Part shown: piece by piece, positions 1 to 64,000 of the stretch
Layout: every line of letters begins with the position of its first letter
Numbering within the stretch: position 1 is the first letter of the stretch
Assembly (NCBI RefSeq): GCF_000382245.1
Contig: NZ_KB907865.1
Location: 62,001-126,000 of the forward strand
DNA: 64,000 nt
Origin: Kushneria aurantia DSM 21353
Lineage (GTDB): Bacteria > Pseudomonadota > Gammaproteobacteria > Pseudomonadales > Halomonadaceae
Direction of reading: 5' to 3'
The notes under the pieces: model-generated
Databases searched by the model: none
The model's input: only the letters and a program-made list of their open reading frames with translations
Told to the model about the DNA's origin: nothing
Position numbers and translations under genes: made by a program

Positions 1-373
1 GATAGATGAACAGACCGATGATGATCGAGGGCACCGACAGCAGCACATCGTTGAAAAACCTCACGATCGCGCCGAGCCGCGAATAGCGACCGTATTCCGC
101 CAGATAGGTGCCGGCCAGTACGCCGATCGGGGCGCCCACCAGCGTTCCGATGCCAACCACCAGCAGGCTGCCGACGATAGCGTTGGACAGGCCGCCGTCA
201 TTGCCCGGCGCCGGCGTCGGCCGAGTAAACACCTGCCAGTCGAGATGGCCGACACCGTGACTGACCAGCGTCCACAGCAGCCACATCAGCCAGAACAGTC
301 CGAAGGCCGTGGTGGCCACGCACATGCCCATATTGAAGCAGTTGATGGCCTTGCGCTTTTGATAACGCGTCAT
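1..373 (-). CDS. pstA: Phosphate ABC transporter permease PstA (3' part cut by window edge)
   Basis: Inner-membrane permease half of the PstSCAB high-affinity phosphate importer. The first 124 codons are present; the gene runs off the left edge. The N-terminus starts MTRYQKRK, then a hydrophobic segment, and the sequence ends in the permease signature region with the motif VPSIIIGLFIY. The ATG overlaps the TGA of pstC by 4 nt (ATGA), so the two permeases are probably translationally coupled. PstB and PhoU would be expected beyond the edge but are not visible. Confidence 0.93.
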   Translation of the reverse strand, partial: MTRYQKRKAINCFNMGMCVATTAFGLFWLMWLLWTLVSHGVGHLDWQVFTRPTPAPGNDGGLSNAIVGSLLVVGIGTLVGAPIGVLAGTYLAEYGRYSRLGAIVRFFNDVLLSVPSIIIGLFIY

Positions 374-1368
374 GACGCTCCCTCACTGTGGCCCTGCCCT
401 CCGGCCAGGCTCATCAACAAAAGCCGTGCCAGCACCAGTACGATCAGGGTAATGAGAAACAGCACCAGCCCCAGCGCGATCAGCGACGAGGTGTAAAGCT
501 CGCCGGTCGCCTCGGTAAATTCATTGGCCAGCGTCGCTGCGATGCTGTTACCGGGATAGAAAAGCCCCTGCGGGATCGTGTGCGCGTTGCCGATCACAAA
601 GGTCACCGCCATGGTTTCGCCGAGCGCGCGGCCCAGTCCCAGCATGATTCCGCCGATCACCCCGACTCGGGTATAGGGCAGAATGACGCTGCGGGCGACT
701 TCCCAGGTCGTCGCCCCCAGCGCATAAGCCGACTCCTTCAAAAGCGGCGGCACAACGTTGAAGGTGTCGCGCATGACGGCCGTAATGAACGGCACGATCA
801 TGATCGACAGCACCAGTCCCGCGGTAAAAATGCCGATACCGATCGGTGGCCCCCTGAACAGGTAGCCAAGCAGCGCCATGTCGCCCAGCCAGCGACTCAG
901 CGGCGGCTGCACCCAGGTCGATAGAAAGGGGGCGAACACGAAGATGCCCCACATGCCGTAGATAATGCTGGGCACCGCGGCGAGCAGCTCGATGGCCGTG
1001 CTGATCGGCTGTCGCAGCCACGCCGGGGCCAGTTCAGTCGTAAACAGGGCAATCCCGAAGCTCACCGGCACGGCAATGATCAACGCCATCAGCGAACTGG
1101 CCAGGGTGCCGAATATCGCCACCAGGGCGCCGTACTCATCGGTTACCGGATTCCACTGCGTGCTGGTCACAAAACCCACGCCGAACTGCCGCAGCGCCGG
1201 CCAGGCACCGATCACCAGCGCGACGGCAATGGCCATGATCAACCCCAGTACGATGAGCGCGCAGAGGCCGCTCAGCTGCCTGAAAACACGGTCGCCGACA
1301 ATTCCTGTCGCGCGTCGCCCGGGCTGGACCACGGCGTCACCCTGCTCATTCGCTGTCAGGTTGCTCAA
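370..1368 (-). CDS. pstC: Phosphate ABC transporter permease PstC
   Basis: Second inner-membrane permease of the Pst phosphate importer, 332 aa, slightly longer than E. coli PstC because of a polar N-terminal extension of about 30 residues. It has a first transmembrane segment near residues 33-55, then the permease core with VPSIIYGMWGIF near the middle and the EAA-like loop GLGRALGETMAV. The start is a TTG placed behind a GGAGAG ribosome binding site; no ATG fits better. It lies 148 nt after pstS and overlaps pstA by 4 nt, which fits one pstSCA transcript with a processed or attenuated junction after pstS. Confidence 0.93.
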   Translation of the reverse strand: MSNLTANEQGDAVVQPGRRATGIVGDRVFRQLSGLCALIVLGLIMAIAVALVIGAWPALRQFGVGFVTSTQWNPVTDEYGALVAIFGTLASSLMALIIAVPVSFGIALFTTELAPAWLRQPISTAIELLAAVPSIIYGMWGIFVFAPFLSTWVQPPLSRWLGDMALLGYLFRGPPIGIGIFTAGLVLSIMIVPFITAVMRDTFNVVPPLLKESAYALGATTWEVARSVILPYTRVGVIGGIMLGLGRALGETMAVTFVIGNAHTIPQGLFYPGNSIAATLANEFTEATGELYTSSLIALGLVLFLITLIVLVLARLLLMSLAGGQGHSEGAS

Positions 1369-1431
1369 TTCACTCTCCGTTCATCGGGCAGCGCCCTGAT
1401 GGGTCATACATCCGGCAACGCCGTGACCAAC

Positions 1432-1459
1432 GGGCGACCGACCCGAAAGTCGATCGCCC
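1432..1459 (-). promoter_or_regulatory. Stem-loop between pstS and pstC
   Basis: Arms 1432-1442 and 1449-1459 pair over 11 positions with one mismatch around a 6-nt loop. There is no T-run after it. Such GC-rich intercistronic hairpins after a binding-protein gene often protect the upstream mRNA or attenuate read-through, giving more PstS than permease; that role is inferred. Confidence 0.45.
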
Positions 1460-1516
1460 CCTCACCGGCGCCAGCCCCGTCAACCCGGCAGACACGACAC
1501 CGGCCCCACCCGCCAC

Positions 1517-2584
1517 TTACTGCGGCTGGTTGTCGAGCGGCCACAGCGGCTGGCCGTCACTGCCCTTGATCTGCTTGTGCCACTCGCTTTTCACCATGTC
1601 GATCACGCTCGACGGCATCGGCACATAGTCGAGATCGCGGGCCATGTCATCGCCGTTACCATAGGCCCAGGCAAAGAACTTCAGGGCAGCCTGCGCGACC
1701 TCGGGATTTTTTGGCTGCTGATACATCAGGATGAAACTGGCGCCGGTAATCGGCCAGCTGTTGTCCCCCGGCTGATCGGTCAGCACCATGTAGAACCCCG
1801 GTGCGTTCTGCCAGTCGGCATTCGACGCCGCCGCCTGGAAGGTCTCGGCAGTCGGCTTGACGAAATCGCCGGCGCTGTTCCTGAGCCGGGTGTAGGTCAT
1901 GCTGTTCTGCAGTGCATAGGCATACTCCACATAGCCGATCGAGCCCTGAATACGATCCACATAGGAGGCTACGCCCTGATTGCCCTTGCCACCCACGCCG
2001 GTGGGCCATGACACGGCCTTGGCATGCCCCGGCCCTTTCGCCCAGACATCGCTGACCTTTGTCAGATAGCTGGTAAAGATCCAGGTGGTGCCCGAGCCGT
2101 CCGAGCGATGGACTACCGTGATGTCCTGATCCGGCAGAGTGATATCCGGGTTGAGTGCGGCGATCGCCGGATCGTTCCAGCGGGTGATGTTGCCGGCGTA
2201 GATATTGGCCAGCGTAGCGCCATCCAGACGCAGTTGACCGGGCTTGATGGCATCACCCAGATTGACCACCGGCACCACGCCCCCCATCACCATGGGGAAC
2301 TGCAACAGCCCGTACTGATCGAGCTCCTTTTTCTCCAGCGGCGCATCGGAGGCACCGAAATCGACCGTTCCGGCCTCGATCTGCTTGATGCCGCCACCCG
2401 AACCGATGGCCTGATAGTTGAGCTTGACGCCCGTCTGCTGCTGATAGGTCTGCGCCCACTTCGAGTAGACCGGGTACGGGAAGGTGGCGCCGGCACCGTT
2501 GAGGGTATCGACCGACGCCATGGCAGTCGCGCAGAGCGACAGCGCGGCGGCGGCCAGCGCTGTTTTAATGAAGTTGAATCGCAC
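1517..2584 (-). CDS. pstS: Periplasmic phosphate-binding protein PstS
   Basis: Binds phosphate in the periplasm and hands it to PstC/PstA. 355 aa. A Sec signal peptide covers residues 1-23 and ends ATAMA before SVDTL. The mature protein shows the PstS hallmarks GAGATFPYP, the phosphate-binding GSGGG, the segment ending SDAPL, and HRSDGSGTTW. I chose the GTG at 2582-2584 because an AAGGAG site sits 6 nt upstream and the signal peptide begins there; longer readings add an unrelated leader. First gene of the pst operon, with a Pho-box-like site upstream. Confidence 0.95.
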   Translation of the reverse strand: MRFNFIKTALAAAALSLCATAMASVDTLNGAGATFPYPVYSKWAQTYQQQTGVKLNYQAIGSGGGIKQIEAGTVDFGASDAPLEKKELDQYGLLQFPMVMGGVVPVVNLGDAIKPGQLRLDGATLANIYAGNITRWNDPAIAALNPDITLPDQDITVVHRSDGSGTTWIFTSYLTKVSDVWAKGPGHAKAVSWPTGVGGKGNQGVASYVDRIQGSIGYVEYAYALQNSMTYTRLRNSAGDFVKPTAETFQAAASNADWQNAPGFYMVLTDQPGDNSWPITGASFILMYQQPKNPEVAQAALKFFAWAYGNGDDMARDLDYVPMPSSVIDMVKSEWHKQIKGSDGQPLWPLDNQPQ

Positions 2585-2655
2585 GGCAATCTCCTTTGAC
2601 AGAGCAACGCTTATGGGTTCGAGCGGTCTGAAGCAAAAGAAGGTTACTGCGCTTT

Positions 2656-2674
2656 TGTGAAGCTTAAGTGACAA
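2656..2674 (-). promoter_or_regulatory. Candidate PhoB box upstream of pstS
   Basis: Read on the minus strand the site is TTGTCAC, 4 nt, GCTTCAC: two copies of a heptamer at 11-nt spacing, as in the PHO box (CTGTCAT-type repeats). The first copy keeps TGTCA, the second is weaker. A TAACCT that could act as the -10 element follows about 9 nt downstream, the usual arrangement for PhoB-activated promoters. Position upstream of pstS supports it. Confidence 0.5.
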
Positions 2675-2786
2675 CAAACAGGGTTGACATCTACCATCCT
2701 GAACGTATCCAACCCCCGCAAACGCGCCAGGCCTATAGCGACGCGCCCTCTGCGTCGCTGTCATTCACCGGCGCACGCCGGTGCTG

Positions 2787-3398
2787 TCAGGAGGAAGGGG
2801 CCGAACGGTCTCTCAGCGGCCGGAACGAGCGCCGGTGCTCGGGCAGCGGACCCAGACGCGCCAGCGCCTCGAGGTGCCCCCTGGTGGGATAGCCCTTGTG
2901 GGCGGCAAGACCGTAGTCCGGGTAACGACGATCGAGCTCGACCATCTGCGCATCGCGGGCCACCTTGGCCACGATCGAGGCGGCGGCAATCGCCGCCACC
3001 CGGCTGTCGCCGCGCACGATCGCCTGGCCGGGCAGCGCATGGCCGGGCAGCCGATTGCCATCCACCAGCAGGTACTCGGGCGTTACCCCGAGGCCGTCGA
3101 TGGCGCGGCGCATGGCAAGATGGGTAGCGTGATAGATATTGAGCGCATCGATCTCGGCGGGGCTTGCCTCGCCCAGCGCTACCGCCAGCGCCCGCTCGCC
3201 GATTGCGCTGGCCAGCGCCTCGCGCCTTTTGGCGCTCAGTTTCTTGGAATCGGTCAGGCCGGCGATCGGCCGCTGCGGGTCGAGAATCACCGCGCAGGCG
3301 ACCACCGGGCCGATCAGCGGTCCGCGCCCCACCTCATCGACACCGGCGGCGAGGTCGCCCCGGTAGTCGATGATCGGCGCCTCGTGGTCGATGCTCAT
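2787..3398 (-). CDS. rnhB: Ribonuclease HII
   Basis: Cuts the RNA strand of RNA-DNA hybrids and single ribonucleotides in DNA. 203 aa, normal length. The N-terminal metal site reads [11 protein letters not shown], followed by LTDSKKLS, and the later acidic residue lies in the segment with [11 protein letters not shown] take the start at 3398 because the protein begins MSIDHEAP and its ATG shares one base with the lpxB stop (TGATG); a reading 162 codons longer is only overlap with lpxB. Last gene of the envelope cluster; dnaE, the usual next gene, is replaced here by the pst operon. Confidence 0.95.
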
Positions 3399-4531
3399 CA
3401 GGCGTATTCCCTTGCCACCAGCGACAGCACCGCTTCGGCAGCGCGCGCACTGGCACCGCGCATGAGCGTTCGATGCATCGCGACAAAGCGCTCCGACAGC
3501 GCCCGGCGCTGCGCGCTGTCGTGCAGCAGCGGCGTCAGCGCCGCGGCGATCGCCTGCGGCTCGGCGTGGTACTGGATCAGTTCCGGCACCAGCGGCTCGT
3601 TGGCGATCAGATTGGGCAGCGAGATCCAGCGCGTTTTGACCAGCCGTCTGGCAATCTGCCAGCTCACCGGCGCCATGCGGTAGGCGACGACCATCGGCCG
3701 GTGACACAGCATCGCCTCCAGTGCCGCGGTGCCGGAGGTCAGCAATACGGCATCGGCGGCGGTCATCACCTGCCAGGCGCGCCCTTCGACCAACTGCATA
3801 CCCTCGGCCTCGACACCCTGGTCGATCAGTTCGGCGCGACGCTCGGCGGAAGCGGCCGGAATGACCACTTTCAAGTCGGGACATTGATCGCGCAAAAGTC
3901 GCACCGCAGCGATGAAGGTGGGAGTCATGAAGCCGATCTCGCTGGCCCGCGAGCCTGGCAGCAGCGCCAGCACCCGGTCGTCGTCACCGAGCCCCAGCGC
4001 GCGACGCGCCGCCGGCCGGTCGTCGTCCAGCGGCAACTCTTCGGCCAGCGGATGGCCGACGAACGCGACCGGCACCCGGTGGCGTTGATAGAAGGCTGCT
4101 TCAAAGGGCAGAAAGGTGAGCATAAGATCCACCGCGCGGTGAATCTTTTTAATTCGCCCCTGCCGCCAGGCCCACACCGAAGGGCTGACATAGTGGGCGG
4201 TGGCCACGCCGCGCTGACGCAGGGCCGCTTCCAGGCCAAGATTGAAGTCCGGTGCGTCGATGCCCACCATCACTTCAGCGCCCCATTCAAGCGCGTCGCG
4301 CTGCAGGTGGCGGCGCACACCGATCAATCGCGGCAGGTGGCGCACCACCTCGGCAAGGCCCATTACCGACAGGGTCTCCAGCGGGTAGAGACTCTCCAGC
4401 CCCTCGGCGATCATGCGCGGGCCGCCGATGCCGCGAAATTCGAGTTCGCCGTGGCGCACCTTCATCTCGCGCATCAGGGTAGCGCCAAGAATATCGCCGG
4501 AGAGCTCACCGGCGACGACAAAAACGCGCAT
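3398..4531 (-). CDS. lpxB: Lipid-A-disaccharide synthase
   Basis: Glycosyltransferase family 19 enzyme that joins UDP-2,3-diacylglucosamine and lipid X to make the lipid A disaccharide at the inner face of the cytoplasmic membrane. 377 aa. Typical motifs: [12 protein letters not shown] at the N-terminus, [41 protein letters not shown] and [10 protein letters not shown]. It lies 27 nt after lpxA and touches rnhB by one base, so all are probably on one transcript. Confidence 0.96.
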
Positions 4532-4558
4532 GCCGTCTTCCTCCGGGCTGATGTACTT

Positions 4559-5329
4559 TCAGCGCGTCAGCCCGCGCGAAGAAGTCTTCAGCGAGTCGAT
4601 AAAGAGCTCAAGCCAGGCACTGCGCTCGCCCTGCTGTTCGAGCTCTTCCAGCGCCTGATTGAGGGTGCGCTGGCTGCGAAAGACCAGCCGGTAGGCGCGG
4701 CGAAGCTCGCTGACCACTTCGGCCTCGAAGCCGCGGCGCTTCATGCCCTCGGCGTTGAGGCCGTGAGTGGCAGCGGGGTTGCCGCTGATCATGACAAAGG
4801 CGGCAATATCCTTGGTGATGATCGAGCCACCACCGCACATGGCGTAGGCGCCCACCCGGCAGAACTGATGAACGGCGCTGAGCCCGCCGAGAATGACGTG
4901 CTCGCCGATATGCACATGTCCGCCCAGCGTCGCCTGATTGGCCATGATGACGTGGTCGCCAATCACGCAGTCGTGGGCCACATGAGCGTAGGCCATGAAC
5001 AGACCGTGGCTGCCGATACGGGTCACGCCATGATCCTGAACCGTGCCGCGATGCACGGTAACGCCTTCGCGAAATACGTTGTGATCGCCGATTTCGAGAC
5101 GGGTCGGCTCGCCGCGATACTTGCGGTCCTGACACTCTTCGCCGATCGAGGCGAACTGGAAAATACGATTGTGGCTGCCAATACGGGTCGGCCCGCTGAT
5201 CACCGTATGGGGACCGATCACACAGCCGGGTCCGATCTCGACATTGGCGCCGATCACTGCGAACGGACCGATCTCGACATCGTCGGCCAGGCGGGCATCC
5301 GGGTCGATAATGGCAGATGGATGAATCAA
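4559..5329 (-). CDS. lpxA: UDP-N-acetylglucosamine acyltransferase
   Basis: First step of lipid A synthesis: moves an R-3-hydroxyacyl group from acyl carrier protein to UDP-GlcNAc. 256 aa, close to the usual 262. The N-terminal two thirds is a left-handed beta helix of hexapeptide repeats starting [12 protein letters not shown]; the catalytic histidine lies in AYAHVAHDC. The C-terminus is the helical part. The ATG overlaps the fabZ stop by 4 nt, typical of the conserved fabZ-lpxA pair. Confidence 0.96.
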
Positions 5330-5769
5330 GAGACCTTCCTTTCGGCGCAGATGATATCAGCTTCGCAGACCACATCGCCGTCGACGTGGGCGCGGCAGGA
5401 GAACTTCCAGATGCCGCGACGCGCCTTGAGCATGCGCGCTTCCAGGGTCAATTGATCGCCCGGAAACACCGGCCGCTTGAGGCGTACGTTATCGCTGCCG
5501 ACATAGTAATAGATGTAACCATCGGCGGGCCGCTTGTCGACGGTCTTGAAACCCAGAATACCCGCCGCCTGGGCCAGCGCCTCGATGATCAATACACCCG
5601 GCATGATGGGGTGATCGGGAAAGTGGCCCTGAAAGAAGGGCTCGTTGTAGCTGATGTTCTTGTAGGCCGTGATGCACTCGCCCAGCTCAAGCGCGACGAC
5701 GCGATCCACCAGCAAAAACGGGTAGCGGTGGGGAAGATATTCCTGGATCTCTTTGATATCCATGACCAT
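5326..5769 (-). CDS. fabZ: 3-hydroxyacyl-ACP dehydratase FabZ
   Basis: Dehydrates 3-hydroxyacyl-ACP in fatty acid elongation and competes with LpxA for the same substrate. 147 aa hot-dog fold. The motif [13 protein letters not shown] carries the catalytic His, and the catalytic Glu lies in [11 protein letters not shown]. The start ATG GTC ATG leaves two possible starts two codons apart. A perfect 10-bp hairpin lies just upstream (5796-5818) and could affect expression relative to lpxD. Confidence 0.95.
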
Positions 5770-5795
5770 GGGCTCACAACCTCTGACATAACGAA

Positions 5796-5818
5796 ATGCC
5801 TGCCGGTACGGCAGGCAT
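5796..5818 (-). promoter_or_regulatory. Perfect hairpin between lpxD and fabZ
   Basis: Arms 5796-5805 and 5809-5818 are exact inverted repeats (ATGCCTGCCG and complement) with a 3-nt loop. Downstream on the minus strand comes TTCGTTATGTC, too weak a T-run for a clear terminator. It ends only 27 nt before the fabZ start, so it may attenuate or set the balance between lpxD and fabZ. Confidence 0.45.
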
Positions 5819-5903
5819 GTGACTGGCGGCCCGACGGGCAGCCATGACGATTTTTATTACAAGGTGCGCAAGGGTATCGAAAAACGGCATGCGGCGCAGA
5901 ACT

Positions 5904-6941
5904 CTAGGCGCTGTCGCGACGCTCGAGTCGCACAATACGACGCGCCAGCTCATCGAGCTGCTTGAAACGTACCGCGTTCTTGCGCCACAGCGCATTGGGC
6001 ATTGAACCGGTCCCGGACGAGTAGACACCCGGCGCGTCGATCGAGTTGGTCACCAGGCTCATACCGGTAACGTTGACCCCATCGCACAGGGTCAGGTGGC
6101 CGGCCAGGCCGACACCACCACCCAGCTGGCAGTGACGCCCCACCTGTGTGGAGCCGGCGATACCTACGCAGCCGGCCAGCGCGCTGTGATCGCCAATATG
6201 CACGTTGTGGGCGATCTGCACCTGGGAGTCGATTTTGACGTCATTGCCGATCCGGGTGTCATCCAGCGCGCCGCGATCGATGCTGGTGCAGCTGCCGATC
6301 TCGACGTCGTCGCCGATCACCACTCCACCGAGCTGGGCGATCTTGTGCCAACCGCTGCCGTCGTGAGCGAAGCCGAAACCGTCGCCACCGATCACGGCAC
6401 CACTGTGCACGATCACACGCTGACCGATCACCACGCCATGATAGAGCACTGCACCGGGGTGCAGCAGGCCGTCGTCGCCGATTCGACAGTAGTCGCCCAC
6501 TACAGCATTGGCACCGATACTGACGCGGTCGCCAAGCACTACTTCGGCGCCGATCACGGCGTGGGGGCCGATAGTCACATCAGCCCCCAGCCGGGCGCTA
6601 TCGTCGATCACCGCGGTAGGGTGAATGCCGCACCGGCGGCTGGGCAGCTCGGGCTCGAAGAAGTGCGACAGCTGCGCATAGCCCAGATAGGGGTTGTCGA
6701 CGCCAAGCGCCGGCACCGGGCACTGCGACACCAGCTCATGATGCAGCACCACGGCGGCAGCACGGGTATTGGCGAGATCGCCGAGATAGGCGCGATTGGC
6801 GAGAAAGGCGATATCAGCAGGGCCGGCGTCTACCAAAGTGGCGAGACCTTCGATGCGCAGCTCGGCGTCACCGTATAGCGTCGCATTCAGGCCCTCTGCC
6901 AGTTCCGAAAGTAGATAGCTGTGGCTTGAGTATCGGGTCAT
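5904..6941 (-). CDS. lpxD: UDP-3-O-acylglucosamine N-acyltransferase
   Basis: Third step of lipid A synthesis: N-acylates UDP-3-O-acylglucosamine. 345 aa. An N-terminal uridine-binding domain (LSELAEGLNATLYGD) is followed by a long left-handed beta helix of hexapeptide repeats, with the catalytic-region segment GGDGFGFAHDG and AHNVHIGDHSALAG, then a helical C-terminus. It follows skp by 22 nt in the usual skp-lpxD order. Confidence 0.96.
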   Translation of the reverse strand: MTRYSSHSYLLSELAEGLNATLYGDAELRIEGLATLVDAGPADIAFLANRAYLGDLANTRAAAVVLHHELVSQCPVPALGVDNPYLGYAQLSHFFEPELPSRRCGIHPTAVIDDSARLGADVTIGPHAVIGAEVVLGDRVSIGANAVVGDYCRIGDDGLLHPGAVLYHGVVIGQRVIVHSGAVIGGDGFGFAHDGSGWHKIAQLGGVVIGDDVEIGSCTSIDRGALDDTRIGNDVKIDSQVQIAHNVHIGDHSALAGCVGIAGSTQVGRHCQLGGGVGLAGHLTLCDGVNVTGMSLVTNSIDAPGVYSSGTGSMPNALWRKNAVRFKQLDELARRIVRLERRDSA

Positions 6942-6963
6942 CGTGTTGAAGCGACGCGCGCCT

Positions 6964-7497
6964 TCAGTTAAGCGAATTGAAGGTGCTGGTCACTTCCCGG
7001 GTCATATCCAGCGACTCCCCGGCGTAGATCACGCTGTCGCGGTCCACCAGCACATCGATGTTGTGGTGTTCAACCACCTGCTTGATGGCACGATCAAGCT
7101 TCGGTCGTGCCTGCTCCAGAAAGGCCTGCTCCTGCTCGTCGCGAGCCTGTTCGAGCCGGCCGCGCTGACGCTGGAAGCGACTGCCCTTGTCACGCAGCTC
7201 ACTGACCAGCGCCTGGCGCTCGGCGTCGGACATCGTATCACCATCGCGCTCCAGACGCTTTTGAAGGCTCTGCACCTCATCGGCCAGAGCCCGAACCTGG
7301 CGCTGCTGATCGCTTAACCGGCTTTTGAGCTGGTCCAGCGAACGTTGCGCCTGGTCGGTGTCCATCAGTGCCTGACGCCAGTCGAGCACCGCCACTTCAT
7401 TGGCCCGAATCTCGGTAGCAATCACCGAGGCGCACAGCAGCGCCATAACCAACGCGGCCCGACGCACCGTCGCCAACCGTGCAAAGGCGCCGCTCAT
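6964..7497 (-). CDS. skp: Periplasmic chaperone Skp (OmpH family)
   Basis: Holds unfolded outer-membrane proteins in the periplasm on their way to BamA. 177 aa. A signal peptide with hydrophobic core AALVMALLCASVIAT ends around residue 33; the mature part begins NEVAVLDWRQALMDT, followed by a long charged coiled coil and a C-terminal strand with NIDVLVDRDSVIYAG. The gene sits between bamA and lpxD, the conserved position, and its start touches the end of bamA. Confidence 0.92.
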   Translation of the reverse strand: MSGAFARLATVRRAALVMALLCASVIATEIRANEVAVLDWRQALMDTDQAQRSLDQLKSRLSDQQRQVRALADEVQSLQKRLERDGDTMSDAERQALVSELRDKGSRFQRQRGRLEQARDEQEQAFLEQARPKLDRAIKQVVEHHNIDVLVDRDSVIYAGESLDMTREVTSTFNSLN

Positions 7498-9839
7498 CAG
7501 AAGGTCTGACCCAGCGAGAACTGGAAGAACTGCGTCTCATCGCCGTCCTTCTCGTTGAGCGGGCGCGCCACCGAGAAGGTCAGCGGCCCCACCGGGGTCA
7601 GCCACGACAGGCCAAGGCCGGCGCTGTAGCGCAGATCGCTCAGATCGACACCCGAACTACAGGCGGAGGTGACATTATCACCGACCGGATAGCAGTCGGT
7701 CAGATAGGTGTTACCCGCATCGATGAAAAACGAGGTCTGCACCTGACGTTGATCGTCGATGAACGGCGTGGGGAAGATCAGCTCTGCCGAGCCCTCGACC
7801 AGCACGTTACCACCGAGGGTATCGTCATCATCATCTCTGGAGCCGGGGCGCGGCGTGGTGGGCTGGCCCAGGGTGTTGCTGCGAAAGCCACGCACCGAGC
7901 CCAGGCCGCCGGAGTAGAAGTTCTCGTAGAACGGCAGGTTGTCGGTACCGCCGATGCTGTCGGCGTAGCCCAGCTCGGTGGCGAACCTGAGCGACCACTC
8001 CTCGGTCTTGATCGGGAACAGCTTGCGGCCACGATAGCGCAGCTTGTAGAACTGCGCGTCGCCGCCGGTGACATCCAGCGAGGCGTTCTGGTAGCTGCCG
8101 GCGGTGGGCAGAGTGCCGCGGTTGAGGTTGTTGCGCGTCCAGCCGGTGCTCAGGGTGGCGGTATCGAAGTTATCGCCCTCACTGTCGACGAATTCGACGA
8201 TCTCGGCGGGCGAGTCGTTGTAATAGTCGACCGACAGGCTCTCGAGATTGAGGCCGAAGTTGACCCGCGACAGATCGCTGATCGGATAACCGAAACTGAC
8301 CCCGCCACCGATGGCATCGGTAGAGTAGGTGGAGATATCGGAGTCTTCATAGTCGGTCGAGCGGTAGTAGAGATTATAACCGCGCGAAATACCGTCCAGC
8401 GTCCAGTAGGGGTCAGTGAAGCTGAAGCGCAGATTGGTGTAATAACGGCTGGTCTGGGCGCCGATATCGACCCGGTTGCCAGTACCCAGGAAGTTGCGCT
8501 GCGACAGCGAGGCGCCATAGATTATTCCCTCGGACTGGGCGAAACCGAGACTTGCCGAGATGCTGCCGGAGGGCTGCTCCTCGACGTTGTAGGTCACATC
8601 CAGCTGGTCGGGGGTATCCGCCACCGGCTGGGTATTGACCTCAACGCTGCGGAAAAAGCCGAGCCGCTCGAGACGCTGCTGGGAGTCGCTGATCGCATCG
8701 GTCGATGCCGGCGCTCCTTCCAACTGGGTAATCTCGCGGCGCAGCACTTCGTCGGCAGTCGTGGTATTACCCTGGAAGTTGATGCGTCGCACGTAGGCGC
8801 GCCGCCCCGGGTTGACCCGGAATACCACGTCGACACGACCATCGGCCTCGTTGACCTGCGGCATCGCATCGATCTGAGCAAAGGCGAAGCCCTCGGCGCC
8901 CAGCGCCTGACGCAGCGCTTCGGTAGAGGCGGTCAGATCGGACTGCGAAAACGTCTTGCCGCTCTCGACCTGAACCAGCGAGCGCGCACGGGTCTCATCG
9001 ATCTGCAGATCGCCGGCGAAGCTGACGTCGCCGAAGTCATAGCGGTTGCCTTCATCGACGTTGATCGTCACGAAGATCGATGACTGATCGGGGCTGATCG
9101 ATACCTGGGTGGAGTCAATGGAGAAATTGACGTAGCCGCGATCGAGATACCAGGAACGCAGCCGGTCGAGATCGCCCTGCAGCTGCTCGCGGGAGTACTG
9201 ATCGGAGGAGAACCAGCCGAAGAACCAGCCGGGCCTGTCCGACAGCTCGAACTGATCGAGCAGGGTGGCATCGTCGAAGTCCTCGTTGCCGACGATGTTG
9301 ATCTGGCGAATCCGGGCAACGCTACCCTCGTTGATATCGATGTTGACCTGAACCCGGTTCTGGCCCAGCTCCTCGACCGAGGTGTTGATGCTGGCACTGT
9401 AGCGCCCCTGGCTCTGGTAGACGCGCTCCAGTTCGCGCTGCATCTCCTCGAGAGTGGAGCGCTGCAGCACTTGGCCTTCGGCCAGACCGGCGTCGGTCAG
9501 CCCCTGACGCAGGCGATCCTCGGGGATCTGCGAATTGCCCTCGATATTGATACCGGCGATCGAAGGGCGCTCCTCGACGTCCACGACCAACACGTCGCCG
9601 TCGCGTCCGAGACGCACGTCATCGAACAGCCCGGTGGCGAACAGCGCCCGGCCGGCGTTGGAGATCGCCTCGTCGTTGACACTATCGCGGGCGGAAATCG
9701 GTAGCGCGTTGAACACGGTACCCGCCGAGACGCGCTGCAAGCCTTCCACGCGAATATCGGAAACCTGGAAGGATACGGCCAGTGCCGCCGGAGAAACCCC
9801 CGCCAGCGCTACCGCCAAACCCATAGCTCTAATCTTCAT
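7497..9839 (-). CDS. bamA: Outer-membrane protein assembly factor BamA
   Basis: Omp85 protein that folds and inserts beta-barrel proteins in the outer membrane. 780 aa. A signal peptide ends SPAALA near residue 21; five POTRA domains cover about 22-420 (VSDIRVEGLQRVSAGTVF is the first), then a 16-strand barrel ending in the outer-membrane signature FQFSLGQTF. The VRGF motif of loop 6 is present, followed by a loop carrying five aspartates in a row, which fits an acidic, salt-adapted surface. It follows rseP and precedes skp. Confidence 0.97.
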   Translation of the reverse strand: MKIRAMGLAVALAGVSPAALAVSFQVSDIRVEGLQRVSAGTVFNALPISARDSVNDEAISNAGRALFATGLFDDVRLGRDGDVLVVDVEERPSIAGINIEGNSQIPEDRLRQGLTDAGLAEGQVLQRSTLEEMQRELERVYQSQGRYSASINTSVEELGQNRVQVNIDINEGSVARIRQINIVGNEDFDDATLLDQFELSDRPGWFFGWFSSDQYSREQLQGDLDRLRSWYLDRGYVNFSIDSTQVSISPDQSSIFVTINVDEGNRYDFGDVSFAGDLQIDETRARSLVQVESGKTFSQSDLTASTEALRQALGAEGFAFAQIDAMPQVNEADGRVDVVFRVNPGRRAYVRRINFQGNTTTADEVLRREITQLEGAPASTDAISDSQQRLERLGFFRSVEVNTQPVADTPDQLDVTYNVEEQPSGSISASLGFAQSEGIIYGASLSQRNFLGTGNRVDIGAQTSRYYTNLRFSFTDPYWTLDGISRGYNLYYRSTDYEDSDISTYSTDAIGGGVSFGYPISDLSRVNFGLNLESLSVDYYNDSPAEIVEFVDSEGDNFDTATLSTGWTRNNLNRGTLPTAGSYQNASLDVTGGDAQFYKLRYRGRKLFPIKTEEWSLRFATELGYADSIGGTDNLPFYENFYSGGLGSVRGFRSNTLGQPTTPRPGSRDDDDDTLGGNVLVEGSAELIFPTPFIDDQRQVQTSFFIDAGNTYLTDCYPVGDNVTSACSSGVDLSDLRYSAGLGLSWLTPVGPLTFSVARPLNEKDGDETQFFQFSLGQTF

Positions 9840-9951
9840 GCCGTCATTTCGCTTGTTTCGGAATTCCGCCCGCTGATTCGAACAGGCACCTTATACACAA
9901 CCCCACCACCCTGACAAGCGCCGTGCTCGGTGGCGAGCGTGGCAACCGCGC

Positions 9952-11301
9952 TCACAGTCGCATAATGTCAAAATAGAAGGCCATCAGCATCAGCGAAGCG
10001 ACCAGCGCCATGCCGATCCGCAGGCCTACAGCCTGGACGCGCTCCGAGACCGGCCGGCCGCGTACCGCCTCGATCAGGTAGTAGACCAGATGACCACCAT
10101 CCAGCACTGGAATCGGCAGCAGGTTGAGCACACCCAGGCTGATGGAGAGATAGGCCAGAAAACTGATAAAGCTCTCTATCCCGGAGCGCGCCGAATCTCC
10201 CGCCACCCGGGCGATGGTGATCGGCCCGGAGAGGTTGGAGGGAGCAATCAGGCCGGTGATCATCTTGCCGATCGACCCAACGGTCAACGCGGTCATTTCA
10301 CCGGTACGCTCAAGTGCCTGACCCACTGCGCCCAGCGGTCCCCACGACAGGGTGCGCTGATACTGCTCGGGCCAGGCTGCCTGTGTCGCCGCGGCACCGA
10401 TGTAACCGCTGCGCTCGCCCCCCTGCTCATTGACCTCGGGAGTGATGGTCAGTTCGCGGCGCACACCGTCACGCTCGACGGTCACGTTCAGGGCGTCGCC
10501 GGCCGCAGCGCGCACCCTGGCTACCAGATCGCCCCACTGCGCGATCGGCTCACCGTCGATCGCCACCACCCGGTCGCCGGCCTGCAGGCCACCGCGCGCC
10601 GCCGGGCCATCCTCCAGCACGCGCCCGATGAGCGGTGCCACATCGGGCCGCCAGGGGGTAAAACCCAGCGTCTGCAGCGGCTGTGGCGGCTCCTGGCGAA
10701 CCATGAAACGTTCCACCGGCAGGCGATGCTCAACGCTGCCACCGGCCTCGCTGCGGGTGGTCATCGTCAGCTCGCCGGTGGTACCGATCTCGCCTACCAG
10801 CGCCAGATTGATATCGCTCCAGCTGGGCGTGTCACGCCCCTCGACGGCGACGATCTGCTGGCCCTGCTGGAGGCCGCCACGATCAGCGGGTGAGCCGGGC
10901 GTCACCTCGCCGACCATGGGGACTACCGTGGTGGTACCCACCATGAACATGACCCAGTAGGCGAAGACAGCGAGTATGAAGTTGGCCAGCGGCCCCGCCG
11001 CCACGATGGCAATGCGGCGATAGACCGACTTGCGATTGAAGGCGCGGTGCTGCTCGGCGGGGTCGACCGGGCCCTCGCGCTCATCGAGCATCTTGACATA
11101 GCCACCCAGTGGAATGGCGGCCAGCGCGAATTCAGTGCCGTGGCGGTCGACGCGCGATACCAGCGGTTTACCGAAGCCCACCGAGAAGCGCAGCACATGA
11201 ACGCCACAGCGCCGTGCCACCCAGAAATGGCCGAACTCATGAATGGTGATCAGCACGCCCAGCACGACGATCACCGCGGCAATGTTCTGTATTACCCCCA
11301 T
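9952..11301 (-). CDS. rseP: Site-2 intramembrane metalloprotease RseP
   Basis: Second-step protease of envelope stress signalling: cuts the anti-sigma factor (RseA/MucA) inside the membrane. 449 aa. The zinc-binding HEFGH lies in the first transmembrane segment (residues 22-26); two PDZ domains sit in the periplasmic middle, and the third ligand is in PIPVLDGGH in the last part. It overlaps dxr by 10 nt. Confidence 0.96.
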
Positions 11302-12494
11302 GGCACTCTCTCCACCGTTACCGCCGCACCCTCGTCGATCAGCGCCTGCACCATCCGCCGCGCGGAGCGGTCGTGGGCCATTATGGTCTCCAGCCCATCC
11401 GCCGAGACGCTTTCGATCTCCTCCAGCGCCCGCGCTACCAGCGCAGCGATCTCGGTAAAGCCAATGCGCCCGGCGAGAAAGGCCTCGACGGCCACCTCGT
11501 TGGCGGCGTTGAGGATCGCCGGCGCCGTACCGCCTGCCGAGATTGCCTCGCGGGCCAGCCGCAGACAGGGAAATCGCTGCATATCGGGGGGTTGAAAGTC
11601 GAGACGCGCCACCGCGAACAGATCCAGCGCCTCGACGCCGGCATCGATGCGCTCCGGCCAGGCCAGCGCATGGGCGATCGGCGTGCGCATATCGGGGTTA
11701 CCCAGTTGCGCCAGCACCGAGCCGTCGCTGTAGGCAGCCATGGAGTGAATCACGCTCTGCGGGTGCACCACCACCTCGATCTGCTCGGGACGGGCGTCGA
11801 ATAGCCAGCACGCCTCGATCAGTTCCAGCCCCTTGTTCATCAGGGTGGCGCTGTCGACCGAGATCTTGCGTCCCATCGACCAGTTGGGATGAGCGCAGGC
11901 CTGCTCGGGAGTAACCCGCGCCAGCGCCGCGGCATCGAACTCGCGGAAAGGGCCACCGGAGGCGGTCAGCAGCAGCCGCGTGATGCCGTGGCGGCCAAGG
12001 CCGCCGCGGTGCTCGCGGGGCAGGCACTGAAAAATGGCATTGTGCTCGGAGTCGAGCGGCAGCAGCACGGCGCCGCAGCGCTCGACCTCGGCCATGAACA
12101 GCGCACCGCTCATTACCAGCGCCTCCTTGTTGGCCAGCAGCACCCGGCGCCCGGCGCGTACCGCCGCAAGCGTCGGCTGCAGGCCGGCGGCGCCGACAAT
12201 CGCCGCCACCACCGTATCGGCCTCGGCCGCCACTTCACACAGCGCTGCCTCGCCCCAGCTCACCTCGACATCGCAACCCGCCTCACGCAGCGCATCGGCC
12301 AGCCAGCGCGCCCCCGCTTCGCTGCCCAGCACCGCCCGCTCGGGCCGATGCTCGAGACACAGCGCCAGCAGCTTGTCGTGGCTTTCGTGGGCGGTCAGCG
12401 CATGCAACCGATAGCGCTGCGGATGACGCGCGAGAACGTCGAGCGTGCTGCTACCGATCGAACCGGTAGCGCCCAGCAGGGTTATCGTCTGCAT
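11292..12494 (-). CDS. dxr: 1-deoxy-D-xylulose 5-phosphate reductoisomerase
   Basis: Makes 2-C-methylerythritol 4-phosphate in the non-mevalonate isoprenoid pathway, using NADPH. 400 aa. The nucleotide-binding motif [16 protein letters not shown] is at the N-terminus; the metal/substrate region reads ASGGPFRE with [12 protein letters not shown] before it, and [19 protein letters not shown] follows. I start at MQTITLL, behind a GGGGAG site. It overlaps rseP and follows cdsA by 75 nt. Confidence 0.96.
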
Positions 12495-12569
12495 GGCGGA
12501 CTCCCCGAGAGAACTGCCCCGGGCGTCACGGCCCGGGTGCACTGGATAGACGCCGGAGAAAGGCGACAG

Positions 12570-13367
12570 TCAGCTGACCCACGGTGCCAGCAGCGCAAAA
12601 ATGGGAATAGCGGCGGTCAGGCTGTCGACCCGGTCGAGCAGGCCACCATGGCCCGGCAGCAGATTACCGGAATCCTTGATGCCGCGAAAACGCTTGAGCA
12701 TGCTCTCGGTGAGATCGCCCAGCACCGAAGCGCCGGTCACCACCGCGCTGATAATCATCAGCCATAGCGTCTGGCCGACGCCAAAGCCCTGCCACAGTGC
12801 CATGATCAGCGCCAGCACCAGGGTTGCCGCCAGCGCACCGTAGACGCCCGCCCACGACTTGCCGGGACTGACTCGCGGCGCCAGCTTGCGCCTGCCGAAA
12901 GCGCGGCCGGCGAAGTAGGCGGCGATATCCGACCCCCACACCACAAACAGCACGTAGAGCAGCCACAGCGGTGACTCACGCAGCAGTACCAGCGCCACCC
13001 AGCACGGCAGCAGCACCCAAAGCCCCATCACGTAGCGCGCCGCGCGGCTGCCCCACTGCTCGCTGCGCCGCGGGTAGCGAATCACCCAGTAGAGGCACGC
13101 CAGCCAGCCCGCCAGCGCGAACCACAGCGGCCAGACATGGGTGGCAATGCCGCTCGACCAGGCCAGCGCCATCAACGCCACCAGCGATACCGCCGAAAGC
13201 GCCCGCTCGCTGGTCGACTCGGCCCCGGCAAGATTGGACCACTCCCAGCCGCAGGCGGCGATCAGAACGCCCACGAAGGTGGCATACCAGCCGCCCCCCA
13301 GGGTGAAGAGAAGAATCAGCGAGGCGGGACCGATGGCCAGCGCCGTGAGCACGCGTTGTTTAAGCAC
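12570..13367 (-). CDS. cdsA: Phosphatidate cytidylyltransferase
   Basis: Integral membrane enzyme that makes CDP-diacylglycerol from phosphatidate and CTP, the entry to phospholipid head-group synthesis. 265 aa with about eight hydrophobic segments. The family signature near the C-terminus is complete: SMLKRFRGIKDSGNLLPG followed by HGGLLDRVDSL. It overlaps uppS by 8 nt. Confidence 0.95.
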   Translation of the reverse strand: MLKQRVLTALAIGPASLILLFTLGGGWYATFVGVLIAACGWEWSNLAGAESTSERALSAVSLVALMALAWSSGIATHVWPLWFALAGWLACLYWVIRYPRRSEQWGSRAARYVMGLWVLLPCWVALVLLRESPLWLLYVLFVVWGSDIAAYFAGRAFGRRKLAPRVSPGKSWAGVYGALAATLVLALIMALWQGFGVGQTLWLMIISAVVTGASVLGDLTESMLKRFRGIKDSGNLLPGHGGLLDRVDSLTAAIPIFALLAPWVS

Positions 13368-14103
13368 CCTGAACCTCGATCTGTTCGTCGGTCATACCGA
13401 AACGGCGCTTGCGCCCGGCGTAGACCCGCAGCGCCTCATCGAAGGCTTCGGCATCAAAATCCGGCCAGTAAAGCGGTGAAAAATAGAACTCGGCGTAGGC
13501 CATCTGCCAGAGCAGAAAGTTGCTGATACGCTGCTCGCCGCTGGTACGGATGCAGAGATCCACATCCGGCACGTCATCGAGGGCCATCTCGCCGGCAAAA
13601 GCAGCTTCGTCGATCGCGTCGGAACAGAGATCGCCGTTCTCGACACGCTGCGCCAGCCGCCGCGCGGCGCTGGCGATGTCCCAGCGGCCGCCATAGTTGA
13701 CCGCCACCACCAGGTGCAGCCCGCGGTTGTGACAGGTCAACGACTCGGCGTGTTCGATGGCACGATTGAGCGGCGCCGAAAGCGGCGAGCGCTCGCCGAT
13801 CACACTCAGCCGAATGCCGTTTTTGTGCAAACGCGACACTTCGCGCTTGAGCGCCATGATGAAAAGCTCCATCAGGGCACTCACCTCGTGCTCCGGTCGC
13901 TTCCAGTTTTCGCTGGAGAAGGCGAACAGGGTTACCGCCTTGAGCCGATGCTCTGCCGCGCGCCGAATGACGGCGCGCACCGACTCGACGCCGGCATGGT
14001 GGCCGCGCACCCCGGAAAGACCGTGATGTCTCGCCCAGCGGTTGTTGCCATCCATGATAATGGCGACATGGCCAGGCAGATTGGTGATCGAATCAGACGT
14101 CAT
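13360..14103 (-). CDS. uppS: Undecaprenyl diphosphate synthase
   Basis: Cis-prenyltransferase that builds the C55 lipid carrier for peptidoglycan and O-antigen. 247 aa. The catalytic motif HVAIIMDGNNRWAR holds the essential Asp near residue 18; later motifs TLFAFSSENWKRP and the C-terminal RTSGEQRISNFLLWQ with FYFSPLYWPDF are all present. It precedes cdsA, with which it overlaps. Confidence 0.96.
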   Translation of the reverse strand: MTSDSITNLPGHVAIIMDGNNRWARHHGLSGVRGHHAGVESVRAVIRRAAEHRLKAVTLFAFSSENWKRPEHEVSALMELFIMALKREVSRLHKNGIRLSVIGERSPLSAPLNRAIEHAESLTCHNRGLHLVVAVNYGGRWDIASAARRLAQRVENGDLCSDAIDEAAFAGEMALDDVPDVDLCIRTSGEQRISNFLLWQMAYAEFYFSPLYWPDFDAEAFDEALRVYAGRKRRFGMTDEQIEVQGA

Positions 14104-14197
14104 GGCATCTCACGGGGCACGAGGCAGCACTGCGTGGACAAATGAAGACAGCGCCGGAAACCGGACAGCAGCGTTTGGCGGCAGGACACCTCTGCGC

Positions 14198-14755
14198 TCA
14201 GACCTGCATCAGGTCATGTTCCTTGTGTTCGAGCGCCTTGTCGATATCGGCAATGAAACGATCGGTCAGCTTTTGAATATTGTCTTCGGCCTGACGCTCC
14301 TCGTCCTCGGTGATCTCCTTCTGCTTGAGAAGGGATTTGGCCTCGTTGTTGGCATCGCGACGCACGTTGCGTACCGCGACCCGGGCGCTTTCCGCTTCCG
14401 AACGGGCCTGCTTGATATAGCCCTTGCGGGTCTCCTCGGTCAGCGGCGGCATGGGTACGCGGATGACGGTGCCGGCAGTCGCCGGGTTGAGGCCCAGGTC
14501 AGCGGTCATGATCGCTTTTTCGACCTTCTGCACCATCGACTTCTCCCACGGGATCACGGCGAGCGTGCGGGCGTCCTCGACATTGACGTTGGCCACCTGC
14601 GAGACCGGCATCTCGGCGCCGTAGTACTCGACCCGCACTGCATCGAGAATACTCGGGTGAGCGCGGCCGGTACGAATCCTGTTGAAGCTGCCGTGAAGCG
14701 CCTCGACGCTCTTGCTCATGCGGCTCTCGGCGTCTTTCTGAATCTCGTTGATCAC
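14198..14755 (-). CDS. frr: Ribosome recycling factor
   Basis: Splits post-termination ribosomes together with EF-G. 185 aa from the GTG at 14753-14755, exactly the length of E. coli RRF; AGAGGG lies about 7 nt upstream. The protein starts [12 protein letters not shown] and has the family segments [15 protein letters not shown] and [11 protein letters not shown] longer in-frame reading adds 34 unrelated residues and is rejected. Follows pyrH by 64 nt. Confidence 0.96.
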
Positions 14756-14819
14756 GTGTAAACCCTCTGCTCTGACTGATGGCAATACTGACCGACAGGG
14801 CGATGCCAGCACTTCCCTG

Positions 14820-15563
14820 CTACTGCGACGGCCCTTCGTCGACGATGGTACCTTCACGACCGCCCATGACGAGGTTCAAAAGCGCGCCCCGACGGGACAT
14901 ATCGAAGACGCGAACCGGCATCGAATGGTCACGCACCAGGCAGATGGCGGTCAAATCCATCACGCCCAGTTTCTGATCGAGAACATCGTCGTAGCTGAGC
15001 CGTTGGTATTTGGTCGCCTCCGGGTAACGTACCGGGTCGCGGTCATAGACACCATCCACCTTGGTGGCCTTGAGTACCACGTTGGCGTCGATCTCGATTC
15101 CGCGCAGACAGGCGGCGCTGTCGGTGGTGAAGAAGGGGTTGCCGGTACCGGCAGAGAAGATCACCACGTCGCCGGCGGTGAGATAGCGGATGGCGGTACG
15201 CCGGTCGTAATGTTCGACCACGCCGCTCATGGGAATCGCCGACATGACCCGCGAGCGAATATTGGCGCGCTCCAGGGCGTCGCGCATCGCCAGCGCGTTC
15301 ATCACAGTGGCCAACATACCCATGTGGTCACCCGTCACCCGCTCCATGCCGGCGGCATGCAGCGCCGCACCGCGAAACAGGTTACCGCCGCCGATCACCA
15401 TGCCGACCTGCACGCCGATACCGACCAGCTGGCCGATCTCCAGCGCCATGCGATCGAGCACCTTGGGGTCTATACCAAACTCCTGCTCGCCGGTCAGCGC
15501 CTCGCCTGACAGTTTGAGCAGGATACGCTTGTACTTGGCGTTGCGTTCCGCATTGGGGGGCAT
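14820..15563 (-). CDS. pyrH: UMP kinase
   Basis: Amino-acid-kinase-fold enzyme that phosphorylates UMP to UDP in pyrimidine nucleotide synthesis. 247 aa. Motifs: [13 protein letters not shown] near the N-terminus, [11 protein letters not shown] for nucleotide binding, and [13 protein letters not shown] and [12 protein letters not shown] in the UMP/ATP region. Lies between tsf and frr in the conserved order. Confidence 0.96.
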
Positions 15564-15655
15564 GTGGCATCCTCCTGATGACCCGGGACGGAGAAAAGTG
15601 ATGCGCCGCCACCGATGACCGTCGCCGGTCGCTCACCGGGGGCAGATACACGAAA

Positions 15656-15673
15656 GCGTGCGCGAACGCACGC
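15656..15673 (-). promoter_or_regulatory. UUCG-capped hairpin between tsf and pyrH
   Basis: On the minus strand a 7-bp stem (GCGTGCG and complement) closes a TTCG loop, an unusually stable RNA tetraloop, followed by TTTCGTG. The T-run is short, so it is more likely a partial terminator or an mRNA-end protector between the two genes. Confidence 0.5.
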
Positions 15674-15733
15674 CTTCGATAATGCCGTCGATCGATCGGA
15701 CCGGCCGACAGCATGGCAAAACAGGCCGCGCTC

Positions 15734-16603
15734 TCAACCGCGACGCGCCTGTTCCATGACCTCTTTGGCGAAGTCGACCTCTTCCTTCTCGATGCCTTCG
15801 CCGACCTCGAAGCGCAGGAAACTCTCCACTTCGGCGCCGGCCTCTTTGGCGTACTCGGCGACCGTCTGGTTCTGGTCCTTGACGAACGGCTGGTTGACCA
15901 GGCTGTTCTCGGCAAGGTACTTCTTCAGCCGGCCCTGCACCATTTTCTCGGCGATTTCGGCGGGCTTGCCGGCCATGTCGGGCTGCGCCATGATGATCGC
16001 CTTCTCGCCGTCGAGCTCTGCCTGCGGCATCTTCTCGGGATGCGATACCGACGGGTTGATGGCCGCCACGTGCATGGCGATATCGCGCGCCACTTCCTGA
16101 TTGCCACCCTTGAGCACGACAACGGCACCGATGCGGTCGCCGTGCACATAGGCACCGACGCTGCCGCCCTCGGGAGCTTCGATCACGGCGGCACGACGCA
16201 CGGTGATATTCTCGCCGATCTTCTGCACCAGCTGAGCGCGCGCCTCTTCCAGCTCACCGTCCATGATGATCGCGACGTCTTCGCTACGCGTGTCGAACAC
16301 CTTGTTGAGCACTTCATTGGCGAAGTCGCGGAAATTGTCATCGCGCGAGACGAAATCGGTCTCGGAGTTGACCTCCAGCATCACGGCGGTGCTGGCGTCG
16401 TCGGAGACGCGCGTCAGCACCGCGCCCTCGGCAGCGACACGGCCGGCCTTTTTGGCCGACTTGAGCCCGGCGTTCTTGCGCAGGTTGTCGATCGCGGTGT
16501 CGATATTGCCGTCGGCTTCGGTGAGCGCCTTTTTGCACTCCATCATGCCAAGCCCGGTGCGTTCGCGCAGTTCCTTGACCTGAGATGCGCTGATAGCTGC
16601 CAT
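15734..16603 (-). CDS. tsf: Translation elongation factor Ts
   Basis: Guanine nucleotide exchange factor for EF-Tu. 289 aa. The N-terminal domain starts [17 protein letters not shown] and contains the family signature [18 protein letters not shown]; the core reads [16 protein letters not shown] chose the ATG at 16603 with AGAGG upstream, as the mature N-terminus matches other EF-Ts proteins; an in-frame ATG 7 codons earlier is less likely. Second gene of the rpsB-tsf unit. Confidence 0.96.
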
Positions 16604-16640
16604 GTGATTAACCTCTGTATTCAAGTCTGAATGTCACAAC

Positions 16641-16662
16641 AAGGGGGCCCGCAAGCCCCCTT
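16641..16662 (-). terminator. Attenuator-like hairpin between rpsB and tsf
   Basis: Arms 16641-16648 and 16655-16662 form an 8-bp stem of AAGGGGGC type with a 6-nt loop. On the minus strand it is followed by TTGTTGTG, a poor T-run. The rpsB-tsf junction is known in enterobacteria to carry a partial terminator that lowers tsf expression; this hairpin is in that place. Confidence 0.55.
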
Positions 16663-16705
16663 CGGCGCCGCTGGCGGCGCGGACGACACTTGCCCCGGGG
16701 CCGAC

Positions 16706-17443
16706 TCAGTCGGAAGTGGCCTCGGCATCGGCGGTTTCGTCAACCTCGACAAACTCGTCCGGGCGGCCCTCTTTCGACTTCGCGCAGGCGTCGGCGATGG
16801 CGCGCACATAGATCTGAATGGCGCGGATCGAATCGTCGTTGCCGGGAATGACGTAGTCGACGCCATCCGGATCGGAGTTGGAATCCACCACGCCGATAAC
16901 CGGGATACCCAGCTTGTTGGCCTCGTTGATGGCGATCCGCTCATGGTCGACGTCCACCACGAACATCACGTCCGGCAGACCGCCCATGTCCTTGATACCG
17001 CCGATGGAGCGCTCGAGCTTCTCCTGCTCGCGGGTTGCCATCAGGACTTCCTTCTTGGTCAGCTTGTCGAAGGTGCCGTCCTCGTGCATGGCTTCCAGCT
17101 CGCGCAGACGCTTGATCGACTGACGAATGGTCTTGTAGTTCGTCAGCATGCCGCCCAGCCAGCGGTGATTGACGAACGGCTGACCGGCGCGGCGCGCCTC
17201 CTCGGCAACGATTTTGGCGGCGGCGCGCTTGGTGCCAACAAACATGATCTTGTTGTTGTTGGCGGCCATGCGCTCGACCACTGCGGTGGCTTCATTGATC
17301 GCCGGCAGCGTATGTTCGAGGTTGATGATGTGAATCTTGTTACGCGCCCCGAAGATGTACTTGCCCATCTTCGGATTCCAGTAGCGGGTCTGGTGGCCGA
17401 AGTGGGCACCCGCCTTGAGCAGATCGCGCATATTGACTGACAT
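16706..17443 (-). CDS. rpsB: 30S ribosomal protein S2
   Basis: Small-subunit ribosomal protein. 245 aa from the ATG at 17443, behind AGGAG. Starts [18 protein letters not shown] and has [25 protein letters not shown] and the internal segment [17 protein letters not shown] reading starting 52 codons upstream adds non-conserved sequence and is rejected. The long leader upstream may be where S2 represses its own synthesis. Confidence 0.97.
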
Positions 17444-17634
17444 GATGACTCTCCTGAGTATCGGGTTAAGCCTCCACGAACCCCATGGATCCAACCGCTG
17501 CACCTGTGGCGGCGACGGCGGCACCCGGGACCATGTGACGGTACGTGTGTGGTCTCTGTGTGGTTGAAACGCTCTCCCGGCATCAGCTGCGCCTGGCACT
17601 TGTTGCCTCGCAGTCGATGGATTGCAGGAAAACG
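17444..17634 (-). promoter_or_regulatory. Long 5' leader of rpsB, possible S2 autoregulatory element
   Basis: About 190 nt separate the candidate promoter from the rpsB start. The leader contains a GGGTT/AACCC stem (17463-17467 with 17479-17483) enclosing GTGGAGGC, just upstream of the true ribosome binding site. In gammaproteobacteria S2 binds the rpsB leader to repress rpsB-tsf. I infer a similar element from position and structure; I could not fold it fully. Confidence 0.4.
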
Positions 17635-17640
17635 CGCGGC

Positions 17641-17669
17641 TTTATACCATACATCACCGCCATGATGAA
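17641..17669 (-). promoter_or_regulatory. Candidate sigma-70 promoter of rpsB-tsf
   Basis: Minus strand: TTCATC at 17664-17669 as a weak -35, a 17-nt spacer, and TATAAA at 17641-17646 as a strong -10. It lies about 200 nt upstream of the rpsB start, in the divergent region with map. Confidence 0.45.
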
Positions 17670-17803
17670 GCCGAACCTTGTCGGTGGCCGCCGGGATAGT
17701 CTCCGCGACGCCATCGTGCGGCGCTATTTTCTTCCGGGCGTCACCGCCGCTGCAGGCCGCCTGCCAGCAGAGAGCGTGACGCGCCCGTCAACCACGAGAC
17801 GAC

Positions 17804-18592
17804 ATGAATATCCCCATCCATAGTGCTGAAGAGATCGAAAAACTGCGTATCGCCGGACGGCTGGCCGCCAGCGTGCTGGAGATGATCGAGGCGCATATTC
17901 GCCCCGGCATCTCCACCGGCGAGATCGACCGCCTCTGCCAGCGCTACCTGGAAGACGAACTGGGCGCCATCTCCGCTACCATCGGCTACCACGGCTATCA
18001 GCACGCCACCTGCATCTCCCTCAACCATGTGGTCTGTCACGGCATTCCCGACTTCGGCAAGAAACTGAAAAAGGGCGATATCTTCAATATCGATGTTACG
18101 CTGATCAAGGAGGGCTACTACGGCGACACCAGCCGCATGTTCGTGGTGGGTGAGAACATTCGCGGCGAGCGCCTGTCGCGAGTCACGCAGGAGTGTCTCT
18201 ACGCGGGAATGAAGGTCATGCGCCCCGGTGCCCGGCTTTCCGACATCGGCCGTGCAATCGAGACCCATGCCCACCAGAATGGCTACAGCGTGGTACGCGA
18301 CTTCTGCGGCCACGGCATCGGCTCGCAGTTTCATCAGGATCCGCAGGTGCTGCACTATAACGGCTACGGCGAGCACAACGACGCCGTACTCGAAGCGGGC
18401 ATGTGCCTGACCGTCGAGCCGATGATCAACGCCGGCGGCTGGCAGACCAGGGTGCTCAAGGATGGCTGGACCGCGGTGACCCGCGACAAGAGCCTGTCGG
18501 CGCAGTGGGAGCATACCCTGGTGATCACCGCCGATGGCATCGAAGTCACCACCGCCCGCCATGACGAGGACCTGAGTTTTCTTCATGACTGA
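17804..18592 (+). CDS. map: Methionine aminopeptidase, type I
   Basis: Removes the initiator methionine from new proteins. 262 aa. The five metal ligands of the family are in place: two Asp in FNIDVTLIKEGYYGDTSRM, His in GHGIG, Glu in TVEPMI and Glu in WEHTLVI. Short N-terminus typical of type I. Divergent from rpsB, as in most gammaproteobacteria, and followed 56 nt later by glnD. Confidence 0.96.
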   Translation: MNIPIHSAEEIEKLRIAGRLAASVLEMIEAHIRPGISTGEIDRLCQRYLEDELGAISATIGYHGYQHATCISLNHVVCHGIPDFGKKLKKGDIFNIDVTLIKEGYYGDTSRMFVVGENIRGERLSRVTQECLYAGMKVMRPGARLSDIGRAIETHAHQNGYSVVRDFCGHGIGSQFHQDPQVLHYNGYGEHNDAVLEAGMCLTVEPMINAGGWQTRVLKDGWTAVTRDKSLSAQWEHTLVITADGIEVTTARHDEDLSFLHD

Positions 18593-18648
18593 GCGGTGAT
18601 GCGCGACGGGGCCCCACAACAACATCCAAGGCTGACGATACTCCGCCC

Positions 18649-21354
18649 ATGCTGCTTCACCACTACCGCTTCATTGCCGATGACAGCCTGATCGATACGG
18701 TTTCCCTGAGCGCGCAGCTCGAACGTGACGACTCACCGGTTGCCGCCGTTCGCGATACCCTCGACGACCTGCGCCGGCGCCTCGACGAGCGCTTCCGGAG
18801 CGGCGCCGATATTCGCGACCTGGTCTTCGGCCGAGCCTGGTGCATCGACCAGCTGCTGGCGCTGCTGTGGCAGCGCTTCGAGTGGCCCGGCGACGGCGTT
18901 GCGCTGATCGCGGTGGGCGGTTACGGCCGCGGCGAGCTGCATCCGAACTCCGACATCGACCTGATGGTGCTGCTCGAGCACAACGACGACAGCCCCTGCC
19001 GCGGGCCGTTGAGCGAGTTCATCACGCTGCTGTGGGATATCGGCCTGGAGATCGGCCACAGCGTGCGCTCGCTCGATGACTGCGAGCGCGAGGCACGCGA
19101 CGACGTCACCGTCATCACCAACCTGCTCGAAACCCGCACCCTGGCCGGTCCCGAAAGATTGCTGGAGGAGATGCGCCGGCGCCTGTCGCGCGAGCGGATG
19201 TGGGACAGCGACGTCTTCTATCGCGCCAAGCTGGAGGAGCAGCGCAGCCGCTACCGGCGCTTCAACGACTCCGAGTATCATCTCGAACCCAACGTCAAGA
19301 GCTCTCCCGGCGGTCTGCGCGATATCCAGACCGTGGGCTGGATCGCCAAGCGCCACTTCGGTGCCGATCTCATCGAGGAGCTGGTGGCACGCGGCTTCAT
19401 GACCGACTCCGATCTGCGCATCGCCAGCCAGAGCCGCGCCTTCCTGTGGCAGGTCCGCTACGCCCTGCACATGATCACAGGGCGCGCCGAGGACCGTCTA
19501 CTGTTTGACAACCAGCGCGCCATCGCCGCCCTGTTCGGCTACCGCGACACCCACGAGCGGCTCGGCGTGGAGGAGTTCATGCGCCGCTACTATCGCGTGG
19601 TGACGGCGCTTGCCGAGCTCAACGACATGCTGATGCAGCATTTCGACGAAAATATTCTGCAGGGCGATGAAGCGCCGGCCATCACACCGCTCAACGACCG
19701 CTTCGAGATACACGGCCGCTATCTGCGCATTCGCAGCGCCAACGTTTTCAAACGCCGCCCTTCAGCGCTGATCGAGATGTTCGTGCTGCTCGCCCAGCAT
19801 CCCGACATCGAGGGCGTGCGCGCCGAGACCATTCGCGCCATTCGCGACCATCGCCACCTGATCGACAACAGCTTTCGCGCCGACCTCAGAAATCGCAGCC
19901 TGTTCATGGAGCTGCTACGCAGCGGTGGTCAGGTGGCGCGCGAGCTGGGGCGCATGGCGCGCTACGGCATCCTCGGCAAGTATCTGCCGCGTTTTGGCCA
20001 CATCATCGGCCTGATGCAGCACGATCTGTTCCACATCTACACCGTCGACGCCCACACCCTGCGGGTGCTGGCAGCCATCGAGCAGTTCCGCACGCCAGGG
20101 GGGCGCGAAGCGTATCCGCTGTGCGCCGCCCTGATCGGTCGTCTGCCCAAGCTGGAGCTGCTGTGGATCGCCGGGCTCTATCATGATATTGCCAAGGGAC
20201 GCGGCGGCGATCACTCCCTGCTGGGGGCCCGCGACGTGCAGTCGTTCTGCACCCGCCACGGCCTGCCGCGGCGCGACACCCAGCTGGTGAGCTGGCTGAT
20301 CGAGCACCATCTGCTGATGTCGACCACCGCCCAGAAGCGCGATATCAGCGACCCGGAAGTAATTCGCGAGTTCGCCGGCGTGATGCAGGACGAAGTCCAT
20401 CTGGACTACCTCTATCTGCTCACCGTGGCCGATATCAACGCCACCAACCCGACACTATGGAACAGCTGGCGCGCCGCGCTGCTGCGTCAGCTGCACAACG
20501 AAACCCGCCGGGTACTGCGCCGCGGCCTGGAAAATCCGCTCCACCGCAGCGAGCGGATCGAGGAGACCCGCGACGAGGCGCGCGCCCTGATCAACTGCAT
20601 GGGCGGCGACTGCCGGCCGGTCGAGACGCTGTGGCAGACGCTGGGCGATGACTACTTCCTGCAGTACAGCGCCAGCGAGATCGTCTGGCACACCCGAGGC
20701 ATCCTGGAAGCCGGGAGCGATAGTGTACCGCTGGTGCTGATCAGCGCGCCCACCGCAGAGATGACCGACGGCGGCACCAAGGTGTTCGTGCACACGCGCT
20801 CGGCCAACAATCTGTTTGCCGCCACCGCCGCCGCCATCGACCAGCTGGGACTGTCGATCCACGACGCGCGTATCGCCACCTCCAGTCACGACTGGACCCT
20901 CAACACCTTTATCCTGCTCGATGAAGACGGCAGCGCCATCCGCGACCCCGGGCGGCTCGGTGAGATTCGCCAGCATCTTGTCGAGGAGCTCGACGACCCC
21001 GACGACTATCCGCGCATCGTGCGGCGCCACACCTCGCGCCAGCTCAGACATTTCCGCGTACCGACGCGGGTGCTGATCGAACAGGACGACGCCAACGGCC
21101 GCACCGTGCTGGAACTGATCGCCGCCGACCGTCCGGGACTGCTGGCACGGGTCGGGCAGATCTTCATGCGCTTTGACATCGCGCTGTCGATGGCGCGCAT
21201 CGCCACCCTCGGCGAGCGGGTCGAGGACGTCTTTTTCATTACCGACACCGAGGGCATGCCACTGGTCGATCCTGCACTGCAGCACGCCCTGCGCGACGAG
21301 CTGTGCGCGGTGCTCAATGCCGAAGCCGGCGTCACCCGCCAGCAGGACGCCTGA
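18649..21354 (+). CDS. glnD: PII uridylyltransferase / uridylyl-removing enzyme
   Basis: Nitrogen sensor that adds UMP to PII proteins when glutamine is low and removes it when glutamine is high. 901 aa, normal length. N-terminal nucleotidyltransferase domain with GGYGRGELHPNSDIDLMVL (residues about 89-107); central HD phosphohydrolase domain with WIAGLYHDIAKGRGGDHS (about 505-522); two C-terminal ACT domains, the second with ELIAADRPGLLARVG. Follows map. Confidence 0.97.
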   Translation: MLLHHYRFIADDSLIDTVSLSAQLERDDSPVAAVRDTLDDLRRRLDERFRSGADIRDLVFGRAWCIDQLLALLWQRFEWPGDGVALIAVGGYGRGELHPNSDIDLMVLLEHNDDSPCRGPLSEFITLLWDIGLEIGHSVRSLDDCEREARDDVTVITNLLETRTLAGPERLLEEMRRRLSRERMWDSDVFYRAKLEEQRSRYRRFNDSEYHLEPNVKSSPGGLRDIQTVGWIAKRHFGADLIEELVARGFMTDSDLRIASQSRAFLWQVRYALHMITGRAEDRLLFDNQRAIAALFGYRDTHERLGVEEFMRRYYRVVTALAELNDMLMQHFDENILQGDEAPAITPLNDRFEIHGRYLRIRSANVFKRRPSALIEMFVLLAQHPDIEGVRAETIRAIRDHRHLIDNSFRADLRNRSLFMELLRSGGQVARELGRMARYGILGKYLPRFGHIIGLMQHDLFHIYTVDAHTLRVLAAIEQFRTPGGREAYPLCAALIGRLPKLELLWIAGLYHDIAKGRGGDHSLLGARDVQSFCTRHGLPRRDTQLVSWLIEHHLLMSTTAQKRDISDPEVIREFAGVMQDEVHLDYLYLLTVADINATNPTLWNSWRAALLRQLHNETRRVLRRGLENPLHRSERIEETRDEARALINCMGGDCRPVETLWQTLGDDYFLQYSASEIVWHTRGILEAGSDSVPLVLISAPTAEMTDGGTKVFVHTRSANNLFAATAAAIDQLGLSIHDARIATSSHDWTLNTFILLDEDGSAIRDPGRLGEIRQHLVEELDDPDDYPRIVRRHTSRQLRHFRVPTRVLIEQDDANGRTVLELIAADRPGLLARVGQIFMRFDIALSMARIATLGERVEDVFFITDTEGMPLVDPALQHALRDELCAVLNAEAGVTRQQDA

Positions 21355-21433
21355 GCGACCGATTTGAGCCGCGCCTGCCGGGGCGCCTATAATCGCCGCC
21401 TTGCCTGCACACAGCACCGACGGATCAGACTGC

Positions 21434-21781
21434 ATGCTCAAGCTCTACGGCCTTGCCAACTGTGACAGCTGCCGACGCGCCCGCCGCACCCTGGAGGGGC
21501 GTGGCCTTGCGGTCGAGATGATCGACCTGCGCCGACTCGCCGAGCGCGGCGAGCTCGACGACGCCCTGCTCACCCGCCTTGCCGCCGAACGCGACTGGCA
21601 GGAACTGCTCAACCGGCGCAGCAGCGCCTGGCGCCAGCTGGATCAGGCCAGCCGCGACGGCATCGACCGCGACCGCGCACTGACGCTGATGCGCGAGCAG
21701 CCGACGCTGATCCGTCGCCCGCTGCTCGACAGCGGCAACGCGATACTGATCGGCGCCGAGGTTGCGCACTACGGCGACTGA
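21434..21781 (+). CDS. yffB: ArsC/Spx-family putative thiol reductase
   Basis: 115 aa, the size of E. coli YffB, which lies just before dapE there; here it lies just before dapD-dapE. Thioredoxin-like fold with the redox motif CDSC in LANCDSCRRARR (residues 9-12), then LLNRRSSAWR and REQPTLIRRPL, the standard ArsC/YffB segments. Family members are glutathione-dependent reductases of uncertain substrate. I start at MLKLYGL; eleven upstream in-frame codons do not fit the family. Confidence 0.85.
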   Translation: MLKLYGLANCDSCRRARRTLEGRGLAVEMIDLRRLAERGELDDALLTRLAAERDWQELLNRRSSAWRQLDQASRDGIDRDRALTLMREQPTLIRRPLLDSGNAILIGAEVAHYGD

Positions 21782-21794
21782 TCGTCTTTATTTT

Positions 21795-21824
21795 GCGCGC
21801 CCGGCACTCGGAGCGCGCCTTTTT
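21795..21824 (+). terminator. Intrinsic terminator after the ArsC-family gene
   Basis: GCGCGCCCG pairs with CGGAGCGCGC (one bulged A) around a short loop, followed by CCTTTTTG. Lies 13 nt after the stop codon and about 30 nt before dapD, so dapD may need its own promoter or read-through. Confidence 0.75.
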
Positions 21825-21854
21825 GTGCCTGTCACCATTTTCAAGGAGTTCCCC

Positions 21855-22880
21855 ATGCTGAGCTTTGCCCTGGGCGTCGGCACCCAGAACCTCAAGGGAG
21901 AGTGGCTGGAAGTCTACTATCCCGCACCGCTGCACCAGCCCGATGCCGGTATCGTCAAAACCCTGCGTGACACCCTGGGTGCCCCCGAGGGCAACGTCGC
22001 GGTGAGCTTCCTGCCCGAGCACTGCGAGAGCCTCGCCGAAGCGCTGGAGCACGAAGGACTCACCGACCAGGGCGAGATCGCCCGCGCCATGGCCGCCAGC
22101 CGCCGCCCGCTGGTCGCCATGTTCCTCGCCGAGGACCGCCCCCCCGAGAGCGTGCCCGAGGTGTATCTCAAGCTGCATCTGCTGTCGCACCGCATGGTCA
22201 AACCCCACGGCATTAAACTCGACGGCATGTTCGCCCTTTTGAAGAACATCGCCTGGAGCAGCGAGGGCGCCATCGACATCGGCGAGCTCAACGATCGCCG
22301 CCTGCGCGCGCGCCTGGAAGGGCGAGCGCTGTCCGTCGACTGCGTCGACAAGTTCCCCAAAATGGCCGACTACGTGGTGCCCGGGGGCGTTCGTATCGCC
22401 GATACCGCCCGCGTGCGCCTGGGGGCCTATCTGGGCGAAGGCACCACCGTCATGCACGAGGGCTTTTGCAACTTCAACGCCGGCACCGCGGGGCCCGGCA
22501 TGGTCGAAGGCCGCATCGCCGCCGGCGTGATGCTGGGCAGCGGCTCCGACCTGGGCGGCGGTGCCTCCACCATGGGCACGCTCTCCGGCGGCGGCAACAT
22601 CGTCATCGGCACCGGCGAAAACTGCCTGATCGGCGCCAACGCCGGCATCGGCATTCCGCTGGGCGATCGCTGCACGGTGGAAGCCGGTCTCTATATCACC
22701 GCCGGCGCGAAGGTCGCGGTGCTCGACGACAAGGGCGAGCTGGTCGAGACGGTGGCGGCCCGCGAGCTGGCCGGCCAGAGCGACCTGCTGTTCATTCGCC
22801 ACTCGGTCACCGGACGCCTGGAGTGTCGCACCAACAAAAGCGCCGTGGCGCTCAACGACGCCCTCCATGCCCACAACTGA
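21855..22880 (+). CDS. dapD: 2,3,4,5-tetrahydropyridine-2,6-dicarboxylate N-succinyltransferase
   Basis: Succinylates tetrahydrodipicolinate in the lysine/meso-diaminopimelate pathway. 341 aa, the long form known from Pseudomonas. A helical N-terminal part with YLKLHLLSHRMVKPHG is followed by a hexapeptide left-handed beta helix (GEGTTVMHEGFCNFNAGT, GGGASTMGTLSGGGN). Start ATG at 21855 behind AAGGAG; overlaps dapE by 14 nt. Confidence 0.95.
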   Translation: MLSFALGVGTQNLKGEWLEVYYPAPLHQPDAGIVKTLRDTLGAPEGNVAVSFLPEHCESLAEALEHEGLTDQGEIARAMAASRRPLVAMFLAEDRPPESVPEVYLKLHLLSHRMVKPHGIKLDGMFALLKNIAWSSEGAIDIGELNDRRLRARLEGRALSVDCVDKFPKMADYVVPGGVRIADTARVRLGAYLGEGTTVMHEGFCNFNAGTAGPGMVEGRIAAGVMLGSGSDLGGGASTMGTLSGGGNIVIGTGENCLIGANAGIGIPLGDRCTVEAGLYITAGAKVAVLDDKGELVETVAARELAGQSDLLFIRHSVTGRLECRTNKSAVALNDALHAHN

Positions 22881-24033
22881 GACCGTGGCGCATTCGCACA
22901 GCGCCACCCTGCAGCTGGCACTGGCACTGCTCGAGCGCCGCTCGCTGACCCCCGACGATGCCGGCTGCCAGACGCTGATCGGCGAGCGGCTGGCGGCGCT
23001 GGATTTCGAGCTCGAATGGCTCGACCGGGGCGACGTGCGCAACCTCTGGGCCGTGCGCGGCGACGCCGCCAACGGCCCGACGCTGGTGCTGGCAGGCCAC
23101 ACCGATGTGGTGCCCGTCGGCGCCGAAGCGCTGTGGCACACGCCCCCCTTTGCGCCCCGAATCGACGCCGACGGCTGGCTGCGCGGGCGCGGCGCCGCCG
23201 ACATGAAGGGCGGACTGGCGGCAATGGTGACCGCCGTGGAGCGCTTTATCGCCCGCCACCCGGATCATCCCGGACGCCTCGCCTTTCTGCTCACCAGCGA
23301 CGAGGAGGGCCCGGCGATCGACGGTACCCGCGCGGTGGTCGACATACTGCACCAGCGCCGCGAACGCCTCGACTACTGCATCGTCGGCGAGCCCTCCTCG
23401 GAGTCGCAATTTGGTGACGTGATCAAGAACGGCCGGCGCGGCTCGCTCAACGGCGTACTGCGGGTTCAGGGCGTACAGGGCCACGTGGCCTATCCGCAGC
23501 GCGCCCGCAACCCTGTCCACCAGGCGCTGGCGGCGCTCGACGAGCTGGTCAGGCAGCACTGGGACAGCGGCAACGACTTCTTCCCGCCCACCAGCTTTCA
23601 GATCTCCAACCTTCATGCCGGCACCGGCGCCAACAACGTGATCCCCGGCGAGCTGGAAGTGACGTTCAACCTGCGCTTCTCCACCGAAAGCGACGCCGAC
23701 ACCCTGAAAAGCCGCATCGAGGCCGTGCTGGCGGCACACGGGCTCGACTACGCCATCGACTGGCAGCTCTCCGGCGAGCCCTTTCTGACCCGTCCGGGGG
23801 AGCTCACCGAGGCGGTTACTACGGCGCTCGAACGCCTCACCGGTCAACGGCCGACGCTCTCCACCGGCGGCGGCACCTCCGATGCCCGCTTTATCGCTAC
23901 CCTGGGGCCGCAGGTGATCGAACTCGGGCCCTGCAACGCCACCATTCATCAGCGCGACGAGCGCATCCGTGCCGGCGATCTCGACCTGATGAGCGAGGCG
24001 CTGGAATTCACCCTCGATCAGCTGATGCGGTGA
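22867..24033 (+). CDS. dapE: Succinyl-diaminopimelate desuccinylase
   Basis: M20 family zinc hydrolase that frees LL-diaminopimelate from its succinyl form. 388 aa. Zinc and catalytic motifs LAGHTDVVPVG, GRGAADMKGGLAAMV and TSDEEGPAIDGT are present, as is the dimerisation domain segment GRRGSLNGVL. Overlaps dapD by 14 nt, so the two lysine/DAP enzymes are probably made from one message. The start codons in the overlap are the only choice that keeps the family N-terminus. Confidence 0.95.
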   Translation: MPTTETVAHSHSATLQLALALLERRSLTPDDAGCQTLIGERLAALDFELEWLDRGDVRNLWAVRGDAANGPTLVLAGHTDVVPVGAEALWHTPPFAPRIDADGWLRGRGAADMKGGLAAMVTAVERFIARHPDHPGRLAFLLTSDEEGPAIDGTRAVVDILHQRRERLDYCIVGEPSSESQFGDVIKNGRRGSLNGVLRVQGVQGHVAYPQRARNPVHQALAALDELVRQHWDSGNDFFPPTSFQISNLHAGTGANNVIPGELEVTFNLRFSTESDADTLKSRIEAVLAAHGLDYAIDWQLSGEPFLTRPGELTEAVTTALERLTGQRPTLSTGGGTSDARFIATLGPQVIELGPCNATIHQRDERIRAGDLDLMSEALEFTLDQLMR

Positions 24034-24037
24034 CGCC

Positions 24038-24427
24038 ATGGAGCACTACCCGGATATCGAAGTCTATCTCGACTGCAGCGACATCGAACGTATCGCCGCC
24101 TGGCTGAGCGACGCCCTGCAGGCACCGGTGAGGCTGGAGCGCGCCGGCAAACGCCAGTGGCGTGCGCTGCCGCAGTGCGATGGCCTGCCGCTGCCGATCC
24201 TGCTGGTGGAAGCGGCCGCCGACCGCTTCGCCAGCCTGTGGCTCGACAGCGACCGCACCCCCTGGCCGCGCGATGCCGACTGCGCCCGCGAGGCGAGCCG
24301 CCAACTCGAGTGCGAGGTGCGCTGCTCACTGGGCGGCTGGCAGCCCGGCGACGATCCCGACCGCTTTTTTCAGGTCAAACCCGATGGCAGCGAGGGCGTC
24401 ATCCACTGGCCCGATGCCGGCGCCTGA
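24038..24427 (+). CDS. Hypothetical protein after dapE
   Basis: 129 aa, starts 4 nt after the dapE stop, so it is probably cotranslated with it. I do not recognise a named domain. It is acidic and tryptophan-rich, with the segment GLPLPILLVEAAADRFASLWLD in the middle and a C-terminus FFQVKPDGSEGVIHWPDAGA. No signal peptide or membrane segment. The compact coding sequence, operon position and intact frame support a real gene; a role in DAP metabolism would be guesswork. Confidence 0.7.
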   Translation: MEHYPDIEVYLDCSDIERIAAWLSDALQAPVRLERAGKRQWRALPQCDGLPLPILLVEAAADRFASLWLDSDRTPWPRDADCAREASRQLECEVRCSLGGWQPGDDPDRFFQVKPDGSEGVIHWPDAGA

Positions 24428-24550
24428 AGCGCCCTGCCCTACTGCTTTTTCCGTTCAGGCCTTCTGCGGCAGCACCGAGCCCCCGCGCTCGGTTGCAACA
24501 ACTTGTTATCGCGCTATAAATCACTATTATGGGTGAGGCGTTATTTCATA

Positions 24551-24564
24551 AATGGACATTCAAT
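24551..24564 (+). promoter_or_regulatory. BetI-like operator candidate upstream of choX
   Basis: The 14-mer AATGGACATTCAAT agrees at 11 positions with the palindrome ATTGAACGTTCAAT that I recall for the choline-responsive repressor BetI. It lies 60 nt before the choX start, in an AT-rich promoter-like stretch. No betI gene is in the window. Confidence 0.35.
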
Positions 24565-24623
24565 AAAAATATCGCGTGGCACACCCCGGTTGCGCGCTAT
24601 CGTCATATCAAGGAGCCAAAGGG

Positions 24624-25568
24624 ATGCATAACACCACGACGCTACGCTGGCTGGGCGTTGTCGCACTCGGCGCCGGCCTGCCGCTGTCGGCCTCGGCCAA
24701 CGACTGCAGCACCGTACGCTTTGCCGAGGTGGGCTGGACCGACATCACTGCCACCACGGCGCTGGCCAGTGAAGTCGTCGAGGGGCTCGGCTACGAGGCC
24801 ACCACCGATACGGTCTCGGTACCGATCGCCTACACCGGCCTGGCCAACGACGACTTCGACGTCTTTCTGGGCAACTGGATGCCGTCGATGGCCTCCATCA
24901 GCGACCCCTACATCGAGGAGGGCAGCGTCGACCGGCTGGTCGCCAACCTCGAGGGTGCCAAGTACACCCTGGCGGTGCCGCAGTATGTGTATGACGCCGG
25001 CGTTACCTCGGTCGCCGATCTGAACGACCACGCCGACCGCTTCGATCATCGCATTTACGGCATCGAAGCGGGCAACGACGGCAACGTCCTGATCCAGCAG
25101 ATGATCGACGACGACGCCTTTGATCTCGGCGACTGGCAGCTGATCGACTCGAGCGAGGCCGGCATGCTGGCCACCCTGCGCGCCAGCGTGCCGGATCAGG
25201 AGTGGATGGTGTTTCTCGGCTGGGCGCCTCATCCGATGAACAGCAACTTCGACATCGCCTATCTGAGCGGCGCCGATGACTACTTCGGCCCCGACATGGG
25301 CGGCGCCACCGTCTATACCAACACTCGCGGCGGCTACGCCGAGCAGTGCCCCAATATCGCCACGCTGCTCAACAACATGACCTTCACGCTGGAGATGGAA
25401 AACCGGCTGATGGGTGAGATCATGAACGACGGCACCGAGCCGCGAGTCGCGGCGCGCCGGTATCTGCGCGAGCATGATGCACTGCTCGACGAATGGCTGG
25501 ATGGCGTCGAGACGCTGGACGGCCAGCCCGGCGCTGCCGCGGTACGCAGCGCGCTGAACGAAGGCTGA
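24624..25568 (+). CDS. choX: Choline-type ABC transporter substrate-binding protein
   Basis: Periplasmic binding protein for choline or a related quaternary amine, needed to gather glycine-betaine precursors. 314 aa. Signal peptide ends SASA before NDCST. The mature part follows ChoX closely: EVGWTDITATTALA, VFLGNWMPSM, GIEAGNDGN, FLGWAPHPMNSNF and GGYAEQCPN, whose Trp and Tyr residues form the aromatic cage. The ATG at 24624 lies behind AAGGAG. No permease or ATPase gene is next to it. A perfect 15-bp hairpin follows. Confidence 0.88.
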   Translation: MHNTTTLRWLGVVALGAGLPLSASANDCSTVRFAEVGWTDITATTALASEVVEGLGYEATTDTVSVPIAYTGLANDDFDVFLGNWMPSMASISDPYIEEGSVDRLVANLEGAKYTLAVPQYVYDAGVTSVADLNDHADRFDHRIYGIEAGNDGNVLIQQMIDDDAFDLGDWQLIDSSEAGMLATLRASVPDQEWMVFLGWAPHPMNSNFDIAYLSGADDYFGPDMGGATVYTNTRGGYAEQCPNIATLLNNMTFTLEMENRLMGEIMNDGTEPRVAARRYLREHDALLDEWLDGVETLDGQPGAAAVRSALNEG

Positions 25569-25586
25569 GCGACAGCCGCGCAATCA

Positions 25587-25620
25587 CAGCGCCCCTGCCG
25601 GTTTCCCGGCAGGGGCGCTG
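25587..25620. terminator. Perfect 15-bp hairpin between choX and the cold-shock gene
   Basis: Arms 25587-25601 and 25606-25620 pair without mismatch around TTTC. It lies between convergent genes and has no clear T-run on either side, so it may work in both directions as a GC-rich terminator or transcript end. Confidence 0.65.
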
Positions 25621-25658
25621 TGCTGTCGGCCGTTTGCCGATACGGGCGTGATGACGTC

Positions 25659-26114
25659 TCAGGTGATGACGGTCACATCCTCGGCCTGCAGGCCCCGCTC
25701 GTTCTGCACCGAGTGGTAGCGCACGCGCTGCCCCTCGGCCAGGGTACGATGCCCCTTGCCGCGAATGGCGCGGAAGTGGACGAAAACGTCCTCACCGCCA
25801 TCGCGGGCGATAAAGCCATAGCCCTTGTTGACATTGAACCACTTGACGACACCGATCTCACGATCGTCGTTCTCCACATCGACAACGTTGGAGAGCGCGG
25901 GCGTCAATATATGCATGACCAGGGTAGCAATCTCCAGCACGATGAAGGCCGCCATCGAGACAAGCGCCCAGGTGGATACGATGCCCGGGCTGCCGCCGAG
26001 GGCGGCAAGGGCAGAAGGACTTGCAATATAAAGGAAAAAACCAGCCAGCAACGGCATGGCCAGCGCCAGCAGCAGGCTGATAAAGGTACAGCGCCAGACG
26101 GTTTTTGCACTCAT
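25659..26114 (-). CDS. Membrane-anchored cold-shock-domain protein
   Basis: 151 aa. Residues 10-32 and 48-70 are hydrophobic and predicted to span the membrane; residues 86-151 form a full cold-shock domain with RNP1 (KGYGFI, 97-102) and RNP2 (VFVHF, 110-114), expected to bind single-stranded nucleic acid on the cytoplasmic side. Ordinary CspA proteins are about 70 aa and soluble. The ATG at 26114 is preferred over an in-frame TTG six codons earlier, which has no ribosome binding site. Divergent from slyX. Confidence 0.85.
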   Translation of the reverse strand: MSAKTVWRCTFISLLLALAMPLLAGFFLYIASPSALAALGGSPGIVSTWALVSMAAFIVLEIATLVMHILTPALSNVVDVENDDREIGVVKWFNVNKGYGFIARDGGEDVFVHFRAIRGKGHRTLAEGQRVRYHSVQNERGLQAEDVTVIT

Positions 26115-26253
26115 GACGATACTCTGTTGCAACTATAAGGATTTTTTGAAAAACAGACGTCGTCACTCCGGATGTTCCCTGATACCGTTTGTACCGAAGT
26201 GTCGACACGGCAACGGCCTTGCGACACGTCACCGACCACGGCAGAACCCTCTC

Positions 26254-26529
26254 ATGGAAAGTCCCCCGCAGCGCGACGATTCTAACACGACGATTGACAC
26301 TACGCTTGAGCGGGTGCTAGCGCGCGTCGACGACCTGGAAAGCCGCCTCGCCTGGCAGGAAAACTGGCTCGAGCGCCTTGATCAAACGCTGATCCATCAA
26401 TCGGCTACCATCGAACGCCTCGAGCGTCGGTGCCAGCTGATGGCGACGCGGCTGGGTGAGCACCGCAGTGCGCTGGAGGCGCTCGGCGGCGAGCCGGAGG
26501 GGAGTGACGAGCGCCCACCACACTACTGA
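26254..26529 (+). CDS. slyX: SlyX family protein
   Basis: 91 aa, mostly one coiled coil: LESRLAWQENWLERLDQTL followed by IHQSATIERLERRCQLMATRL, the SlyX pattern, ending in the typical PPHY. Function of SlyX is not well established. The start at 26254 follows from the family N-terminus; longer in-frame sequence upstream is not conserved-looking. A terminator follows, and trxB is convergent. Confidence 0.85.
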   Translation: MESPPQRDDSNTTIDTTLERVLARVDDLESRLAWQENWLERLDQTLIHQSATIERLERRCQLMATRLGEHRSALEALGGEPEGSDERPPHY

Positions 26530-26578
26530 GATGAACAGCGCGGCGGCGCTCTTTTCACCCCTTTTGGCGATACCCAGC

Positions 26579-26602
26579 AGCCCGGCACCGTGCCGGGCTT
26601 TC
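26579..26602 (+). terminator. Terminator after slyX
   Basis: Arms AGCCCGGCA (26579-26587) and TGCCGGGCT (26591-26599) with a 3-nt loop, then TTCGTTCG. Lies about 50 nt after the slyX stop, in front of the convergent end of trxB. Confidence 0.6.
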
Positions 26603-26630
26603 GTTCGTGGCAGGATGTTGTCCCGCTCGC

Positions 26631-27671
<1,041 letters not shown>

Positions 27672-27724
27672 TCAGTGCTGCATGCGGCCTGCGAGCAGCG
27701 CCGGGCCGCCCTCGCCCGTCACCT

Positions 27725-27931
27725 CTACACCTCGTCGTCGCGCTTGAGCACCACCGACTCGAGGGTGTCATCCAGCGGCGATACGGTTATCGCCACCATG
27801 ATGGGCGCACAGCACCAGTGACAGTCGACCCAGGTCTCGTGAGAGCCCTGGCTGATATCGACGGGAATGTCATTGGCTGCACCGCAGTGCGGGCAGCCTT
27901 CCTGCTGCCAGCTCAACCATTGGTCGCACAT
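27725..27931 (-). CDS. CPXCG-motif cysteine-rich protein
   Basis: 68 aa. Two cysteine pairs, CPHCG (13-17) and CHWC (37-40), form a small zinc-ribbon-like knot, matching the CPXCG family of short proteobacterial proteins of unknown function. The C-terminus is acidic. Stands alone between trxB and acnA. A zinc-binding role is inferred only from the cysteines. Confidence 0.75.
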   Translation of the reverse strand: MCDQWLSWQQEGCPHCGAANDIPVDISQGSHETWVDCHWCCAPIMVAITVSPLDDTLESVVLKRDDEV

Positions 27932-28205
27932 GGGAAGTCACCACACTCATGACAAGGAATTGAAACTATATGACCGAACCGCGAATATGCTAGGATCACA
28001 GTTTGTCGACAATCCGGCGAAACGTTCATGGTGCAGTCAACCGCCGCTTCGCCGACTATACTGCATTGTCCGGCATCACCGTCGAGCACTCGACCGTGGC
28101 ACGACCCTTACCGGATACAGCCTGCCGGCCCTGTCCACCCCGCATTCTGGCGTATGCATCGGGAAAAGGCGCCGCCGGCCGGAAACCAGATGATGAGGAG
28201 GTTTC

Positions 28206-30938
<2,733 letters not shown>

Positions 30939-30948
30939 GCCTTTCGTG

Positions 30949-31015
30949 CCGGCCGCTCGGCGGCCGGTATCGATCACAACGAAGGGCCGCTATCCACCGC
31001 GATAGCGGCCTTTTT
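30949..31015 (+). terminator. Tandem hairpins ending acnA
   Basis: A first GC stem (30949-30956 with 30960-30967, TCG loop) is followed by a strong intrinsic terminator: GGCCGCTAT (30985-30993) with ATAGCGGCC (31002-31010), then TTTTT. Confidence 0.85.
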
Positions 31016-31287
31016 CGTGCTCCGCCGCTCGGCAACCTGACCACAGCTCAACCGGCGCTAACGGCAGAGAGCGCTGGCCCCCCGCGTAAGCCCTCGTCTG
31101 CGTCATAAGACAACTCCTGAAAGTAATAAAAGATGGGATGATTGATATTTTATAGGCATATAGCGGTGCGGCCCAATAAGGTCTTGCTAACCGATCGATC
31201 GGCCCGCGCGCCCACACTGCGTTATGCTGGGGGCATGACGCCTCGATACGCCGAGGCAATGACCCATTTTGCGTCAAGGAGTTTCTC
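31016..31287. other. Intergenic stretch before the S9 peptidase
   Basis: About 270 nt with an AT-rich middle (31110-31165) that could hold a promoter for the peptidase. A small stem GCCTCG/CGAGGC lies near 31230-31250. I see no supportable gene in it. Confidence 0.5.
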
Positions 31288-33315
31288 ATGCGCTGGATGC
31301 ATCCGGCCCCGATCACCCCGATGAGTGCCACTGACAGCGCGGGCGGCGGCGCCGAGGACGTACCGCTGATCGAACGCCGGCGACTGTTCGGCAACCCCAG
31401 CCGCGTGCAGGGTCGGCTCAGCCCCGACGGCCGCTGGCTCTCCTGGATCGCGCCGGTCAACGAAGTCCTCAACCTTTGGGTAGCGCCCACCGAAAGTCCC
31501 GAAGACGCGCGCGCCCTGACCGACGAGCGTACTCGCCCCATTCGCAGCTACTTCTGGTCGCCGGACAGTCGCCAGCTGCTTTTCGTCAACGACCAGGGAG
31601 GCGACGAGAACTTCCGCCTGTTCGGCGTCGAGGTGGAGAGCGCGACCCAGCGCACCCTGACCCCGCAGGAGGGCGTACGGGTGCAGGTGCTGGGCGTCAG
31701 TCGTCACGTGCAGGATCACATCATGGTGGGCATCAACGACCGCGATCCGCGCTGGCACGACGTCTACCGCCTTGATCTGTCGAGCGGCGAGCTGACCCTG
31801 GTGATGCAAAACGACGGCTACGGCGGCTTTCTGCTCGATGAACAGCTCGCCATCCGAATCGCCGAGCGGCCCCGTGACGACGGCGGCGAGGATTTCTTCC
31901 GCATTCAGGACGGCGAGGTGGAAAGCGAGCCCTTCGTCAGCATCAGCTTCGAGGACAGCGCCAACACCGGCCCGGTGGGCTTCAACCGCGACGGCGACAC
32001 CCTCTACTGGATCGACAGTCGCGGCCGCGATACCGCCGCGCTGATGGTTCAGAGCCTGGAGAGCGGTTCCATGCAGGAGGTCGCCGCCTCGCCGAAAGCG
32101 GATATCACCGACGTGATGACCGACCCTGACAGCCAGCATATCCAGGCCTGGGCGGTCGACTACCTGCGCACCGAGTGGCACTTCATCGACGCCGCCATCG
32201 GCGAGGAGATGCGCTTTCTCGACGAGCAGCTCGACGGCGATGTGCATGTTACCTCGCGCAGCGACGACGACCGCCGCTGGATCGTGGTCAATGACCCGGT
32301 CACCGCTCCCCCCGAAACCCGGCTTTTCGACCGTGACAGCCGCAAGCTGACCCTGCTGTTCGTCAGCCGCCCGGAACTGACCGGCGCCCCGCTGGCGGGC
32401 ATGACCCCGCTGGAAATCACTGCCCGCGACGGCCTGACCCTGACCGCCTATCTCAGCCTGCCGCGCGGCAGCGACGCCGAGGGTTTCACTGCCCCCGAAC
32501 GGCCGCTGCCGATGGTGCTGCTGGTACATGGCGGCCCCTGGGCGCGCGACGACTACGGCAGCAACGGCATGCATCAGTGGCTGGCCAACCGCGGCTATGC
32601 AGTACTGTCGGTCAACTATCGCGGCTCGACCGGCTTTGGCAAATCCTTCACCGCCGCCGGTGACGGCGAGTGGGGCGCGGCAATGCACGACGATCTGATC
32701 GACGCCGTCGACTGGGCGATCGAGCGCGACGTTGCCGATCCCGGGCGAGTGGCGATCATGGGCGGCTCCTACGGCGGCTACGCCACCCTCGCCGGCCTGA
32801 CCATGACCCCCGAGAAATTCGCCTGCGGGGTGGATATCGTCGGCCCCTCGAACCTCACCACCCTGCTGGAGAGCATTCCACCCTATTGGGAAGCCGGCCG
32901 CCAACAGATGTATCGCCGCATGGCCGACCCCGGCACCGAGGTGGGGCGCGCCTGGCTCGAAGAGCGCTCGCCGCTCACCCGAGCGGAGCGCATTCAGCGC
33001 CCGCTGCTGATCGGCCAGGGAGCCAACGACCCGCGCGTCAAGCAGGCCGAGAGCGACCAGATCGTCACCGCGATGGCGGAAAAATCGATTCCGGTCACCT
33101 ATGTGCTCTTCCCCGACGAGGGCCACGGCTTCGCCCGTCCGGCCAACAACATCGCCTTCAACGCCATCACCGAGGCGTTTCTGGCCGAGTATCTGGGCGG
33201 TCGCGCCGAACCGATCGGTGACGCTCTGAGCGCCTCGACCGCCACCGTGCCCCACGGCGCCGACTACTCGCCGGGGCTGGCCGAAGCCCTGGCGCAGGGC
33301 ACCACAGAGACCTGA
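31288..33315 (+). CDS. Prolyl-oligopeptidase family (S9) serine peptidase
   Basis: 675 aa. N-terminal beta-propeller with WD-like repeats ([23 protein letters not shown]), then an alpha/beta hydrolase domain with the [10 protein letters not shown] oxyanion region, nucleophile Ser in [12 protein letters not shown] and catalytic His in [11 protein letters not shown]. No signal peptide, so probably cytoplasmic, cutting short peptides or acyl-peptides. The ATG at 31288 follows AAGGAG. A hairpin lies between it and pap. Confidence 0.88.
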
Positions 33316-33321
33316 GCGCGT

Positions 33322-33343
33322 AACGGGGCGTCCCTGCCCCGTT
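33322..33343 (+). promoter_or_regulatory. Hairpin between the S9 peptidase and pap
   Basis: AACGGGGC (33322-33329) pairs with GCCCCGTT (33336-33343), 6-nt loop, no T-run. May attenuate read-through into pap. Confidence 0.45.
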
Positions 33344-33365
33344 CCGTTCATCGCGGAGAGCAGCG

Positions 33366-34838
33366 ATGCCCGATAACCACGACCAGCCCCTCGACAAGGC
33401 CTGCTACAGACAGCAGGCCACCGAGCTGCGCGAGCGGCTGCTGGAAGCACAGTTCGAGATGCGGCAGCGCGGCGACTTCCCGGTGCTGATCCTGATCGCC
33501 GGCTTCGAGGTAGCGGGCAAGGGAGAAAGCGTCAAGCTGCTGCATGAGTGGCTCGACCCGCGTCACCTGCGGGTCGATACCTTCGGCGAATTCACCGACG
33601 AGCTGCACGCCCGTCCGGCGGCCTGGAGCTACTGGCAGCGGCTGCCGTCGAAGGGGCATATCGGCATCTTCTTTCTCAACTGGTACACCCGGCTGCTGCG
33701 CGCCCGGGTCAACGAGGAGGTCGATGAACAGGGTTTCGAACAGCAGCTCGACGACATCCGGCGGCTGGAAACGATGCTGGCCCATGAGGGTGTGGTACTG
33801 CTCAAGCTGTGGTTTCACCTCTCCAGGGCGGAGATGAAAGCACGCCTCGAGGCGCAGCAGCACAGCAGCGAGCGCAGCTGGCGGCTGACCCCGCTGGAGT
33901 GGCACCAACTGGATCACTATGACACGACCCGCCGCCACGCCGAACAGATGCTGGCACACACCCGCTGCCGCCACGCTAACTGGACAGTGATCGACTGCGC
34001 CGACCCAAGGCGACGCAATCTTGCCGTCGGCCGGGCGCTGCTCGACGCTATGCGCTGCGGCCCGGCCAAGGGCCCGCCGCTGCCGGCGCTGTCGCAGGGT
34101 GGCGCCCTGCCCCCGCGGCCGCGGTCCGAAGCGATGAAGCGCAAGGACTACAAGCGCGAGCGCAACCGCGAACAGCGGCGACTGCTGAGTCTGATGCGCA
34201 AAAAACGTATGCGCCGCCACGCCGTGGTAGCGGTCTTCGAGGGCAACGACGCGGCCGGCAAGGGCGGCAGCATTCGTCGCGTCACCGACGCGCTGGACCC
34301 GCGCGAATACCGCATCGTGCCCATCGCCGCACCGAGTCAGGAAGCGCTGGCACACCCCTGGCTGTGGCGCTTCTGGCAGCAGTTGCCGCGCCTTGGCGGC
34401 CGCATGACCATCTTCGACCGCTCCTGGTACGGCCGGGTACTGGTGGAGCGGGTCGAAGGACTGTGCACGCCGGCGGACTGGCAACGCGCCTTTGAAGAGA
34501 TCAACGACTTCGAAGCGCAGCTGGCCGAAGCCGGCATCATCGTCGTCAAATTCTGGCTGGCGATCGACAGCGACACCCAGCTGGCGCGCTTCCGGGCGCG
34601 CGAGGCGTCACCGCTGAAGCGCTACAAGATCACCGACGAGGACTGGCGCAATCGCGGCAAATGGGACGACTACGCCACCGCCGTGGGCGACATGGTCGCG
34701 CGCACCAGCACCGATACCGCGCGCTGGACGGTGATCGACGCCAACGACAAGCGCCACGCTCGGGTCGCGGTGCTGAAAACTCTCAACGACGCCATCGAGC
34801 GGGCTTTTGCAAAGGATCGGCAAGGAGACGGCCAATGA
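33366..34838 (+). CDS. pap: Polyphosphate:AMP phosphotransferase (two-domain PPK2)
   Basis: Makes ADP from AMP with polyphosphate as donor. 490 aa with two fused PPK2 domains, the layout of Acinetobacter Pap. The second domain has full motifs: Walker A GNDAAGKGG (about 293-301) and Walker B FDRSWYGRV (about 348). The first keeps a Walker A (GFEVAGKGE, 46-54) but its Walker B-like segment reads FFLNWYTR, lacking the Asp, so the first half is probably inactive, as known for this class. Its stop overlaps the mntA start by 4 nt. Confidence 0.92.
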   Translation: MPDNHDQPLDKACYRQQATELRERLLEAQFEMRQRGDFPVLILIAGFEVAGKGESVKLLHEWLDPRHLRVDTFGEFTDELHARPAAWSYWQRLPSKGHIGIFFLNWYTRLLRARVNEEVDEQGFEQQLDDIRRLETMLAHEGVVLLKLWFHLSRAEMKARLEAQQHSSERSWRLTPLEWHQLDHYDTTRRHAEQMLAHTRCRHANWTVIDCADPRRRNLAVGRALLDAMRCGPAKGPPLPALSQGGALPPRPRSEAMKRKDYKRERNREQRRLLSLMRKKRMRRHAVVAVFEGNDAAGKGGSIRRVTDALDPREYRIVPIAAPSQEALAHPWLWRFWQQLPRLGGRMTIFDRSWYGRVLVERVEGLCTPADWQRAFEEINDFEAQLAEAGIIVVKFWLAIDSDTQLARFRAREASPLKRYKITDEDWRNRGKWDDYATAVGDMVARTSTDTARWTVIDANDKRHARVAVLKTLNDAIERAFAKDRQGDGQ

Positions 34839-35248
34839 GCGATAGCCTGCTGCGCCAGCGCAGTCTGGCACTACTGCAGCAGGCGCTCGGCGAGCGGCTG
34901 CTGGCACTCTACGCTTTCGGCAGCCGCGTTTCGAACGAGGCCGGGCCGCACAGCGACCTGGATCTCGCCGTGCTGCTTGACGAGCGAGCCGACCCGTTCA
35001 GGCTATGGGAGGCGGGACAGCAGCTCGCCGTGGCGCTTGATCTTGACGTCGATCTCATCGATCTGAATGAGGCCTCTACCGTCATGCAAGCGCGGGTGAT
35101 CACCAGCGGCGAGTGCTGGTGGTCACGCGACGATAGCCGCACCCTGCAATTCGAAGTCTTCGTCATCAGGGAAAAGCTGGCGCTCGACGAGGCACGTGCA
35201 CCGCTGCTGGCGGATATTCGACGAGAGGGGCGCGTTTATGGCCGATGA
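34835..35248 (+). CDS. mntA: MntA-type nucleotidyltransferase antitoxin
   Basis: 137 aa minimal nucleotidyltransferase. The family motif GS-X10-D-X-D is intact: GS at 29-30, D41 and D43 in SDLDLAVLLDE, with VDLIDLNEAS after it. MntA antitoxins block the HEPN toxin HepT by adding AMP to a tyrosine. The ATG follows AAGGAG and overlaps the pap stop (ATGA). Normally hepT would follow; here only its first codons remain. Confidence 0.88.
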   Translation: MSDSLLRQRSLALLQQALGERLLALYAFGSRVSNEAGPHSDLDLAVLLDERADPFRLWEAGQQLAVALDLDVDLIDLNEASTVMQARVITSGECWWSRDDSRTLQFEVFVIREKLALDEARAPLLADIRREGRVYGR

Positions 35249-35294
35249 CACACCGATCAACGATGTGCTGATCAACAAGGCGGCGACCATCGAG
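35238..35294 (+). pseudogene. hepT: 5' remnant of HepT-type HEPN toxin gene
   Basis: The ATG at 35238 overlaps mntA by 11 nt, as in intact MNT/HEPN pairs, and the first 19 codons read MADDTPINDVLINKAATIE, the start of HepT proteins. After that the frame runs for 45 codons into the opposite strand of yjfF and no longer resembles HepT. The HEPN RNase motif R-X4-6-H is missing. I conclude that a deletion or insertion removed the toxin after about codon 19. Confidence 0.75.
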
Positions 35295-35302
35295 CCCTCT
35301 CG

Positions 35303-36271
35303 CTACGCCGCCGAACGCGCCGTGGTCAGCCTGAGCAGCCCCTTCTGCAGCACGATAAAGGCCAGTAGCAGCACGCCGATGGCGATGCGGGTCCACCAGC
35401 TCGACAGAGTACCGTCGAAAACGATGTAGGTCTGGATCAGCCCCATGGTGAGCACCCCGAACAGGGTGCCGAACACATAGCCGGCACCGCCGGTCAGCAG
35501 GGTACCGCCGATCACCACGGTGGCAATCGCGGTCAGCTCGGTACCCACGGTGGCCAGCGGATAGCCCGAGCCGGTATAGAGCGCGAAGACGATGCCGCCA
35601 AGCCCCGCCATCAGGCCCGAAAAGGCGTAGATCATGACGGTCGTGCGTCCCACCCGGCTGCCCATCAGCCGCGCCGTCTGCTCGCCGCCGCCGAGGGCGA
35701 AGACATTGGCCCCGAAGCGAGTACGGTGGGCGATGATATGGCCGACCACGAAGGCCAGCAGCATCACCACGCCGATCAGCGTCAGCCGCCCCTTGCCCGG
35801 CATCAGCCAGTAGACCCGCTGCAGCGAGGTAAAGAAGGGGTGGTCGATGGGAATGGAATCGATGCTCATCATGTAGGCCACGCCACGAACCAGAAACATG
35901 CCGGCAAGGGTGACGATAAAGGCGGGCATGGCGAGGCGATAAATCAACCACCCCATGGCCGCACCGAAGGCGGTGGTTATCACCAGCAGCAGCGCGAACA
36001 CCGCCAGCGGGTGCAGCCCGCTGTCGCGCAGCATGACGGCGATAAAGACCCCCGAAAAGGCGATCACCGAGCCCACCGACAGATCGATACCACCGGACAG
36101 AATGACGATCGTCATGCCCACCGCGACAATGCCCAGGTAAGCGTTGTCGGTCAGCAGATTGCCGGCCACCCGGGTGGACAGTATGTAGGGAAACTGCAGG
36201 TAGCAGATGGCGTAGGCGATAATAAAAATGGCGATGGTCGCCAGCAGCGGATAGAGACGTGGATTTCTCAT
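35303..36271 (-). CDS. yjfF: Galactofuranose-type ABC permease YjfF
   Basis: Membrane permease of the ribose/galactofuranose importer class. 322 aa with about ten hydrophobic segments and the family motif GGIDLSVGSVIAFSG. The C-terminus looks complete and ends 8 nt before the hepT remnant on the other strand. The ATG overlaps ytfT by 4 nt. The longer reading upstream is only the shadow of ytfT. Confidence 0.9.
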   Translation of the reverse strand: MRNPRLYPLLATIAIFIIAYAICYLQFPYILSTRVAGNLLTDNAYLGIVAVGMTIVILSGGIDLSVGSVIAFSGVFIAVMLRDSGLHPLAVFALLLVITTAFGAAMGWLIYRLAMPAFIVTLAGMFLVRGVAYMMSIDSIPIDHPFFTSLQRVYWLMPGKGRLTLIGVVMLLAFVVGHIIAHRTRFGANVFALGGGEQTARLMGSRVGRTTVMIYAFSGLMAGLGGIVFALYTGSGYPLATVGTELTAIATVVIGGTLLTGGAGYVFGTLFGVLTMGLIQTYIVFDGTLSSWWTRIAIGVLLLAFIVLQKGLLRLTTARSAA

Positions 36272-37302
36272 CGATCCGACCTCTGTGGGGCCGCCTTCGC
36301 CGAGCGGCGCGGCGCGCGGCGTGACAGCTGCGAACCCAGGCGTTTCAGGTCGCCGGCCAGGCTGGGCGACTGCACCACCAGAATCAGGATCACCAGCACC
36401 GCCTTGATGACCAGGTTGTACTCCGAGGGGAAACCGGCCAGCAGAATACCGGTATTGATGGTCTGAATGATCAGCGCCCCGATCACCGCAGCAGAGATCG
36501 AGAAGCGCCCGCCACGCAGCGAATTGCCGCCCAGCACGGTGGCCAGAATGGCATCCAGCTCGAGCCACAGCCCGGCATTGTTGGCATCGGCGCCGCGAAT
36601 GTCGGCGGTGGTGATGATGCCGGCCAGCGCCGCGCACAGACCGGACGCCATGTAGACGGCGATCAGGATGACTCGCGCATTGACCCCCGCCAGCGCACTG
36701 GCGCGGCGATTGATACCGACCGACTCGATCAAAAGCCCCAGTGCCGTGCGGCGCACGATGACGATCGCCAGTGCCGTGACCGCCAGCCAGATCCACACCG
36801 GCACCGGCACGCCAAGCAGCGTGCCGGAACCGAGAAAGGCAAACCCCGGCATATTGAAGGTCAGAATGCGGCCCTCGGTAATCAGCTGGGCGATACCGCG
36901 CCCCGAAATCATCAGAATCAGGGTGGCAACGATCGGCTGAATGCCGACCACGGCGACCAGAAAACCGCTGAAGCCGCCGGCGCACAGGCCGGCGGCCAGG
37001 GCCAGCACAATCGCCAGCACCAGGCCGTGACCGGCCACGATGGCGGCCGCGGCGACCGCCCCGGTGATCGCCATCAGCGTGCCTACCGACAGATCGATGC
37101 CGCCGGTGGCCACCACCAGCGTCATGCCCACCGCCAGCAGCGCCACCGGCGCGCCGCGTTTCAGTACATCAATAACAGGGCCGACCAGTCGACCGTCGCT
37201 ATAGTCGATACTCAGGAAGTCGGGAAACACCAGACTGACCAGCACCATCACCCCCAGCAGGGTGATCAGCTGCGGCAGAATACGCTTCACTGCGGCGGGC
37301 AT
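36268..37302 (-). CDS. ytfT: Galactofuranose-type ABC permease YtfT
   Basis: Partner permease of YjfF. 344 aa, hydrophobic throughout, with TGGIDLSVGTLMAITG near residues 66-81 and the segment ADIRGADANNAG late in the protein. The C-terminal tail is short and basic. It overlaps ytfR by one base and yjfF by four, so the four ytf genes are probably one transcript. Confidence 0.92.
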   Translation of the reverse strand: MPAAVKRILPQLITLLGVMVLVSLVFPDFLSIDYSDGRLVGPVIDVLKRGAPVALLAVGMTLVVATGGIDLSVGTLMAITGAVAAAAIVAGHGLVLAIVLALAAGLCAGGFSGFLVAVVGIQPIVATLILMISGRGIAQLITEGRILTFNMPGFAFLGSGTLLGVPVPVWIWLAVTALAIVIVRRTALGLLIESVGINRRASALAGVNARVILIAVYMASGLCAALAGIITTADIRGADANNAGLWLELDAILATVLGGNSLRGGRFSISAAVIGALIIQTINTGILLAGFPSEYNLVIKAVLVILILVVQSPSLAGDLKRLGSQLSRRAPRRSAKAAPQRSDR

Positions 37303-38819
37303 CAGGCACTCACCTCCCTGTGTTCGTCCGAGGCAGCGATGGCATGGACGACGTTTTCCAGCGTAATGTCGCTACCGCTGAGCCTCGCCACCTGGCGACG
37401 GTCGCGCAGCACGATGACGCGATCGGAAACGGCGATCAGCTCATCGAGCTCGGAAGAGATCACCAGCACCGCCATGCCCCTGGCGGTCAGTTCGCGGACC
37501 AGCTGGAGAATTTCGGCATGGGCACCGACATCGATGCCGCGGGTCGGCTCGTCGAGCACCAGGAAGCGCGGATTCATCGCCAGCCAGCGGGCCAGCACCA
37601 CCTTCTGTTGATTGCCGCCCGACAGTTCGCCCACCGCCTTCTCCGGCCCGGAGGTGCGGATATCCAGCCGCTCGATATAGTCGGCGGCAAGCCGCTTCTG
37701 CTCGGCGCGCGGTACGCGCCGCAGCCAGCCGCGGCGGGCCTGCATGGCGAGGACGATATTGTCGCGAATCGACAGGTCGGCGATGATGCCATCGGTCTTG
37801 CGGTCCTCCGGCGCGAAGCCGAAGCCGGCGGCGATGGCATCGCGCGGGTTGTTGAGGCGCAGATCACCCTCGGCGTCGCTGACGGTACCGCTGTGCATGC
37901 GCCGAATACCGAACATGAGCTCGGCGGTCTCGGTACGCCCGGAGCCCAGCAGACCGGACATGCCGATCACCTCGCCGCGCTGCACCTCGAGATCAAAGGG
38001 TTCGACAAAGCCCCGCCGACCGACGCCGGCAAAGGAGAGCAGCGGCTCTCCGGCCAGCGGAGCGCTACGGCGATGACGCTTCTCGCTCTCCTCCTGCGCG
38101 GCCAGCTCGCGCCCCAGCATATGTTCGATCAGGCGCACGCGGTCGAGGCTGTCGCTGCGTTCGGTGACGATTCGGCAGCCGTTGCGCAGCACCGTGATGC
38201 GATCGCAGAGCGCATAGACCTGATCGAGAAAGTGCGATACGAAAATGATGCCCAACCCCCGGTCGCGCAGCCGGCGCACCACGGCGAACAGCATCTGCAC
38301 CTCGCGATCATCGAGGCTGGCGGTGGGCTCATCAAGGATTAGTACGCGTCCCGAGAGCTCCACCGCGCGGGCGATGGCGACCAGTTGCTGCACCGCTACC
38401 GAATAGCTGCCGAGATCGCGGTCGAGATCGATATCAAGCCCGTAGCCCTCCAGCATCTGCGCCGCCCGGCGGCGCTGAGCACGGGGACTGATGATGCCGA
38501 AGCGGCGCGGTTCGTGGCCGAAGGTCAGATTCTGGGCCACCGTCAGGTTGGGCAGCAGATTGACCTCCTGATAGACCGTGCCGATGCCCAGCGCCTGCGC
38601 CCGAGAGGTGGAATCGGGCGAAATGTCACGACCGTCGAGCAGGATACTGCCGGCGTCGCGCCGATAGACCCCGGTCAGGCATTTGATCAGGGTCGACTTG
38701 CCCGCGCCGTTCTCGCCCAGCAGGGCGTGCACCTCGCCGCTGGCGAGCTCGAAATCGACCTCGTCAAGGGCTTTCATGCCAACAAAGGTCTTGGTCAGGG
38801 ATTGCAGCGCAAGCAGCAT
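37302..38819 (-). CDS. ytfR: Galactofuranose-type ABC ATPase YtfR
   Basis: ATPase with two nucleotide-binding domains, 505 aa. First domain: Walker A GENGAGKST, VYQEVNLLPNL, Walker B LILDEPTASLD. Second: GLLGSGRTETAE in place of a canonical P-loop, EDRKTDGII, signature LSGGNQQKVVLARWL, and LDEPTRGIDVGAH. These segments track E. coli YtfR closely. I prefer the ATG at 38819 with GGGGA upstream; an ATG four codons earlier is possible. Confidence 0.93.
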   Translation of the reverse strand: MLLALQSLTKTFVGMKALDEVDFELASGEVHALLGENGAGKSTLIKCLTGVYRRDAGSILLDGRDISPDSTSRAQALGIGTVYQEVNLLPNLTVAQNLTFGHEPRRFGIISPRAQRRRAAQMLEGYGLDIDLDRDLGSYSVAVQQLVAIARAVELSGRVLILDEPTASLDDREVQMLFAVVRRLRDRGLGIIFVSHFLDQVYALCDRITVLRNGCRIVTERSDSLDRVRLIEHMLGRELAAQEESEKRHRRSAPLAGEPLLSFAGVGRRGFVEPFDLEVQRGEVIGMSGLLGSGRTETAELMFGIRRMHSGTVSDAEGDLRLNNPRDAIAAGFGFAPEDRKTDGIIADLSIRDNIVLAMQARRGWLRRVPRAEQKRLAADYIERLDIRTSGPEKAVGELSGGNQQKVVLARWLAMNPRFLVLDEPTRGIDVGAHAEILQLVRELTARGMAVLVISSELDELIAVSDRVIVLRDRRQVARLSGSDITLENVVHAIAASDEHREVSA

Positions 38820-38939
38820 CGGGGTCCCCATGACAACAGGCGAAAGGTAACGGCACCGGCTCTTCACAATACGCCAGAGCGACCGGGCCGGGACCACTAC
38901 GGCCCCGGCTTCAGGCCACCTTCACGGCAGCAGAATGTC

Positions 38940-39890
38940 TCAGTAGCCGAGATCCTTGCGACGCTGGTATTCGCCCTCGGGGTCATCGGCCTGGGTGTAG
39001 AGCGTCGATGGGGTCTGGATAAACTTCGGCGGCAGCGTGCCGTCCTGCCACCAGGCCTGCAGCGCATCGAAGGCGGGACCGGCCATATTGGGCGTCAGCT
39101 CGACGGTGGCGTTGGCATCGCCGTTGGCCATGGCCCGGAAGTAGTCCGGTACGCCATCGATGGAGACGGTCAGGATATCCTCGCCGGGGTTGAGGCCCGC
39201 CTCCTTGATCGCCTGGATGGCGCCGACCGCCATATCGTCGTTGTGCGAGAACAGCGCACAGATATTGCGACCGCCGTTTTCCGCCTGCAGGAAGCTCTCC
39301 ATGACTTCCTTGCCGCCGGAGCGGGTAAAGTCGCCGGTCTGGCTGCGAATGATGCTGATATTGGGGTGATCGGCGATGGCGTTTTCGAAACCCTGTTTGC
39401 GTTCGATGGCCACCGACGAGCCGGTGGTCCCCTGGAGCTCGACCACGTTGCACTGGCGATCGCCGACTTCATCGACCAGCCAGCCGCCGGCGACCTCGCC
39501 CTCATGTACGCTGTCGGCCCCCACCGCCGTCATGTAGAGATCATCCGGCGCATCGATCCGGCGGTCGAGCAGAACGACCGGAATCTCGGCGTCCCTCGCC
39601 TCCATCAGAATATTATCCCAGCCGGTCGACACCACCGGCGCCAGCAAAATGGCGTCCACTCCCTGGGCGACGAAGGAGCGCAGCGCGGCGATCTGATTCT
39701 CCTGGCGCTGCTGGGCATCGGAGAACCTGAGGTCGATACCGCGCTTTTCGGCCTGCTGCCGGGTGATGGTCGTCTCCGCCGCGCGCCACCCGGACTCCGA
39801 ACCAATCTGTGAAAATCCTACCGTTTCGGCAACCGCCGCGGTGGTACCAAAGCCCATTACCGCGACGCTGATGGCGAGTAACTTTTTCAT
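38940..39890 (-). CDS. ytfQ: Galactofuranose-binding periplasmic protein YtfQ
   Basis: Binds galactofuranose (and galactopyranose in E. coli) and delivers it to YtfRT-YjfF. 316 aa. Signal peptide MKKLLAIS...AAVA (1-21). The mature part matches E. coli YtfQ segment by segment: FSQIGSESGWRAAET, SFVAQGVDAILLAPVV, CNVVELQGTTGSSVAIERK, FTRSGGKEVMESF, SHNDDMAVGAIQAIKEAGL and VELTPNMAGPAFDAL. Start behind AAGGGG. First gene of the operon; about 330 nt of promoter-like sequence lies upstream. Confidence 0.94.
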   Translation of the reverse strand: MKKLLAISVAVMGFGTTAAVAETVGFSQIGSESGWRAAETTITRQQAEKRGIDLRFSDAQQRQENQIAALRSFVAQGVDAILLAPVVSTGWDNILMEARDAEIPVVLLDRRIDAPDDLYMTAVGADSVHEGEVAGGWLVDEVGDRQCNVVELQGTTGSSVAIERKQGFENAIADHPNISIIRSQTGDFTRSGGKEVMESFLQAENGGRNICALFSHNDDMAVGAIQAIKEAGLNPGEDILTVSIDGVPDYFRAMANGDANATVELTPNMAGPAFDALQAWWQDGTLPPKFIQTPSTLYTQADDPEGEYQRRKDLGY

Positions 39891-40221
39891 TGCAAGATCC
39901 CCTTTGGTCCTGTCCCCGGGCCGACCTTCAACGCTTTGATGAGCGTCGGCGGCCTGGCGCTTCGACCGTCTATTGGCTATTGAAACGGCTCGCATGACCC
40001 GCATCGATCCGCGAGTCGAAAATTCGATTAAAGATCGCTGCCGATTGATTCACATGATGATGATTGGCAACGAGAGGGCGTTAAAGATTCTTTCCCGAGA
40101 TTTAAATCACCCTCTTTCGGAGCATTTAGCCGCCAAAGCGATATGTCAGACAATCACTCTTTGGTCGGGTAAGGCTTAAAAAAAGCTATCGACAGAGACC
40201 GCCCGATCTGTCCGATAACCC
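39891..40221. other. Intergenic region upstream of ytfQ
   Basis: About 330 nt between the ytfQ start and the trpS terminator, with lower GC than its surroundings, so it probably holds the ytf promoter and operator. I could not point to a convincing -10/-35 pair. No good gene: the only open frame (+, 39973-40179, 68 aa) has no ribosome binding site and no family features. Confidence 0.5.
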
Positions 40222-40255
40222 AAAAAACGCGGCCGGGTTTTTCAACCCGGCCGCG
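40222..40255 (-). terminator. Intrinsic terminator of trpS
   Basis: Twelve-base arms (40228-40239 and 40244-40255) pair perfectly around a GAAA loop on the minus strand, followed by TTTTTT (40222-40227). About 40 nt after the trpS stop. Confidence 0.9.
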
Positions 40256-40293
40256 CCGTCTTTCCAATTGAACTGACTATCCTGCTGAGTTCT

Positions 40294-41307
40294 TTATAGA
40301 AACCGTCCCAGGCCAACGGCACTGCGCAGTCGATCAAGTCGCTCGGCAGCCTCGGCGCGCGCCCGCTCGGCACCCTTTTGCATCACATTTTCGATATGAC
40401 CGGGATCGGCCAGCAGCTTTTCGTACTCCTCGCGCGGCCCGGCAAGATGGGCGTTGAGATACTCGAATAGTTCGTTTTTCGCCTCGCCCCAGCCGATCCC
40501 CTCGGCGTAGCGGCGGCGCATGTCGGCGGTTTCGGTCTCGCCGGCAAAGGCGGAGAAGATCTGAAACAGGGTGCAGGTTTCCGGGTCCTTGGGCTCCCCC
40601 GGCTCCAGCGAGTTGGTTTTGATTTTACGCACCAGCTTGAGCAGTTTCTTCTCGGAGACGAACAACGGGATGGTGTTGTCGTAGCTTTTCGACATCTTGC
40701 GACCATCGAGCCCGTTGAGCGTCTGCACCCGCTCATCGACCACCGCCTCCGGCAGGGCGAAGTAGTCGCCCTTGTAGACATGGTTGAAGCGCCCCGCCAT
40801 GTCGCGCGCCATCTCGATATGCTGCACCTGGTCGCGCCCTACCGGCACGCGGTTGGCGTTGAACAGCAGAATATCGGCGGCCATCAGCACCGGGTAGCTG
40901 AAAAGTCCCATGGTGATGCCGCGATCCGGATCGGGGACGCCGGCCTCTTCGTTATCGGCCACCGCCGCCTTGTAGGCGTGGGCGCGGTTCATCAGCCCCT
41001 TGGCGCAAACGCAGGAGAGCAGCCAGGCCAGCTCGGTGGTTTCGCGCACATCCGACTGGCGGTAGAAGATGGCGTTGTCGGTATCCAGCCCCAGCGCCAG
41101 CCAGCTGGCGGCGATCTCGAGACGCGACTGCTGCACCCTTTTGGGGTCGTTGGCCTTGATCAGGGCGTGCAGATCGGCAAGGAAATAGTAGGAGCGAACC
41201 TCGGGGTCCTGGCTGGCGGCCACGGCGGGGCGGATCGCGCCGACGTAGTTGCCCAGATGCGGCGTACCGGTGGTGGTAATACCGGTGAGTACTCGAGAGA
41301 TGGTCAT
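40294..41307 (-). CDS. trpS: Tryptophanyl-tRNA synthetase
   Basis: Class I synthetase that charges tRNA-Trp. 337 aa. The HIGH-like motif is in GTPHLGNYVGAI at residues 14-25, and the KMSKS motif is intact in GLDGRKMSKSYDNTI. Other family segments: LSCVCAKGLMNRAH and PVGRDQVQHIEMARD. Single-copy housekeeping gene, ended by a strong terminator. Confidence 0.96.
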   Translation of the reverse strand: MTISRVLTGITTTGTPHLGNYVGAIRPAVAASQDPEVRSYYFLADLHALIKANDPKRVQQSRLEIAASWLALGLDTDNAIFYRQSDVRETTELAWLLSCVCAKGLMNRAHAYKAAVADNEEAGVPDPDRGITMGLFSYPVLMAADILLFNANRVPVGRDQVQHIEMARDMAGRFNHVYKGDYFALPEAVVDERVQTLNGLDGRKMSKSYDNTIPLFVSEKKLLKLVRKIKTNSLEPGEPKDPETCTLFQIFSAFAGETETADMRRRYAEGIGWGEAKNELFEYLNAHLAGPREEYEKLLADPGHIENVMQKGAERARAEAAERLDRLRSAVGLGRFL

Positions 41308-41396
41308 GAAGGCGGTATCTGGTTGCTGATGACTCGGAAACGACGGTCAGTGTAACGCCGAGCCGGGCCGGTAGCGAACGACGCGCCATGAAGCGC

Positions 41397-41723
41397 TCAG
41401 CGACGCGCCTCGCCGCACTGCCAGCAGCGGTCAAAGGCGCCGTCGTGCACCTCACCGCACTGCGCACAGCACCAGCGCTGGCCCGGTTCGCTGTCGCCGC
41501 GCTGCCAGCGCGCAATCACCCCGGCCGCACGCTCGGCGTTGTGCGGCGCTACCCACAGTTGCGGCTCGCAGTCCAGCGGAGCGAGATCGCCCATGCCGCC
41601 GGCCAGCGTCCAGTTGCGGATCTCGCAGGGGACGCCCTCCCCCTCGACGAGGTTGCGAACGTGACCGACCAGCAGGCTGTCGGGGTGCTGAAAGACTCTG
41701 ACCCAGTCGCGCATACCGATCAA
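41397..41723 (-). CDS. DUF2007-type protein with C-terminal zinc ribbon
   Basis: 108 aa. Residues 6-70 resemble the DUF2007 putative signal-transducing fold (VFQHPDSLLVGHVRNLVEGEGVPCEIRN, PQLWVAPHNAERA), which occurs in many proteobacteria without a known role. The C-terminus adds a four-cysteine ribbon, CAQCGE and CWQCGEARR. The start overlaps the rlmI stop by 4 nt, so it is coupled to the rRNA methyltransferase. Zinc binding is inferred from the cysteines. Confidence 0.75.
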   Translation of the reverse strand: MIGMRDWVRVFQHPDSLLVGHVRNLVEGEGVPCEIRNWTLAGGMGDLAPLDCEPQLWVAPHNAERAAGVIARWQRGDSEPGQRWCCAQCGEVHDGAFDRCWQCGEARR

Positions 41724-42910
41724 TCGCGGAAGATACGCACCCCGAGCGCCTTGAGATAGGCGGTTTCGGGGATCGCCGGATGCACCGGATGATCGCTGCC
41801 CTGATGGCCCTGATAGATCAGCTGAGCGTGGCGGTCCTGATGCCGCGCGGCACCGCGCACGATATCGATCAGCCGCTCATCGGCCAGATGCATCGAGCAG
41901 GAGGCCGACACCAGCAGACCATCGCGGTCCAAAAGGCGCATCGCCTCACGGTTGAGGCGTGAATAGGCGCGCTCACCGGCAGGAATGTCCTTGCGCTTGC
42001 GAATGAAGGCGGGCGGGTCGAGCACCACGGCATCGAACTGCTCACCGCGGGCCTTGAGCTGCGCCATGACCTCGAAGGCGTCGCCCTCCAGCGTCGATAC
42101 CCGCGCCTCCACGCCGTTGAGAGCGGCGTTCTCGGCCACCCGCGACAGCGCCGCGGCGGAGCTGTCGACGCAGACCACATCACGGGCGCCGTGGGCTGCC
42201 GCCTGCACGCCCCAGCCGCCGACATAGCTGAACACATCCAGCACGCGCTTGCCCGCGACCAGGCCGTTGAGCCAGGCGCGGTTATCGCGGTGATCGAAGA
42301 ACCAGCCGGTCTTCTGGCCGCCCAGCACGTCGGCGACGAAGCGCACGCCGTTCTCTTCCATCGGCAGCGGCTGATCCAGACTGCCCTTCACCACCTCGAC
42401 CGCGGCGTCGAGCTTCTCCAGCCGGCGACCGGCACTGTCGCCACGCAACACGATCGCCCGCGGCGACAGCACCTTCTCCAGCGCGTCGATAATGTCGCCA
42501 CGTACCCGCTCCATGCCCAGCGTGTTGAGCTGAACCACCACCACATCGTCGAAGCGGTCGATCACCAGCCCCGGCAGCAGATCGCCCTCGCCGTGCACCA
42601 GCCGGTAGAAAGGGCGTGAATAGAAGCGCTGACGCAGCGACAGCGCCTGCTTGAAGCGGTGTACCAGCAGTGAACGGTCAAGGCCGGTAGATGTATCGCG
42701 AGAGACGATACGAGCGCAGATCAATGAGTGCGGATTGACGTAGGCAATGCCCATCGCACGGCCGTTGGCGGCCTCGATGATCGCCTGGGTGCCGGGCTCG
42801 AACGCCTTGAGGGGCGTGGCATCGGTGTCGATCTCGTTGGAGTAGAGCCACAGATGGCCCGACTTGAGGCGGCGCTCGGCGTTTTTTCTGAGGCGAAGAG
42901 GTTGGGTCAC
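41720..42910 (-). CDS. rlmI: 23S rRNA (cytosine-5-)-methyltransferase RlmI
   Basis: Methylates C1962 of 23S rRNA in E. coli. 396 aa. An N-terminal PUA domain (LRKNAERRLKSGHLWLYSNEI) is followed by the EEHEE region and a Rossmann SAM-dependent methyltransferase: VLDVFSYVGGWGVQAA, VCVDSSAAAL, DAVVLDPPAFIRKRKD and SCSMHL with the catalytic Cys. Coupled to the DUF2007 gene downstream. Confidence 0.92.
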   Translation of the reverse strand: MTQPLRLRKNAERRLKSGHLWLYSNEIDTDATPLKAFEPGTQAIIEAANGRAMGIAYVNPHSLICARIVSRDTSTGLDRSLLVHRFKQALSLRQRFYSRPFYRLVHGEGDLLPGLVIDRFDDVVVVQLNTLGMERVRGDIIDALEKVLSPRAIVLRGDSAGRRLEKLDAAVEVVKGSLDQPLPMEENGVRFVADVLGGQKTGWFFDHRDNRAWLNGLVAGKRVLDVFSYVGGWGVQAAAHGARDVVCVDSSAAALSRVAENAALNGVEARVSTLEGDAFEVMAQLKARGEQFDAVVLDPPAFIRKRKDIPAGERAYSRLNREAMRLLDRDGLLVSASCSMHLADERLIDIVRGAARHQDRHAQLIYQGHQGSDHPVHPAIPETAYLKALGVRIFRD

Positions 42911-42999
42911 GATAGCTTCCGCAGTCGGAGGTGAAGAGTCGTCGGGATGAGTACGAGCGCTATTTTACCAGCCTGATGGCCCGCCGCGCTGTCTCCCCT

Positions 43000-43812
43000 T
43001 CAGCGCTGACAGCCGGGGCAATAAACGCTGGCGCGCTGGCCGAGCGTGATCGAGCGCAGTTCGCGTCCGCAGACCCGACAGGGCTGGCCGCCACGGCCGT
43101 AGACATTGAGGCGCTGCACGAAGTAGCCCGGCTCACCGCGGCCACTGACGAAATCGCGCAGGGTGGTGCCGCCCTGCTCGATCGCCGCCGCCAGCACTCT
43201 CCTGATCGCCTCGGCAAGGCGCCGGTAGCGCACACTGGCGATCCGCCCGGCCTCGCGGCGCGGGTCGATACCGGCCAGAAAAAGCGCCTCGGCGGCGTAG
43301 ATGTTGCCCACCCCCACCACCACGGCGCTGTCCATGATAAAGCTCTTGACCGCCACGCGTTTACCCCGCGAGCGGCGATAGAGATGAGCGCCGCCGAAGT
43401 CGTCGCCCAGCGGCTCGGGGCCGAGGCTTGCCAGCCGCCGATCGGCGCAGGGATCGCCAGCGATAAAATCGACCAGCCCGAAACGGCGCGGGTCGTGATA
43501 GCGCAGCACCAGCTTCGAACTCATCACCAGATCGATGTGATCATGCTTGCGCGGTGGCGTACCGATCTCCTCCAGCCGCAGGCTGCCCGACATGCCCAGA
43601 TGCCAGAGCAGGTGGCCGTGCGCCACCGGCATCAGCAGATATTTGGCGCGCCGCGCGATATCCCCCACGCGCCAACCCACCAGCTCCTCGAGCGCCGACG
43701 GCACCGCAATGCGCAGCTGACGCTGGCGCACGATGACTTCATTGATCTCGAAGCCGGCCACCCAGGGGGCGATACCGCGACGTGTCGTTTCGACTTCGGG
43801 GAGTTCGGGCAT
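43000..43812 (-). CDS. mutM: Formamidopyrimidine-DNA glycosylase
   Basis: Removes 8-oxoguanine and formamidopyrimidines and nicks the abasic site. 270 aa from the ATG at 43812, so that the catalytic proline follows Met as in all Fpg proteins: [14 protein letters not shown]. The zinc finger at the C-terminus has [10 protein letters not shown] and CPGCQR. A longer in-frame reading would bury the catalytic Pro and is rejected. Confidence 0.96.
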
Positions 43813-43852
43813 GGGGAGCTGGACTATCGATCGTTGATGGCACGCAAACATG

Positions 43853-43880
43853 AAAAAACCCGGACGCGACCGGGTTTTTT
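43853..43880 (-). terminator. Terminator after rpmG
   Basis: AAAAAACCCGG (43853-43863) pairs with CCGGGTTTTTT (43870-43880). T-runs on both strands make it work in either direction; the useful one here ends rpmB-rpmG before mutM. Confidence 0.85.
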
Positions 43881-43927
43881 CGTACGCCCCTGAGAGCGCG
43901 ACGGGCCGGCATTACCGGCTGTCGTAC

Positions 43928-44083
43928 TTACTTGATCTTCGCTTCGCGATAGATCACGTGCTTGCGCACGACGGGATCGTACTTTTTGAATTCCAGCTTG
44001 TCGGGGGTGTTGCGCTTGTTCTTGTCGGTCGTATAGAAATGACCGGTACCCGCGCTCGACACCAGCTTGATCTTGTCACGCAT
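43928..44083 (-). CDS. rpmG: 50S ribosomal protein L33
   Basis: 51 aa: starts [19 protein letters not shown], then [18 protein letters not shown], and ends VYREAKIK-type (VIYREAKIK). This is the zinc-free form with no cysteine. Follows rpmB by about 60 nt, the usual rpmB-rpmG pair. Too short to be noticed by length filters. Confidence 0.95.
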
Positions 44084-44142
44084 TGCAGTTGCCTCCGCCT
44101 ACGAACGCTCTTTGCGCCCGAAATGTGATCATGAATAGGTGC

Positions 44143-44379
44143 CTAGACCCGTTCGCCCCTGGCGCGGATATCCTTCAGCACGGCATCGATACCCTTTTTG
44201 TCGATGATGCGCATCCCCTTGGAGGAGAGGCGCAGCCTGACAAAGCGCTTTTCCGACTCGACCCAGAAGCGATGCGCATGCAGATTGGGCACGAAGCGAC
44301 GACGCGTGCGGCGCTGGGAGTGAGAAACGTTGTTACCGGTCACCGGACGCTTGCCGGTAACCTGACAGACCTGTGACAT
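44143..44379 (-). CDS. rpmB: 50S ribosomal protein L28
   Basis: 78 aa, same length as E. coli L28. Starts [20 protein letters not shown], with [20 protein letters not shown] and [15 protein letters not shown]. The start at 44379 is fixed by the family N-terminus, and GGAGG lies upstream. A 7-bp palindromic hairpin in the leader lies about 15 nt before the start. Confidence 0.96.
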
Positions 44380-44394
44380 GGAAGCCTCCGTCCA

Positions 44395-44410
44395 TGACCC
44401 CAAGGGGTCA
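44395..44410 (-). promoter_or_regulatory. 16-bp palindrome in the rpmB leader
   Basis: TGACCCC AA GGGGTCA, arms 44395-44401 and 44404-44410, perfect. It lies about 15 nt upstream of the rpmB start in the transcribed leader and could act as an RNA hairpin near the ribosome binding site. Function unknown. Confidence 0.4.
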
Positions 44411-44563
44411 TACGATTGTCGTCTATGAAATGCCGGGCAGGACCGGTGAGAGAAGTGGCAGGTGCCGAAAAAGGTCGCAAGCCCCGCGAACGGCGCTTTC
44501 GAACCCTCTTTCTGGTGCCTCTCTGCCCCCTGTTCATAACCCGCAGAAAGTCAAAGGGCGTAC

Positions 44564-44592
44564 TTTATACCAGAGCAGCCCGCTTTCGGCAA
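44564..44592 (-). promoter_or_regulatory. Sigma-70 promoter of rpmB-rpmG
   Basis: Minus strand: TTGCCG (44587-44592), 17-nt spacer, TATAAA (44564-44569). Lies just after the radC stop and gives a leader of about 180 nt before rpmB. Confidence 0.6.
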
Positions 44593-44604
44593 TGTTTAAG
44601 GTGT

Positions 44605-45279
44605 CTACAGCAGCCCCCGCTCGGCAAAGGAGAGCACTTCGCCGTCGCCGACGATGAAGTGATCCAGCACGCGAATGTCGAAAAGCCCCAGCGCCTCGGT
44701 CAGCCGGGTAGTGATGCGCCGGTCGGCGTCGCTCGGTTCAGCGACGCCCGAAGGGTGATTGTGAGCAAATATGACCGCTCCGGCGCCCACTGCCAGGGCC
44801 TGCTTGACCACTTCACGCGGGTAAACGGCGGCGCTGTCGAGGGTGCCGGTAAACAGCTTTTCAAAGCGCAGCACCCGGTGCTGGCTGTCGAGAAAGAGTG
44901 CGGCAAAGATCTCGTGGCCGGCGTCACGCAGCTGGGCGCTGAGATAGCGACGCACCGTCTGCGACGAGTTGAGTACGTCACCGCGCACCAGCAGCGTTTC
45001 CAGATGACGCCGGGAAAGCTCCAGCGCCGCCTGCAGCTGCACATACTTGGCATCGCCCAGCCCGTGGGCGCTGCAGAACTGCTCGCGGCCGGCCTCCAGC
45101 AGCGGCCGCAGGCCACCGAAGTTCATCAGCAGATCGCGTGACAGGTCCACCGCCGAGCGCCCGCGCACGCCGGTACGCAGAAAGATCGCCAGCAGCTCGG
45201 CATCCGACAGCGCCTGCGACCCCATCGCGATCAGTTTCTCGCGCGGGCGCTCCCCCTCCGGCCATTCACCGATTCCCAT
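44605..45279 (-). CDS. radC: JAMM/MPN-domain protein RadC
   Basis: 224 aa. N-terminal helix-hairpin-helix-like part ([20 protein letters not shown]), then a JAB1/MPN domain with the metal-binding motif [15 protein letters not shown]. The biochemical role of RadC is not settled. In many gammaproteobacteria radC lies directly beside coaBC in the opposite direction; here 2.8 kb of other genes come between them. Confidence 0.92.
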
Positions 45280-45306
45280 CCCGCCTCCCTTGCATGACCG
45301 GGTTGG

Positions 45307-45342
45307 CCAATTTTATATTGGAATTTAAATTAGCGTGCTAAT
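45307..45342 (+). promoter_or_regulatory. Two palindromes in the radC/MDR divergent region
   Basis: CCAAT-N5-ATTGG at 45307-45321 and ATTAGC-GT-GCTAAT at 45329-45342, in an AT-rich stretch that also offers TTGGAA and TAATAG as weak promoter elements. The second looks like a MarR/TetR-type operator for the MDR gene. No regulator gene is next to it. Confidence 0.4.
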
Positions 45343-45407
45343 AGAGTCGGCATCAGCAACGATAGGGTAGAGATCGGCACGCTGCCCATTTTCTTCACCG
45401 GAGAGCC

Positions 45408-46424
45408 ATGATGCGTTTTTATAAACTGCCGAAGACCGGCGCCATCAGCGACCTGACCCTGGATGAAAAAGAGACGCCGCAGCCGGCGCGCGGCCAGGTG
45501 CTGGTGCGCATGCGTGCCGCCTCGCTCAACTACCGTGATCTGATGGTGGTCACCGGACGCTACGGCCGTGGCGGCGTGGCCGAAAACCGCATCCCGCTTT
45601 CCGACGGCGCTGGCGAAGTGGTCGAGGTGGGCGAAAACGTCGACCGCTTCGCGGTCGGTGATCGCGTGGCCGGCATCTTCATGCAGAACTGGCTGGCCGG
45701 TGAGGTCAAAGACAGCCATTCGGACTCGGCGCTGGGCGGCGCCATCGACGGCGTGCTGAGCGAGTTCGTGCTGTTCGATCAGCAGGGGCTGGTGGCACTG
45801 CCGGCGCACATGGATTTCGCTCAAGGGGCCACCCTGCCGTGCGCCGCGGTGACCGCCTGGAACGCGCTCTATCATGGCCGCTCGCCACTGAAGGCGGGCG
45901 ACAGCGTACTGCTGCTGGGCACCGGCGGCGTCTCCATGTTCGCCCTGCAGCTGGCGAAGGCAGCGGGTGCCGAGGTGATTCAGACCTCATCGAGCGATGA
46001 CAAACTCGCCCGGGTACGTCAGTTGGGCGCCGACCATGTCATCAACTATCGCGATACCCCCGAGTGGCAGGATGAAGTCAGGCATCTGACCGACGGCCGT
46101 GGCGTCGACCACGTGGTCGAGGTGGGCGGCGCCGGCACCCTGGCCCGCTCGCTTCGCGCGACACGCACCGGCGGTCAGGTCAATCTGATCGGCGTGCTGA
46201 CCGGCGGCGAGATCAATCCCACCATTTTGCTGGGCAAAAGCATCAGCCTGCGCGGCATCTACGTCGGCTCGCGGGAGCTGTTCGAGCAGATGAACCGCAG
46301 CCTGTCGTTGCACCGCATCGAACCGGTGATCGACACTACCTTCGACTTTGACAACGCGCCCGCGGCACTGGAACATCTGGCAAGCCAGCAGCATCTGGGC
46401 AAAATCGTCATTATCATCGACTGA
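45408..46424 (+). CDS. Zinc-free MDR family NAD(P)-dependent oxidoreductase
   Basis: 338 aa medium-chain dehydrogenase/reductase. N-terminal GroES-like domain with ASLNYRDLMVVTGRYG and the core IPLSDGAGEVVEVGENV; the structural-zinc cysteine loop is absent, so it is of the quinone-reductase/enoyl-reductase branch. Rossmann motif LLLGTGGVSMFALQLAKAAGA. Substrate unknown. Preceded by palindromes that may be operators. First gene of a block between radC and coaBC. Confidence 0.82.
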   Translation: MMRFYKLPKTGAISDLTLDEKETPQPARGQVLVRMRAASLNYRDLMVVTGRYGRGGVAENRIPLSDGAGEVVEVGENVDRFAVGDRVAGIFMQNWLAGEVKDSHSDSALGGAIDGVLSEFVLFDQQGLVALPAHMDFAQGATLPCAAVTAWNALYHGRSPLKAGDSVLLLGTGGVSMFALQLAKAAGAEVIQTSSSDDKLARVRQLGADHVINYRDTPEWQDEVRHLTDGRGVDHVVEVGGAGTLARSLRATRTGGQVNLIGVLTGGEINPTILLGKSISLRGIYVGSRELFEQMNRSLSLHRIEPVIDTTFDFDNAPAALEHLASQQHLGKIVIIID

Positions 46425-46476
46425 GACGATCGAGGCGGCTGGCCGATCGTCTCGTCGCCAGTCGAACGGGGGCGCC

Positions 46477-47070
46477 ATGTCTCACCTGATCCTGATTCGC
46501 CCCGGCCCGGAGGCCTTCCGGACGCCGGCGGCCTCCACCGCCGGCGCCCGCGACTATCGCTTTGATATCGCCTTCACGCCGATACTCAAGCGCACCCTGC
46601 ATATCCGCTACGAACTGCTCGATGGCGAAAAGGAGGGCGCGCATCGCAGCTGGTATCTCGACGATTACCAGTGTGCCGCCATTACCGGCCGTGACAGACA
46701 GGCTGCCGGTGAGTTTGGCGCGGAGCAGATCAGGCGCTGGCAGCGCAGCCTCGAATCCCTGGACGACGTCTCGCCCGATGCCGCCGCCGGTGCCGTCACC
46801 GAAGCGCGCCTGCTGCCTGCCGGTGCGCAGATGCAGCGAGCACTGGAGCGTGCGCTGGCCTTCTGGTCGTTCACGCTTTATCGCTCCCTGCGCCGTGACG
46901 GCGTCGCGCTGGTGGCCACTCCCGACAACAGTCTGCAAATGCTGACCCGTTTCATGGAGAGCGTCCCGGAAGACGAGATCACCGAAAAGAGCCTGCCGAC
47001 CGGCGCGCCGCTGCTCTATACGCCGCTGGATCGGCAGAAACAGCACGACGGTCAGCGCAAGCTGGCCTGA
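46477..47070 (+). CDS. Catalytically degenerate phosphoglycerate-mutase-like protein
   Basis: 197 aa. Recognisable as a shortened GpmA: LILIRPG replaces the LVLVRHG motif, FDIAFTPILKRTLHI matches FDFAYTSVLKRAIHT, GAEQIRRWQRSL matches GEEQVKQWRRGF, and EITEKSLPTGAPLLY matches EILELNIPTGVPLVY. Both catalytic histidines are gone: RHG is RPG (8-10) and AHGNS is ATPDNS (147-152). About 20 residues after the first motif and a middle insert are missing. The Arg of LKR (39) remains. Frame intact, so it may be a pseudoenzyme. Alignment is from memory of E. coli GpmA. Confidence 0.72.
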   Translation: MSHLILIRPGPEAFRTPAASTAGARDYRFDIAFTPILKRTLHIRYELLDGEKEGAHRSWYLDDYQCAAITGRDRQAAGEFGAEQIRRWQRSLESLDDVSPDAAAGAVTEARLLPAGAQMQRALERALAFWSFTLYRSLRRDGVALVATPDNSLQMLTRFMESVPEDEITEKSLPTGAPLLYTPLDRQKQHDGQRKLA

Positions 47071-47864
47071 GCCGCCTCCGGTCCCGACCACTTTTCCAGG
47101 GCGGCCTGGCGTGCGCTTGCCTTCTGCGCTGCAGTCAGACCGTGCTCGCCGTCATAAAGCGCCGACTCCCAGCCACCGTAGGTGGGATTGGGCAACACGA
47201 TCCACCGTTCGCCAAAATGGGCCCGGTCCTCGGCGGCGCGCCGGTTGCGCGTGGCAACGTCGTCAACGTCATAGCGGGCGGAGAAGTCACCCAGGTTGTC
47301 ACCGATCATTACGGCGACGCGATAGCTGCGCTCGATACGCTCGCGCCGAGCGCTCTTGTCGCTGCTGTCGGTGCGCATCAGCAGATGGGCGTCGTCGGCA
47401 TCGGGAAAGCCTACGGCCTGAAGATTGCGCAGGGTCGCCGCCCGCCCACTCTCTCTGCTGTTGGTCACATAAAACACTGCCACATCATGGCGCCGGGCAT
47501 AATCCAGAAACGCCTGCGCACCGGGCACCGCCACTGCGCTGGCCTGCGCCACCCAGGCGCCCCAGCTTTCGCTCGAATAGCCTTCGTCGCGGCCCACCAG
47601 CCAGGCCTGATAGGGAGTATTGTCGAGCACCGTCTCGTCGACATCGACAATCACCGCTGGCGGCAAATCTTCTTCGCGAGGCTCGGCCAGCTGACGCTCG
47701 AGCTGCAGCCGGGCGAGGTGAAATGCCTGCCACGCCAGCGCCCGGTATTCGGCGGCGCTCTGCATCCACAGCGTCGCCAGCACCAGCTGCTCGTTGAGAT
47801 CGCGCGTGGTGTAATCCTGTTGCGGCGCCTGTGTCTGCGCGCCGCTGCAGCCTGTCAGTCGCCA
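47052..47864 (-). pseudogene. 5'-truncated lipoprotein e(P4)-family acid phosphatase
   Basis: HAD-superfamily class IIIB phosphatase. The nucleophile motif VIVDVDETVLDN, the segment FYVTNSRESGR and the late GDNLGDF motif are intact. Upstream in frame lies LTGCSGAQTQ, a lipobox with its Cys codon at 47847-47849, but only three codons before it (TGG CGA CTG) a TAG (47865-47867) closes the frame. No signal peptide, ATG or ribosome binding site remains; a GTG at 47783 could at most make a cytoplasmic fragment. The 3' end overlaps the GpmA-like gene by 19 nt tail to tail. Confidence 0.75.
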
Positions 47865-48054
47865 CTAAAGCGGTCGTTCGTCGCGGAGCCCACCTCAAAG
47901 CCTTGTCTTTTCCCGAAAGCATGGGGATCCCCTGTCATTGTTGGAAAGGTTATGGCGCGTCCCGCCGTTTCGCCGGCGACCAATGCTACGCAAGCCACGC
48001 CCGCCGGTGTTAAGGTAACACTCCTTCGAAAACTGTCCCGCATCGGAGCTTTCG

Positions 48055-49326
48055 ATGTCGCTCGCCGGCACACGCGTGGTACTGGGCATCAGCGCCGGTA
48101 TCGCCGCCTACAAAAGCGCCTTCCTCGCCAGGCTTTTGAAAAAAAGCGGCGCCGAGGTGCGCGTGGTGATGACCGAAGGCGCTCAGGCCTTCATCACCCC
48201 CCTGACCCTGCAGGCGCTGACCGGCGAGAGCGTGCGTACCTCGCTGCTCGACCCGCAGGCCGAGGCCGGCATGGGCCATATCGAGCTGGCGCGCTGGGCG
48301 GATATCCTGCTGATCGCCCCCGCCACTGCCGACCTGATGGCGCGACTGGCCGCCGGCATGGCCGATGATCTGCTCACCACCCTGGCGCTGGCCACCAACG
48401 CCCGCTGCCTGCTGGCGCCGGCGATGAACCAGGCGATGTGGGCCCATCCGACGACCCGCCGCAATGCCGACATCCTCGCCGGCCTCGGCTGGCAGCTGCT
48501 GGGTCCGGACGCCGGCGAACAGGCCTGTGGCGATGTCGGCAGCGGCCGCATGCTGGAACCGGAGGCGATCCTCGAAGCGCTGCGAACACCCCCACTCGCA
48601 GCGCCCGACAGCACCGGTCCGCTGGCCGATACCCGAGTACTGATTACCGCCGGCCCCACCCGCGAAGCGATCGACCCGGTGCGCTATCTCTCCAACCGCA
48701 GCTCCGGCAAGATGGGCTTTGCGCTGGCCGAAGCGGCCCGTGCGCTGGGCGCCGAGGTCACCCTGGTCGCCGGCCCGGTACAGCTGCCCACCCCTGCCGG
48801 CGTGAGCCGCATCGACGTGGTCAGCGCCCGCGACATGCTGGCGGCAGTGGAGGCGCGGGTCGACAGCTGCGATATTTTCATCGGCTGCGCGGCAGTGGCC
48901 GACTACCGCCTCGCCGAAATCGCCGAACACAAGCTGAAAAAGCGCGGCGATGAAGCACTGAGCCTGTCGCTGGTACAAAACCCCGACATCATTGCCCGCG
49001 TTACCGACCGCCCGGCACCGCCCTTTACCGTCGGCTTCGCCGCCGAGACCCGCGACATGGCCCGCTACGCACGCGATAAACTGGAGCGCAAGCGTCTCGA
49101 CCTGATCATCGCCAACGATGTCGCCTCACCGGGGCTGGGGTTTGGCGCCGACGACAACGCCGCGGTGCTCTATCACTTCGCTGACGCCCCGAGCGAAGAG
49201 CTGATATCGCACAGCCTGACGCCGCGCCGCAAACGTGATCTGGCGACCGCCATTTTTGACTACCTGCTGACGCGCTATCACCGCGCCCCTTTATCAGCCA
49301 CCGCCGGGAGCCCGACCGACCCATGA
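48055..49326 (+). CDS. coaBC: Phosphopantothenoylcysteine decarboxylase / phosphopantothenate-cysteine ligase
   Basis: Bifunctional coenzyme A enzyme. 423 aa. N-terminal flavin-dependent CoaC domain with [40 protein letters not shown] and the catalytic Cys region [14 protein letters not shown]-terminal CoaB domain with [20 protein letters not shown] and [10 protein letters not shown]-like [12 protein letters not shown]. Followed by dut with a 4-nt overlap. Confidence 0.95.
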
Positions 49327-49802
49327 CCGCCCAGGCCGACCGCCCACGCCTGCGGGTGCGCATCCTCGACGAACGCGCCCGTCAGTATCCGCTGCCCCAC
49401 TACGCCACCGAAGGCAGCGCCGGCATGGACCTGCGCGCCCTGCTGGACGCGCCGCTGACGCTGGCGCCGGGCGACTGCGAACTGATTCACACCGGCCTCG
49501 CCGTGCACATCGACAACCCCGCCTGGGCGGGTATGATCCTGCCGCGCTCGGGACTGGGTCACAAGCGCGGCATCGTGCTGGGCAACCTGGTCGGGCTTAT
49601 CGATGCCGACTACCAGGGCGAGCTGATGATCTCGGTGTGGAACCGTGGCCGCGAGAGCGTCACCCTGGCGCCCTTCGAGCGCATCGCTCAGTTCGTGCTG
49701 GTACCGATCCTTCAGGCCGAGCTGGAAGTGGTCGAGGCGTTCGATCAGGGCGACCAGGGCCAGCGCGGCAGCGGCGGTTTCGGCCACTCCGGGCGCCATT
49801 GA
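49323..49802 (+). CDS. dut: dUTP pyrophosphatase
   Basis: Trimeric dUTPase that keeps uracil out of DNA and supplies dUMP. 159 aa. The five motifs are present: [48 protein letters not shown] and the C-terminal [10 protein letters not shown] that closes the active site. Overlaps coaBC by 4 nt. Confidence 0.96.
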
Positions 49803-49863
49803 ACGAGAGTGCCGCAGGACATATCCACGCCCCTCGCGGGATGAGCAAGCAGAGAGAGACGAC

Positions 49864-51252
49864 ATGAGCAACGCCCCGGTTCCCGCCTCGATCTTTCGCG
49901 CCTACGACATTCGCGGCCTGGTCGACGAACAGCTCGATGAACACAGCGTCGAACTGATCGGCCGGGCGATCGGCAGCGCGGCGCGCTCACGTGATGAATC
50001 CACCGTCGCGGTGGGCCGCGACGGCCGCATTTCCGGTCCGCGGCTGGCCACCGCCCTGATCGCCGGTATTCGCGCCGCCGGCTGCGGGGTTATCGACCTC
50101 GGTATGGTGCCGACGCCGGTGGTCTATTTCGCCGCCGTCGTGCTGCCCGATACCGACTCAGGGGTGGCCATCACCGGCAGCCACAACCCGCCCGACTACA
50201 ACGGTTTCAAGATCGTGCTGAATGGCGTGACGCTGGCCGATGACGAGATAGGCGCACTGCATCGCCGCATTCTCGACGGCGACCTGGTGGCAGGAGAAGG
50301 GGACTATCGCCGGCACGACATTCGCAGCGCCTATCTCGAACGCATTCTCGGTGATGTGCAGCTGGTCAGGCCGCTGAAGGCGGTGGTCGACTGCGGCAAC
50401 GGCGTCACCGGTGAGCTGGGCCCGGAGCTGATTCGCGGCCTGGGTGTGGAGACCATCCCCCTTTTCGACGAGGTCGACGGGCGCTTTCCCCACCACCACC
50501 CCGACCCCGGCCGGCCGGAAAACCTTGCCGATCTGATCGCTGCGGTACAGGCACACGGCGCCGATATCGGCCTTGCCTTCGATGGCGACGGCGACCGGGT
50601 GGGCGTGGTCACCCCGGCGGGCGAGATCATCTACCCCGAGCGGCTTTTGATGGCTTTCGCCGAAGACCTGCTGCTGCGTCAGCCCGGCGCGCGGATCGTT
50701 TTCGATATCAAGTGCACCAGTAACCTGATCGACGTTATCGAGGCCGGCGGCGGCATCGCGGAGATGTGGCGCACCGGCCATTCTCCGATCAAGGCCCGCA
50801 TGAAGGAGAGCGGCGCAGCACTGGCCGGCGAGATGAGCGGCCACCTGTTTTTCAACGAGCGCTGGTACGGCTTCGACGACGGTCTCTACGCCGCCGCCCG
50901 CCTGCTGGAAATTCTGTCGCGTCAGGCCGAGGACGCCGATGGCTACTTTGCCCGCTTCCCGCAGGACCCCAGCACCGGCGAGATCAACGTGGCGGTCGAT
51001 GACGAGCGCAAGTTCGACATCGTCGAGCGCCTGGCGCGCGAGACCGACTTCGGCCCACAGGCGACCCGTAATACGCTCGACGGTATTCGCGTCGACTACC
51101 CCGACGGCTGGGGGCTGTGTCGCGCCTCCAATACCACGCCGGCGCTGGTACTGCGCTTCGAGGGGCGCTCCACCGAGGCGCTCGACAGCATTCGTGATCG
51201 TTTCCGCCGTGCCCTGATCGCGGTGCAACCGGATATCGAACCCGGTTTCTAA
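49864..51252 (+). CDS. algC: Phosphomannomutase/phosphoglucomutase
   Basis: Makes mannose-1-P and glucose-1-P for polysaccharides and LPS. 462 aa, the length of Pseudomonas AlgC. Starts VPASIFRAYDIRG; active-site phosphoserine in GVAITGSHNPPDYNG; metal loop FDGDGDRVGVV; sugar-binding loop GEMSGHLFFNERW; C-terminal phosphate site RASNTTPALVLRFE. Start ATG at 49864. In the dut-algC-argB order as in Pseudomonas. Confidence 0.94.
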   Translation: MSNAPVPASIFRAYDIRGLVDEQLDEHSVELIGRAIGSAARSRDESTVAVGRDGRISGPRLATALIAGIRAAGCGVIDLGMVPTPVVYFAAVVLPDTDSGVAITGSHNPPDYNGFKIVLNGVTLADDEIGALHRRILDGDLVAGEGDYRRHDIRSAYLERILGDVQLVRPLKAVVDCGNGVTGELGPELIRGLGVETIPLFDEVDGRFPHHHPDPGRPENLADLIAAVQAHGADIGLAFDGDGDRVGVVTPAGEIIYPERLLMAFAEDLLLRQPGARIVFDIKCTSNLIDVIEAGGGIAEMWRTGHSPIKARMKESGAALAGEMSGHLFFNERWYGFDDGLYAAARLLEILSRQAEDADGYFARFPQDPSTGEINVAVDDERKFDIVERLARETDFGPQATRNTLDGIRVDYPDGWGLCRASNTTPALVLRFEGRSTEALDSIRDRFRRALIAVQPDIEPGF

Positions 51253-52227
<975 letters not shown>

Positions 52228-52278
52228 GCTCGCCCTATCAACGACCGCCTTGCAGCGGTCAGTGCAGGACAACAACGC

Positions 52279-52887
52279 ATGACCCAGGACAACAAGATCT
52301 CCAGACGGGAACAGATTCTGCAGGCGCTGGCGCTGATGCTGGAACGCTCGCGCGGCCAGCGCATCACGACCGCAGCGCTGGCGCGCGAGGTCAGCGTCTC
52401 GGAAGCGGCGCTCTATCGCCACTTCCCCAGCAAGGCGAAGATGTATGAAGCGCTGATCGAGTATATCGAGCAGTCGATCTTCGAGCGGGTGGCGCTGATC
52501 GTCAGCGACGCCGGCGACATCAGAGCACGCTGCTACAGCATTCTGACCCTGCTGCTGGTGTTCGCCGACCGCAACCCGGGGCTGTGCCGGGTGATGACCG
52601 GCGAGGCGCTCATCGGCGAGCACGAGCGCCTGCGCGGACGCGTGGTGCAACTGTTCGAGCGGCTGGAGACGCAGCTCAAGCAGGTAATGCGCACCGCCGA
52701 GGTCGAAGAGCAGTGGCGCGCCCCGATCACCATCTCGGCGCTGGCCAATCTGGCGCTGGCGACCGTCGAAGGGCGCATCGTGCAGTACGTGCGCAGCGAC
52801 TTTCAAAACAGCCCGCTCAATCACTGGGAAGACCAGTGGCCGCTACTGGCCGCTCAGTTGGCAGCGGAAGAGCTACCGCCGGCCTGA
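52279..52887 (+). CDS. slmA: Nucleoid occlusion factor SlmA
   Basis: TetR-fold protein that binds sites across the chromosome and blocks FtsZ ring formation over the nucleoid. 202 aa. Helix-turn-helix at residues 25-60 (ITTAALAREVSVSEAALYRHFPSKA style segments), then an all-helical FtsZ-interaction domain with LTLLLVFADRNPGLCRVMTG. Neighbourhood after dut/argB is typical. Confidence 0.93.
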   Translation: MTQDNKISRREQILQALALMLERSRGQRITTAALAREVSVSEAALYRHFPSKAKMYEALIEYIEQSIFERVALIVSDAGDIRARCYSILTLLLVFADRNPGLCRVMTGEALIGEHERLRGRVVQLFERLETQLKQVMRTAEVEEQWRAPITISALANLALATVEGRIVQYVRSDFQNSPLNHWEDQWPLLAAQLAAEELPPA

Positions 52888-52920
52888 CTCGACCGGCACT
52901 GCGGGCACTGCGCCAACGTG

Positions 52921-52955
52921 AAAACGCCCGCGACCCTTCAGGGGTCACAGGCGTT
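52921..52955 (-). terminator. Terminator of rpoH, facing slmA
   Basis: AACGCC...GGCGTT outer stem with an inner GACCC/GGGTC stem and a small internal loop; on the minus strand it ends in GCGTTTT. Lies between convergent slmA and rpoH. Confidence 0.65.
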
Positions 52956-52990
52956 GAGCTTCAGATCGATAACGCCGGGCGAAGCGGTCG

Positions 52991-53863
52991 TCAGACCGCT
53001 TCCATGCTCTCGCCCATCGCCTGCTTGAGCTTTTTCATGGCGTTCTTTTCCAGCTGGCGAATACGCTCCGCCGAAACGCCGTAGGTATCGGCCAGCTCAT
53101 GCAGGGTCGATTTCTGCTCGGCCAGCCAGCGACGCTGGAGAATATCTCGCGAGCGATCGTCGAGCTGCGCCAGGGCTTCGCGAAGATGGGTAGAGGAGTT
53201 CTCCTGCCAGTCGCTCTCCTCGAGCGTTGCAGCCGGGTCGCTGCGCTGATCCTCGAGGTACTGCGACGGCGATTGATAGCTCTGCTCGTCATCCTCGCTG
53301 CCCGGCGCCGGGTCGAAACCGGCATCGTAGGCGGAAAGACGCCCTTCCATCTCGCGTACCGCCTCAGGGCGAACGTCGAGATCCTTCGCAATAGCATCGA
53401 CCTCGTCGTTATTGAGCCAGGTCAGACGCTTCTTGGCGCTGCGAAGGTTGAAAAACAACTTGCGCTGCGCCTTGGTGGTCGCCACCTTGACGATGCGCCA
53501 GTTGCGCAGCACGAACTCGTGAATCTCGGCCTTGATCCAGTGCACGGCGAAGGAGACCAGCCGTACCCCCTGGGCCGGATCGAAACGCTTGACCGCCTTC
53601 ATCAGGCCGACGTTGCCTTCCTGAATCAGATCGGCCTGCTGCAAACCGTAGCCCGAATAGCTGCGCGCGATATGAACCACGAAACGCAAATGCGACATGA
53701 CCAGCCGACGCGCCGACTCGATGTCGTTGTCACGGTGCAGACGCGTTGCCAGATCATGCTCTTCATCGGCGGTCAGAACCGGAATGCGGTTGACCGCTTG
53801 AATGTAGCCGTTGAGGTCATTACCCGGCGAGAGATGACCGATAGGCTGAAGACTGGTGCTCAT
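52991..53863 (-). CDS. rpoH: Heat-shock sigma factor RpoH
   Basis: Sigma-32, directs RNA polymerase to heat-shock promoters. 290 aa. Region 2 with [19 protein letters not shown] and the -10-binding helix [16 protein letters not shown]; the RpoH box QRKLFFNLR, specific to this sigma type; region 4 helix-turn-helix [19 protein letters not shown]. Start at 53863 with GGAGA upstream. In the conserved rpoH-ftsX-ftsE-ftsY neighbourhood. Regulation by thermosensing mRNA structure is known in E. coli but not checked here. Confidence 0.96.
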
Positions 53864-53989
53864 GTGCAAAATGTCTCCAATGGCCTTTAACAATTATCTG
53901 AACACCATTATAGACCAGAATGTGGCATAACGGTTCCCCCGAGGGCGATTTTCCCGTCGATCCGGTCTACACTTTCTCGCCCCGCGTTC

Positions 53990-54982
53990 TCAGCGTGGGC
54001 GTATCTCCGCAAGATGCCGCCCCACCGCCAGCCAGGCACCGATCAGACCCAGCAGCGTACTGACCAGCAGCAGCAGCAGGCTGCCACCCGGGCCAATGCC
54101 GGGCAGCTCGAAGCGGCTGCCAAAACTCTGCGCGATCGCGTTGATCGGCGCCGACAGCCAACCGCGCCCCAGTGTCAGCAGCGCCAGCGCCAGCAGCCCG
54201 CCGCCCAGCCCGTACCAGGCCCCCACATAGAGAAAGGGGCGGCGCACGAAAGCATGAGTGGCGCCAATCAGGGTCACTACCTCGATCTCCTCGCGGCGAC
54301 TCTCCACCGCCAGACGGATGGTGTTGCCCACGACCAGCAGCACGCCAAGTCCGAACAGGACGCCGAACACCAGCACGATGCGCCGGCCCAGTTCGCCAAG
54401 CTGACGCAGTCGCTCCAGCCACGCCATGTCCAGGCGCGCCTCCTCGACCCCGTCGATGGCGCCCAGACGCTCGGCCAGCGCCTGTGCCGCCTGCGGATCG
54501 CGGGATTGCGGCTGTACCAGTACGGTCGCCGGCAGCGGGTTGTCGTCGATCATCGCCAGCGCGTCCTCCATGCCCAGACGCTGCTGGAACTCGGCCAGTC
54601 CCGCCGCCGCGGTAATCAGTTCGGTGCCGGCAACACCCGCTTCTGCGCGTGCGCGCTCGGCAACCGCCATCGCCTGTGACTCGGAAAGGCCCTGATCGAG
54701 ATAGAGCGTCATCCGGGCGCTGTCGTCGAGGTTGGCATCCAGAAGCTGCGCACTGCCCAGCGCCAGCCACAGGGTGGCCGGCAACACCATGGCGATGGCG
54801 ATCGCCAGCATGGTCAAAAGTGTCGACAGCGGCCGCCGACGCAGCCGCCCCAGGCTATCCAGCGCCATCTGACGGTGGTGACGGCGCCACGCCCGCGAGC
54901 GCCCCTCGGCGGTAATCTGATGAGTTCGCGCGCCGCGCCGCGGCGGTGCCGAATCCCGGGAAGGGGGTTGCGATCGCGTCAT
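53990..54982 (-). CDS. ftsX: Cell-division protein FtsX
   Basis: Membrane half of the FtsEX complex that switches on peptidoglycan amidases through EnvC at the division site. 330 aa. A basic, cytoplasmic N-terminal stretch of about 50 residues (rich in Arg) precedes the first membrane segment (STLLTMLAIAIAMVLPATLWLA); a periplasmic domain of about 110 residues is followed by three more membrane segments. Overlaps ftsE by 4 nt. Confidence 0.94.
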   Translation of the reverse strand: MTRSQPPSRDSAPPRRGARTHQITAEGRSRAWRRHHRQMALDSLGRLRRRPLSTLLTMLAIAIAMVLPATLWLALGSAQLLDANLDDSARMTLYLDQGLSESQAMAVAERARAEAGVAGTELITAAAGLAEFQQRLGMEDALAMIDDNPLPATVLVQPQSRDPQAAQALAERLGAIDGVEEARLDMAWLERLRQLGELGRRIVLVFGVLFGLGVLLVVGNTIRLAVESRREEIEVVTLIGATHAFVRRPFLYVGAWYGLGGGLLALALLTLGRGWLSAPINAIAQSFGSRFELPGIGPGGSLLLLLVSTLLGLIGAWLAVGRHLAEIRPR

Positions 54983-55653
54983 GCGGCCTCCTCGTCGGCC
55001 ACCAGCCGCCCCTCGCGCAGACGCAGCACGCGGTGGCGCAGGCGGGCGATCAGCGCCAGGTCGTGGCTGGCGAGCAGTACAGTGGTACCGACGCGATTGA
55101 AATCCTCGAACAGCCGCATGATATCCGCCGACAGCTGAGGGTCGAGGTTACCGGTGGGCTCGTCGGCAAGCAGTAGCGCGGGCCTGGCCACCACCGCACG
55201 CGCAATCCCCACGCGCTGCTGCTCACCGCCGGAGAGCTCGATCGGCAGTGCCTTTTCGCGGTGCAGAAGGCCGACCCGGTCGAGCGCCGCGTGCACCCGG
55301 TTGCGGGCCTCCTGCGGCGCCGCGCCGCGGATGATCAGCGGCAGCGCGACGTTGTCGAAAATGCTGCGATCGTGCAGCAGCTGGTGGTTTTGATAGACCA
55401 CGCCGATCTGGCGGCGATAGAAGGGAATCTGCGACACGTGCAGGCGGGTGATGTCGTGGCCGGCCACGCTGATCCGCCCGCGCGAGGGCCGTTCCAGCAG
55501 CATCAAAAGACGCAATACCGAACTTTTGCCGGCCCCCGAGTGGCCGGTCAGAAACACCATCTCGCCACGCTCGACGGCAAACCCGACGTCGGCCAGCGCC
55601 TCGAAGCGGCCGCCGTAGCGCTTGCCGACGTGTTCGAATTCGATCATCGCCAC
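54979..55653 (-). CDS. ftsE: Cell-division ATPase FtsE
   Basis: ABC ATPase partner of FtsX. 224 aa. Walker [16 protein letters not shown] (36-50), Q-loop VYQNHQLL, signature [16 protein letters not shown], Walker [15 protein letters not shown] and switch His in ASHDLALI. Follows ftsY by 6 nt. Confidence 0.96.
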
Positions 55654-55659
55654 GGTGGT

Positions 55660-57024
55660 TCAGCCGCCTTCGCGATCGAACAGCGCGCCGACGAAGTCCT
55701 CCGCCTCGAAGGGACGCAGGTCATCAAGCGTTTCGCCCACACCAATGTAGCGAATCGGAATACCCAGCTGTTTGGCAATCGCGAAGATAATGCCGCCCTT
55801 GGCGGTACCGTCGAGCTTGGTCAGGGTAATGCCGGTAACCGGTGCCGCCTCGCTGAAGGTCTCCGCCTGGGCAATGGCGTTCTGGCCGGTGCCGGCATCG
55901 AGCACCAGCATCACTTCGTGGGGCGCGTTTTCGTCAAGCCGCGCCATAACGCGCTGCACCTTACTGAGCTCCTCCATCAGCGGCCCCTTGTTGTGCAGCC
56001 GCCCGGCGGTATCGGCGATCAGTACGTCGATATTGCGCGCCTTCGCCGCCGCTACCGCGTCGTAGATCACCGAAGCGCTGTCGGCGCCTGTGTGCTGAGC
56101 GATCACGGGCACGCTGTTGCGCTCGCCCCACACCTGCAGCTGCTCCACCGCCGCGGCGCGGAAGGTATCGCCTGCCGCCAGCATCACGCTGCGCCCCTGA
56201 CGCTGAAAGCGCTGGGTCAGCTTGCCAATGGTGGTGGTCTTGCCGACGCCGTTGACACCCACCATCAGAATCACGAAGGGGCCCTCGCCTTTCGGCGGCA
56301 GCCGCAGCGGCTTCGCCACCGGTTCCAGCATGCGCGACAGCTCCCGCTGCAGCGATTGATACAGCGCGTCGACGTTTTTCAGCTCACGGCGCGCAATCTG
56401 GCCCTCGAGGTTCTCCATGATCTCGCTGGTCGCCGCCACCCCGACATCGGCCATCAAAAGCTGTGTTTCCAGCTCCTCGAGCAGATCGTCGTCGATCTCC
56501 TTGTGGCCCAGCAGCAGCGTCGCCAGGCCATCGGTGAGGTTGGAGCGGGTCTTGCCCAGCCCCTGGCGCATGCGTGAGAACCAGCCCTTTTTGGTCGAAG
56601 CGCTCTCGGTGACGTCGGCGGTTTCGGGGCCACTCTCACTGCCCAGCTGCTGGCTGCCCGCACCCGGCTTGTCACGGCCGCGATTGCGCACCTGGCGCTG
56701 GCTTTCAGAGGCAACCGGCTGTTCGGGTTCGGGCTCGGGTTCGACAACAGGCGCTTGTACCGGCTCGACGACAGCGTCGCGACTCGCTGCGGCCTCTTCG
56801 GGTCGTGGCGCGTCGTCAACCGGCTCGAAGGCCTCGTCCTCTGCCGGCGGCTCGCTGCTTGGCGCGCGCTCATCGAGGCGTTCGCGCGCCTCGACACTGT
56901 CGGCTTCGTGCGGCGCATCGCCGTGCTCTTCGGCTGTCTGCTCAGCGTCGTGCCGATCCTGCTGCTGTTCGTCGCGATCATCACTGTCGCGACGGTCCTT
57001 TTTGCGTTTAAGAAAACCGAACAT
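55660..57024 (-). CDS. ftsY: Signal recognition particle receptor FtsY
   Basis: GTPase that docks SRP-ribosome complexes at the membrane. 454 aa. Residues 1-150 form a very acidic, low-complexity A domain rich in Glu, Asp and Pro, then the NG domain: VGVNGVGKTTTIGKL, DTFRAAAVEQL, DTAGRLHN and TKLDGTAKGG. The start MFGFLKRKK is preferred; a GTG five codons earlier is possible. First gene of the ftsY-ftsE-ftsX run and divergent from rsmD. Confidence 0.95.
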   Translation of the reverse strand: MFGFLKRKKDRRDSDDRDEQQQDRHDAEQTAEEHGDAPHEADSVEARERLDERAPSSEPPAEDEAFEPVDDAPRPEEAAASRDAVVEPVQAPVVEPEPEPEQPVASESQRQVRNRGRDKPGAGSQQLGSESGPETADVTESASTKKGWFSRMRQGLGKTRSNLTDGLATLLLGHKEIDDDLLEELETQLLMADVGVAATSEIMENLEGQIARRELKNVDALYQSLQRELSRMLEPVAKPLRLPPKGEGPFVILMVGVNGVGKTTTIGKLTQRFQRQGRSVMLAAGDTFRAAAVEQLQVWGERNSVPVIAQHTGADSASVIYDAVAAAKARNIDVLIADTAGRLHNKGPLMEELSKVQRVMARLDENAPHEVMLVLDAGTGQNAIAQAETFSEAAPVTGITLTKLDGTAKGGIIFAIAKQLGIPIRYIGVGETLDDLRPFEAEDFVGALFDREGG

Positions 57025-57186
57025 GGGCGCTATCGTCACAATAAAATGGGTCGAAACGCACCGGCCGACGGTGCTGCGAATGGCGCCATTCTACCACCGT
57101 GGTGCCTGGCGCCGGTACAATCCCCGGCGCGGCGGCATGCGCTGCCGCGCCGGCCGCCCGGCGTCGCGTCAGATCACAGGTTATCC

Positions 57187-57804
57187 ATGAGCCGAAAACG
57201 TCAGAATAGCAGAGCCCGCGCGGCCCGGGGTGGCCGCCTGCGGCTGATCGGCGGCGACTTTCGCCGCCGCCTGCTGCCGGTCCCTGACCATCCCGGGCTG
57301 CGCCCCACTCCCGACCGGGTGCGCGAGACGCTGTTCAACTGGCTATCGGGACACATCGACAGCCGCACGCGAGCGCTGGATCTGTTCGCGGGCACCGGCG
57401 CGCTGGGGCTGGAAGCGCTGTCGCGGGGCGCCGGCGAGGTGGTGTTCGTCGAGTCGGAACGCCGCGTAGCGCGGCAAATCGAGGACAACCTCGCTACCCT
57501 CGGCGCTGCCATGGCGGTCCATCAGCAGGACGCCGAAGGCTTTCTGGAGCGGCCACCGGCGCGCCCTTTCTCGCTGGTATTTCTCGACCCGCCCTTTCGC
57601 TGCCAGCTGATCGATGCCTGCTGCCAGCGCCTGAGCGGCGACGGCTGGCTGGCCGACGGCGCCTATATCTACATCGAAACCGAAGCCGAACTTGCCTTCA
57701 CGCCACCGCCCGGCTGGCAGCTCGAACGCACCACCCGCGCCGGCGACAGCCTGGCACGACTTTATCGCTGCGTGAGCGACCATGCCGCCGGTGCAGGTAG
57801 ATGA
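57187..57804 (+). CDS. rsmD: 16S rRNA (guanine(966)-N(2))-methyltransferase
   Basis: 205 aa. Motifs GGDFRRRLLPVPD, RPTPDRVRETLFNWL, SAM-binding LDLFAGTGALGLEALSRGA and catalytic FLDPPF. The last codons (from about ARLYRC to the stop) lie inside direct repeat 1, and the tail SDHAAGAGR is unlike other RsmD ends, so the repeat-bearing element may have replaced the native C-terminus. Divergent from ftsY, as usual. Confidence 0.93.
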   Translation: MSRKRQNSRARAARGGRLRLIGGDFRRRLLPVPDHPGLRPTPDRVRETLFNWLSGHIDSRTRALDLFAGTGALGLEALSRGAGEVVFVESERRVARQIEDNLATLGAAMAVHQQDAEGFLERPPARPFSLVFLDPPFRCQLIDACCQRLSGDGWLADGAYIYIETEAELAFTPPPGWQLERTTRAGDSLARLYRCVSDHAAGAGR

Positions 57805-57822
57805 AGGTAACATGCGCCATTC
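57753..57822 (+). repeat. Direct repeat copy 1, over the 3' end of rsmD
   Basis: 70 bp starting GGCACGACTTT and ending CATGCGCCATTC. Matches copy 2 (59685-59751) except for an extra ATC at 57764-57766 and one A/G change. It includes the final rsmD codons and stop. Confidence 0.9.
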
Positions 57823-57900
57823 GGAAGTGATGGCAGAGGTCGAGTGCTGCGTCGCGGGTAGCCGTGCGCTTGTTTTGAGTAGAGCCCAAATGACGTTGAT

Positions 57901-58533
57901 TCAAATACCGGCAAAGCTTTTGCTGGCTAACAGTGCGGCCGCAAGAATCATGACCAATCCGCAGCATCTGCTCACAAGGCGGGAGGAATAACGCCGCAAT
58001 ACATTGGCTGCGCGGATTCCGAGCCACCCCCAGCCGACAAGCGTCAGGCCGTCAACGACAAGATATGTCCCACCGAGAATAAGTATCTGCAGAGACAAGC
58101 CTCGATCGGATGCAATAAATTGCGGCAAAAGGGCACCAAAGAAGATGATCGCGAACGGGTTGGACAGGGACGTAAAGAATCCCTGCCGGAACAACGTCCA
58201 GTTGGACGTCTCGGTGCGGACCCCGCTGCTACCGAAGCCGGTGGATTCCGATCTGAAGACTCGTATGCCGGTCCAGACAAGATAGATAACGCCCAACCAC
58301 TTGATGATCGTGAATGCATGACTTGATGCGGCGACAATCGCTGCCAGACCAAGGCCGGCCGCAGCGATCTGGATGGCATTTGCGAACAAATCTCCTGCAA
58401 TCGTATTGATGCTGCGATCCAACCCGTGGCTAATGCTGTTGGATATGATGAGCAATTGACTCGTGCTTGGCGGCGTCACGAAAAAAGCCGCTACGACGAG
58501 CAGATAGGCGACATAGGTTTCGAGCATCATCAC
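57901..58533 (-). CDS. LysE/RhtB-family amino-acid exporter
   Basis: 210 aa, about six membrane segments. The family pattern is clear: N-terminal TYVAYLLVVAAFFVTPPSTSQLLIIS with the PP(S/G) turn, GDLFANAIQIAAAGLGLAAI, IIKWLGVIYLVWTGIRVFRS and FFTSLSNPFAIIFFGALLPQF. Members expel amino acids or homoserine lactones; the substrate here is unknown. The start overlaps the small upstream gene by 4 nt. Likely controlled by the divergent AraC gene. Confidence 0.85.
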   Translation of the reverse strand: MMMLETYVAYLLVVAAFFVTPPSTSQLLIISNSISHGLDRSINTIAGDLFANAIQIAAAGLGLAAIVAASSHAFTIIKWLGVIYLVWTGIRVFRSESTGFGSSGVRTETSNWTLFRQGFFTSLSNPFAIIFFGALLPQFIASDRGLSLQILILGGTYLVVDGLTLVGWGWLGIRAANVLRRYSSRLVSRCCGLVMILAAALLASKSFAGI

Positions 58534-58763
58534 GAATGCGTTCCGAAAAGCTGATCCACTGGCATGTCCGTGCTGTCAGCAGGCTTTGCCATCACGATAA
58601 CGATGCTGCCGGTATTTCCGAATGGCAGTAGCACATTGAGGCGCGAGCAAAGCACCGCCAAAACGCCCTTCCCCACGTCTGCCACAAAGTACCTTTCCTC
58701 GCCGCATATAATGGGATGCCGGAACCCGGATAATGGTTGTCTCCTGCCAGGAAATATGCTCAT
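58530..58763 (-). CDS. Small protein coupled to the LysE exporter
   Basis: 77 aa. GGGAG lies 7 nt before its ATG, and its stop overlaps the exporter start by 4 nt (ATGA), which argues that it is real. It begins MSIFPGRRQPLSGFRHP and has a hydrophobic middle around VGKGVLAVLCSRLNVLLPFG. I do not recognise it. It could be a remnant of a longer protein or a small accessory of the exporter. Confidence 0.55.
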   Translation of the reverse strand: MSIFPGRRQPLSGFRHPIICGEERYFVADVGKGVLAVLCSRLNVLLPFGNTGSIVIVMAKPADSTDMPVDQLFGTHS

Positions 58764-58846
58764 TTCGTCACTCCCGAAGGTCAGCTTTGAATAACTGCAA
58801 CAACGGTAGTTAAATTGGATATCCCCGTGTTACGGATTCCGGACAA

Positions 58847-59641
58847 ATGACTGCTCAAACCGGCCAGAATAGTGGGTGCGAAGATGTTCTCGACGATTCT
58901 GCGATATCTGTTTTGCCCTACCCACTCCAGGCAAGGCAGCTTGATCAGCTCCATGTCCACAGCTATCACCAGATCGCGACGTGCGAGCAACCCGGCGCGA
59001 CCCTGCTTCTCGACTCTCAAGTTGTCAGCATCCCACCGGATGGTGCATTACTCGTCCCAAGCGGTAACGCCCACGCCCTGACTTCCGATGCTCGATGCCT
59101 TGTAAACTGCATCTATTTCAAGGCCGCGCTCCCGAGCCCATCCATCGGATCGCTTTTTCTCAACCGGCTTACAAAAGCGTTGATCCAGGAGGTCTCTCGA
59201 CCGGGCGTTAAGCAAAGATCGCGCCGATTGATGGAGGCGTGTCTGTATGATCAGATCGGCCAGCTTCTGTGGACATCGGGAAGCGGAATGATGCCCCCGT
59301 CACACTCACTTCGGATAATCTGCAAGCGTATTTTTGACACACCCGAAGAAGACGTTCCTGTCGCAACGTTGGCAAAGGACGCAGGTTTAAGCGAACGATC
59401 CTTGCGCCGGTTGGCACGCGACGAACTTGGCTGCACTATCTCCCGGCTTCGGACTCGTTGTCGAATCTACAAGGCAACTCAGCTACTGCAGGCGGGCACT
59501 CCAGTAAAGTTAATCGCAGCCGATGTGGGCTACCAATCGGATAGTGCTTTTTTTGCAGCATTTCGTGACTTGATGGGGATGTCACCGGCCCGCTTCCAGC
59601 AGACTGTGCGCCTTCCAGTCGTCTCGGCCATTTACGATTGA
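58847..59641 (+). CDS. AraC-family transcriptional regulator
   Basis: 264 aa. The N-terminal 100 residues form a cupin-like sensor (HVHSYHQIATCEQPGATLLLD, IPPDGALLVPSGNAHALT). Residues 165-262 form the AraC DNA-binding domain with both helix-turn-helices: VATLAKDAGLSERSLRRLARD and LIAADVGYQSDSAFFAAFRD, then MGMSPARFQ. Divergent from the small gene and the LysE exporter, so it probably regulates them. Lower GC than neighbours. Confidence 0.85.
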   Translation: MTAQTGQNSGCEDVLDDSAISVLPYPLQARQLDQLHVHSYHQIATCEQPGATLLLDSQVVSIPPDGALLVPSGNAHALTSDARCLVNCIYFKAALPSPSIGSLFLNRLTKALIQEVSRPGVKQRSRRLMEACLYDQIGQLLWTSGSGMMPPSHSLRIICKRIFDTPEEDVPVATLAKDAGLSERSLRRLARDELGCTISRLRTRCRIYKATQLLQAGTPVKLIAADVGYQSDSAFFAAFRDLMGMSPARFQQTVRLPVVSAIYD

Positions 59642-59684
59642 AACAGTGAGTGTTCAGACCGAGCGATTGTGCCTCCAGCAACTC

Positions 59685-59751
59685 GGCACGACTTTGCTGC
59701 GTGAGCGACCATGCCGCCGGTGCAGGTAGATGAAGGTGACATGCGCCATTC
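59685..59751 (+). repeat. Direct repeat copy 2
   Basis: 67-bp second copy of the rsmD-end repeat, about 1.9 kb after the first, lacking the ATC and with G at the single mismatch. Ends the islet; the zapB-like gene begins 99 nt later. Confidence 0.9.
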
Positions 59752-59850
59752 TGTAAAGGCACATCTCTTGCCGCACGCGACGCGCGGGCGTAGTCTGGCC
59801 CCGCGCGGGCACCGGCGCGGCGGCGCCACGATACGAATCAGGAGCAGAGC

Positions 59851-60114
59851 ATGAGCAACGAACTTTTCGAGCAGCTTGAACAGCGCGTTCACAGTGCCGT
59901 CGAGACCATCGAGATGCAGCGTATGGAACTCGACGAGCTGCGCCAGGAGAATGAGCAGCTGAAAAGCGATCGTCAGCAGTGGGAGGCCCGACTGGGCGCT
60001 CTGCTGGAGCGCTTTCGCGAACTCGAGGGCGGCGGTGGCGAACAGCACGACGGCCATCACGATAACCACCAGCACAACGATCATCAGCACAACGATCACC
60101 AGCCCTCCTGGTGA
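59851..60114 (+). CDS. zapB: ZapB-like coiled-coil protein with histidine-rich tail
   Basis: 87 aa. Residues 1-58 are a parallel coiled coil (LFEQLEQRVHSAVETIEMQ, LRQENEQLKSDRQQWEARL) of the ZapB/DUF904 type, which in E. coli links FtsZ-ring proteins to the nucleoid region. After a four-glycine hinge, residues 66-83 contain eight histidines in a repeating HQHND pattern, unusual for the family. The symbol is a family guess. Just beyond the islet. Confidence 0.72.
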   Translation: MSNELFEQLEQRVHSAVETIEMQRMELDELRQENEQLKSDRQQWEARLGALLERFRELEGGGGEQHDGHHDNHQHNDHQHNDHQPSW

Positions 60115-60142
60115 GGCGCACCGGGCCGGAAGTCATCCGGCC

Positions 60143-60610
60143 CTACAGCATCCGCGACATCAGCACGGCGTCCTCGCGCACCAACTCCCCCGTCGGCGCC
60201 GGGTAATACCCCCGGCGGTGGCCGTCAACGGCGAAGCCGTGCCGCCGGTAGAGCGCGATTGCCGCTGCATTGCCGGCACGCACTTCCAACAGCGCCCGCT
60301 CCATCTGGGCGGCACGCCCCGTCGCCAGCATGGTCTCGATCAGCACGCCCGCCAGACCGCTACGGCGCCGCGCCGGTGCCACGCCCACCATCTCCAGCTC
60401 GATGTCGAAGGGTCCCTGCGCCCAGAGAATAAAGGCGATCAGCTCGCCGTGCTCACAAATGCCCCAAAGGCCGCGACCGGGGTCCTCGGCCGCGGCGGCG
60501 AACTGTGCCGCCGACCCGCCATCATGGCCGCGCAGGGCATGATCCAGACGCGCCGCCGCAGCCGGATCCGTCACCGGCTCGACATGCGGCGCAGTGGCGT
60601 CAGGGTTCAT
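60143..60610 (-). CDS. rimI: Ribosomal protein S18 alanine N-acetyltransferase
   Basis: GNAT acetyltransferase, 155 aa. Acetyl-CoA site MVGVAPARRRSGLAGVLIE and catalytic-region LLEVRAGNAAAIALYRRHGF, followed by RRGYYPAPTG, the RimI pattern. Overlaps the HolD-like gene by 11 nt, and holD-rimI is the E. coli order. Confidence 0.88.
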   Translation of the reverse strand: MNPDATAPHVEPVTDPAAAARLDHALRGHDGGSAAQFAAAAEDPGRGLWGICEHGELIAFILWAQGPFDIELEMVGVAPARRRSGLAGVLIETMLATGRAAQMERALLEVRAGNAAAIALYRRHGFAVDGHRRGYYPAPTGELVREDAVLMSRML

Positions 60611-61529
60611 CGTCGTGGCGCTCGTCGGCACCGCCGTTGGCGCTACCGCCCTCGGGCAGCGACTCGTCGTCCTGCCACCAGCGCGGCCAGCTCTCCATCT
60701 GCCGCCACAGCTCACGGCGGCTGTCGGCGTCGCTCAGCGCCTCCAGCGCCGGACCCTGCCACAGCGGCAGGTCGAGCAGACGGCTATGCCCATCGGCGAT
60801 ATCCAGTACCTGCTCCAGCGCCGGCAAGCGGCCAAACAGCAGCACCTGCTCAGGCACCCAGCCGCGCTCGCGGCGTCCGGCCATGAAGGCGCGAAAGCCC
60901 TGGCGGGCCTCGTCCAGAGGATCGCTCACCGGTACGCCCTCCATCATCGGCCAGTCGAACTGCTGAAACGACAGCGGCCGCGAGCTGCGCGCTTCGACAG
61001 CGGCCAGAATCGCCTCGAGCAACCGCAGTTCGGTGTCGCTCGGTGCTCGCTCGCGGGGCAGCAGCAGTAGCCAGCGCCCCTCCAGCGCCGCTACCTGCAG
61101 GGTAAAACGCAGCGCCTGGCGGTCGCCGTCAGGCGCCTCGTGCGTCGCTGCGAGGCTATCGGCAGCATCGCGTTCGCGTGTTTCGCCACCGCTTGCGGCC
61201 GGCGCCGAAGGGGATGACGACGCAGCATCCGGGCCATCGAGCAGCGCACGCGCCGAGCGTGGCGTAGCGGAAGTAGAGGCATCGGACGAGACATCGCCCG
61301 GCGCAGTGCGGGCCTCGGTGGCAGACGTTTCGGCCGATGGCTCCTCGGCGGCATCGTCGATCAGGGCATGCAGGCGCTGGCTGTGGTCGGCAGGCGTGTC
61401 GTCAGCGTCAGCGGGCGCTTCGACCTCCGGCAGAGGCCGATCGAGAGCGTTGGGCAGCGGCCGGCGCGCTACCCACAGGCCAATGCCCATGGCCTCGAGA
61501 TACTGCCGACGGTGTCGTTCACTGACCAT
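60600..61529 (-). CDS. HolD-like protein (putative DNA polymerase III psi subunit)
   Basis: 309 aa. N-terminus RRQYLEAMGIGLWVARRPLP resembles the clamp-loader-binding end of HolD. Residues about 45-130 are a low-complexity linker rich in Ala, Ser, Asp and Glu; residues 140-280 form a globular part with LQVAALEGRWLLLLPRE and LLFGRLPALEQVLD. Longer than E. coli HolD (137 aa). The call relies on position before rimI and the N-terminal motif. Confidence 0.6.
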   Translation of the reverse strand: MVSERHRRQYLEAMGIGLWVARRPLPNALDRPLPEVEAPADADDTPADHSQRLHALIDDAAEEPSAETSATEARTAPGDVSSDASTSATPRSARALLDGPDAASSSPSAPAASGGETRERDAADSLAATHEAPDGDRQALRFTLQVAALEGRWLLLLPRERAPSDTELRLLEAILAAVEARSSRPLSFQQFDWPMMEGVPVSDPLDEARQGFRAFMAGRRERGWVPEQVLLFGRLPALEQVLDIADGHSRLLDLPLWQGPALEALSDADSRRELWRQMESWPRWWQDDESLPEGGSANGGADERHDDEP

Positions 61530-61562
61530 CAGGCTTTTCCGGGCAGGGCCGGCGTCGGCGTT

Positions 61563-61907
61563 TCAGCGGCCGCCGCCGCGGCAGTCGGGGGAATCGGGGC
61601 GCGCCCCGCCGCGTGCCTGCCACTCTTCGGGGGTGTAGAGATGCAGCGCCAGAGCGTGCACCGGCCCCGCCAGTTCGTCGGCCAGCGCCGCGTAAATCTG
61701 CTGGTGGCGCTTGACCGGCATCATGCGCTCGAAGCGGCTCGACACCAGCGTCACCTTGAAATGGGTCTGGGCATTGGGCGGCACGTTATGGCGATGGCTT
61801 TCGTTTTCGATCTGCAGCCACTGCGGCTCGAAGGCGGCCAGCTTGTGTTCGATCAGCGCAGCGATATCGACGCTGTCGGGAGAGTCAACCGAAACGGTCA
61901 TCGTCAT
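61563..61907 (-). CDS. bolA: BolA family protein
   Basis: 114 aa. Matches E. coli BolA: ENESHRHNVPPNAQTHFKVTLVS, RHQQIYAAL and VHALALHLYTPEEW, with a short Cys-containing tail. BolA proteins pair with monothiol glutaredoxins and affect iron-sulfur handling and cell shape. Start either at 61907 or at the ATG two codons later. Confidence 0.88.
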   Translation of the reverse strand: MTMTVSVDSPDSVDIAALIEHKLAAFEPQWLQIENESHRHNVPPNAQTHFKVTLVSSRFERMMPVKRHQQIYAALADELAGPVHALALHLYTPEEWQARGGARPDSPDCRGGGR

Positions 61908-61970
61908 ACCTCCGGCGGGGATGCAGTTTGAGTATCGTCGACAACGCCCTTGCGGTTCAGCGGCGCCACT

Positions 61971-63386
61971 TCAGGCCTGCGAGTAACGCCCTCGCCGCAG
62001 CGCAAAGCGCGAGGTTGAGGTGACCAGCGCCACCATGGCGGAGAACATGCCCAACCACAGCGCCAGACTGACGGACAGGGCGTTTTCCGTATCGGCTGTC
62101 ATTATCCCAGAAAGCACCAGTGCAACCAAGGCGGCCCCGACCGACTGACCGAAGGTACGCACACTGGCCAGCACCCCGGAGGCGCTGCCGCTGCGCTCAA
62201 GCGGCAGCGAGCCCATCATCTCGCGGTTGTTGGGCGCCTGATAAAGCCCGAAACCGAGTCCGCAGACGGCGCTGCGCCAGATGATATCGAGCGTTGCCGG
62301 CGATTCGCCCAGCAGGGCCAAAAGCGCCATGCCGACAATAAAAAGCGCCAGACCGATGGCGCAGATCAGCGGGGCGGCGTAGCGATCCGCCAGCCGTCCG
62401 CCCAGCGGCGCGCCGATCATCACCCCCAGCGGCCAGGGAGTGAACAGAAAGGCCGACTCCAGTGGCGTATAGCCCTGCACGCTCTGAAACAGAAAGGGCA
62501 GGCTGACAAAGGCCATGGCCTGGGCCAGAAAGGAGAAAAAGGAGGTGATTACCGCCAGCGTAAAGCGCTGTTCGCGAAAGATCACCAGCGGCAGCAGTGG
62601 CGCCTCCAGCCGCCGCTGGCGCGCCACGAAGGCGCTCATCGCCACCACGCTGACCACCGCCAGCAGGGCTACGCTGCGCAGACCGGTTTCGGCGGCGCCG
62701 GCGAAGCTGTCAAGCATGACCACGAAGGCGCCCAGCCCCAGCGCCGACAGCAGCGCGCCGAGCACATCGAAGCGGTGCGGATGGCTGTCTTCCCAGGGCA
62801 GGGCGCGCACCGCCAGCCAGATCGCCGCCACGCCGAACGGCAGGTTGACCCAGAAAAGCCACGGCCAGTCAGCCAGCGCCAGTATGACACCACCCAGCGC
62901 CGGCCCGGCCGCCACCGCCATGGAGACGGTCAGGGCGGTCAGCCCCATCGCCCGCCCCAGCAGCCGGGTGGGAAAAATCACCCGGTAGAGCGACGGACCG
63001 ATGCTCATCATCGCCGCCGCACCCAGCCCCTGCAGGGCGCGAAAGGCCACCAGCCAGGCCAGGTTGGGCGCCAGCGCGCAGGCCAGTGAGGTGAGCACGA
63101 AGATCACCATGCCGCCGATATAGAGCCGGTAGCGGCCGATACGGTAGCCCAGCGCCGCGAAGGTCAGCATCGAGGCCGCACCCACCAGCTGGTAGACGTT
63201 GATCACCCATACCGAGGCGGCCGAGGAGACACCCAGCTCACGGGCGATGGTGGGCAGGGCGATATTGACCATATTGATGTTGAGCACCGCCATCACGGAG
63301 CCCGACATCAGTACCATCATGGCAAGAATACGCTGACGCGGCGCGAGGCCGTCGTCGCCTTCACGCCACGAAAGAAGTGCTTTCAA
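61971..63386 (-). CDS. MFS drug:proton antiporter (DHA2/EmrB-QacA type)
   Basis: 471 aa, about fourteen membrane segments. Motif A-like LGYRIGRYRLYIGGM between segments 2 and 3, LQGLGAAAMMSIGPSLYR, and the antiporter motif C region GPALGGVILALADWPWLFWVN place it in the DHA2 branch. Substrate unknown; may expel toxic organic compounds. No regulator or membrane-fusion partner beside it. Confidence 0.85.
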   Translation of the reverse strand: MKALLSWREGDDGLAPRQRILAMMVLMSGSVMAVLNINMVNIALPTIARELGVSSAASVWVINVYQLVGAASMLTFAALGYRIGRYRLYIGGMVIFVLTSLACALAPNLAWLVAFRALQGLGAAAMMSIGPSLYRVIFPTRLLGRAMGLTALTVSMAVAAGPALGGVILALADWPWLFWVNLPFGVAAIWLAVRALPWEDSHPHRFDVLGALLSALGLGAFVVMLDSFAGAAETGLRSVALLAVVSVVAMSAFVARQRRLEAPLLPLVIFREQRFTLAVITSFFSFLAQAMAFVSLPFLFQSVQGYTPLESAFLFTPWPLGVMIGAPLGGRLADRYAAPLICAIGLALFIVGMALLALLGESPATLDIIWRSAVCGLGFGLYQAPNNREMMGSLPLERSGSASGVLASVRTFGQSVGAALVALVLSGIMTADTENALSVSLALWLGMFSAMVALVTSTSRFALRRGRYSQA

Positions 63387-63430
63387 TAGTGTTCACCGAC
63401 AGACGCCGCCCGGGCAGGCGCGGCGCTGTT

Positions 63431-63817
63431 TCACTGCGAATTGTCGCTATCCGACACCAGCCCGTCTTCCAGCTCGCTCTGTACCAGCTCGGCCTCGTCG
63501 TCGAGGTCGACCGCCAGGTAGCTATGCTCGATGCGTAGAAAGCGGCGGAAGGTGGTCTCATTGATATCCGGCCACAGGCGCGGGCTCTCCTCCCAGGCGG
63601 CGAGTTCGTTTTCGAGGATATCGGCGAAGCGCTCGCCCAGGCAGGCGTTGAGCGCCGCCTCGGTATCCATCTCGGGGATCAGATAGACGGTGCTTTCGTG
63701 CTCGACGTCCTCGAGGGTCAGATCGTCCTCTCCCTCGGTCGCTTCCAGCGAGTTGATCCAGTCCACGAAGGCCTGGGTGGGACGCACGCTGAGCGCCGAG
63801 CGGTTGACCAGTTTCAT
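63431..63817 (-). CDS. Hypothetical acidic protein
   Basis: 128 aa, very acidic, no signal peptide or membrane segment. N-terminus MKLVNRSALSVRPTQAFVDW, then a Glu/Asp-rich stretch and RFLRIEHSYLAVDLDDE. I do not recognise the family. The ATG at 63817 with GAGAA upstream is chosen over a GTG one codon earlier. Lies between the MFS gene and lysS. Confidence 0.65.
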   Translation of the reverse strand: MKLVNRSALSVRPTQAFVDWINSLEATEGEDDLTLEDVEHESTVYLIPEMDTEAALNACLGERFADILENELAAWEESPRLWPDINETTFRRFLRIEHSYLAVDLDDEAELVQSELEDGLVSDSDNSQ

Positions 63818-63925
63818 CACGCTTCTCCCGATGCGGGACGGTAAGGGGGTTACCCGATTGACAGCGCTCCAGTATGGCGCGGACAGCGCCGGCGCGCCAT
63901 GATCAGGGTCAGAAACCTGCGAGCG

Positions 63926-64000
63926 CTATTGGGCGCCGCCCCCCTCCGGACGCATGGCCGGAAACAGCAGCACGTCGCGGATCGAGGCGGCATCGGTCAG
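63926..64000 (-). CDS. lysS: Lysyl-tRNA synthetase, C-terminal end (cut by window edge)
   Basis: Last 24 codons and the stop: LTDAASIRDVLLFPAMRPEG, then a short GGGAQ tail. This is the class II motif 3 end of LysS (LT...SIRDV.LFP.MRP). The rest lies outside the window. Confidence 0.85.
   Translation of the reverse strand: MTDAASIRDVLLFPAMRPEGGGAQ

Follow-up and report, generated by a model that had tools for sequence, protein, structure and literature searches.

A low-GC exporter and regulator islet between near-identical direct repeats at the 3' end of rsmD in Kushneria aurantia DSM 21353

Elements mobilised by tyrosine recombinases are described in part of PMC5704250 as being flanked by repeats of generally 8-60 bp, and for streptococcal elements whose tyrosine integrases are site-specific, a range of 12-54 bp is given in part of PMC4701971. 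IMEs and ICEs that integrate at the 3' end of housekeeping genes are described in the same parts of both sources. A repeat containing a gene end, followed by cargo and a second repeat, is the anatomy left by such site-specific integration, and this anatomy was found between rsmD and zapB in a 64-kb stretch of the Kushneria aurantia genome, the whole of which is referred to here as the window. The features of the locus are as follows.

57187-57804, forward strand: rsmD, 16S rRNA m2G966 methyltransferase (TIGR00095, 158.1 bits against a cut-off of 117.5; Pfam Cons_hypoth95)
57753-57822, forward strand: direct repeat R1, 70 bp, consisting of the last 52 bases of rsmD including the TGA stop and then 18 bases
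57823-59684, no strand: inserted DNA, 1,862 bp, 54.2% GC, matching none of nine congeners
57901-58533, reverse strand: LysE/RhtB-family exporter (Pfam LysE, 1.2e-28), 210 aa from the listed GTG
58530-58763, reverse strand: small ORF of 77 aa with a 4-base overlap with the exporter start
58847-59641, forward strand: AraC-family regulator, 264 aa, divergent from the exporter (Pfam HTH_18, 1.6e-21)
59685-59751, forward strand: direct repeat R2, 67 bp, a spare rsmD end that differs from R1 by one substitution and a 3-bp gap
59768-59796, forward strand: promoter-like motif of zapB, TTGCCG-17 bases-TAGTCT, to the right of R2
59851-60114, forward strand: zapB, the native right neighbour (Pfam ZapB, 2.3e-12)

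The closest described relative of this arrangement is the CIME, as defined in part of PMC5704250. The islet resembles a CIME in having direct repeats at both ends, one of them with the end of a housekeeping gene, and in containing no recombinase, integration or transfer genes; its flanks are like attL and attR with the target-gene end included, as an anatomy known from sequence alone. It differs in its small size (1.9 kb only), in the absence of any trace of a parent element and in its repeats, which at 67 and 70 bp lie outside the range of 8-60 bp that this source words as general, and we therefore liken the islet to a CIME without filing it as one. With respect to derivation from an ICE or IME, no remnant of such an element was found in the islet, and the search of the family genomes gave no relative carrying the repeat. 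The islet shares with the IMEs and ICEs of housekeeping-gene 3' ends an insertion at a gene end that leaves the product whole, whereas it has no integrase, its repeats exceed both quoted ranges, and rsmD is not among the targets given in those parts of PMC5704250 and PMC4701971.

The two repeats had been described in an earlier note as near-identical copies of 70 and 67 bp with one substitution and a 3-bp gap, and this was confirmed by their coordinates and alignment, in which 56 bp with one mismatch and 11 identical bases (GGCACGACTTT) are separated by the gap in R2. When the repeat was searched against the 3.75-Mb genome, matches at E<=0.001 were found in two places only, namely R1 (3.5e-39) and R2 (2.0e-24), and with these values the similarity is not a matter of chance. 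A family-wide search of 275 genomes including the own one, at an E limit of 0.1, gave some match in 72 genomes (own included). Outside R1 and R2, only partial stretches 17-48 bp long were matched, of which the two best cover 37 bp (84% identity) and 27 bp (93% identity), and all of them are taken as chance matches. The repeat was not found in plasmids or phages by blastn, nor was any exact 25-base piece of it found in viral contigs. The possibility of a widespread interspersed element, raised in the earlier note as an outcome against its reading, is thus rejected on the two places in the own genome and the short partial pieces in the 274 other family genomes. The repeat with other cargo, which the same note had proposed to look for, was found nowhere in the own genome, the family, the plasmids, the phages or the viral contigs.

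An inverted repeat of the kind expected for a recombinase core was not present in R1 above chance (1392 of 2000 shuffles were equally good), and the comparison of the two end regions for terminal inverted repeats gave just 6-bp inverted matches. A transposon or insertion sequence is rejected, as the islet has no terminal inverted repeats and its duplication is 67-70 bp long instead of short. A tRNA-targeted genomic island is likewise rejected, since ARAGORN finds no tRNA or tmRNA gene in the window. No Rfam matches were found near the islet, and the promoter and terminator scan gave results at shuffle level. A separate direct repeat of 76 bp with 74% identity was observed elsewhere in the window (36049-36124 and 37059-37134, 1,010 bp apart), where by eye it perhaps represents two paralogous ABC permease genes.

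Both neighbours of the islet are preserved, rsmD with its intact end in R1 and zapB with its motif to the right of R2. As stated in the earlier note, R1 carries the last rsmD codons; it includes the stop and keeps the gene whole. The RsmD tail past the conserved LY is 12 residues long here and ranges from 3 to 17 among the 70 pattern-readable tails in 109 relatives' loci, and the end of rsmD at this locus is therefore not odd. R1 keeps the LY codons (LY in 9/9 congeners, LYR in 7/9) whereas the 3-bp gap of R2 breaks the LY(R) codons, as is expected of a copy that is no longer coding. The motif before zapB is promoter-like by its consensus only. It lies 83 bases before zapB here and 97-107 bases before it in the congeners, with the same hexamers in seven of the nine and TTGCCC/TAGGCT in the other two. 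A looser form was found at 22 of 110 zapB loci (two congeners counted twice) as against 7 of 2000 control windows, and the motif is absent from the output of the standard promoter scan. The ZapB protein at this locus ends in a histidine-rich tail (EQHDGHHDNHQHNDHQHNDHQPSW), and a tail with at least five histidines was found in none of 95 ZapB pattern matches in the 109 relatives' loci.

The inserted DNA differs in composition from its surroundings, with 54.2% GC as compared to 64.3% for the whole window. Among 622 scan windows of 1,862 bp (step 100), the one with the lowest GC (0.541) starts at 57801, and all windows below 0.58 overlap the insert. The three insert ORFs have a GC3 of 0.58-0.64 and a codon-adaptation-like score of 0.37-0.41, as compared to 0.73-0.84 and 0.58-0.75, respectively, in ten flanking genes. 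These computations, which the earlier note had called for, bear out the lower GC of the islet and its deviant codon use.

The comparison with relatives also gave the empty sites that had been anticipated. In seven of the nine congeners the empty site with rsmD adjoining zapB was observed by base alignment, while in the remaining two it was read from the positions of the two genes; none of the nine has a match to the insert DNA. An rsmD match was present in 269 of the 275 family genomes, from which 100 places were taken from the best-scoring listed rows with some skipped, a sample that leans to closer relatives. Ninety-nine of these loci are closed, with a distance between rsmD and zapB of 58-305 bp, and none of the relatives in either set carries these genes with both repeats. 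We infer from this distribution a gain of the islet and not a loss elsewhere.

The single occupied locus among the 109 relatives (nine congeners and 100 family loci) belongs to G073 (L247, G073:C1:530500-550400, reverse strand), where an unrelated islet of about 3.9 kb lies between rsmD and zapB. Its genes, named by eye from their translations, are a LysR-like regulator, an AbgT-like transporter and an M20-like peptidase. Its GC is like that of its surroundings, and no rsmD-end repeat was found around it beyond short chance matches. One occupied locus in the sample indicates that the gap between rsmD and zapB takes insertions now and then, with no hot spot in the sample.

The cargo had been read as a LysE exporter, a small gene and an AraC regulator, of which the first and the last are upheld by their Pfam matches and the small gene is doubtful. 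The exporter falls in the LysE family with 100.3 bits against a cut-off of 25.6 over residues 17-205, most of the protein; it also matches PRK10520 and TIGR00949, both under their cut-offs, and the ATG directly after the listed GTG may be its real start. The regulator falls in the AraC family by its C-terminal HTH_18 domain (76.8 bits, cut-off 33.6). The small ORF gave no family match in Pfam, NCBIfam or PHROGs at the limits used and may be spurious and not a gene. The genome has eight tyrosine-recombinase matches, all of them outside the window. From the gene arrangement, the exporter is probably under the control of the AraC-type regulator.

Within the family, relatives of the exporter with 55-60% identity are present in five genomes and weaker ones in 11 more (E<=1e-30). 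In genome_contigs, where the best 80 of at least 525 relatives were considered, the best ones have about 50-60% identity and belong by their record titles mostly to Rhodobacterales. A Chromohalobacter (59%) and a Halomonas (55%) are also among the 80, and these two resemble the matches of the five family genomes. For the regulator, no relative was found in the 274 other genomes of the family (E<=1e-20), in 368 further ones of the class (E<=1e-25), or in genome_contigs and viral contigs, for which the scans are sensitive to close relatives only. Of 397 genomes across the phylum, 12 besides the own one have relatives of 26-34% identity at E<=1e-18. No exporter was found within about 1.5 kb of the nine AraC-relative loci fetched from the phylum. 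Conversely, no AraC gene lies beside the exporter in the two family loci whose ORFs were inspected, and no AraC match was found at family exporter loci among the matches listed. The insert DNA has no match in phages and a single one in plasmids, 227 bp at 67% within an exporter gene of a Tateyamaria plasmid, among whose neighbours there is no AraC gene. These genome, plasmid, phage and viral searches thus gave no donor of the islet.

An AraC match is present at three of the best 80 of at least 525 exporter loci, and at two of these the gene is divergent beside the exporter. These two pairs, L114 (an Oceanospirillaceae MAG) and L132 (a SAR324 MAG), have the same gene arrangement as the islet but differ from it in their AraC proteins, which are just 23-26% identical to the islet regulator, and in having no match to rsmD or zapB at their loci. 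Divergent AraC-exporter pairs thus occur elsewhere, and the cargo is of an ordinary type.

The reading that we favour, with slightly less than even confidence, is that a foreign exporter-regulator unit entered at the end of rsmD through site-specific recombination, with the integrase acting in trans or since lost. Under site-specific insertion, a foreign unit of divergent AraC-type regulator and LysE/RhtB-type exporter would have entered once between rsmD and the zapB motif, after the lineage split from the examined congeners, and R1 and R2 would be the attL and attR of an insertion at the rsmD 3' end. A circle with a copy of the rsmD end would have recombined with the chromosomal copy, leaving rsmD whole with R1 as its end and R2 as the redundant copy that has since drifted. 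The recombinase would have acted in trans or disappeared together with a larger element of origin, as for a cis-mobilizable element; site-specific recombination, circular intermediate and trans-acting enzyme are all presumed here from the anatomy. Points for this reading are the empty site, the lack of insert matches in the congeners, the lowest GC in the window, the low codon adaptation, the confinement of the repeat to one locus, and the LY codons that are kept in R1 and broken in R2. The lack of a Ku match in the own genome adds to these, as it speaks against capture by end joining, although not against replication-based capture.

Several observations count against site-specific insertion. 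As had been reported earlier, there is no integrase within the islet. The ORFs fill nearly the whole of it, leaving no room for an integrase remnant. The repeat is not found in plasmids, phages or viral contigs and the site is not reused in the 109 relatives apart from the repeat-free islet of G073, while the repeats are longer than the quoted att ranges and have no inverted-repeat core beyond chance. Among the papers listed by literature searches, none was found on rsmD (yhhF) as an integration site. The gene-end location itself is weak evidence, since little space separates rsmD from zapB and a duplication of 70 bp at this place would in many cases take in the end of the gene. A more specific form of the reading, in which the rsmD 3' end is an unreported integration site and the islet a minimal passenger cassette of 1.93 kb (nothing but cargo and an att site) moved by a trans-acting integrase, is possible but unlikely. 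Of the integrating-element or passenger-cassette reading in the earlier note, the insertion, the foreign composition, the empty site and the preserved rsmD have stood, whereas no repeat with other cargo and no core symmetry were found, and the one occupied site in 109 holds an islet free of repeats.

Illegitimate insertion is a close rival which accounts for the locus nearly as well, and we give it a substantial if lesser probability. A foreign fragment would have been taken up in the course of repair or replication restart, and its second junction, formed about 70 bp upstream of the first, would have duplicated the target with no dedicated mobile system. A one-off event at a site that is not used recurrently fits this explanation, as do the shared repeat not found elsewhere, the repeat length above the quoted att range, the recombinase symmetry not seen, the cargo that is merely an ordinary regulator-exporter pair, and the unrelated G073 islet at the same place without repeats. 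It is countered by the lack of a Ku match and by the sharpness of the ends, at which inspection by eye revealed no microhomology on the insert side. To our knowledge, a target duplication of 70 bp is also longer than those made by known transposases.

A further explanation, which we consider rather improbable, is homologous recombination by a single crossover of a circle that already carried the 70-bp piece of rsmD, such as the excision product of a related strain. The anatomy of repeat, insert and repeat fits this, and tracts of 70 bp can recombine, though poorly, but it merely shifts the question to how the circle obtained the rsmD end, and no such circle was found in the plasmid collection. 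An ancestral islet lost in the relatives, for which no favourable observation was found, is hardly credible, given its alien composition and its absence from the site in 9/9 congeners and 100/100 further family loci.

The islet represents one clean and clear acquisition of genes, of a generally familiar kind, whose insertion scar is well preserved. Should the repeats be att sites, a housekeeping-gene end would join the integration targets, and the islet would be a very small cassette free of an integrase. If they are not, it would be a tidy case of a foreign transporter-regulator pair settling in the chromosome with its neighbours unbroken.
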